NCBI RefSeq assembly: GCF_020144665.1
Contig: NZ_JAAHBQ010000063.1
Span: forward strand, 1-34,944
Origin: Oscillatoria salina IIICB1
GTDB taxonomy: Bacteria; Cyanobacteriota; Cyanobacteriia; Cyanobacteriales; SIO1D9
Reading direction: 5' to 3'
DNA length: 34,944 bases
Position numbers and translations under genes: made by a program. The notes beneath the pieces were generated by a model. It saw only the letters and a list, made by a program, of their open reading frames with translations, was not told the origin of the DNA and searched no databases. Shown piece after piece: positions 1-34,944 of the stretch. The number at the start of each line of letters is the position of its first letter. Within the stretch, counting starts at the first letter, position 1.

Positions 1-192
1 TGGTATAGGACTCTTCTTGTTCAAGATAGGTGATTCCAGATCTTTCGCATAGAGAACTTAACTTAGAGCGCAATTGCCAGTGAGGAATGCTGACGAAGTT
101 CTGGTTATTGCGAAAGCCGATATTAATCGACTGTTTCCAGCCTGGATTGACCCCAACAATTAGAGTCCCAATTTGATTGTCAATGCAGTAAT
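1..192 (-). pseudogene. tnpB: Truncated tnpB (IS200/IS605 RNA-guided nuclease) fragment
   Basis: The minus strand is open over about 63 residues that read as the central-to-C-terminal part of TnpB. They include IGTLIVGVNPGWKQ, NIGFRNNQNFVSIP and LEQEESYT, where the Glu-rich EESYT block belongs to the RuvC II region and just precedes the zinc finger. The rest of the C-terminus lies off the left edge. On the upstream side TnpB homology stops at about position 192, exactly where a MITE-like element begins, and no N-terminal half can be found to the right of it. The gene is therefore broken and cannot encode a nuclease. The family call is strong; that the element caused the break is inference. 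Confidence 0.8.
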
Positions 193-405
193 TAGGGCTT
201 GCTGAACAAATGCCAAAGTCCTTACAGCATAGATATTTGAGCCTTATTTGAGAAGCCAAAAGTGCAAGCACCATTATTCTGTGAAGATCGGCGATCGCGC
301 CCTAATGCCTTATAAAACCAAAAACGACCCTTGCACTTTTTTCAAAAAAAGATGCTCGTAACTCTTGGCGCTTACTACGTTACAGAGGTTCTTCAGCAAA
401 CCCTA
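193..405. mobile_element. MITE-like element with 14-bp terminal inverted repeats
   Basis: A 213-bp segment is bounded by TAGGGCTTGCTGAA (193-206) and its inverted partner TTCAGCAAACCCTA (392-405), with one mismatch in 14. Inside, AAAAGTGCAAG (258-268) and CTTGCACTTTT (330-340) form a second perfect inverted repeat, so one strand can fold into nested hairpins. There is no room for a transposase and no convincing open frame, so any movement would need one supplied elsewhere. It abuts the tnpB fragment. I see no clear target-site duplication, so the exact ends are provisional. Confidence 0.6.
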
Positions 406-477
406 CATAGCTATGCCTCGCTAGAATACTGAGATTATAGCGAAACTAGCCAATCGGTGTAAACCTTTATTTGGAGG

Positions 478-522
478 CTCGGCTTTCCTCCCTGTCCTAG
501 AAGTACGGGGAGGAAAGCCGAG
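478..522. repeat. Perfect 15-bp hairpin, probable IS200/IS605 end
   Basis: Perfect 15-bp arms, CTCGGCTTTCCTCCC (478-492) and its complement (508-522), flank a 15-nt loop. The core CCTCCCTGTCCTAGAAG resembles CCTCCCTGCCCTTGAAG, found just upstream of the intact tnpB at about 13379-13395. Being upstream of the broken minus-strand tnpB, this is probably the left end of that dead element. A terminator is less likely because no T-run follows on either strand. The stretch 406-477 shows nothing recognisable. Confidence 0.55.
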
Positions 523-589
523 AATATTTGATGAATTTAATTTATTTTAAGATTGAAAATAGATAAATAAGTTTGCGGAACTCTTAAAA

Positions 590-805
590 ATGTCTTCCAA
601 AGCCTTTGAAAGAATGCGCTTACAGTCTCATGCTTATATTAGACAGCAAATGGATTACTATCAGCAGCGCCTTTTATTAGTATCCAAACGCTTAGACAAA
701 AAACGTACCTGTAAGTACAATGCTCGCTCGGCATTTTTGTTATGTGCCGTAAATCCTAGCGGTTCCTGTGCTGAATGTACTGATTATCAGCCAGAAAGCG
801 ACTAA
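590..805 (+). CDS. Small Cys-motif protein (DUF6464-like)
   Basis: A 71-residue protein with a basic, Gln/Tyr-rich first half and a C-terminal block CKYNARSAFLLCAVNPSG followed by SCAECTDYQ. That block holds four cysteines (C-x9-C-x7-C-x2-C), which suggests a small metal-binding knuckle or disulphide motif. From memory this ending is typical of cyanobacterial proteins annotated as DUF6464; the function is unknown. The start is ATG with a weak GGAA about 10 nt upstream. It stands alone between the dead transposon and the lipoate-ligase-like gene, which runs towards it. Confidence 0.6.
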   Translation: MSSKAFERMRLQSHAYIRQQMDYYQQRLLLVSKRLDKKRTCKYNARSAFLLCAVNPSGSCAECTDYQPESD

Positions 806-821
806 AAAATAGTACGATCGC

Positions 822-1553
822 TCATTTTAGGTTTGGTTGGGCGAGAATTTCTTGCCATTCAGCTTCGGATAAAGGCTGAGTGATTAAATCAATGTTAAAA
901 CAATCAATAGCAGCTTGACTGAGACTGTTAACAATAGTTTCAATTAAAGCTTTTTTTGGCTGTTGCCAAGGTAATTTTACAGGCGATTTATGTTCATTAA
1001 AAACTTTAGCAAATAATGTATTATCTCTTGACAAATACAGGGAACCATGCTGTAAAATAGCATCATTTTTTATTAATTGAGCGCTACCAATTAGTTTCTC
1101 ACCATTAGTAGTAACTAAATCAGCAGCAGTTGCAGTACCAAAACAATTAGGGTTGTGGATATAACCCCGTTTAGTATTACCGTAGTGTAGTTCGACACCG
1201 AGGGAAGACCAACCCCTAAGCAAAAATGCACAGATTTGTTGATAAATTTGCGATCGCGTCCCAGAAATACCTGATGTTACCACCATATAAGTTAAATCGT
1301 CCTGGTGTAGCACCGCCCGTCCGCCAGTAGGACGACGTACCAAATCAACTTCCTTACCTTCCCAAGTTAAATTTTGCCAGAAATCGGGAAAATTATGCTG
1401 GTGATAGCCTAAAGAAATCGCTACTGGAGACCAAGTATAAAAGCGTAAACTAGGCGGATGCTTACCCAAACGATGTTGTTGTAGCAACCAGCGATCGATA
1501 GCCATTTGAGTTGTTCCTGAAGCTGACAGCAAAGGAATTAAACGCCATTTCAT
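822..1553 (-). CDS. Lipoate-protein ligase A family protein (BPL/LPL domain)
   Basis: This 243-aa protein has the biotin/lipoate ligase catalytic fold. The diagnostic motifs are RRPTGGRAVLHQDDLTY (the RRxxGGGxV-type nucleotide/lipoyl loop), KLIGSAQ (the catalytic Lys region), and QHGSLYLSRD. Proteins of this family attach or transfer lipoyl groups to E2 and GcvH proteins in the cytoplasm; whether this one is a ligase or an octanoyl transferase cannot be decided by eye. The frame opens further upstream to 1604, but those 17 residues are translated from a dispersed repeat also found at 15488. I therefore start at the Met of MKWRLIPL. It is a single leftward gene with repeat DNA upstream. Confidence 0.8.
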   Translation of the reverse strand: MKWRLIPLLSASGTTQMAIDRWLLQQHRLGKHPPSLRFYTWSPVAISLGYHQHNFPDFWQNLTWEGKEVDLVRRPTGGRAVLHQDDLTYMVVTSGISGTRSQIYQQICAFLLRGWSSLGVELHYGNTKRGYIHNPNCFGTATAADLVTTNGEKLIGSAQLIKNDAILQHGSLYLSRDNTLFAKVFNEHKSPVKLPWQQPKKALIETIVNSLSQAAIDCFNIDLITQPLSEAEWQEILAQPNLK

Positions 1554-1560
1554 CGGGAAT

Positions 1561-1679
1561 TGGGGATTGGGTTCAGTTATCAGTAAACAGTTAGCAGTTA
1601 CCACCCTAACAGTAAACAGTAAACAGTGAAAAGTTTATTCGCTAATTGCTTCTTGTCTCCAATCTCTACTGATAACTGA
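1561..1679. repeat. Dispersed repeat, copy A (two AAACAGT units)
   Basis: This 119-bp segment recurs at 15488-15634. The copies are identical apart from one C/T difference and the number of AAACAGT heptamers: two here, six there. It fills most of the gap between the lipoate-ligase-like gene and the YbjN gene. The remainder, 1680-1796, is low-complexity CCCCAGTCCCCAATC-type sequence with further CTGATAAC-like units. Confidence 0.85.
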
Positions 1680-1796
1680 TGAGTGGTGAGGTGAAAACCC
1701 CCCCATCCCTAGTTCCTAGTCCCCAGTCCCCAATCTCTACTGCTAACTGCGGATAAGTGCGGGTACGTGATAACTATTCGCTGATAACCGTCTTAA

Positions 1797-2294
1797 CTAA
1801 TCTGCACCAAACTCTTCTTGGAAAGCCTCATCATTATCATCAGCGATCGTTGCTACTAGAGTAATCGCCCGCGAAATTTCTCCTGGGGAAAGTTCTGCCA
1901 CAGTGCGCTGTGATAAGACTACCACTCGATCGTTAAAAATACCGAAACAAGTTTCAAAAGTACCTTCCCAGTTCATTTCCAGAAGTCGGCGCATCAACTT
2001 AGGTTCATTTTTAGCAGGTAAAGGCAATACTGTCGCCCAAACTGTAAACAAATCCTCATCAGATTCGCCAGTTAGCTGTACGAAAACTTCAACACTGCCA
2101 TAATTAAACTTCCAGAGGATACCATCTTCGCTGTGATTTACCATCGCCGTGTCTTCCATATCCAAACTGGAAATCACAGTTTCAATCACATCTTCATGGC
2201 TAGTAGCTTCTTCCACTAACTCCGAGGCGATCGCTTCTTCGGCTAAATCATTTTCGTTAATCGCCGTTTCTGGATTTTGATTTTGTGTCGTCAT
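1797..2294 (-). CDS. YbjN domain-containing protein
   Basis: A 165-residue acidic protein. Residues 1-50 are Glu/Asp/Ala-rich and probably disordered. Residues 50-160 look like a YbjN domain, which has the fold of type III secretion chaperones: GILWKFNYGSVEVFVQL, then FTVWATVLPLP, then LMRRLLEMNWEGTFETCFGI, and a final helix ISRAITLVATIADDNDE. YbjN proteins are thought to act as chaperone-like or stress-related factors; no enzymatic residues are known. There is no signal peptide, so it is probably cytoplasmic. It is transcribed leftward, with its own upstream gap. Confidence 0.75.
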   Translation of the reverse strand: MTTQNQNPETAINENDLAEEAIASELVEEATSHEDVIETVISSLDMEDTAMVNHSEDGILWKFNYGSVEVFVQLTGESDEDLFTVWATVLPLPAKNEPKLMRRLLEMNWEGTFETCFGIFNDRVVVLSQRTVAELSPGEISRAITLVATIADDNDEAFQEEFGAD

Positions 2295-2490
2295 CGCAAT
2301 CTCGTCTCTTTATTCAAACCATAGTATCTACTTTGACATCTTCCTGAAGCTAATTCACGCCAATATTTAGTTTTCCTCTTTATTTTCAAGAGTTTCCTGG
2401 CTCGTGTAGAGGATGATATCTCCACCAGGCGTAAATTCCGGCGTGTATAACACTACGCAATCTTAATCCCAAATCAAATTTGTTTAACTT

Positions 2491-2523
2491 CAGATCGATC
2501 TTGATTAAATCAAGATCGATCTG
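2491..2523. promoter_or_regulatory. 33-bp perfect palindrome
   Basis: Two 16-bp arms, CAGATCGATCTTGATT and its exact complement, are separated by a single A. It lies 30 bp beyond the stop of the secreted-protein gene (2554, minus strand). No T-run follows on either side, so it is not a classical intrinsic terminator; it could still act as a 3' stabiliser, a cruciform or an operator. The rest of the 2295-2553 gap shows nothing I recognise. Confidence 0.6.
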
Positions 2524-2553
2524 AGAATAAGGTGCTATTTCTCAACTTATTTT

Positions 2554-3036
2554 TTAGAAAGAGTAAACTCTTCCCTTTTCATCTACATAAACAGCATTAT
2601 CGTACTCGGCACCGATATCAGTAGATGAACCTGGAGTTGCGCCATAAACTAAATCCGATCGCCGAATGCGTACTGCAACTACATTATTGCCGACATTACG
2701 GTAATCAAAAGCTAATAAAGCGCCTTGAGGATTATAAATATTTACATTAGCAATTTGATTCGCGCTGGTAATTGGCGGAACGCTAATCGTAACCAAGCCA
2801 CCTGTAGGGATGACTCCTCTAGCAGCGCTAACATTAGTTGAGTCATATGCTACTGCTACTCCCGAATCATTAATTAGTTGTAGCTGCATAAAACGGGTGT
2901 TATCCACCGTTGCTGTTGGTTGCCAGTAGCCCGGACGATAATTACCTGTAGGACTAGGCTGAGAATAAACTGTTAGTGGGGTTATTCCAGCGATCGCGGC
3001 GATCGCGGTAGCGAGAGTAAATGTTTTCAGTTTCAT
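2554..3036 (-). CDS. Secreted hypothetical protein
   Basis: A 160-residue protein with a clear Sec signal peptide: MKLKTFTLATAIAAIAG is a basic end followed by an Ala/Ile-rich core, with likely cleavage near VYS-QP at about residue 25. The mature part is beta-rich (MQLQLINDSGVAVAYD, GGLVTISVPP, NVVAVRIRRSDLVYG) with no cysteines, suggesting a small periplasmic or exported beta domain. I do not recognise a family. The neighbouring glnA is on the same strand, but 358 bp and a terminator separate them, so this gene is probably transcribed alone. Confidence 0.65.
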   Translation of the reverse strand: MKLKTFTLATAIAAIAGITPLTVYSQPSPTGNYRPGYWQPTATVDNTRFMQLQLINDSGVAVAYDSTNVSAARGVIPTGGLVTISVPPITSANQIANVNIYNPQGALLAFDYRNVGNNVVAVRIRRSDLVYGATPGSSTDIGAEYDNAVYVDEKGRVYSF

Positions 3037-3154
3037 GTTATTTCGAGTTAGACAAGTGAATCATCCCATCTGACCTTAATTTAACCCCGAACTGACTAAA
3101 AATCACTCTCAAGAAAAGATCCGTTAGTTAACAGCGATCGGGGATTTTGGTGAT

Positions 3155-3318
3155 TGGGGATTGGGGACCCTTGGATTGGGGATTGGGTTCAGTGAGCAGT
3201 GAACAGTTAACAGTGACCAGTTTATCCTCCTTGTCCCCCTTCCTTGTCTCCCCCCTCTCCCAAGTCTCCCCCCTCCTCCAAGTCTTCCCCCTCTTCCTTG
3301 TCTCCAATTCCCCTCTAG
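3155..3318. repeat. Low-complexity repeat tract (GGGATTGGG / CAGT / CTTGTCTCC units)
   Basis: The tract begins with GGGGATTGGG units and CAGTGAGCAGTGAACAGTTA-like heptamers related to the copies at 1561 and 15488. It continues as a pyrimidine-rich run of CTTGTCTCCCCC-type units. Open frames on both strands here are by-products of the repeat. It occupies the middle of the glnA to 2554-gene gap; 3037-3154 upstream of the secreted protein shows nothing definite. Confidence 0.75.
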
Positions 3319-3323
3319 AAGCT

Positions 3324-3347
3324 AAAAATGCCACCTTGATAGGTGGC
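3324..3347 (-). terminator. Intrinsic terminator of glnA
   Basis: Read on the minus strand, the perfect hairpin GCCACC-TATCAA-GGTGGC (3330-3347) is followed directly by ATTTTT (3324-3329). It lies about 48 bp beyond the glnA stop codon. Confidence 0.8.
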
Positions 3348-3394
3348 TTGTTTTATGGTATTGAAAGAGAAATTACTCTCAAATCTAAATCCGA

Positions 3395-4819
3395 TTAGAC
3401 ATCGTAGTAGAGAGAGAACTCGTAAGGATGAGGGCGCAAACGCAAAGGATTGACCTCATTATCCAGCTTGTACTCGATCCAGTTTTCGATGAAGTCTTCA
3501 GTGAAAACACCAGACTCAGTTAAGAACGCATTATCCTTCTCTAAATGTTCCAAAGCTGCTTCTAAGGAACCAGGAGTAGAAGGAATTTTACTGAGTTCTT
3601 CGGGGCTGAGATCGTAGATATCTACATCTAGAGGATCGCCAGGATCGATTTCGTTCTTAATTCCATCAATACCAGCACAAAGCATCGCAGCAAAGGCAAG
3701 ATAGGGGTTACAAGTAGCATCCGGACAACGAAACTCTAAACGCTTGGCTTTGGGGTTTGTACCAGAAAGAGGAATGCGAACCGATGCAGAACGATTACCT
3801 TGAGAGTAAGCTAAGTTTACGGGTGCTTCAAAGCCAGGAACCAACCGCTTGTAAGAGTTAGTAGTTGGGTTGGTTAAAGCTAAGAGTGCGGGAGCGTGTT
3901 TGAGAATACCGCCAATATAGTTTAACGCCATTTTACTCAGGTTGGCGTAGCCACTTTCACCCCAGAATAGAGGCTTTCCGTCTTTCCAGATCGATTGGTG
4001 GGTGTGCATCCCCGAACCATTGTCGTTAAACAATGGTTTCGGCATAAAGGTAACAGTTTTACCGTATTTTTTACCCACATTCTTGATGACGTATTTGTAA
4101 GTCATCAAATAGTCAGCCGCTTGAACTAAGGTAGCGAAGCGGAAACCGAGTTCGTTTTGTCCTCCGGTAGCAACTTCGTGGTGGTGTTTTTCGATGGGGA
4201 CACCGCACTCAGCCATTGTTAGTAGCATTTCCGTGCGAATATCTTGGAGAGTGTCGGTGGGAGCAACTGGGAAGTAACCTTCTTTATAACGGGGTTTGTA
4301 GCCCAAGTTACCACCGGGTTCCTCAGCACCGGAATTCCAACGTCCTTCGATGCTATCTACATAGTAGAAACCTTTGTTTTCGGTTTGGTCAAAGCGGACA
4401 TCTTCAAACACGAAGAATTCTGCTTCTGGACCAAAGTAAGCGGTATCACCCAGCCCAGTAGTAGCTAAATACTCGACTGCTTTTTTAGCAATTGTTCGAG
4501 GGTCGCGATCGTAATATTCTCCGGTACGCGGTTCTTTAATTGAGCAAATCATGCTCAGGGTTTTTTCTTTGTAGAAGGGATCGATCCAAGCAGTGGTAGG
4601 ATCGGGAACCATCGCCATGTCGGATTCATTGATCGCTTTCCAACCACGAATGCTGGAACCATCGAAAGGAACTCCCTCGTCAAAGGAAGCTTCTTCGATT
4701 TGATCGTAGTAGAACGAGCAATGTTGCCATATTCCTGGCATATCGATGAATTTCAGGTCAATAATCTTGATATCTTCGTCTCGAATCATTTTCAAGACTT
4801 CTTGGGGGGTTTCGGGCAT
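3395..4819 (-). CDS. glnA: Glutamine synthetase type I
   Basis: A 474-residue protein, full length for dodecameric GS-I, which makes glutamine from glutamate, ammonium and ATP as the entry point of nitrogen assimilation. Visible landmarks are the N-terminal beta-grasp domain ([18 protein letters not shown]), the catalytic blocks [44 protein letters not shown] and [17 protein letters not shown], and the R-SASVRIP segment. The adenylylation-region equivalent reads [11 protein letters not shown]; cyanobacterial GS is known to be controlled by inactivating factors instead of adenylylation. The start is supported by AGGAG five nt upstream. Regulation by NtcA is shown by the upstream promoter, and the gene has its own terminator, so it is monocistronic. 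Confidence 0.97.
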
Positions 4820-4868
4820 TGTTACTCCTGTACCTTTTGTACTTTTGAAGCTTTTTTAGTCTCGAATC

Positions 4869-4910
4869 ATCGTAGGGAGACACTTGCCGAGATTTTGTAT
4901 CCTGTGTTAC
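4869..4910 (-). promoter_or_regulatory. NtcA-activated glnA promoter
   Basis: On the minus strand GTAACACAGGATAC (4897-4910) is a perfect GTA-N8-TAC NtcA site. Exactly 22 nt separate it from the -10 box TACGAT (TAN3T, 4869-4874), the canonical spacing of NtcA-activated cyanobacterial promoters. Transcription should start near 4862, giving a leader of about 43 nt. Confidence 0.88.
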
Positions 4911-5063
4911 AGAATTGTGAATAATCTTTCTACTTAACGAGTAAATAACTAAAATTCGCTATTTCCCCGGCTGAAGTTTAAAGCTTTGTATCAAAAAATG
5001 TATTTTTGCACGTTGGTGGTGAGGGGATGAGATGATGATTGAGGTAATTGTCAAAAATCCTCA

Positions 5064-5091
5064 TTGACGATTTTGATGAGATTATTATAAA
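5064..5091 (+). promoter_or_regulatory. Sigma-70-type promoter of apcF
   Basis: TTGACG (5064-5069) and TATAAA (5086-5091) are separated by 16 nt, giving a start near 5098 and a leader of about 50 nt ahead of apcF. The rest of the glnA-apcF gap (4911-5063) holds no other clear signal. Confidence 0.6.
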
Positions 5092-5147
5092 TAAAGCTGT
5101 TTGGATTAAGTCCATTAAAACAAGATCTGTGTTGGGAGAAAATTTTA

Positions 5148-5657
5148 ATGCGGGACGCAGTTACAACTTTGATTAGAAACTACGATGTTGCTGGTCGCTA
5201 TTTTGACCGCAATGCTCTCGATAGCCTTAAGTCCTACTTTGAGTCTGGCACGGCACGGGTGGCGGTAGCAACGATGATTTCGGCTAATGCTGCTTCGATT
5301 GTTAAGCAGGCTGGTTCTAAACTGTTTGAGGAACTGCCGGAATTGATTCGTCCGGGTGGTAATGCTTATACTACTCGCCGCTATTCGGCTTGTCTGCGGG
5401 ATATGGATTATTATCTGCGCTATGCTAGTTATGCTTTGATCGCAGGCGATACTGATGTCCTGGATGAGCGGGTGCTGCAAGGGCTGCGCGAAACTTATAA
5501 TTCTTTAGGTGTGCCTGTGGGTCCAACTGTAATTGGTATCCAAATTATGAAGGACATCGTTAAAGAAATGGCGGCTGAGGCGGGAATTTCGGATACTGCT
5601 TGTGTTGATAGTCCCTTTGATTACATGAGTCGCGAATTAGGCGAAGTTGATGTCTAA
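5148..5657 (+). CDS. apcF: Allophycocyanin beta-18 subunit
   Basis: A 169-aa phycobiliprotein of the phycobilisome core. The start MRDAVTTLIRNYD and the ending SPFDYMSRELGEVDV fit ApcF better than ApcB, which is about 161 aa. The bilin-attachment cysteine is C82 in YSACLRDMDYYLRYASYAL, and the methylated-Asn site is N72 in RPGGNAYTTRR. ApcF replaces one beta subunit in the core trimer containing the ApcE linker and helps pass energy to photosystem II. It stands alone, away from apcABC, as is common in cyanobacteria. The ATG is preceded by GGGAGA, and a sigma-70-like promoter lies about 57 bp upstream. Confidence 0.93.
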   Translation: MRDAVTTLIRNYDVAGRYFDRNALDSLKSYFESGTARVAVATMISANAASIVKQAGSKLFEELPELIRPGGNAYTTRRYSACLRDMDYYLRYASYALIAGDTDVLDERVLQGLRETYNSLGVPVGPTVIGIQIMKDIVKEMAAEAGISDTACVDSPFDYMSRELGEVDV

Positions 5658-5688
5658 TTTGAAACATAAGTAGGGTTAAAAGTCAAGG

Positions 5689-5744
5689 AAAAAAACAGCG
5701 ATCGCTTGTTTTGCCTGGAAAGGGTGGAGAGGCGATCGCTGTTT
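5689..5744 (-). terminator. Terminator of argB
   Basis: AAACAGCGATCGC (5693-5705) and GCGATCGCTGTTT (5732-5744) are perfect 13-bp arms with a 26-nt loop. Each arm contains most of a HIP1 octamer. On the minus strand the hairpin ends in a run of seven T (5689-5695), which fits termination of argB. It sits between the convergent apcF and argB and may also stop apcF transcripts less efficiently. Confidence 0.75.
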
Positions 5745-5756
5745 GGCTTGGCTGAA

Positions 5757-6653
5757 TCAGATCTTCATATACTCGGAGGCGACAATCATGGAACCAATAC
5801 CTTCGTCAGTAAAGATTTCCAAGAGGAGGGCGTGAGGTATGCGACCATCAATAATATGAGCAGCTTTGACACCTTGAGCTAGCGATCGCACGCAGCAATT
5901 AACTTTGGGAATCATTCCTCCAGCAACGACTCCTTCGGAAATTAAGTTCCTCGCTTGTTGAATATCAACTTTGGGAATGAGTGTAGAAGGGTCTTTATAG
6001 TCTCGTAAAATACCTGCGGTATCAGTCAGCAAAATCAATTTTTCTGCTTCTAAAGCGGCGGCAATTTCACCAGCTACAGTATCGGCATTGATATTATGTG
6101 CTTGTCCCTTTTCATCAGCCGCCACGCTAGAAATAACGGGAACGTAGCCATTGCTAACTAAAGATTTGACTAAATCTATATCGACGCTACTAACTTCGCC
6201 GACAAAGCCAATACCTTCTTTCCCAACATGACGGGCTTTGATTAAATTACCATCTTTACCGCAAAGCCCAACTGCTTTGGCTCCAGCACGGTTAATTAAA
6301 GCCACCAGTTCTTTATTTACGCGACCGACTAAAACCATTTCCACTACATCCATTGTGGCAGCATCGGTAACGCGCAAACCATCTTTAAATTGTGGTTCAA
6401 TGTTTAGTTTTGCCAACCAGCTATTAATTTCCGGACCGCCACCGTGTACGACTACAGGTAGTAAACCCACGCAGGATAAAAAGACAATATCACGAATGAC
6501 TTTTTCTTTTAGATAAGTGTCTTTCATGGCTGCACCACCGTATTTGACGACGACAATACGTCCTGCAAACTGCTGAATATACGGAAGTGCTTCACTCAGC
6601 ACTCGCACGCGAGTAGCTTCGGCTTTTCTAATATATTCGCTTTCGATTACCAT
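5757..6653 (-). CDS. argB: Acetylglutamate kinase
   Basis: A 298-residue amino-acid-kinase-family enzyme that phosphorylates N-acetylglutamate, the second and controlling step of arginine synthesis. Signatures are the ATP/phosphate loop VVKYGGAAM, the substrate loop [33 protein letters not shown] and the C-terminal [16 protein letters not shown]. In cyanobacteria this enzyme is known to be activated by the PII protein. The ATG start has AAGGAAG about six nt upstream. Length is normal and no key residue looks lost. It is followed by a strong terminator. Confidence 0.95.
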
Positions 6654-6758
6654 AAGTTACTTCCTTGCCGAGTAAGTTATTTCTGTTGCAGTTTAGAGCA
6701 TAAGCCACTCTGAGAACAGTTCATCGGTAGCGGTTGCATGATTTTTGGCTTTTCGAGA

Positions 6759-7310
6759 TTAGACTTGGGGAAGCTGTTCTGGTTTTAAGACTGTAGGAAT
6801 TTTGCTGACGATCGCGCAAGCAATCTCTTCTGGTGTTTGCTCGCTAGTAATGGGAATATGGAGATCGGCTTGAGCATAAAGGGGGATCCTCTGTTCGAGT
6901 AGGGATTGTAACTTGGAGCCGGGATCTGGTTGTTGCAGTAAAGGTCGAGTGTTATCACCTGCTAGACGTTCAAGTAAAATTTCTCTGGGGGCATCCAGCC
7001 AAACAATTAAGCCGTGGTGAAGATAACTCCAGTTTTTTCGCCGCAAGATAATCCCACCACCCGTGGCGATCGCACTTTTGGTGTATGCACTTAATTCTTC
7101 GAGAACTTTACTTTCTAAGTCACGAAATTTTTTTTCTCCCTCGACGGCGAAAATTTCGTTGATTGTTTTACCTACTACTCGTTCGATTAAAACGTCTGTA
7201 TCAAAAAATCGGTAGCCTAGCTGTTTGGCTAATACTTGACCTACTGTTGTTTTTCCTGTTCCCATCATGCCGATGATGAACACATTGAGTCCTTGTAATA
7301 AATTTGTCAT
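6759..7310 (-). CDS. aroK: Shikimate kinase
   Basis: This 183-aa enzyme phosphorylates shikimate in the chorismate pathway. It shows the Walker A loop [12 protein letters not shown], the shikimate-contacting DTDVLIE, the GGG motif [11 protein letters not shown], and the lid region NTRPLLQ. The frame is open upstream to 7370, but the extra 20 residues ([16 protein letters not shown]...) are Lys-rich and unlike the family. [14 protein letters not shown] at 7310 is a typical cyanobacterial AroK start. It is transcribed in the same direction as argB, about 105 bp away. Confidence 0.92.
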
Positions 7311-7751
7311 TTTTTTTGGTAAATTTTTTTTGCCCAAAATACCATTTTTTCTCGAGCATACTCGATTCAATAAGTCAAGAAAATTTCCAGCTCGATCGAG
7401 TTACTTGGTTCTTGGCGAGACATAAATCCTCATTTATCTTACTTTTTGAGTACAAATGCTTAGGCAAAATTAGGAAAATTAGTTTATTTTTTAATAAACA
7501 TTTAACAATTTTCTTATTTGACCTTAGTGCGAAAAAACACGGAATTAGCTATCCTGGGAACAACAGAAGCTTTACAAAAACTTTATATAATGTTGATGTA
7601 AAGTGAGTAAATAGGCGAAAAACCGATAATCGATCGGGTTTTCCAGCCACTAAACCAGTCACGGAAGCTGGGTTAAGTGAAAATACTGAAAGTCTGTGAG
7701 CGATCGACAATCCTGGAAATCTAAAATGGGGGTGAAATGAGGATGAAAACA
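7311..7751. other. AT-rich intergenic region with imperfect hairpin
   Basis: No credible gene. An 11-bp inverted repeat with one mismatch (GAAAAACCGAT at 7617-7627, ATCGGGTTTTC at 7633-7643) has a 5-nt loop and no following T-run. The region must hold the promoters of aroK (leftward) and the small rightward gene, but I cannot place them confidently. A frame over 7304-7606 has no coding character. Confidence 0.4.
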
Positions 7752-7949
7752 ATGAACCTAATCCGCGATGTAGTTAGACAAGCGCTCGAAACTGGATATT
7801 TGACTATCGAAGCAGAAGAGCAACTACGACAGATGTTAAAGATGAAATATGGTTCAGAAGATTTAGAAGCTTTTATGGACTTGCAGCAAGCAGCAATGGC
7901 TGGTTTAGTCAAGCAACAATCCCGCGAGTATTTATTTAGCTGTAAATAA
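7752..7949 (+). CDS. Small helical protein, paralogue of 19138-19347
   Basis: This 65-residue protein begins MNLIRDVVRQALETGYLT. It matches the small protein at 19138 along most of its length: RD-x6-A-x2-(S/T)GYL, AEE-L, EDL-AFM-LQ--AM-G-V-Q-SRE. Two upstream in-frame ATGs exist (7737 and 7743). I choose 7752 because it aligns with the paralogue's start and has GAGG nine nt upstream. It is probably all-helical, has no cysteine-pair or membrane features, and is likely cytoplasmic. From memory similar 60-75-aa proteins are common in cyanobacteria, with no known role. Confidence 0.65.
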   Translation: MNLIRDVVRQALETGYLTIEAEEQLRQMLKMKYGSEDLEAFMDLQQAAMAGLVKQQSREYLFSCK

Positions 7950-7976
7950 CTAAGACTGGGAGCGATCGGGCTTGTT

Positions 7977-8660
7977 TCATGGTTCTAACTCATCTTCATC
8001 AAAGCCCCAGTCTTCCTCATCTATCTTTTTTTCCGGTACCGACTCGTAAGTATTTTCGCGTAAAGGTGGAGTAATCACCCGATACTTGGCATCGACTATT
8101 TGCTGTTCGCCAGGAGTGGAACTTGTTTGCTCTTTGTCTCGATAGCTATAAGAGTAGACTGAACCAGTACGAGAAATATTTTGGGGTTGTCGCTTAACTT
8201 CATAAAAGCGAGCATCAGCTTGAGAAGTTTTGAACGAGGTGGGATTTGTAGGTTGAGCAGGAGGTTCTTCGAGATCCCAATCATCATTATCGTCAATCCA
8301 ATCCGAATCAGTGTTAGTTTGAGGAGGTGGCGATGGTGGTGGCATAGAATTAGGTTCAGCCCCACGAGATCCGGAGACAGTAGTTTCTCTCCTGGGAGAG
8401 CGAGGTGAAGGGGGTTCTTCGGACTTAATTTCTCTAAACCCAGCATCATTTTTGTATCTCGGACGATAATTAAGAACTTGTAAGCAAGCACTAGTTAAGA
8501 TCCCAGCGATCGCAAACAGTAAAATCCACACCGCTAAAGGTAATGCTACCGTCTGAGTACCAAAAAATACTAACGGCAACACAGGCGACCAATTTTGCAG
8601 GAGAAAAACGATTATTCCTCCTAAAATTAATAGAGTTAGCACAAGCTGGATCGCAGACAT
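7977..8660 (-). CDS. LapA-like membrane protein with long acidic tail
   Basis: This 227-aa protein has two N-terminal membrane helices: IQLVLTLLILGGIIVFLL and then LPLAVWILLFAIAGILTSAC, joined by a short loop NWSPVLPLVFFGTQ. That layout resembles LapA/DUF1049 inner-membrane proteins. Residues about 75-227 form a low-complexity Pro/Ser/Asp-rich tail ending EDWGFDEDELEP, probably cytoplasmic and disordered. The frame opens upstream to 8738, but that part is repeat-derived. MSAIQLVL at 8660 has AGGAGA seven nt upstream. It is the last gene of a leftward run after ubiX. The function is unknown. Confidence 0.7.
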   Translation of the reverse strand: MSAIQLVLTLLILGGIIVFLLQNWSPVLPLVFFGTQTVALPLAVWILLFAIAGILTSACLQVLNYRPRYKNDAGFREIKSEEPPSPRSPRRETTVSGSRGAEPNSMPPPSPPPQTNTDSDWIDDNDDWDLEEPPAQPTNPTSFKTSQADARFYEVKRQPQNISRTGSVYSYSYRDKEQTSSTPGEQQIVDAKYRVITPPLRENTYESVPEKKIDEEDWGFDEDELEP

Positions 8661-8707
8661 AGATATTTCTCCTGGTTGGGGATTGGGATTTAATAACTGA
8701 TAACTGA

Positions 8708-9313
8708 TTAACCCTGCCAACGCTGAAAAGGTATACAATCGATATCGAGTCGCTCCAAAGCTCGCGCCACCACAAAATCCACCAAATCTTCGATCGTTTG
8801 CGGGTTATGATACCAAGCAGGGATAGCAGGAACAATTTTTACACCAACTTCTGCTAGAGAAGTCAAATTGCGTAAGTGAATCAAACTTAAGGGAGTTTCG
8901 CGGGGAACGAGAACTAACTTACCTCCTTCTTTAATTTGAACATCAGCAGCTCGTTCGAGCAAATCGCTGCTTAAGCCAGCAGCAATTTTGGCTACTGTAC
9001 TCATGCTACAAGGAATGACAAGCATCCCCAAAGTACGAAAAGATCCACTAGCGACATTTGCTCCTACATTTCCCCAACGATGACAATTCAATTTTCCCCC
9101 ATTTTCTACTGCTGCTTGCTGCCGCCAAAATTGTTCTTGTTCGTCAGGATCGGGTGGCATCCGAATGTTTTGTTCGGCTTGCCAAACTAAATAAGCAGCT
9201 TTAGAAGCGACTAACTCAATGTGGTAGTCTGCCTCTAAAAGATATTTCAAAGCACGAACGGCGTAAATTAAACCGCTTGCGCCGCTAATACCGAGAATGA
9301 GGGGTTTAGGCAT
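8708..9313 (-). CDS. ubiX: Flavin prenyltransferase UbiX
   Basis: This 201-aa protein is the family's usual length. UbiX joins dimethylallyl phosphate to FMN to make the prenyl-FMN cofactor of UbiD decarboxylases. Landmarks are the FMN-binding start ILGISGASGLIYAVRALKYL, the PCSMSTVAKIAAGLSSDLL block with the family's Ser/Thr cluster, the REGGK-like segment KEGGKLVLVPRETPLSLIHLRN, and PAIPAWYHNPQTIEDLVDFV. The start MPKPLILG at 9313 is chosen over an upstream extension to 9385 that has no homology. It lies 90 bp after the RNase R-like gene and 47 bp before the LapA-like gene, all leftward. Confidence 0.9.
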   Translation of the reverse strand: MPKPLILGISGASGLIYAVRALKYLLEADYHIELVASKAAYLVWQAEQNIRMPPDPDEQEQFWRQQAAVENGGKLNCHRWGNVGANVASGSFRTLGMLVIPCSMSTVAKIAAGLSSDLLERAADVQIKEGGKLVLVPRETPLSLIHLRNLTSLAEVGVKIVPAIPAWYHNPQTIEDLVDFVVARALERLDIDCIPFQRWQG

Positions 9314-9403
9314 TTTTTGTTGGTTACTGGTTATTTGTGGTTTATGTAGCGGTACAGACGCAACTAGGTACATCTGTACAGCCAATTAAAAGCGATCGAT
9401 AAG

Positions 9404-11665
9404 TCAATCTTCTTCCCAATCTTCAAAGTTAGCATTGCTACCGCCTCGGACAGTTACGAGGTCAATTTGCTGACGATAGTAGTCAACGCTTTTAACTTCT
9501 ACTTCCACGCGATCGCCTAAACGATAAGCTGTACGATTTTTTCGTCCTACGAGACAAGCGTAGCGAGAACGGTATTCGTACCAATCATCTTTGAGGGAAC
9601 TAACGTGAACCAAACCCTCGACTAAATGGTCTTCGATTTCGACAAAGAAACCGTAGGATTGAACGCCAGTAATTAATCCGGAGAAAATATGACCCGTACA
9701 TTCTTTCATGCGTTCGGCTTTTTTTAATCCTTCGAGGTCTTTTTCCGCGTCATGGGCTTCTTTTTCGCAGTCATTGAGATGAGGAATAACTGACCACAAT
9801 TGTTCTGCTAACTCGTCTTGAACCTCAGTGGGTAAAATATTCCAGTTGATGCGATCGTGACAGGTACTACTGCCCAAGTTTACGCCTTCTTTGGTGCGAC
9901 TATGACGGCGATCGCGTCCTTTCTCAAATAAAGCGTGTAAAACTCGCTGGATTAACAAATCCGCATAACGTTGTCCGGGAGATACGCACCTGGTGTAACC
10001 GCCTTCATATGCTAAACCGAAATGGAAACTAGGTTTTTTGCTGTAGATGACTGGTTTTAGCGTTAATTTGAGCAAATGATTGAGAACTTTGCGAACGCTG
10101 GATTTAGCAAATTGTTGGGTAAAGCGCTGATAATCTTGAGGAGAAACTTCTTCTTCATTTTCTAGTTGTAGATCCAAGTGCAGATTATTGCCTAACTTAA
10201 TCAAATCTTCCAATTCTTCTAAATCTGGTTCCGACTGATGGCAATAGATTCCTGGTAACTCTAGACTGGTGAGATGATTGCCGACAGCGCGGTTGACCAA
10301 AACGATCGCATCTGTCAGTAGAGATTGAACTGGTAAAGAAGAAGAAGTAGCGATCGCGCCTAATCTGCCTTCATCTTTATACAATGAGGGAATATTTTCC
10401 GAATCGATTTCAAACGAACCCCGTTGTTGTCGTCGAGCTTTGATTACTGGACTCAAGTTAAAAAACAGTTCGTTGAGCATTTTTACGGCTGAAGACAGTT
10501 CATCTTCCACATCTTCTTGACGACCGAGTAACGACTGTGCTTGTTTATAACTAATTTGACGATCTACACAGATAATACTGGGTTTGATATCAAACTCCGT
10601 TACCTGACCCGCGCGATCGATAATTAAAAACACCGATAGCGTTAAACGATCTTCTCCGGGAATTAAGGAACAACAATGCCCTACTCCTGGAGGAAATAAA
10701 GGTACTATTTTATCCAAGAGATTAATCGCCGTACCTCGCTTTCTTGCCTCGCGGTCTAGTTCAGAATTTGGTTTAATGTAGTAAGCTACGTCAGTAATGT
10801 GAATCCCTAGCTCCCAATTACCACGATCGGTTTTCTCTAAAGTAAAAGCATTTTCAATCCACTGTCCAGTGGCTGAATCTAAATCTAAATTGGGTTCGAG
10901 GGTCAATGTCAACCGTTTGCGTAAGTCGAGACGAGACTTAGTTTCACTTTTTGACCATTCGCCGGACAAAACTTCCGCAGCTTGAATAACTTTTTCAGGA
11001 AAGCTTTGGGGTAAATCGTGCTTACAACAAACAATATCTGTATCTGCTGCTTCCTCTGCATCTGTACCCAAAATTCGAGTTACTTTTCCTAATGGTAAAT
11101 TTTGTGCCAGAGGATAGCGAAGCACTTCCACATGAACTAAATGATCTACTGCTTGGCGTAGTCTTTCTTCTTCTTGTCTGAGAATCAGTTCAAACAAAAG
11201 TCGGTCATCCAAAGGAACAGCCCGATAACCATCTTCAGTTTCTTTAACTCGCGCCAATAAAGAAGGATTAGCTCTTTCCAAGATTAATTTAACTTCGCCT
11301 TCTGGGGAACGACGACGGCTACCTTCTTTAATAATTTTTACCAAAACGCGATCGCCGTTCCAAGCATTACTCAAATGACTTTCGCGGATATATACATCAT
11401 CGGCAGTTTCGCTATCTTGGATTGCAAAACAAAATCCTTTACTCGAACAGCGCAGTTTAGCTTCGACGACATCCTCTTCATAAACGCGCCGATACTTACC
11501 TCGTTCTTTAATAATTACACCTATTTTCTCTAAAATATCCAGAGTCAAGTGTAACTTTTCCATACTATCTGAATCTTCGCAACCTAGTTTCTTCTCCAAA
11601 ACTTTGCGAGCGACTAATTTTTCATCGCTGAAATTAGATAGTAATGTAGCGATTGAATACTCCAT
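9404..11665 (-). CDS. zam: Zam/RNase R-like protein with degenerate RNB active site
   Basis: This 753-aa member of the RNase II/R family has an N-terminal winged-helix-like segment (1-60), cold-shock-like OB domains (about 65-200), an RNB domain (about 245-585) and a C-terminal S1 domain (658-738, GHIFSGLITGVQSYGFFVEI). The RNB metal site is eroded. Against the usual DxxxxxDxDDA pattern it reads D263, then W269, E271, N272; the following ten-residue spacing to WELGIHITDVAYY aligns without gaps. SPIRRY reads SPGQRY (562-567), so the first Arg is Gln565. Hydrolytic activity is therefore doubtful. Length and N-terminus suggest the cyanobacterial Zam (acetazolamide-resistance) type, recalled from memory. 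The ATG at 11665 is preferred to a TTG two codons upstream. Confidence 0.8.
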   Translation of the reverse strand: MEYSIATLLSNFSDEKLVARKVLEKKLGCEDSDSMEKLHLTLDILEKIGVIIKERGKYRRVYEEDVVEAKLRCSSKGFCFAIQDSETADDVYIRESHLSNAWNGDRVLVKIIKEGSRRRSPEGEVKLILERANPSLLARVKETEDGYRAVPLDDRLLFELILRQEEERLRQAVDHLVHVEVLRYPLAQNLPLGKVTRILGTDAEEAADTDIVCCKHDLPQSFPEKVIQAAEVLSGEWSKSETKSRLDLRKRLTLTLEPNLDLDSATGQWIENAFTLEKTDRGNWELGIHITDVAYYIKPNSELDREARKRGTAINLLDKIVPLFPPGVGHCCSLIPGEDRLTLSVFLIIDRAGQVTEFDIKPSIICVDRQISYKQAQSLLGRQEDVEDELSSAVKMLNELFFNLSPVIKARRQQRGSFEIDSENIPSLYKDEGRLGAIATSSSLPVQSLLTDAIVLVNRAVGNHLTSLELPGIYCHQSEPDLEELEDLIKLGNNLHLDLQLENEEEVSPQDYQRFTQQFAKSSVRKVLNHLLKLTLKPVIYSKKPSFHFGLAYEGGYTRCVSPGQRYADLLIQRVLHALFEKGRDRRHSRTKEGVNLGSSTCHDRINWNILPTEVQDELAEQLWSVIPHLNDCEKEAHDAEKDLEGLKKAERMKECTGHIFSGLITGVQSYGFFVEIEDHLVEGLVHVSSLKDDWYEYRSRYACLVGRKNRTAYRLGDRVEVEVKSVDYYRQQIDLVTVRGGSNANFEDWEED

Positions 11666-12058
11666 GTACAAAAATCCTTATTTTACTAAATCTCAACTAA
11701 TTTGCTCTTGTCATCGATACCCGTGCGAGCGAAACCACAGAAATTTAAAGACGAGAAAACTTGAGAAATCAAGAAATGTAGCTACCTGTGTCAAGAGCGC
11801 GTCTATCTTGCTTGAGGAACAAAAACTGCTTCCCCAATTTGTCAACATTTGCACTAATAGATTTTTTCTCGCGATCGAGAGCCAAAATTTATAATTAGCC
11901 TTAACAGTTAGCCATAGAGCCGAAAAAATCTGCTCGCTCTCACTACGATCCTGACTTTCCACGACTAAATTCTGACTCTTCAATTTTGGGACTTTTGTCT
12001 TCATCCTTCCCTTTTTTTCTGTTGCTGTGCTTACCTATAGGTAGTTCTCACTTCATAA
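11666..12058. other. Intergenic region, no gene seen
   Basis: About 390 bp between the Zam-like gene and the tnpB element. Open frames on both strands have no plausible composition, homology or ribosome-binding site. The region should carry the promoter of the leftward Zam-like gene. Confidence 0.5.
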
Positions 12059-12109
12059 CAGCTAGCAGTGGAGTGAATAGACCTGAAATTTGCCTTCTAC
12101 TGCTAGCTG
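12059..12109 (-). ncRNA. Candidate right-end hairpin / omega-RNA region of tnpB
   Basis: CAGCTAGCAGT (12059-12069) and ACTGCTAGCTG (12099-12109) are perfect 11-bp arms around 29 nt, and the right arm spans the tnpB stop codon. A second small hairpin (arms CCTCG/CGAGG) lies inside the 3' coding end near 12121-12141. In characterised TnpB systems the guide RNA comes from the 3' end of tnpB plus the right end, so this is where it should be. That an RNA is actually made here is inference. Confidence 0.4.
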
Positions 12110-13338
12110 ATAGAGTAAACGACCTCGCCGATTAGGGTCGAGGCTTTCAGTAGCCCTGAAGTTATCGTACAAGACAACAACTGCGAACCTCCAGGCTGGT
12201 TGAAAGAGCAGCCCCAAAGCGCAATTACTAATGAAGCATTAACGTCCGCATCCCCTTGATCTTGACATCGAGGATTTGTACACCGGAAAGATTTCCCACC
12301 TCTAATACCTAAATGCTTGCATTTATGACAGGTCTGACTGGTATAAGCGGGAGGGATAGCAATTACCTCTACTCCTTCTTTGATTCCCTTGTACTCTAAA
12401 AAACTCTGCAATCGATCAAAAGCCCAGGAATTAGACCGTCTTCTTTTGGTCTTACTCCTGGGCTTTTCGTTTGTTCGTTCGCGAATTCCGGTTAAGTCTT
12501 CAATTGCCACCAACGCTTGTTGATGTTTAGCTTTATCGATAATCGCCTTGCTAATGTTATAGTTCAGCCACGATTGGAATCTTCGCTCTCGTCCCGATAG
12601 CCGTTTCAAAATCTGCCGACAGCGAGGGCGAGTTGACCTTGTGCCTTGGGACGCTTTCTTTTGCAGAGAAGCTCGAACGTGGCTGAAGCGATCTCGTTTG
12701 TTTTGAATCTTCTTTCCAGACCAGGATTGTCCGGTACTAGTTGCGGCAATATCCCTTCTTCCAAAGTCCACACCAATTACCTTATCGGTTTTGACAGGTT
12801 TGGGTGCGTCATCTTTAATCTGGATATGGGCGTACCAATTTCCGTCACGATGCTGACCGATTTGGGCGGAAGTCGGATTCTTATCTTTGAGCTTACCTCG
12901 ATGATAGGTACTAACTAGTAACGCCAGTTTCGTTCTTTTGCCAACAGTGCTAATGCTGATTAGCCAACCTTCTTCAATAAAGCGAAAGGTACGAGCGTCA
13001 CACTCAAAGCTAGTTGGCTTAAATCCTCTGACTTTTCTGCCTTTGTGTTTGGCGCTTAGGCGATTAGCTGCTACTCGAGCGCTAGCTCGAACGACATGAT
13101 TTGCTGATAAACCAAACTTAGCTTTAACTTCGTGGTAGCAAACAGCTTGGATAGAGTTGCGGTTGGTTAGTTTTGGATTGACTTCTGTATTAATCCAAGT
13201 GCAAGCGTCCGCAAAAGCGGTAGCTGTTTGAGATAACAACTGTTGTTGTTTCTCGTCTGCTTGTAGCTTGACAACTAAGGTTAATACTTGTTCCATGTCA
13301 TCTAAAACTTCACGATTATGATTATAGTGTGTTTTCAA
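12103..13338 (-). CDS. tnpB: TnpB RNA-guided endonuclease
   Basis: A 411-aa protein of the IS200/IS605 TnpB (OrfB) family, ancestral to Cas12. It uses a transposon-encoded RNA to cut DNA. All three RuvC carboxylates are present: Asp in VIGVDFGRRDIAA, Glu in LVAIEDLTGIRE, and Asp in DQGDADVNAS. The zinc finger is CHKCKHLG followed by CTNPRC. The N-terminal Lys/Arg-rich helical part is complete. The first possible Met is at 13338; a second, MEQVLTLVVKLQ (13296), fits the family start as well and cannot be excluded. The C-terminal tail after the zinc finger (QPGGSQLLSC...) runs into the element's right end. No tnpA accompanies it. Confidence 0.9.
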   Translation of the reverse strand: MKTHYNHNREVLDDMEQVLTLVVKLQADEKQQQLLSQTATAFADACTWINTEVNPKLTNRNSIQAVCYHEVKAKFGLSANHVVRASARVAANRLSAKHKGRKVRGFKPTSFECDARTFRFIEEGWLISISTVGKRTKLALLVSTYHRGKLKDKNPTSAQIGQHRDGNWYAHIQIKDDAPKPVKTDKVIGVDFGRRDIAATSTGQSWSGKKIQNKRDRFSHVRASLQKKASQGTRSTRPRCRQILKRLSGRERRFQSWLNYNISKAIIDKAKHQQALVAIEDLTGIRERTNEKPRSKTKRRRSNSWAFDRLQSFLEYKGIKEGVEVIAIPPAYTSQTCHKCKHLGIRGGKSFRCTNPRCQDQGDADVNASLVIALWGCSFNQPGGSQLLSCTITSGLLKASTLIGEVVYSIS

Positions 13339-13549
13339 ACCTTCGGGGCATCGAACCCCTTATTTTCAACTCCTATCCCTCCCTGCCCTTGAAGGGCAAG
13401 GCTTCTCGGAGCTTTTTCGGTGAGAGTCTGTTACGATCTCAAACAATGTTATTTTAGCTAGAAAGAGTACAATTAACCAACTAGAATTTTACTGACAGGT
13501 ACAACAGATGAGTTAAACTCAAGAAGTTCAACTTTGAGAAGCCGATAAA

Positions 13550-14416
13550 GTGTTTGAAGTCGTACAACTTGTTTGGCACAATGGTAAAATCATTCCTCGC
13601 GAACAAGCAGCCCCCTCAATTGCCAGTCACTCTCTACATTTAGGCATTGGCGTCTTTGATGGTTTGAGAGCTTTTTGGAATGGCGATCGCTATTATATTC
13701 ATGCTTTAGACGATCACCTCACGCGTCTGCAAGAAAATGCCAGAACGCTAGAAATGGAAATTCCTTGGTCGTTAAAAGAACTCAAAGCTGGGATTTGGAC
13801 ACTTTTAGCTGAAATTCCCCAAACCAATTACTATCTGCGACCAATTGTTTATCGAGGGCTACCCAAGATAACTATCAAGGAACGACAGAAGATGAAAGTT
13901 GATGTCTCGATTTTGGCTGTTACGGCTCCTCGTGATGTAATTAAACCTTTCAGGTGTCAAATTTCCCCTTTTGAGCGGGTTTCTAGCCGTGCCATACCAG
14001 TGAGGGCGAAGATCTGTGGTGCTTATGTTAACAGTTATTTAGTTCGCATCCAGGCGGAGGCATCAGGGTTTGATGAAGGAATTATGCTAGATCGAGAAGG
14101 AAAAATTACGGAAGCGGCTACTGCTAATCTTTTCTTTATCCAAGAGGATACAGTTGTTACTCCGGCACTTACTCCAGATATTTTCCCAGGAATTACTCGT
14201 TCAACTTTATTAAAAGTCGCTTCCTCTTTAGGAATTAAGGTTATTGAGCGAGATATTTATCCAGAGGCTTTGGGTGATTTTCAAGCAGTTTTCAGTTGTG
14301 CTACATTTTCAGAAGTTAGACCGATTATAACAATTGATTCTCATCAATATGATTCTCTAAATAATCCAATATTTCGGAAATTCTTAAAAGCATATCAGGA
14401 AATTACTTACCAGTAG
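13550..14416 (+). CDS. Branched-chain aminotransferase-like protein (class IV PLP enzyme)
   Basis: This 288-aa protein has the class IV (IlvE/DAAT/ADCL) fold. The start block VWHNGKIIPREQA and HSLHLGIGVFDGLRAF match IlvE. K154 in VRAKICGAYVNSYL is the predicted PLP-binding Lys, E188 in KITEAATANLFF the conserved Glu, and FPGITRSTLLKVASSLGI follows. Two family positions differ: KxxGNY reads KICGAY, and the phosphate-binding SGTAAE block reads SCATFSE. Substrate preference is therefore uncertain: branched-chain, D-amino acid or an ADC-lyase-like reaction. The start is GTG; an in-frame stop lies five codons upstream, so no ATG is available. It is probably monocistronic. Confidence 0.8.
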   Translation: MFEVVQLVWHNGKIIPREQAAPSIASHSLHLGIGVFDGLRAFWNGDRYYIHALDDHLTRLQENARTLEMEIPWSLKELKAGIWTLLAEIPQTNYYLRPIVYRGLPKITIKERQKMKVDVSILAVTAPRDVIKPFRCQISPFERVSSRAIPVRAKICGAYVNSYLVRIQAEASGFDEGIMLDREGKITEAATANLFFIQEDTVVTPALTPDIFPGITRSTLLKVASSLGIKVIERDIYPEALGDFQAVFSCATFSEVRPIITIDSHQYDSLNNPIFRKFLKAYQEITYQ

Positions 14417-14464
14417 GGGTGGCAAGAGCCAAATAACTGTTTGCCAAAAAAAACCGTTTCCACA

Positions 14465-15463
14465 CTAACAGTTAACCTTTTTTCCACTCGGTAAGATCGC
14501 GTGACATAAATCAGCATTTTCAATTTGAGCGCGATCGCTTTCGGCTCGATTCAGATTCGCATAGCGAAGATTAGCATTAGTAAAATTAGCCTCGATCAAG
14601 TTACTACCTGTAAGATCCGCATTTTCGAGATTAGCATTTGCCAATTCCGCAAACTGCAAATTTGCTTCCGAAAGGTTAGCGCGCGTCAGATTAGCATCGA
14701 TCAAATTAACTTCTGCTAAATTGCTACCACTAAAGTTAGCATCTTGTAAATTAGCTTCATTTAAATCCGCTTTTTCGAGATCCGCATCACGCAGATCGCT
14801 TCCTGAGAGATCCGCCGAAGTTAGACTAGCACCTCTGAGGTTAGCACCGCGCAAATCTGCACCACGCAAATTAGCATTACGAAACATCACCCCGCTTAAA
14901 TTCGCTCCGCGCAGATCGGCATTTTCTAACTCTGCACCGACCAGATAAGCTCTATTTAAGTCAGCCCCAACTAAGTTAGCCCCAACTAAGTTAGATTCTC
15001 CCAAATAGATATTTCGCATATCCGCCCCAGAAAGATTAGCATTTTCTAAGTCATTACCGCTTAGGCTAATCATAAATAAATTCGCATTAGCTAAATAAGT
15101 GTTTCTCAGCGTCGCTCCCTCAAGGAGAGTTGCCCTTAAATCGGCTTGTGCTAAATTAGCACCATCCAGCAAAGCATATTCCAAATTTGTACCGCCTAAA
15201 TAAGCATTACGCAAATCGGCATCTTGGAGATTAGCCCCACGCAAATTAGCTTGAGAAAGATCGGCACCGCGCAAATCTGAACCGCTCAAGTCAGCGCGAT
15301 TATTTGATAAATTAAGTCCTCTGAGATTAGCTCCTGTTAAGTCGCAACCGGGACAAAGATAGCTTCTTCTGAGTCGATCCACATCAGCCAAATTTTCGGC
15401 AATTACAGGTGTAGCTAATCCCATAGCGAGAATAACAGTAGCGATCGCCCAATTTTTCTTCAT
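14465..15463 (-). CDS. Secreted pentapeptide-repeat protein
   Basis: A 332-aa protein made of a signal peptide and one long right-handed beta-helix. Residues 1-22 (MKKNWAIATVILAMGLATPVIA) form a signal peptide ending in an AxA-like site. Residues 30-320 are tandem A(D/N)Lxx pentapeptides such as GADLSQANLRGANLQDADLR, about 55 units. A short Cys-containing tail (ENADLCHAILPSGKKVNC) and an N-terminal CPGC may form disulphides. The export signal makes it periplasmic or extracellular. The biochemical role of most such cyanobacterial proteins is unknown. AAGGAAAC precedes the ATG. Confidence 0.9.
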   Translation of the reverse strand: MKKNWAIATVILAMGLATPVIAENLADVDRLRRSYLCPGCDLTGANLRGLNLSNNRADLSGSDLRGADLSQANLRGANLQDADLRNAYLGGTNLEYALLDGANLAQADLRATLLEGATLRNTYLANANLFMISLSGNDLENANLSGADMRNIYLGESNLVGANLVGADLNRAYLVGAELENADLRGANLSGVMFRNANLRGADLRGANLRGASLTSADLSGSDLRDADLEKADLNEANLQDANFSGSNLAEVNLIDANLTRANLSEANLQFAELANANLENADLTGSNLIEANFTNANLRYANLNRAESDRAQIENADLCHAILPSGKKVNC

Positions 15464-15487
15464 GTTTCCTTTTTTCGATTTGTTGGT

Positions 15488-15634
15488 TGGGGATTGGGTT
15501 CAGTTATCAGTAAACAGTTAGCAGTTACCACCCCAACAGTAAACAGTAAACAGTAAACAGTAAACAGTAAACAGTAAACAGTGAAAAGTTTATTCGCTAA
15601 TTGCTTCTTGTCTCCAATCTCTACTGATAACTGA
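15488..15634. repeat. Dispersed repeat, copy B (six AAACAGT units)
   Basis: Same sequence as 1561-1679, with one base changed and four extra AAACAGT heptamers (six units at 15541-15582). It fills the upstream region of the pentapeptide-repeat gene. Confidence 0.9.
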
Positions 15635-15686
15635 AAACTGATAACTGAAAACTGAAAACTGAAAACTGATAACTGATAACTGATAA
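15624..15686. repeat. Nine tandem CTGAWAA heptamers
   Basis: Nine heptamers in register, each CTGATAA or CTGAAAA, directly follow copy B. This is a typical cyanobacterial short tandem heptamer array. It lies between the pentapeptide-repeat gene and the DUF218 gene. Confidence 0.9.
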
Positions 15687-15734
15687 CCCCCTCTTCCCTT
15701 AGACTCCACATTCGGAAAGAAGGATTCAAGAAAC

Positions 15735-16769
15735 TCAGACTACGGGTAGAGAAAGCCAACCACGTAAGAAATAGTAAACAGAAGCCAAATACTCATCAAT
15801 CACTCGCGTAGTTACCGTTAAAGCTTGAACCGAAGGCAGAAAATCAACAAAATCTAAACGTCGCCTGGGTGTAGCTAAGGGCTGAAATGTATAAAAATCA
15901 GTCGGTCGAGGAACCACTTCTAAACCAGCATTAGCAAAAGTAAGAGTAGCGCGACGAACATTAATCGCCGAAGTAACCAGAATAACTGGTTCGTCTGCCA
16001 AGCCTCGCTGAGTTAAAATTTCCCTGACTTGAATTGCAGAAGTACGCAAATCAACTCCTGTCGGTTCGATCTCAATCCGATTGCGGGGAACGCCAAATCT
16101 TTCTAGCAAGTCAGCCACATCATTAGCTTCGATTCGCCTTTCTGCTGGTCCTTCTAAATTAGCTCTCGGTCCGGCACTAACAATCACCAAAGGTGCAGAA
16201 CCTTCTTGATAAAGCTGGGCAGTATAGAGAAGGAGAGATCCTCGGTCTGTTAACTGAATCTGAGTACGATAAGGTAAATAAGGCTCAGTGGTTCCCTGTG
16301 CTAACAAAACAATCGCTCCCGCATCTTGCGCTCCGAAGGGAGTCAGGGGAACTGGACATTCTACCTCACAAATCTCTGTGCGTAGCTGTTCGACTCGAAT
16401 CGCTTCTTGTTCTGCCGCCTGTGCCAAACTGTAAGCAACTACAGGTAAACTCGAAAATAGCAAAATTATGAATGCTGCCCAGATTAATCCCGGTCCGGGC
16501 TTGCTGATACCTCCTTTTTTGATGCGTATTGCCCCTAAAAACAGTAGGAAAATCGCCAAGCCCAAAGGTCGAAACAAAACTGAGAGGAGACTCCAAGCTG
16601 GAAGAACTACCGGAGTATTGGGATCGATAAAACCAACAATAATAATCGATAAAAGTAAGATTGCCCCAACAATAGCTAACCACCGTCTGGGAATGAGCCG
16701 CACCAGCAGGTTATACAGTAGTATGCCAATCAGCAGCCACAGGAGGATTCGGGTAATTAGTAAGAACAT
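15735..16769 (-). CDS. YdcF/ElyC/SanA-family (DUF218) membrane protein
   Basis: A 344-aa protein. Three to four hydrophobic segments fill residues 1-120 (LITRILLWLLIGILLYNLL, WLAIVGAILLLSIIIVGF, LGLAIFLLFLGAI, WAAFIILLFSSLPVVAYSL). A DUF218 domain follows at about 150-325: AGAIVLLAQGT, LTDRGSLLLYTAQLY, APLVIVSAGP, EANDVADLLERFGVP, PTGVDLRTSA and VILVTSAINVRRATLTF. In ElyC/SanA this domain faces the periplasm and is linked to cell-envelope integrity. The start is ATG at 16769, with no good Shine-Dalgarno. Upstream (16770-17030) no regulatory site is clear. Confidence 0.8.
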   Translation of the reverse strand: MFLLITRILLWLLIGILLYNLLVRLIPRRWLAIVGAILLLSIIIVGFIDPNTPVVLPAWSLLSVLFRPLGLAIFLLFLGAIRIKKGGISKPGPGLIWAAFIILLFSSLPVVAYSLAQAAEQEAIRVEQLRTEICEVECPVPLTPFGAQDAGAIVLLAQGTTEPYLPYRTQIQLTDRGSLLLYTAQLYQEGSAPLVIVSAGPRANLEGPAERRIEANDVADLLERFGVPRNRIEIEPTGVDLRTSAIQVREILTQRGLADEPVILVTSAINVRRATLTFANAGLEVVPRPTDFYTFQPLATPRRRLDFVDFLPSVQALTVTTRVIDEYLASVYYFLRGWLSLPVV

Positions 16770-17030
16770 AGGAATTAGTTGTTAGTGGTCATTTTTCTGT
16801 TTTTAGAGGAGCAGTGGTTGCAATTACCTCACCAAGAGCATAGTATTTGTCGGTAATTGACACAATCGTCTTTTATGCTTATATTTTGCTTATCTTTTTG
16901 CAGACCTTCTGGAGTTAGATAACGTTGAATTTGTCTTGGTTGGGCTTTCCTGAACTAATTATACGATCGCGCCACCAGGTAAAATTTTTTGAGATAATAG
17001 CGATCGCTACTTTTATCTGTAGTTGAAAAA

Positions 17031-18668
17031 ATGGTTTTGCCTCGACTTTTTTCCATTTTCCGTATCTTTTTGCTTGCTGGTTTTTTGGTCTTTCCTGCTT
17101 GTCAAAAAGAACCAGCTTCTCTGACTCGTCCTGAACCTTTACCACAAGATCCTTTGATCAAAGTTTATTTCAATAATAATCAAACTAGAGGCGCTGATTA
17201 CACTGAACCTTATCGAAAGATAACTCGACCGGGGGATGATTTGGAAACAATTATTATTGATGCTATTAATTCGGCAAACTCTACTATCGATCTTGCCGTT
17301 CAAGAGTTTCGTTTACCAAAAGTCGCCCAAGCTCTCGCTGAACGTCACCAAGCAGGAGTCCCAGTTAGAGTAATCTTAGAAAATACCTATAATCGTCCTT
17401 GGAGTAGCTTGACTGACACAGAAGTAAGCAAACTTAATCTAAGAGAAAAAAGACGCTATCTCGATGCAATTGCTCTCATCGATCTTAATAAAGATAATCA
17501 ACTTAGCACTGAAGAAATTAACGAACGAGATGCCTTGATTATCTTGAAAAATGCAGGTATTCCTATTCTTGACGATACCGCCGACGGTTCTAAAGGAACA
17601 GGTTTAATGCACCATAAATTTCTCGTCATCGATAACTATACCGTAATTTCTAGTTCGGCAAATTTAACTCTTAGTGGCGTACACGGTGATTTGTTAACAC
17701 CAGCAAGTCGCGGTAATGCTAACAATCTGCTCGTTATTAAAGACACTAAATTGGCTAGTTTGTTCGCGCAAGAATTTAACCTGATGTGGGGTGATGGAGT
17801 TGGCGGAAAATTAGATAGTAAATTTGGCTTAAAAAAACCACTCCGTCCTACAGAAAAATTAGTTATTGGTAATAATATTGTTTCCTTAAGATTTTCTCCT
17901 ACTTCTACTACCCTTCCTTGGAGTGATACTAGTAATGGTTTAATTGGCAATACGCTTAAAAATGCTACTCAAACAATCGAATTAGCCCTATATGTCTTTT
18001 CCGAACAAAACCTAGCCGATCTTCTCGAAACTCGTCACCAAAAAAATGTAGCAATTGAGGCTTTAATTGACTCTAGTTTCGCCTTCCGTAACTACAGTGA
18101 AGGACTAGATATGTTAGGAGTTGCCCTCAGTAATAAATGTCAGTATGAAGCAAATAATCGTCCTTGGCAAATACCTCTTGCTACTGTAGGCGTGCCTGAA
18201 TTACCAGAAGGTGACTTACTGCATCACAAATTTGCTGTTGTCGATGGTAAAACTGTAATTACAGGTTCTCAAAATTGGTCAGCCGCCGCAAATTATACCA
18301 ACGATGAGACTGTTTTAGTAATTGAAAATCCTACCGTTGCCGCTCATTTTCAACGTGAATTTGCCAGGTTGTATGCAAAATCTGTTTTAGGTGTACCAAT
18401 AGCCATTCAGGAGAAAATTACCGCAGAAGAGCAAGAATGTCCTGAAATTACCACAGCTTCTGAGAAAAATATACCACAAGGATTAATTAATATCAATACT
18501 GCCACAAAAAAAGAGTTAGAAACTTTACCTGGAATCGGACCAAAATTAGCACAAAAAGTCATTGAAACTCGTCAAGAACGACCTTTCACATCTTTAGAAG
18601 ATTTACAGCGAGTTTCGGGTATTGGTGCTAGTTTAGTAAATAAGTTAGAAGGGCGGGTTACTTGGTGA
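17031..18668 (+). CDS. Phospholipase D-like lipoprotein with EF-hand loop and HhH tail
   Basis: A 545-residue protein. Residues 1-24 are a lipoprotein signal (RIFLLAGFLVFPAC, lipidated C24). Two PLD-type active sites follow: H194-x-K196-x4-D201 in MHHKFLVIDNYT and H398-x-K400-x4-D405 in LHHKFAVVDGKT, each followed by an S/N motif (SSSANLTLSG, GSQNWSAAAN). Such a pair makes one phosphodiesterase site acting on phospholipid or nucleic acid. Residues 119-166 are an insertion containing a 12-residue EF-hand loop DLNKDNQLSTEE (151-162), which suggests calcium control. Residues 484-545 are a ComEA-like double helix-hairpin-helix (ININTATKKELETLPGIGPK), a DNA-binding module. A surface nuclease is the simplest reading, but unproven. 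Confidence 0.85.
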   Translation: MVLPRLFSIFRIFLLAGFLVFPACQKEPASLTRPEPLPQDPLIKVYFNNNQTRGADYTEPYRKITRPGDDLETIIIDAINSANSTIDLAVQEFRLPKVAQALAERHQAGVPVRVILENTYNRPWSSLTDTEVSKLNLREKRRYLDAIALIDLNKDNQLSTEEINERDALIILKNAGIPILDDTADGSKGTGLMHHKFLVIDNYTVISSSANLTLSGVHGDLLTPASRGNANNLLVIKDTKLASLFAQEFNLMWGDGVGGKLDSKFGLKKPLRPTEKLVIGNNIVSLRFSPTSTTLPWSDTSNGLIGNTLKNATQTIELALYVFSEQNLADLLETRHQKNVAIEALIDSSFAFRNYSEGLDMLGVALSNKCQYEANNRPWQIPLATVGVPELPEGDLLHHKFAVVDGKTVITGSQNWSAAANYTNDETVLVIENPTVAAHFQREFARLYAKSVLGVPIAIQEKITAEEQECPEITTASEKNIPQGLININTATKKELETLPGIGPKLAQKVIETRQERPFTSLEDLQRVSGIGASLVNKLEGRVTW

Positions 18669-18817
18669 TAGGTTGACGTACTCCTCCTACTAAAGGCGCT
18701 ATATTTCTCTAATTTCTCTGGCTTTCGTGATTAAAATCACTAGCATTTTCAGCTTCTAATCACGTTGAGACAAGATCCGCGATCGCCGTAAGAGTTGATG
18801 ACCTTCACAAAGCACAA

Positions 18818-19105
18818 ATGGGTAAAATCACGGTATTAGTAAGGAATCAATGGGATTATAAAGTTGTAGAGCTGATGAGTTCCGCCATGTTTCCTCAACT
18901 CGTTCTTCTTCCCGGTGCAATTTCTGAAATCCTTGTTTCCGTTAGCGATACTGGCATTTTAACTCAAGCAGATCGCTATGGACTTATGGCAGCCACTTTA
19001 GATGAGTCTCTCGATGAAGAAGAAAGAAGATGCGTTAACCGACTGCTACGATCTGTTCTCAAGGGACGGGTGAAAGTAGCGGAGCAAATTTCAGCTCTTG
19101 CTTAA
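18818..19105 (+). CDS. Small hypothetical protein
   Basis: A 95-residue protein MGKITVLVRNQWDYKVVELM..., with an alpha/beta start and a helical second half (DEEERRCVNRLLRSVLKGRVKV). No membrane segment, signal or cysteine cluster. I recall similar short proteins in other cyanobacteria but no function. It probably shares a transcript with the next small gene, 32 bp downstream. The ATG at 18818 is the first Met in frame. Confidence 0.6.
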   Translation: MGKITVLVRNQWDYKVVELMSSAMFPQLVLLPGAISEILVSVSDTGILTQADRYGLMAATLDESLDEEERRCVNRLLRSVLKGRVKVAEQISALA

Positions 19106-19137
19106 GTAATTTATTATTTCTAACTAAGAGCAAGACA

Positions 19138-19347
19138 ATGATTTCTATTCGCGATTTAGCTAACCAAGCAATAACCAGTGGCTATCTGAGTTTAAGCGCA
19201 GAGGAAAAACTACGCAATCTACTTTGTCAACATTACGACCTTGAAGATTTAGACGCTTTCATGAAACTACAAGTGGAAGCGATGGAAGGTAGGGTTCGCC
19301 AGGAATCGAGGGAAAAAGGAAAATTTGCCCACTCATCATGTAGTTAA
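19138..19347 (+). CDS. Small helical protein, paralogue of 7752-7949
   Basis: A 69-residue protein MISIRDLANQAITSGYLS... that aligns nearly end to end with the protein at 7752. Shared positions include IRD, SGYL/TGYL, AEE-LR--L, EDL-AFM-LQ, AM-G-V-Q-SRE; the last ten residues diverge. It is predicted helical and soluble. It lies 32 bp after the 18818 gene in the same direction, so probably in a two-gene operon. The function is unknown. Confidence 0.65.
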   Translation: MISIRDLANQAITSGYLSLSAEEKLRNLLCQHYDLEDLDAFMKLQVEAMEGRVRQESREKGKFAHSSCS

Positions 19348-19417
19348 TTGGAGACAAGAGCGATCGCGGCTCATCCAGAATCATTTCCACTCGATCGCCG
19401 TTTTAAATCTTAAGTAA

Positions 19418-19474
19418 AGGGTGCGCTCTTGACGCACCCAAAAAAAGTAAGCAAATTAACTTCTTAATGTCAAG
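19418..19474. repeat. Direct repeat, left copy (pheT 3' end plus hairpin)
   Basis: 57 bp matching 24737-24793 at 51 positions, in the same orientation. It contains the hairpin GGGTGCG-N7-CGCACCC, an A-run, and GTAAGCAAATTAACTTCTTA, which at the other copy is the end of pheT including its stop. Here it supplies the 3' region, and the TGA, of the 19470 gene. On the minus strand the hairpin is followed by TTTACTT and may terminate that gene. Confidence 0.85.
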
Positions 19475-19967
19475 CCCTTTGGTTCAAATCACTGATGACA
19501 ATATCCTCTCCCACCTCAACATCAGTTAGCATCTTTTGCCGAACAGAACTAGCTTTTTTCGCCTCTTGAGTCATCTTTTCGGCTTTTAAACGTCCTTTGG
19601 CTTTAATCCCACTTGCCATCACTTGCTCCACCTCTTGAGACAGTTGTGGTCGAATCTCTGCATCGATAACGTTCACAACTTCAGCAATTTCTGAATCTGT
19701 CTTCGCTGCTGCTTCGAGCTTTCGGGTTAGCACGTCTATACCGTACTCCTTTGGTTCTTGCTCTACAAGTTCTGGTTGATAAGTTACTCGCTCGATCGCA
19801 CTAGCTGTGTCTGGGACTTTACGCCACAATAATTGTTTAAGTTTGCCCATTTGCTCTAAGACTTTATCTCCCAATTCGGGTAATTTTTCGCCCAGGTTTT
19901 CCCCAACCTTTTCCACCATCTTGGTTAGAAAAAGGGTTACAAGTGCGGTGGTAGTTAGTGTTTCCAT
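19470..19967 (-). CDS. Helical hypothetical protein divergent from the giant membrane protein
   Basis: A 165-residue protein. Residues 1-17 are mildly hydrophobic (METLTTTALVTLFLTK), followed by an amphipathic stretch VEKVGENLGEKLPELGDKVLEQMGKLKQLLW. The rest is a charged helix-rich body with possible coiled coil (LTRKLEAAAKTDSEIAEVVNVI, KAEKMTQEAKKASSVRQKML). No enzyme motif is visible. From memory, short proteins starting with a similar hydrophobic / EKxGExxGE helix occur next to STAND- or NACHT-type genes in cyanobacteria. That fits its divergent pairing with the 20271 gene, but the functional link is inference. Its stop lies inside the direct repeat. Confidence 0.6.
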   Translation of the reverse strand: METLTTTALVTLFLTKMVEKVGENLGEKLPELGDKVLEQMGKLKQLLWRKVPDTASAIERVTYQPELVEQEPKEYGIDVLTRKLEAAAKTDSEIAEVVNVIDAEIRPQLSQEVEQVMASGIKAKGRLKAEKMTQEAKKASSVRQKMLTDVEVGEDIVISDLNQRA

Positions 19968-20270
19968 AATTCCTCATTCAACTCAGTACCTATTTCTGTT
20001 TTACCCCTTGCACCTTACTATTTCCGGTTTTTTGAGATTAAATTTTGTCAATTAACCAGAAAATGTGCGATTTGTATTTCAATGTTTCCCTGATTTTATT
20101 AATTTTTGTAAAAAAAATAAACGATTAGCATAAAAGGCTGAATATTGGACGAATAAAAATATAGAACTGTCTATCAAGCAGACTTACAACAGTAGAACAC
20201 TAAAACAAAAGGAACTGACTTTCATCAGCTAACTCAAAATCGTTCAGTCTACCAAATTCAAGTGAAAAAT
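19968..20270. other. Divergent promoter region
   Basis: AT-rich, 303 bp, between two diverging genes, with A/T runs around 20106-20165. TATAGA-like and CATAAAA-like -10 candidates exist on the plus strand, but none has a convincing partner box. No palindromic operator is obvious. Confidence 0.4.
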
Positions 20271-23200
20271 ATGTCTTCAAATTCTCCTGAAATTTCCCAA
20301 AAAGCTGCTAAAAATCTCCAAGCTGGTCGAGATATCAAGATTGGCGATATCATCCAAACCATCAATCAGTCTAAACCAGACTTTTTTGAACCTAATCCAA
20401 AGCTATTCGAGTCTAGCGACTTTCTCAGTCCCAAACCAGATTGGGAAAATGCTCTCATGAAGATTCTTCGGACAAACCGTCTTTTAGTAATGGGAGACAG
20501 CAACGAGATCGATAAAGCAACTTTAGCTCGTTATTTGGCATGGAAATTTCAAGCAATTCTAGATGGGGGAGCTTCTTCTCATCGGGGAAATACTCAAATC
20601 AAAGAATGGAATCGTAGCTCAGATATACAGAGTCTCGATGTCGCCTTTCAGAAAGAAGAGAAAACTACAATTTTCGTTTTGACTCAAATTGCGCCAAAAG
20701 ATATTGGCTATGACTTATCCCGCATTCAAAAGGCGATAACTTCTCACAATCATTATGTCGTAGTTAGCACAATTACACCTAAAGACAAATGGAAGTTACC
20801 CGAAAATGTTGAGAAATGCTGGCGAAACATAGAGGCTGAAGATATCTACGATCCAGAGGACTTAGCGAATCTTCTCAAGAGGAAATTGGAAAAGGTTAAA
20901 CAGTCTTTGGCTGACGAAACTCTTCAAATTTTTGAGAGATTGAGGCTCGGAGAAATAACAGAACAATTAAAGACTCCCGATCGCATCGATCGCTTTGTAG
21001 AATTGCTCGGCGCGGAAAAACAACCTCTCCAGGAAGCAAGAGTTCAGGAGCTGATTAAAATTACAACCGATCGAGACCAAAAAGACAATATTCAATTTTG
21101 GTATTACACCCTTCTCAAACCTCGCGAACAGCTATTAGCATTAGGACTGAGCTTGTTTAGCGGTTGTTTTGACGACCAATTTTTTGCGGCTCTAGAAGAA
21201 GTTACAACACACGTTTGGCAGCGAAGAGATGCTTCTTTGCGCGCTCCTGATTATTGCGACCTAGACAACTTACGCAACTTTTTCAACTTTGTTGAAACAG
21301 AGGAGTCTGGAACTAAAATAGAAAGCCGTATTTCTGACCAGCGTAGGCTGATCTTTGAAGTGGCGTGGAACAGCCACCGCAGACAAATTTTAGCTGCACT
21401 GCCACAGCTTGAAAAGCTGGTTAAGGAGTCGGCATCTAAAAGAACAATTAATCAAGAGTTATATGGCTCTTCAGAACGGCGCAAACAGCTTCGCGATTCG
21501 ATTGGCGATGCGATTAGTGATATCGGTTTGATTGACTTTAGCGCCGTAGAAGGTACGTTGTATCAGCTAGCAGCAGACCGAGAGATCGAAGTACAAGCGA
21601 TCGCAGCTTACACGATGGCACGCTGGCTTAGCGATCCGCAATATCAGCAGGAAAAACTTTTTCAAATCCTTCAAAGCTGGCAGTCGGATGCACGAATTAT
21701 TAGCGTTTTAAGGTCGATATTGCAAAAACTCGATGAGAGCAATACGGAGGAACCACAAGACTATGTGCGGGCGACAATTGCTCTGACAATTGGCTATGCA
21801 GCACAGTTCTACCCGCCGCAAGATCCCTCAGATAGTAATTCGGGTCTTCCCTCTCAACTGTGCGATCGCCTGAAAAATTTGGCTGACGACCCCAACAGTT
21901 TAGTTCGCGATCGCCTTGCTTCTGATACTTTGCCGAGAGTCGTTCCTTTGCATTTAATACAACTTCGACCCTTGCTGTGCTATATGATGCGATATCCAGA
22001 TTTAATCCCATCTATTAGCGCGAGTCTGGCAGTCGCCTATTCTATCAAGCCTGAAGCTGTTGAAGAAATGCTTAAAACTTGGAGCAATAATCAGCCTGAT
22101 CGATTTTTAGATGGCGAACCCCCATCTCGCGAACATCCATCTCGCGAAAATCTGTTGGCAACCGTAGCCTTAACCTATGGTGCAATTGAAGGAGAACCCC
22201 TTAAAGCCTTTGAACGCCTGCAAACTCTTCTTGAACAAAACAATCATCCTTTCATCCGCCAAGCAGTTATTGAAGCGATGGGAGTTCAACTGTCTCAAAA
22301 TTTTAATGACTTAGAAAATAATGACGATCGCGATGCTCTGTTCGAGGTAACTACTCAACTCACCCGTGACGAACGAAAGCAAGTTGTGGCAATCCTGACC
22401 GAGATTTATCTAGCTCAGCGCGAACGGTTAGAGGGAGGCGATCGCGTTATTAAAATCAACGATCGCTTCTATCGTATCTGGCTCGACTCCCACCAACGCC
22501 CTCGGACTGCGGTGGAACAAACAATGAATCGCTGGATCAAAAAAGAGCCTAACGATACCAATGCTTTAGCCCAAGAAATTGCCACAGAAGCTTTATTTAA
22601 ATTTGCTTCTGTGTTTGAACTCGAAGAAGAGCGCATTAAATCTTTGCAGGAAGATACAGACAAACAAAGCTTTGTTACTAAGCCAACTGTGGGAGAAATC
22701 ATCAGTACAAGACCCGAATACGGATTATATCTCGACAAATTAGTTCCGTGGATTGCAACTCGACAAAATGAAGGCTATCGACCTTATGTCCGCAACTTGT
22801 TACCTGAAGCCTTGAAACTTCATAAAATCCGCAACCAAGCAATGGATTTTGTCTTGGAGAAGTGGAAAAAGGCTGAAGATGAAGAGCGAAGAAATGACGA
22901 GCAAATCAAAAAAATCTCCGATTTTCTAGAAGAGGGATTCTTCTGGGCAAAGTATCTGAATTGGTTAATCGCTAGCAGTGGTGTTTTGCTGATTGCGCTG
23001 GGTATTGTCGCGATCGATCTCGTCAGGAATCGCCCCATACTCGATCCTGTACCCCCCCTTGGTCAGGGGACAGGAGAAGAACCGCCAATCTCCGATTCAA
23101 TAATTCCGATCGCTCCTTTTGGTGTTGTTGAAGACGAACAATCTCCTAACTTCGATCGAGGGTCGTTAACCGTAAAATTTAGCGCCAACGGTACACCTAG

Positions 23201-24719
23201 CGATCGCCTGGGCATTGTTGAGTCTGGTGAAATTGGAATTGAGGGAACTGACGTAACCTACGAAGGAGTCCCTATCGGTCGTTTCAGTGGGGGTGAAGGA
23301 GTAGAACCTCTCGTAGTCAACTTTAACGATGGTGCTACGCGAGAAGCTGTTGAAGCTCTGATACGCCAGATTACCTACGATAATGTTTCTGATAACCCGA
23401 CTCCTGGGGAGCGGAAAGTAGAATTCCAGCTTACTGATGGAGACGGTGGTACCAGTAATACCCTCTCGACAATTATTCACGTCTTTGCTAGTGAGACTGC
23501 TCTCGATCTGAAGGTTCCTGGCGAGCAAACTGTCAAAGAAAATACTAATCTACCCATCAGTGGTATCAGTATTGATGCTCCCGACAATCAAAAAGCAACC
23601 GCGATCCTGGAAGTAAATAATGGTACGCTGACGCTGAAGAGTGACGTAGCTAATGGCTTGAGTGCCGATAATATTCGCAATAACGAAACTCAACAAGTTA
23701 CCTTGACAGGAACTGTTGCTCAAATTAACGCTACCCTAGCCGATACTGCGGCGATCGCTTACAAAGGCAATCCCGAATTTAGCGGTTCTGACTCCCTAAC
23801 TGTCACAGTCACTGAAGAAGGCAAAAATGTCGAAAATGGGTTGGTCTGGCCACCTAACGCTCAAATTCCCAAGACTCTTAGCCAGAACATTAGCGTCACT
23901 GTGGAAACGGCAAATCCTCCCCCAATAATTACGCTTCCCCCCGCAAAATTAACCAATGAAGACACGGACTTAACCCTTGATGGTATTCAAATTAGCGACC
24001 CGAACAGCAAAGACTTGACACTCATCCTAGCAGTTAATAACGGCACCCTGACGATTAAAACCGACGTAGCAGAAGGCTTAACGGCTGAGAATATTCAAGG
24101 CAATCAAACCCAGAGAGTCAGGCTTCAAGGCAGTATCGAGCAAATCAACAAAACTTTGGTAAGTTCTAATGGTGTTATTTATCGAGGAAATCCCAATTTT
24201 AGTGGGAATGATTTGTTAGAGATTAGTGCGAGTGACACTCAGAAATTGACCCGGAATACGCTCAGCATAACTGTTAACGACCGTCCTACCCTCAGTATTC
24301 CAGAATCTATTACTACTGAAAGCGGGATAAGGATCGAAAAAGTCGAAGCTTTAGCTATAATTAACCAATATTTACAGGCAAAAGAAAGAATATTTGCTTT
24401 TCCCTACGATCGCGAACTTGCTGCTCGGATTCTTACTGGAAAAGCCTTTGCCGAGAAAGTATCTCAACCGGGCGGAGGTTCGCTGGAATGGTTGCGGGAA
24501 AATCGAGCATACTGGATTTACGGAGAACAAAACGTAGAACCGATTGGTTCGCTCTCTGTTACAGGCGATGAAGTGAATCTTGATGTCCGGATAAGGGAGG
24601 AACTTGCCTACTATGAAAACGGAATACGGGAATATTCGGGAACTAACGTAGGTAACTACAAATTCACGCTACAAATGGATGATAATGTTTGGAAAATCTC
24701 GAATATTCAATCAAAATAG
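20271..24719 (+). CDS. Giant transmembrane protein: STAND-like/solenoid - TM - cadherin-like repeats - IMS domain
   Basis: A 1482-aa protein. Residues 10-30 carry the tag KNLQAGRDIKIGDIIQTINQ seen in cyanobacterial conflict proteins. About 40-260 resembles a STAND-type NTPase whose P-loop is degenerate (VMGDSNEIDKATLARYLAW, no GxxGxGKS/T) with a hydrophobic strand TTIFVLTQI at the Walker B position. About 260-890 is a helical, HEAT-like solenoid. The membrane span is about 895-917 (YLNWLIASSGVLLIALGIVA), preceded by Lys/Arg-rich sequence, so the N-terminus is inside. About 943-1340 holds three cadherin-like units, two being near-duplicates (LEVNNGTLTLKSDVANGLSA / LAVNNGTLTIKTDVAEGLTA). About 1357-1482 resembles the ARC6/Ftn2 IMS (DUF4101) domain (ALAIINQYLQAKERIF, NRAYWIYG, VWKISNIQ). 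ATG 20271 is preferred to GTG 20262. Confidence 0.85.
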   Translation: MSSNSPEISQKAAKNLQAGRDIKIGDIIQTINQSKPDFFEPNPKLFESSDFLSPKPDWENALMKILRTNRLLVMGDSNEIDKATLARYLAWKFQAILDGGASSHRGNTQIKEWNRSSDIQSLDVAFQKEEKTTIFVLTQIAPKDIGYDLSRIQKAITSHNHYVVVSTITPKDKWKLPENVEKCWRNIEAEDIYDPEDLANLLKRKLEKVKQSLADETLQIFERLRLGEITEQLKTPDRIDRFVELLGAEKQPLQEARVQELIKITTDRDQKDNIQFWYYTLLKPREQLLALGLSLFSGCFDDQFFAALEEVTTHVWQRRDASLRAPDYCDLDNLRNFFNFVETEESGTKIESRISDQRRLIFEVAWNSHRRQILAALPQLEKLVKESASKRTINQELYGSSERRKQLRDSIGDAISDIGLIDFSAVEGTLYQLAADREIEVQAIAAYTMARWLSDPQYQQEKLFQILQSWQSDARIISVLRSILQKLDESNTEEPQDYVRATIALTIGYAAQFYPPQDPSDSNSGLPSQLCDRLKNLADDPNSLVRDRLASDTLPRVVPLHLIQLRPLLCYMMRYPDLIPSISASLAVAYSIKPEAVEEMLKTWSNNQPDRFLDGEPPSREHPSRENLLATVALTYGAIEGEPLKAFERLQTLLEQNNHPFIRQAVIEAMGVQLSQNFNDLENNDDRDALFEVTTQLTRDERKQVVAILTEIYLAQRERLEGGDRVIKINDRFYRIWLDSHQRPRTAVEQTMNRWIKKEPNDTNALAQEIATEALFKFASVFELEEERIKSLQEDTDKQSFVTKPTVGEIISTRPEYGLYLDKLVPWIATRQNEGYRPYVRNLLPEALKLHKIRNQAMDFVLEKWKKAEDEERRNDEQIKKISDFLEEGFFWAKYLNWLIASSGVLLIALGIVAIDLVRNRPILDPVPPLGQGTGEEPPISDSIIPIAPFGVVEDEQSPNFDRGSLTVKFSANGTPSDRLGIVESGEIGIEGTDVTYEGVPIGRFSGGEGVEPLVVNFNDGATREAVEALIRQITYDNVSDNPTPGERKVEFQLTDGDGGTSNTLSTIIHVFASETALDLKVPGEQTVKENTNLPISGISIDAPDNQKATAILEVNNGTLTLKSDVANGLSADNIRNNETQQVTLTGTVAQINATLADTAAIAYKGNPEFSGSDSLTVTVTEEGKNVENGLVWPPNAQIPKTLSQNISVTVETANPPPIITLPPAKLTNEDTDLTLDGIQISDPNSKDLTLILAVNNGTLTIKTDVAEGLTAENIQGNQTQRVRLQGSIEQINKTLVSSNGVIYRGNPNFSGNDLLEISASDTQKLTRNTLSITVNDRPTLSIPESITTESGIRIEKVEALAIINQYLQAKERIFAFPYDRELAARILTGKAFAEKVSQPGGGSLEWLRENRAYWIYGEQNVEPIGSLSVTGDEVNLDVRIREELAYYENGIREYSGTNVGNYKFTLQMDDNVWKISNIQSK

Positions 24720-24736
24720 TTTTATTGCTAACAATT

Positions 24737-24793
24737 AGGGTGCGCGATTAACGCACCCGAAAAAAGTAAGCAAATTAACTTCTTAAAGTCACG
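24737..24793. repeat. Direct repeat, right copy (native pheT 3' end and hairpin)
   Basis: 57 bp matching 19418-19474. It includes the last codons and TAA of pheT (24775-24777) and the hairpin GGGTGCG-CGATTAA-CGCACCC (24738-24758), which probably ends pheT transcription. It also lies 18 bp beyond the stop of the giant gene, which converges on pheT. Confidence 0.85.
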
Positions 24794-27216
24794 TCAAACT
24801 TATCGGTAAGTGCTTCGCGAACTTTATTGTGAACGGGTTCGACTTCTTCGTCGGTGAGAGTGCGATCGCTGGAACGATAAGATAAGCTAAAGGCTAAACT
24901 TCGCTGTCCTTCTGCGACGTTTTCACCGCGATATTCGTCGAATAGTTCTACTTTTTCGAGTAATTTACCACCTGCTTGCTGGATTGATTTTGCGATTTCT
25001 GCAACCCTAAGTTTCATTGGTGCAAAAAAGGCGAGATCTCTTTCCACTGCCGGATAAGATGAGTAAGCTTGGAAGCGAGGAACGAGGATATCTTCTTGCT
25101 TCATTCCCGCAAATATTACCTCTACCGCTAAGTTAAAAACATAAACCTCATCGGGTAAATTTCTTTCTTGGCGTAATTGAGGATGGAGTTGTCCAAATGT
25201 ACCTAAACGTTTCCCATCTAACCATAACGAAGCTGTACGTCCAGGATGTAGCCGAGAATCTTCGCTCTCAGGCTGATATTCGACTTTTAGCCCTAAACGA
25301 GAAAAAACACTTTCTAGCAAGCCCTTGGCTTCAAACCAAGTCATTGCAGACTCTTTTCCACCATGCAACCATCGGTTTCCAGATAATAAAGATCCGCCCA
25401 TGATTCCGGCAACTGCATCGGCTTCTTGAATTTTACTTCCCTCTCGCCAGAAAATACGCCCAATTTCAAAAGCGTTTAACGCACCATTTCCTTGAGATTG
25501 GTTATACTCAAAAGCATCGATTAAGCCAAAAAGTAAGTCTTTTCGCAAAGCCGAGTATTCAGTAAATAAAGGATTAGCGAGCGCAATTTCAGCTAATTCT
25601 GGATTTACTAACGAGTATTGCACGACTTCTGTGAGTCCTACTCCCCGGAATGCTTCTCGTAGCTTGTTTTTCATCTGCTGGCTAACAGACAAATACCCAG
25701 GTTCGGTTTTACTAGGTAAAGTATCGCAGAAGCGATCGTAACCGTAAAGACGAGCAACTTCTTCAATTAAGTCTATTTCTCGTTCTAAGTCTCGATAGCG
25801 ATAAGGAGGTACTTTTACCTGCCAGGTTTGAGGCTGGGCTGAGATTGTGGCTACTTGACAGCCTAAAGCGGTCAAAATGCGTTCGACATCGGCGGCTGGG
25901 ATATCCTCAATCTTCTCTCCAGAGTTAACTTTACCCAAAAGGCGATGAACTCGATTTAAACGCAGTTCGATGCTTCTCGTCCAACTTGTTTTATCGGGGC
26001 GCACATCAGCTATTTTTTGACTTACAGGGGTACCCTCAGCCAATTCCTGCAAAAGTGCGATCGCCCGCGCACAAGCAAGATCTAACTCTGCCTGGTTGAC
26101 ACCGCGCTCGTAACGTGCTGAAGATTCTGTGCGTAAACCTTGGGCGCGACTGGAACGCCGTATAACCACTGAATCGAATAAAGCTGCTTCCAAAAGCAAA
26201 TTTTCCGTATTTTCACTGACTTCTGTTTCTTCGCCACCCATCACCCCAGCCAAAGCCACTGGTCGATCGTTCGCTGTAATCAACAAATTCGCTGTTTGTA
26301 GCTTACGAGTCTGACCGTCAAGGGTGTCGAGCGTTTCGTTTTCTCTAGCAAAACGAACGCCAATTGTCAAGGCTTTACTTGGGGTAAAATTTACCAAGCG
26401 ATCCCAATCAAAAGCGTGAAGAGGTTGCCCCCATTCCAGGAGAATATAGTTAGTCACATCAACGACATTATTAATGGGACGGACACCAGCCGCTTGTAGT
26501 CGCCATTGTAACCAATCAGGCGAAGGAGCAATCTTGACATTTTCAATAATTGTCCCGATGTAAGCTGGACTTGCCTTACCCTCAGCGACATTCACTTGGA
26601 AAGCCTTATCGCCTGGAGAAATAGACAACTTAGGAGCTTGAGGCAGTTTGAGGGAAGCACCAGTCAAAGCCGCCACCTCTCGCGCCACACCCACCATACT
26701 CAAAGCATCAGCACGATTTGCCGTCGATGTCAAGTCTAAAATTACATCATCAAGCCCTAACAAAGGACATACATCAGCACCCAAAGTGAGATTTTCTTGA
26801 GGGAAGATATAAATCCCCTCAGACTCCTTTTCTAAACCCAGTTCAGCCAGAGAGCAAATCATTCCCTCAGAGCGAACCCCACGCAGTTTAGTCGAGCGTA
26901 ACTTGAGATCGATTATCGGCAAATAAGTACCAGGAGTTGCCACCGGGACAAAAATTTCCGGGCGGACATTAGCAGCCCCACAAACAATATTACTAGGTCG
27001 ATCTTGACCGATATCTACTTGACAAACTCTGAGTTTATCAGCGTTAGGATGAAGTTGAACCTCTAAGACCTTACCAACTACTACACCATCAGCAAGAGTA
27101 CGGCGATCGATAAGGTCTTCTACCTCAAAACCTGCCACCGTCAAAGTTTGTGCTAATTCTTGGGGAGAGAGAGTCACCTCCACCAATTCCCGCAACCAAT
27201 TTAAAGAGATCCGCAT
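24775..27216 (-). CDS. pheT: Phenylalanine-tRNA ligase beta subunit
   Basis: An 813-aa protein, full length for the bacterial beta subunit of the alpha2-beta2 enzyme that charges tRNA-Phe. Domains in order: N-terminal [14 protein letters not shown], the tRNA-binding OB fold ([20 protein letters not shown], about 45-155), the B3/B4 editing region (about 215-395; [20 protein letters not shown]), B5 (about 410-500), the catalytic-like core ([13 protein letters not shown] to HPGRTASLW) and the C-terminal ferredoxin-fold anticodon-binding domain ([17 protein letters not shown] to end). No pheS adjoins it, which is common in cyanobacteria. Its 3' end is duplicated at 19418. Confidence 0.96.
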
Positions 27217-27731
27217 TTACTCGTAGCTTTTTTTCACGCGACCAAAAATATTTTACCTTTCTTCGAGACAGTTGTAGTTTCGGTAATTGAGAGTAGCCAA
27301 TTATCAGCAAAAAAATGTTCTTTTACCGAAACTTAAAACCTGAACGGAGAAATATTTACTAAATCTTTAAAAATGGGAGAGCATAAATATATAACAATCG
27401 CCTGCGGAGAAAGATATTTCGAGAAAAAGTAAGATATCCTGTTGTTAAAGCTAACAAAAATCCTAATCTAAGTCCCAAGTAGATTCGGGTACGCAGGTAG
27501 ATAGTGAGAGTACGGCAGTACAAAATGATACCCAAAGCACGAGTAACCGAAAATTAGGTAGTCGGTTAAGATCGTGAAGAGAAAGACTTTTGTTCTCACA
27601 TCTTCCTCAAGCAAGATGCTGATAGCTGCTCATCCAACTAAGGAAAAAGCACTCCAGCAGCAGATATCCCCGATTACTGGGATAAAGTAGGTGAGTCCCA
27701 TCACGGACAATGCTATATCGGTGAAAGTTGA
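27217..27731 (+). other. 515-bp leader/intergenic region before the kinase gene
   Basis: No gene. The first ~100 bp should hold the leftward pheT promoter. Nearer the kinase, TAACCGA (27544-27550) and TCGGTTA (27562-27568) form a 7-bp hairpin with an 11-nt loop, and other short GTAC-type and GGGA/TCCC pairings surround it. A long structured 5' leader is possible, but no known riboswitch motif is recognisable. Confidence 0.4.
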
Positions 27732-29363
27732 ATGAGCTACTGCCTAAATCCCGACTGTCCTAAGCCTAAAAACCCAGAGAGCGCCCAGGAATGTCTTGCC
27801 TGCGGCTCAAAGTTGTCATTGTTATTGAGCGGTCGCTACCGAGTAATCAGAATTTTGGGTCAAGGTGGGTTTGGAAAAACCTTTTTAGCGCGCGATCTCT
27901 CTCTTCCGGGTAATCCTAGTTGCGTAATCAAACAACTGCGTCCGAATACCACTGCACCACATATGTTACAGATGGCGCGGGAGCTATTTAATCGCGAAGC
28001 AGAAACCCTAGGAAGGATCGGCAATCATCCCCAAGTGCCTAGATTACTAGACTATTTTGAAGATAACCAACAGTTTTATTTGGTTCAAGAGTATGTTAAA
28101 GGTTATAACTTCCAACAAGAAATCAAGAAAAACGGACCAATGAGTGAAGCAGGAGTAAGGCAATTTCTCAGTGAAATTTTGCCCTTACTGCAATACATTC
28201 ACTCCCAGCAAGTAATTCATCGGGATATCAAACCAGCCAACTTGATTCGTCGCGAAGAAGACCGGAAATTGGTTTTAATTGACTTCGGAGCAGTAAAAAA
28301 TCAAGTTGACCCAGTTGCAGCAGCGAATACCTCCGATCAAACAGCATTGACAGGATTTGCGGTGGGAACCCCAGGCTTTGCACCGCCAGAGCAAATGATG
28401 ATGCGACCAGTATATGCGAGTGATGTTTACGCGGTGGGAGTCACTTGTGTTTATTTGTTAACTGGGAAATCGCCCAAAGACTTAAATTATAATCCCTCAA
28501 CTGGAGAAATGGTCTGGCAGCAATACGTTCACGTCAGCGATCATTTCGCCAACGTTTTGAGAAAAATGCTCGAAGTTTCCGTACGCGATCGCTATCAAAG
28601 TGCTGATGAGGTTCTCCGGGCGCTCGATCTCGAACCTTATCTGGATAGTTTAGCTCAGGGGATGATTACTTCGGCAAATAATCCTGGTAAATCTAAGGGC
28701 GGTGTCTTTGATAGCGGTGATTTTGATGCACCGAGTTCGCCGTCTTCTCCGACTTCTGCGACTGCGAAGTTAGCAATGGCAATTAAAAAGCGGAAATCTC
28801 GCCAAAATAATACTGGTGTTGGTAATAATTTATATACTTCAGGAGCAAGTTTCGGTCGCTTAACTCCTCCAAGCAATATGGGGGGAAATCAATCACCAAG
28901 AAGCAGTTCTGGAAGTAAAAAAAGAATAAGCAACCGGATGGATGCGCAAACAGTCTTGACGAGCTATCAAAAAGGAAGACGCGATTTTACTGACCAAAAT
29001 TTAAGTTTGCTCAATCTTCAAGAAGCTAATTTGTCCAAGGGAATTTTTCATCAATCTAAGTTAACTAAAGTTAACCTGGCAGGAGCAAATCTGACTAATG
29101 CTGATTTTGGGAAAGCGAATTTGACTAATGCAAATTTGCGGGATGCGAATTTAGGTCGGGCTTACTTAAGCTACACGAACTTAGAAGGAGCGGATTTGCG
29201 GGGTGCTGACCTGAGTTTTGCTTATCTCAATTATGCAAATTTGAAAAATACTAATTTATGTGGTGCTAATCTGACTAATGCCAAGGTGACAGAAGAACAA
29301 CTCGCCCAAGCAAAGACTAATTGGACAACAATTATGCCCAATGGAAAGCGAGGTTTTTGGTAA
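27732..29363 (+). CDS. spkB: Ser/Thr protein kinase with zinc-ribbon-like start and pentapeptide-repeat tail
   Basis: A 543-aa protein. An N-terminal four-Cys motif (C4, C9, C21, C24 in SYCLNPDCP...CLACG) precedes a complete Hanks-type kinase domain (about 35-310): Gly loop LGQGGFGKTF, VIK Lys67, HRDIKPAN (163-170), DFG (184-186) and GTPGFAPPEQ. Residues 310-410 are a Ser/Gly/Lys-rich linker. From about 420 to the end run pentapeptide repeats (ANLTNADFGKANLTNANLRD). This architecture matches Synechocystis SpkB, tied to oxidative-stress signalling, where the cysteines matter. There is no membrane span. All catalytic residues are intact, unlike the convergent kinase next door. Confidence 0.88.
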   Translation: MSYCLNPDCPKPKNPESAQECLACGSKLSLLLSGRYRVIRILGQGGFGKTFLARDLSLPGNPSCVIKQLRPNTTAPHMLQMARELFNREAETLGRIGNHPQVPRLLDYFEDNQQFYLVQEYVKGYNFQQEIKKNGPMSEAGVRQFLSEILPLLQYIHSQQVIHRDIKPANLIRREEDRKLVLIDFGAVKNQVDPVAAANTSDQTALTGFAVGTPGFAPPEQMMMRPVYASDVYAVGVTCVYLLTGKSPKDLNYNPSTGEMVWQQYVHVSDHFANVLRKMLEVSVRDRYQSADEVLRALDLEPYLDSLAQGMITSANNPGKSKGGVFDSGDFDAPSSPSSPTSATAKLAMAIKKRKSRQNNTGVGNNLYTSGASFGRLTPPSNMGGNQSPRSSSGSKKRISNRMDAQTVLTSYQKGRRDFTDQNLSLLNLQEANLSKGIFHQSKLTKVNLAGANLTNADFGKANLTNANLRDANLGRAYLSYTNLEGADLRGADLSFAYLNYANLKNTNLCGANLTNAKVTEEQLAQAKTNWTTIMPNGKRGFW

Positions 29364-29449
29364 ATAATCTTCGTTCGCAGTTGGTAATTGGTGAGTAAAT
29401 TATTCAGCCAAAATCCCGCAGTGAAAATCAGTCGTAAAAGGGGAAAAAC

Positions 29450-31423
29450 TCACTCAGTATTAGTTGCTAATTCGGAAACGGAAATCTCCAGCTTGAAGTC
29501 GAGAGGTTTATTAGCTCTAGAAACGATGACAAATTCATAATAACCCGTTTCTGGGAGCGTTCCTGACCAAGTATTTTCGGTAGAATCTTCCACTAAAGTG
29601 ACATTACCTGTAGGACTGTAGAGAGAAAGCAAAGCGCGATCGCTACTTTCCAGACTAATTTCTAAGAACCGATCGGCTTCTAGTTGAGCGATGTAAACTT
29701 TGCCTCCTCCAGGTTCGAGAGTACCGCGAGCAATATTTTCCTCAGTTTTACCATCGAAAAAAAGTTCGCCGAGAAGTTCGGTTGTTTGTAACGCTTTCAG
29801 TTGGTCAAAGACGATCGCACTCCAAACTTGACCGATAGGTTCATCAAAAAACTGCTTGTCTTCCTGTTCGGGAAAATGCTCAAAAAAATCTGCATCTGCA
29901 AGATCGTAAAGAGTCCGACTGCTCACGCGCTCCTGGTTAGCCTGTTGTATCCAACGCTGGCGATCGGCTAAAGTGTAACTACCTAAACCTCGACGCGCTT
30001 CATCAGAAAGATCGGCTAACATATTTAACAATTCTTGTGCTTGATAGTCCCAACGATGTCGCCATTGAGAATCTTCTGGGTTATTTGTCGGAATGCGTCC
30101 TTCTTGTTCGGGGTATTTTTCCCAATACACTTCGTTGACTAAACCGATAAAAAAATCGTATTCAATCGCGAGATTAATGCGGCGAGAACGCAAAATTTCT
30201 TTGCGAGAGCGTTCCGTCACCGACAAATCCGTTGCTGGCTTTGGTTCGGGGTCATCTCGGAGAGGAAAACTCACCTTTTCTGGCAGATTTTCCAGAGTCT
30301 CGCGATCTGACTTATCGAGTTGTTGCGATCGCACGTTTGATTCTAACCAAGCATTACCCGCAAACCAACCTAGACTTGCTGCACCGAAAACCACTGTTAA
30401 ACCCAGAGTGATTTTACCCACTAAACTGAAAGCAAGCTTAAATTTTGAATTTGGCATCCAATTCTCTTCGGTTATTGGTTTAGCTGCTTTACTCTGAGGA
30501 TGTTGTCGAACCACATGAACACAGCCCGGTAGAGGTTCCCAAAAAACTGATAATACATCTGTCGCGGTTTGGGGGCGATCGCTCCGTTCCTCACCAAGCA
30601 TTTGCTCTAAAATTTGTCTCAACTTCGGACTTAGATTGGTTTGCTGTTTCCAGTTCCATTCTAAAGTTCGTAAATCAATCAAATGTTGGGGTTTTTTCCC
30701 ACTCAACAGCACTAAAGCTGTGACTGCTAAAGCATACAGATCGCTATTCGGTGCAACTTTTCCTGCTTGGAGTTGCTCTTGGGGAGCATATCCATTGCGA
30801 CCAAAAACGGTTGTCCTTTTCTTGCGAGTGTCAGTAAACTCAGATACTAATTCCTCGGTTACTTGAGAAATCAGACCAAAATTAATTAATGCTGGCATTC
30901 CATCGGTTTGACGCAAGAGCAAATTATCCGGACAAATATCTTGGTGAACTACCCCCATTGCGTGAATGTACTGTAAAACAGGTAAAAGCTGTCGGAAAAG
31001 TTCAGTAATTTCTGCTTCACTAAATTGTAGTCCTTGTTTTTTACGAGCATTGAGGAAAAAGTGATAAGTTTGCCCTTCAAAGTATTCCTCTACCAAAAAC
31101 AAACTTAGTTTACCCTCTGTCTCACAACGCAAAAATTCCCGCAACTTAGGAATTTGCGGATGTTGTAGCTGAAAGAGAAGATCTGCCTCAACCCGTAATC
31201 TTTCTTGAGCTTGAGCCAGAATAGAAGCATCTTGAATTTGAGGAAGTAACTCCTTTAAAACACATAGTTGATTGCACGTATGTAAATCCTCTACTAGATA
31301 AGTAGAGCCTATCCCCCTACTCAAGCGTCGGGAACCGTTAGACGAGCCTATAGATTTTAGTTGACGCAGCAACCGATAGCGATCGCACAAGATTGTCTCA
31401 GACCGATCGAGAGAATTTTCCAT
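29450..31423 (-). CDS. Membrane Ser/Thr kinase-like protein, probable pseudokinase
   Basis: A 657-aa protein. Residues 15-300 follow the Hanks kinase fold, with eroded active site. The Gly loop is irregular (LSRGIGSTYLVED) after an insertion at 24-33. The ATP Lys57 (VLKELL) remains. The catalytic loop is HQDICPDN (160-167), so HRD Arg is Gln161 and the catalytic-loop Lys is Cys164, though Asp162 and Asn167 are kept. DFG reads NFG (181-183), losing the metal-binding Asp. One membrane span lies at about 331-355. The outer part, 356-657, has an unrecognised helical region and a final beta domain (GTLEPGGGKVYIAQLEADRFLEISL to end) like pre-peptidase C-terminal (PPC) domains. Weak activity cannot be excluded. 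Confidence 0.85.
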   Translation of the reverse strand: MENSLDRSETILCDRYRLLRQLKSIGSSNGSRRLSRGIGSTYLVEDLHTCNQLCVLKELLPQIQDASILAQAQERLRVEADLLFQLQHPQIPKLREFLRCETEGKLSLFLVEEYFEGQTYHFFLNARKKQGLQFSEAEITELFRQLLPVLQYIHAMGVVHQDICPDNLLLRQTDGMPALINFGLISQVTEELVSEFTDTRKKRTTVFGRNGYAPQEQLQAGKVAPNSDLYALAVTALVLLSGKKPQHLIDLRTLEWNWKQQTNLSPKLRQILEQMLGEERSDRPQTATDVLSVFWEPLPGCVHVVRQHPQSKAAKPITEENWMPNSKFKLAFSLVGKITLGLTVVFGAASLGWFAGNAWLESNVRSQQLDKSDRETLENLPEKVSFPLRDDPEPKPATDLSVTERSRKEILRSRRINLAIEYDFFIGLVNEVYWEKYPEQEGRIPTNNPEDSQWRHRWDYQAQELLNMLADLSDEARRGLGSYTLADRQRWIQQANQERVSSRTLYDLADADFFEHFPEQEDKQFFDEPIGQVWSAIVFDQLKALQTTELLGELFFDGKTEENIARGTLEPGGGKVYIAQLEADRFLEISLESSDRALLSLYSPTGNVTLVEDSTENTWSGTLPETGYYEFVIVSRANKPLDFKLEISVSELATNTE

Positions 31424-32074
31424 AAACAGTTAGTATCGTTCCTTTAGCCTTTCTTTAGTTTTACAAGTAGACTCAGCACTCATGTTGGTTCCATACCCTA
31501 AGCATCTAGAGAATTTTAGAGATCGTCAATTAGTTTAAAATAACCTTTAAATTTTAGGTAGCTGTTGAGCTTGTTGAGCTAGAGAAAAAGCTTTTTTCCC
31601 GAGCGATCGCTGACACCAAGCATTGTCTCACTCAACCAAGCCCAAAGCGATCGCTGCGGACTAGGAAAATCAAATCGTTCTCTTCTGTTGGCGACATCCT
31701 CAGTCTGAAGGGAAGTCTGAGCTATGCACTTTAATAATTTGATTAACAATCCTTTAACCATCAATAATTAATTATTAACTAAGAAAATGTTTGTCGAAAA
31801 CAGAATCTTTCTCAAGGAGGATATATGACTCTCAAATATTAGAGAATCTTGAGAAAAAATTGGCATTAAAAGAATCATCTCAAAAAACTAAAATCAAGCT
31901 AGGGGAAGGGTTACAAGCCCAAAATAACAAACTCGCAAGGCTGGAGTGACACTAACTATATTTGATGAGAAAAGCTTGAAGATTTATTAAAGCTAAAAAA
32001 AAGGTAACTATTCCTAGGGACTAGAGTCAAAGATTGAGTAACATTACAAAAAAGAAAGAGTTAATCAAACATAT
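31424..32074. other. 650-bp intergenic region upstream of phosphoketolase
   Basis: The left end should hold the promoter of the leftward kinase-like gene. A 61-codon minus frame at 31579-31764 lacks coding features. Two HIP1 octamers lie at 31603-31655. The right half holds small open frames and a strong Shine-Dalgarno, listed separately. I see no NtcA site. Confidence 0.4.
31787..31949 (+). other. Overlapping mini-ORFs with a strong Shine-Dalgarno in the phosphoketolase leader
   Basis: ATG at 31787 opens 13 codons (MFVENRIFLKEDI) whose TGA overlaps a second ATG at 31825, which encodes only MTLKY. This second ATG has AAGGAGG four nt upstream, the best ribosome site in the region. In the third frame 31791-31949 is open from a TTG and reads like a short charged helix (LENLEKKLALKESSQK, NNKLARLE). 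It may be a leader peptide arrangement, a tiny gene or a frameshifted relic; none is proven. Confidence 0.3.
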
Positions 32075-34501
32075 ATGACAGTAGCACCTGACAAAAAAGC
32101 TCAATCTTCTAGCTCAGAAAACAAGCCAGCAAGCGCCACAGTCGAAAAAAAACCTCTCAGCGCTGAAGAACTGCGTAAAATGAACGCCTATTGGCGTGCA
32201 GCTAACTATCTAGCGGTAGGACAAATTTATTTGTTGAATAACCCACTGCTCAAAAAACCTTTGCAACTCGAAGATGTCAAGCCGAGGCTCCTTGGTCACT
32301 GGGGGACGACACCGGGACTAAACTTTCTCTACGTTCACCTCAACCGGATTATCAAGAAATTCGACCAAAACATGATTTATATTGCCGGTCCAGGTCATGG
32401 CGGTCCGGCGATCGCAGCAAATACCTACCTAGAAGGTACTTATAGCGAGTATTATCCTCATGTTTCTCCAGACGCAGAGGGGATGAAAAAGCTATTTAAA
32501 CAATTTTCCTTCCCTGGCGGGATTCCCAGTCACGTCGCGCCAGAAATTCCCGGTTCAATTCACGAAGGAGGCGAACTCGGTTATGCTTTATCTCATGCCT
32601 TTGGTGCCGCTTTCGACAATCCAGACTTGATCGTTTCGTGTATCATTGGCGATGGCGAAGCCGAAACAGGTGCTTTAGCCACCAGTTGGCACGGAAATAA
32701 GTTTCTCAACCCAGTCCATGATGGCGCAGTCTTGCCAATTTTGCATCTCAACGGCTACAAAATTGCCAATCCGACAATTATGGCAAGAATGTCCCACGAA
32801 GAGTTAACCAGCTTATTTGTGGGCTATGGTTACAAGCCTTACTTTGTGGAAGGTTCCGACCCCGAAATGATGCACCAGTTGATGGCAGGAACCTTAGATA
32901 CAGTTATTGCCGAGATTAAGCAGATCCAAGCAGAAGCCCGCGCCAACGGATTCAAAAAACGTCCTCAGTGGCCCGCGATCGTCTTGATCTCGCCCAAAGG
33001 TTGGACCGGACCAGCAGAAGTAGACGGCAAAAAAACCGAAAATTATTGGCGATCGCACCAAGTCCCCCTATCAGGACTAGCCAAAAATCCCGACCACCTG
33101 AAAATGCTCGAAGCCTGGATGAAGAGTTACAAACCTGAAGAACTCTTCGATGAAAACGGAACCCTCATCACAGAATTAGCAGAATTAGCTCCCCAAGGAC
33201 AAAGGCGTATGAGCGATAATCCTCACGCCAATGGTGGTTTACTCCTGAAAGCACTGAAAATGCCTGATTTTGAGGATTACGCTGTTGAAGTGGAAAAACC
33301 CGGAATCGTTCGCGCTGAAGCAACCCGCATCATGGGACGCTTCCTCCGGGATGTTATGAAGAAAAATCCTACTAACTTCCGCGTCATGGGTCCCGACGAA
33401 ACCGAATCTAACCGTCTCGGCGCCTTATTCGAGGTAACAGACCGCACCTGGACTGCGGATATTCTTCCCGAAGACGAAAACCTTTCCCCTAACGGTCGCG
33501 TCATGGAAATCCTCAGCGAACACACTTGTCAAGGTTGGTTAGAAGGATACCTCCTCACAGGTCGTCATGGCTTATTCTCCTGCTACGAAGCCTTTATTCA
33601 CATCATCGACTCGATGTTTAACCAACACGCTAAGTGGCTGAAAACAACCCGCAACGATATTCCCTGGCGGCGACCGATCGCGTCTCTCAACTACCTTCTC
33701 ACCTCCCACGTCTGGCGACAAGACCACAACGGTTTCTCTCACCAAGACCCAGGTTTTATCGACCACGTACTCAATAAAAAAGCCGACGTAATTCGCGTTT
33801 ATCTCCCACCAGATGCCAATTCTCTGCTCTCCGTAACCGACCACTGTCTCCGGAGTCGCAACTACGTCAATGTCATCGTCGCAGGTAAGCAGCTAGAGTT
33901 ACAGTATCTCAATATGGATGCAGCCATCAAACATTGCACCGCCGGAGTAGGCATTTGGGAATGGGCGAGTAATGACTACGGTAGCGAACCCGACGTAGTA
34001 ATGGCTTGCGCTGGCGATGTACCAACTTTGGAAACCTTAGCGGCTGTAGACATTCTCCGCCAAAACTTCCCCGATCTCAAAGTACGGGTAGTAAATGTCG
34101 TTGACTTGATGACTCTACAACCAGAAACCGAACACCCTCACGGTTTGTCATCGAAAGACTTTGATGCGATCTTTACTACAGACAAACCGATTATCTTCGC
34201 CTTCCACGGTTATCCCTGGCTGATTCATCGCCTTACCTATCGCCGGACAAATCATAAAAATCTTCACGTCCGAGGATATAAGGAAGAAGGAACCACAACT
34301 ACTCCCTTTGACATGGTAGTCCGTAACGATTTGGATCGCTTCCATTTAGTGGCAGATGTTATCGATCGCGTCCCACAATTAGGATATACTGCGGCTTATG
34401 CTAAACAGATGGTTCGCGATAAGTTAATCGACCATAAACAGTACGTGACTAAACACGGACAAGATTTGCCAGAAATTCGCGAATGGCAGTGGCCCTACTA
34501 A
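32075..34501 (+). CDS. xfp: Phosphoketolase (Xfp)
   Basis: A TPP-dependent enzyme of 808 aa, full length. It splits xylulose 5-phosphate (and usually fructose 6-phosphate) with phosphate into acetyl phosphate and glyceraldehyde 3-phosphate or erythrose 4-phosphate, giving a carbon-saving route to acetyl-CoA. Landmarks are [19 protein letters not shown], the TPP/Mg motif [20 protein letters not shown], the GNKFLNP segment, [22 protein letters not shown] and the C-terminal transketolase-like domain with [10 protein letters not shown]. The first 35 residues ([18 protein letters not shown]) are low-complexity. Cytoplasmic. It has a long leader and no operon partner on this strand; a hairpin follows the stop. 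Confidence 0.95.
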
Positions 34502-34530
34502 GTCACTTCTGGGATTCTTTTCTGTAAACG

Positions 34531-34568
34531 CGCACAGTTTTCTCTAGGGGAACTGTGCGTCCCCCTAG
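34531..34568 (+). terminator. Hairpin after phosphoketolase
   Basis: CGCACAGTT (34531-34539) and AACTGTGCG (34551-34559) are perfect 9-bp arms with an 11-nt loop, 30 bp past the xfp stop. An alternative pairing CTAGGGG (34544-34550) with CCCCTAG (34562-34568) competes with or follows it. There is no T-run, so intrinsic termination is uncertain. Confidence 0.45.
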
Positions 34569-34651
34569 TCTATTTAATTACTAACTTGGCTAGCTCATGT
34601 CCAGTTAATCAGTTAAAATCCCCCTAAAACGAGGAATGATGATTTGAGCGT

Positions 34652-34944
34652 ATGACAGAAACAGAAACAGAATTTGATACACCTTGGAAAGATATATTAG
34701 AAATATACTTTGAGGAATTTATTGATTTCTTTTTCCCTGATGCTCATCGTCAAATTGACTGGACTCAAGGTTATGAATTTTTAGACCAAGAATTGCAGCA
34801 AGTAGTCCAAGATGCCGAGTTAGGAAGGCGTTTAGTTGATAAATTAGCAAAAGTATATCTTTTAGAAGGAACAGAAGCTTGGGTTTTAATTCACGTTGAA
34901 GTTCAAAGTCAGCGAGAATCAGAATTTTCTCAGCGAATGTTTGT
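34652..34944 (+). CDS. Rpn / PD-(D/E)XK nuclease-transposase family protein, 5' part
   Basis: The first 97 codons of a gene that runs off the right edge: MTETETEFDTPWKDILEIYF, FFFPDAHRQIDW, FLDQELQQVVQDAELGRRLVDKLAKVYLLEG, AWVLIHVEVQSQRESEF. This is the usual start of the cyanobacterial Rpn-like (YhgA-like/DUF4351-type) proteins. DxxLxxV-type and IHVEVQ are the beginning of the PD-(D/E)XK nuclease core. Family members promote recombination or are found as mobile-element passengers, often in many copies. The complete length and any C-terminal domain are outside the window. Confidence 0.75.
   Translation, partial: MTETETEFDTPWKDILEIYFEEFIDFFFPDAHRQIDWTQGYEFLDQELQQVVQDAELGRRLVDKLAKVYLLEGTEAWVLIHVEVQSQRESEFSQRMF

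What the first reader, a model, noticed from the sequence alone, without database searches (positions are those of the whole stretch)
20271..24719. Giant protein joining a STAND-like/solenoid cytoplasmic half to cadherin-like repeats and an ARC6-type IMS domain
Seen: a conflict-protein-like N-terminal tag (LQAGRDIKIGDI), a P-loop-like segment without the glycine/GK signature, a long helical region, one membrane span with positive-inside flank, near-duplicate extracellular repeats, and a C-terminus that reads like the IMS/DUF4101 domain of ARC6/Ftn2. Known: ARC6/Ftn2 is a division protein with a single span and its IMS domain on the outer side, the same topology. Inactive STAND modules have been described in bacterial conflict systems. 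Inference: this may be a membrane-spanning sensor or defence protein that links envelope or division state to a cytoplasmic platform. I do not know of this combination having been described.
Basis: partly seen in the sequence, partly recalled or inferred. Interest (0 to 1): 0.78.

Follow-up and report, generated by a model that had tools for sequence, protein, structure and literature searches.

The report
Membrane-spanning STAND receptor with matching effector tag
A cyanobacterial gene joins a NOD-like signalling platform inside the cell to a sensor-like region outside the membrane, and it carries a short tag that resembles one on the gene next door, so it looks like an alarm that reads the cell envelope and calls a neighbouring effector protein.

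Summary
The ORF is real: a STAND fold with a degenerate P-loop, a HEAT-like solenoid, one membrane span, cadherin-like repeats and an ARC6-like IMS domain. The division (ARC6/Ftn2) reading fails: this IMS lies outside the Ftn2 clade, and some relatives carry SH3 there instead.

I collected 18 loci with the STAND/HEAT part (A). In 6, A and the span-plus-ectodomain part (B) are separate neighbouring genes; the window fuses them. A's N-terminal 'conflict tag' resembles a tag on the neighbouring gene's product (0 of 200,000 re-pairings as good). That neighbour varies: small helical protein (window), TIR, PNP nucleosidase, Ser/Thr kinase. This is the layout published for NLR/BELL amyloid-signalling (BASS) pairs. 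In 6 of 8 loci with a cadherin plus IMS/SH3 ectodomain, a VanY-type carboxypeptidase gene follows directly.

Best reading: a membrane-anchored, wall-facing version of amyloid-motif STAND signalling. Fold, architecture and tag pairing rest on calls; ligand, amyloid formation and cell death are inferred. The window's own tag match is weaker than in the best loci, 4 of 18 loci show no tagged partner, and VanY is not adjacent in the window.

The parts
19470..19967 (-). Small helical protein (165 aa), BELL-like candidate effector, divergent from the giant gene; N-terminal helical part aa 3-109
   Evidence: ORF; model of low confidence, pLDDT 64.5; no Pfam family over its cut-off, no PDB match with E <= 0.001; distant relatives at the same place in G001, G140, L053, L054
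19566..19604 (-). First tag copy of the small protein (aa 122-134, KAKGRLKAEKMTQ)
   Evidence: leave-one-locus-out profile, 5.3 bits, 29 of 43,326 background windows as high
19479..19517 (-). Second tag copy of the small protein (aa 151-163, EVGEDIVISDLNQ)
   Evidence: leave-one-locus-out profile, 18.4 bits, 8 of 43,326 background windows as high, the background holding motif copies
20271..24719 (+). Giant protein: fusion of A (tag, STAND, HEAT-like) and B (span, cadherin-like repeats, IMS)
   Evidence: A and B are separate genes in 6 of 18 loci
20319..20357 (+). N-terminal tag of the receptor (aa 17-29, QAGRDIKIGDIIQ), in a part modelled as disordered (aa 1-36)
   Evidence: 15.2 bits in leave-one-locus-out profile, best hit of the whole protein; model
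20382..21707 (+). STAND module (aa 38-479)
   Evidence: model and VIA matches to MalT, Apaf-1, NRC1, 6mfv
20493..20516 (+). Degenerate Walker A (aa 75-82, GDSNEIDK)
   Evidence: GK[ST] absent in 18 of 18 readable rows of alignment A3
21339..22670 (+). HEAT-like superhelix (aa 357-800)
   Evidence: model; weak HEAT_2
22770..22883 (+). Juxtamembrane helical segment (aa 834-871) that begins the B gene in relatives
   Evidence: alignment A2
22968..23024 (+). Membrane span (aa 900-918)
   Evidence: hydropathy
23538..23843 (+). Cadherin-like repeat 1 (aa 1090-1191)
23958..24263 (+). Cadherin-like repeat 2 (aa 1230-1331)
24348..24701 (+). ARC6-like IMS domain, non-Ftn2 type (aa 1360-1477)

Best explanation
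It is a membrane-anchored, wall-facing receptor of an amyloid-motif (BASS-like) STAND signalling pair. The part outside the membrane (cadherin-like stalk plus IMS domain; SH3 in sister systems) reads the envelope. A signal passes through one span and a conserved juxtamembrane helical segment to a cytoplasmic STAND-HEAT platform whose P-loop is degenerate, so that clustering by the ectodomain, not an ATP cycle, probably switches it. Clustered N-terminal tags then form a beta (amyloid-like) seed that templates the two tag copies of the neighbouring small helical protein, whose helical part acts on the membrane. In other loci the same kind of platform carries another tag and calls a TIR, PNP-nucleosidase or kinase effector. 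Shown by calls: the domain order, the STAND fold, the degenerate P-loop, the statistical pairing of tags, the effector swaps, the recurrent VanY neighbour. Inferred: the ligand, amyloid formation, cell death, and the role of VanY.
For: STAND fold (model). GK[ST] absent in 18 of 18 readable rows. Tag pairing over 18 loci, partner taken as the nearest upstream gene: summed score 1056, best of 200,000 re-pairings 861, none as high; own partner ranks first in 8 of 18 and second in 4, the window among these; an earlier run over 17 loci, with the tagged downstream gene for L055: 0 of 100,000. For the window a profile from three other loci finds the tag at the right place in both proteins (18.4 and 15.2 bits). 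Two tag copies at the C-terminus of the small protein in 4 loci, modelled as two three-strand sets 29 residues apart, at low confidence; repeats on the BELL side are reported for BASS (PMC8086366, PMC9815663, passages). Effectors: TIR, PNP, kinase, some matching defence effector models. A span in A or in an adjacent B at the set threshold in 14 of 18 loci. Ectodomain: IMS in 5, SH3 in 3. VanY directly downstream (gap -38 to +69 nt) in 6 of 8 such loci (PF02557 at each), with only 2-3 VanY matches per genome.
Against: Nothing was tested at the bench. The window's pair is not among the strongest: rank 2 of 18, and 6 of 500 shuffles of its N-terminus score as high. L053 fails that test (405 of 500), and L054 is weak in both tests (18 of 500; 43-73 of 43,326). 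No tagged partner was seen in 4 of 18 loci (L051, L052, L057, L088). The small protein matches no family, its model finds no PDB relative, and its N-terminal hydrophobic stretch is weak (mean hydropathy 1.01 in the window), so 'BELL' is by place and shape. VanY is not adjacent in the window or in Okeania. L055 has no span. The tags could pair by beta-strand or other contacts that are not amyloid.
Confidence: 0.55

Rival explanations
1. Same parts, but the tags pair through ordinary homotypic beta or coiled contacts, as the effector-associated (EAD) and Death-like domains are thought to do; no templated amyloid. The receptor is a wall-sensing conflict protein of the kind described by Kaur et al. 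2020.
For: Two tagged partners also hold EAD10 or EAD11. PMC7159879 (section 20 read, passages of section 29) describes iSTAND and GAP1-N2 systems with spans and PEGA, SH3, NTF2 or cadherin domains outside.
Against: The tags are short, differ widely between loci and are doubled on the effector side, as reported for BASS and HET-s (PMC8086366, PMC9815663, passages). No MoxR or vWA match among the 12 window ORFs scanned around the gene.
Confidence: 0.25
2. An envelope-homeostasis receptor, not a death system: IMS/SH3 receptors and VanY form a wall-maintenance module whose output is either a kinase or a STAND scaffold.
For: The VanY subfamily beside B also lies directly beside IMS proteins outside this system in 3 of 34 ORFs examined (two kinases, one other), and 616 nt after two kinase-IMS genes in Okeania (found from the VanY side). 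Unlinked VanY form their own clade, 100/99.
Against: The partners of A include TIR and PNP enzymes that match defence effector models. VanY is lacking beside the window gene.
Confidence: 0.14
3. A division protein related to ARC6/Ftn2.
For: IMS at the C-terminus after one span.
Against: The IMS lies outside the Ftn2 clade, is replaced by SH3 in three sister receptors, and the genome has a separate Ftn2-type gene.
Confidence: 0.03
4. A decaying or chance fusion without function.
For: The family is rare: 11 of 388 genomes of the order sample. The G001 copy has a frameshift at the P-loop, the G140 partner lacks its N-terminus, and the G457 A region lies in two frames.
Against: A 1482-codon open frame with all parts kept, and a second independent fusion with SH3 and VanY in G426.
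Confidence: 0.03

Closest known systems
Bacterial amyloid signalling pairs (BASS motifs, NLR plus BELL; Dyrka et al. 2020, not held, known here from PMC7889193, PMC8086366 and PMC9815663, passages)
   Same: Neighbouring genes; motif at the N-terminus of a STAND-fold receptor and at the C-terminus of a small helical protein; TIR also used as effector
   Different: Here the receptor has a degenerate P-loop, no NACHT/NB-ARC Pfam match, a membrane span and an outer sensor region; several partners carry the tag at their N-terminus; whether the motif is one of BASS1-10 was not tested
iSTAND ternary and GAP1-N2 conflict systems (Kaur et al. 2020, PMC7159879)
   Same: Inactive STAND core; spans followed by wall-related or cadherin domains
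   Different: Those have MoxR plus vWA or GTPase partners; here a tag-matched effector and VanY
ARC6/Ftn2
   Same: One span, IMS at the outer C-terminus
   Different: Other IMS clade; no J-like domain found by Pfam in the window protein; different cytoplasmic part
Kinase-IMS receptors of cyanobacteria (own genome C88)
   Same: Related IMS type; the same VanY subfamily can follow
   Different: Output is a Ser/Thr kinase, not a STAND platform

Membership tests
BASS-type amyloid signalling pair | Motif shared by receptor N-terminus and neighbouring effector C-terminus | tested here: met
   in the window met at moderate strength (rank 2 of 18; 18.4 and 15.2 bits)
BASS-type amyloid signalling pair | Motif matches one of the BASS1-10 profiles | not tested
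   profiles not at hand; the defining paper is not held
BASS-type amyloid signalling pair | Effector is a BELL domain (helical bundle with hydrophobic helix) | tested here: inconclusive
   helical model of low confidence, no family or fold match, weak hydrophobic stretch in the window, stronger in L053 and G001
BASS-type amyloid signalling pair | Tags form fibres that seed each other | not testable with these tools
   needs the bench
NLR in the strict sense (NACHT or NB-ARC NTPase) | Profile match to NACHT/NB-ARC with an intact Walker A | tested here: not met
   no such Pfam match in the window or in the relatives scanned; GK[ST] absent in 18 of 18 rows
STAND fold (superfamily) | P-loop, helical and winged-helix arrangement as in MalT/Apaf-1 | tested here: met
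ARC6/Ftn2 division proteins | IMS of the Ftn2 clade | tested here: not met
ARC6/Ftn2 division proteins | IMS domain after one span | tested here: met
iSTAND ternary system | MoxR and vWA genes in the neighbourhood | tested here: not met
   none among the 12 window ORFs scanned; other loci were only read by eye

The most novel reading that the evidence does not exclude
A transmembrane amyloid-templating immune receptor in bacteria (and one archaeon): the sensor stands in the periplasm on the cell wall, the signal crosses the membrane to an ATP-independent STAND scaffold, and a short self-propagating tag selects one of several effectors (membrane-acting, TIR, PNP, kinase), with a carboxypeptidase that edits the wall as part of the system.
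Probability: 0.4. Interest if true: 0.88.

Novelty: new variant of a known kind. Interest (0 to 1): 0.75.

Why it matters
NLR-type amyloid signalling in fungi and bacteria has been described as cytoplasmic, and what it senses is an open question (PMC7889193, passages, calls the biological role a blind spot). A version whose sensor lies outside the membrane, with SH3 or IMS domains and a wall enzyme encoded beside it, would point to the cell wall as the thing watched and make that question testable. It would also show a STAND scaffold that works without a canonical P-loop, and tags as interchangeable plugs between one receptor type and unlike effectors.

Tried and rejected
ARC6/Ftn2 division protein: rejected by the tree and by the SH3 swaps.

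G001 'nonsense' TAA: first taken for a broken gene; rejected, because G281 and G140 have the A/B gene border at the same place and an AGGAG precedes the next ATG. The frameshift at the G001 P-loop stands.

G399 hit (L049, E 9.7e-4): dropped as a chance match to a helical-repeat protein.

SPOR-like look of the outer part of G561 and G457: by eye only; Pfam shows none, so not claimed.

First scan of genome contigs with the single protein found nothing; the plasmid search gave mainly cadherin-like or IMS pieces, none covering 80% of the query. PADLOC and NCBIfam name neither A nor B. A profile of A finds no solved structure at E below 1. The small protein's model matches nothing. No sigma-70-like promoter found between the two window genes. 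In the VIA list a family that is not shown is not excluded.

Paper searches: in the listings (titles and starts of abstracts) nothing described this combination; the listings are capped, and subscription papers and preprints are not held.

Notebook slips, mended here: entry 4 says rank 1 in 9 of 18 (8 is right); entry 5 says 33 other IMS ORFs (34); entry 6 says 17 readable P-loop rows with K in 15 (18 and 16), and entry 5 gives VanY gaps for the IMS type only.
Full report
What is there. The ORF 20271-24719 (+) is open for 1482 codons. The window lies on contig C63 of a 5.96 Mb genome of 163 contigs. Pfam gives a full-length ARC6-like IMS domain at aa 1360-1477 (52.2 bits, cut-off 22.8), with weak HEAT_2 and Big_9. 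Hydropathy gives one span, aa 900-918. Two cadherin-like repeats share 49 of 102 residues.

The cytoplasmic part. A model of aa 1-891 from 19 sequences has pLDDT 77.6 and pTM 0.73; aa 1-36, which hold the tag, are modelled with pLDDT under 50. Among the chains that Foldseek ranked highest, VIA puts MalT (Z 16.7, 347 residues, 4.5 A), Apaf-1, NRC1 NB-ARC and a STAND protein first, over model residues of about 33-561; the first other rows have 11.9. Foldseek's own best rows are human SAMD9 (E 6e-7). The Walker A motif GK[ST] is missing in 18 of 18 readable rows; a lysine follows D, N or R in 16 of 18, and L050 has DKS. So: STAND fold, degenerate P-loop.

Relatives. Only one of 60 related genomes gave a near-full-length match (G001). 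A phylum sample of 386 genomes added G281 and G140; an alignment search of the genome collection gave 11 loci, and an order sample 11 of 388 genomes. After joining doubles there are 18 loci, plus a second copy in G555. A later phylum run with the 19-row profile again gave 4 of 386; these scans score at most two candidates per genome. Named sources include Microcystis aeruginosa LEGE 91341, Okeania sp. SIO2B3, Pelatocladus, Calothrix and Iningainema, and, outside cyanobacteria, a Methanotrichaceae archaeon and a Saprospiraceae bacterium, both metagenome bins.

One protein or two. In 6 of 18 loci (G001, G281, G140, SBLK, Okeania, G602) the STAND/HEAT part (A) and the span-plus-ectodomain part (B) are separate neighbouring genes on one strand. 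They are fused, with cadherin-like repeats, in the window and in G426. Three more (L053, G561 and, over two frames, G457) continue past a span into other outer sequence; five (L050, L051, L052, L054, L057) end with a span and little or no outer part; L055 shows none and G568 is cut by its contig. At the threshold used, A or an adjacent B has a span in 14 of 18 loci; the B of G140 falls short of it. B ends in IMS in 5 loci (window, G001, SBLK, Okeania, G602) and in SH3 in 3 (G140, G426, and G281 just under the cut-off: 24.8 against 27).

The tag. In the window it is the divergent gene 19470-19967 (-). I compared the first 75 residues of A with the nearest upstream gene product in 18 loci; this rule was set after I had seen the loci and was applied by hand. 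The summed score is 1056; the best of 200,000 re-pairings reached 861. The own partner ranks first in 8 of 18 and second in 4 (window, L054, G426, G568). Against 500 shuffles of its own N-terminus the match is unreached in 10 of 18; for the window 6 of 500, for L054 18 of 500; L053, L055, L088, L051, L052 and L057 are not supported by it. With the tagged downstream gene for L055 and 17 loci: 0 of 100,000. In the window, G140, L053 and L054 the tag is doubled at the end of the small protein. A profile trained on the other three loci finds the window copies as best hits: 18.4 bits in the small protein and 15.2 in A (8 and 9 of 43,326 background windows as high, the background including motif copies). 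The first window copy is weaker (5.3 bits), and L054 and the A side of L053 are poorly separated. The model of the small protein, at low confidence, draws each copy as three strands, 29 residues apart.

The partners. By type: small helical, BELL-like proteins in window, G001, G140, L053, L054; small proteins with the tag at the N-terminus in G281, G568, G426 and L050; TIR with EAD10 in G602; PNP_UDP in Okeania, G561 and (downstream, with EAD11) L055; a Ser/Thr kinase in SBLK; no tagged partner seen in L051, L052, L057, L088. The PNP and TIR partners match effector models of PADLOC; the A, B and BELL-like proteins given to it do not. [quoted passage not shown] The paper that defines BASS is not held.

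IMS and VanY. In a tree of 55 IMS domains (16 of the 30 Ftn2-type loci used) the Ftn2 rows plus one kinase stand apart from the other 38 at 100/100; the window pairs with SBLK (100/93), and the five B rows need two changes of label. VanY follows B directly, gaps -38 to +69 nt, in G001, SBLK, G602, G281, G140 and G426, but not in the window or Okeania: 6 of 8. PF02557 confirms all six, and these genomes hold only 2-3 VanY matches each. Elsewhere it follows 3 of 34 other IMS ORFs that I fetched, a part of the list, and 0 of 30 Ftn2-type loci, where mostly about 1.5 kb could be seen. In Okeania another VanY lies 616 nt after two kinase-IMS genes. Four unlinked VanY form their own clade (100/99); the linked ones group outside it, except that the place of the long-branched G140 copy is unsure.

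How it most likely works. Shown: parts, fold, pairing of tags, swapping of effectors and of outer domains. Inferred: the outer domain reads the wall or an envelope protein; clustering of the scaffold brings the tags together; the tags seed the effector; the effector harms or stops the cell. The degenerate P-loop suggests that the push comes from outside rather than from an ATP cycle. VanY may make, trim or reset the wall signal.

Known and new. The working principle resembles BASS signalling; I do not file it as an NLR in the strict sense, since no NACHT/NB-ARC profile matches and Walker A is lost. Wall-facing conflict systems with STAND-like cores are known (PMC7159879, section 20 read, section 29 in passages). 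The combination of tag-paired effector, degenerate STAND, span, IMS/SH3 ectodomain and VanY was not seen in the listings of my paper searches. I call it a new variant of a known kind.

Noticed in passing
G000:C88 (L037:3730-5190 - and 3002-3721 -); L146, L139; L163: Ser/Thr kinase (or other protein) with an outer IMS domain, followed by the same VanY subfamily: a receptor plus wall enzyme module with other outputs.
   Followed up: partly
window 12103-13338 (-): TnpB-like protein (Cas12f1-like TNB domain, OrfB_IS605).
   Followed up: no
window 17031-18668 (+): Phospholipase D-like protein with a helix-hairpin-helix end, two genes upstream of the receptor.
   Followed up: no
window 27732-29363 (+) and 29450-31423 (-): Two Ser/Thr kinase genes face each other, one ending in pentapeptide repeats, the other with a hydrophobic stretch and an outer-looking part.
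   Followed up: no
L047:1413-3737 (+) and 3747-4148 (+): In G281, close to the receptor locus, proteins with pentapeptide repeats and GGGNYNE/GDNNQ-like tags, as if several tagged proteins shared one neighbourhood.
   Followed up: no
L050:9455-12760 (+): A Methanotrichaceae archaeon bin holds a tag-paired copy with a near-identical tag in both genes; gene transfer or binning error was not tested.
   Followed up: partly
L036:26-997 (-): An NB-ARC STAND protein beside the G001 system.
   Followed up: no
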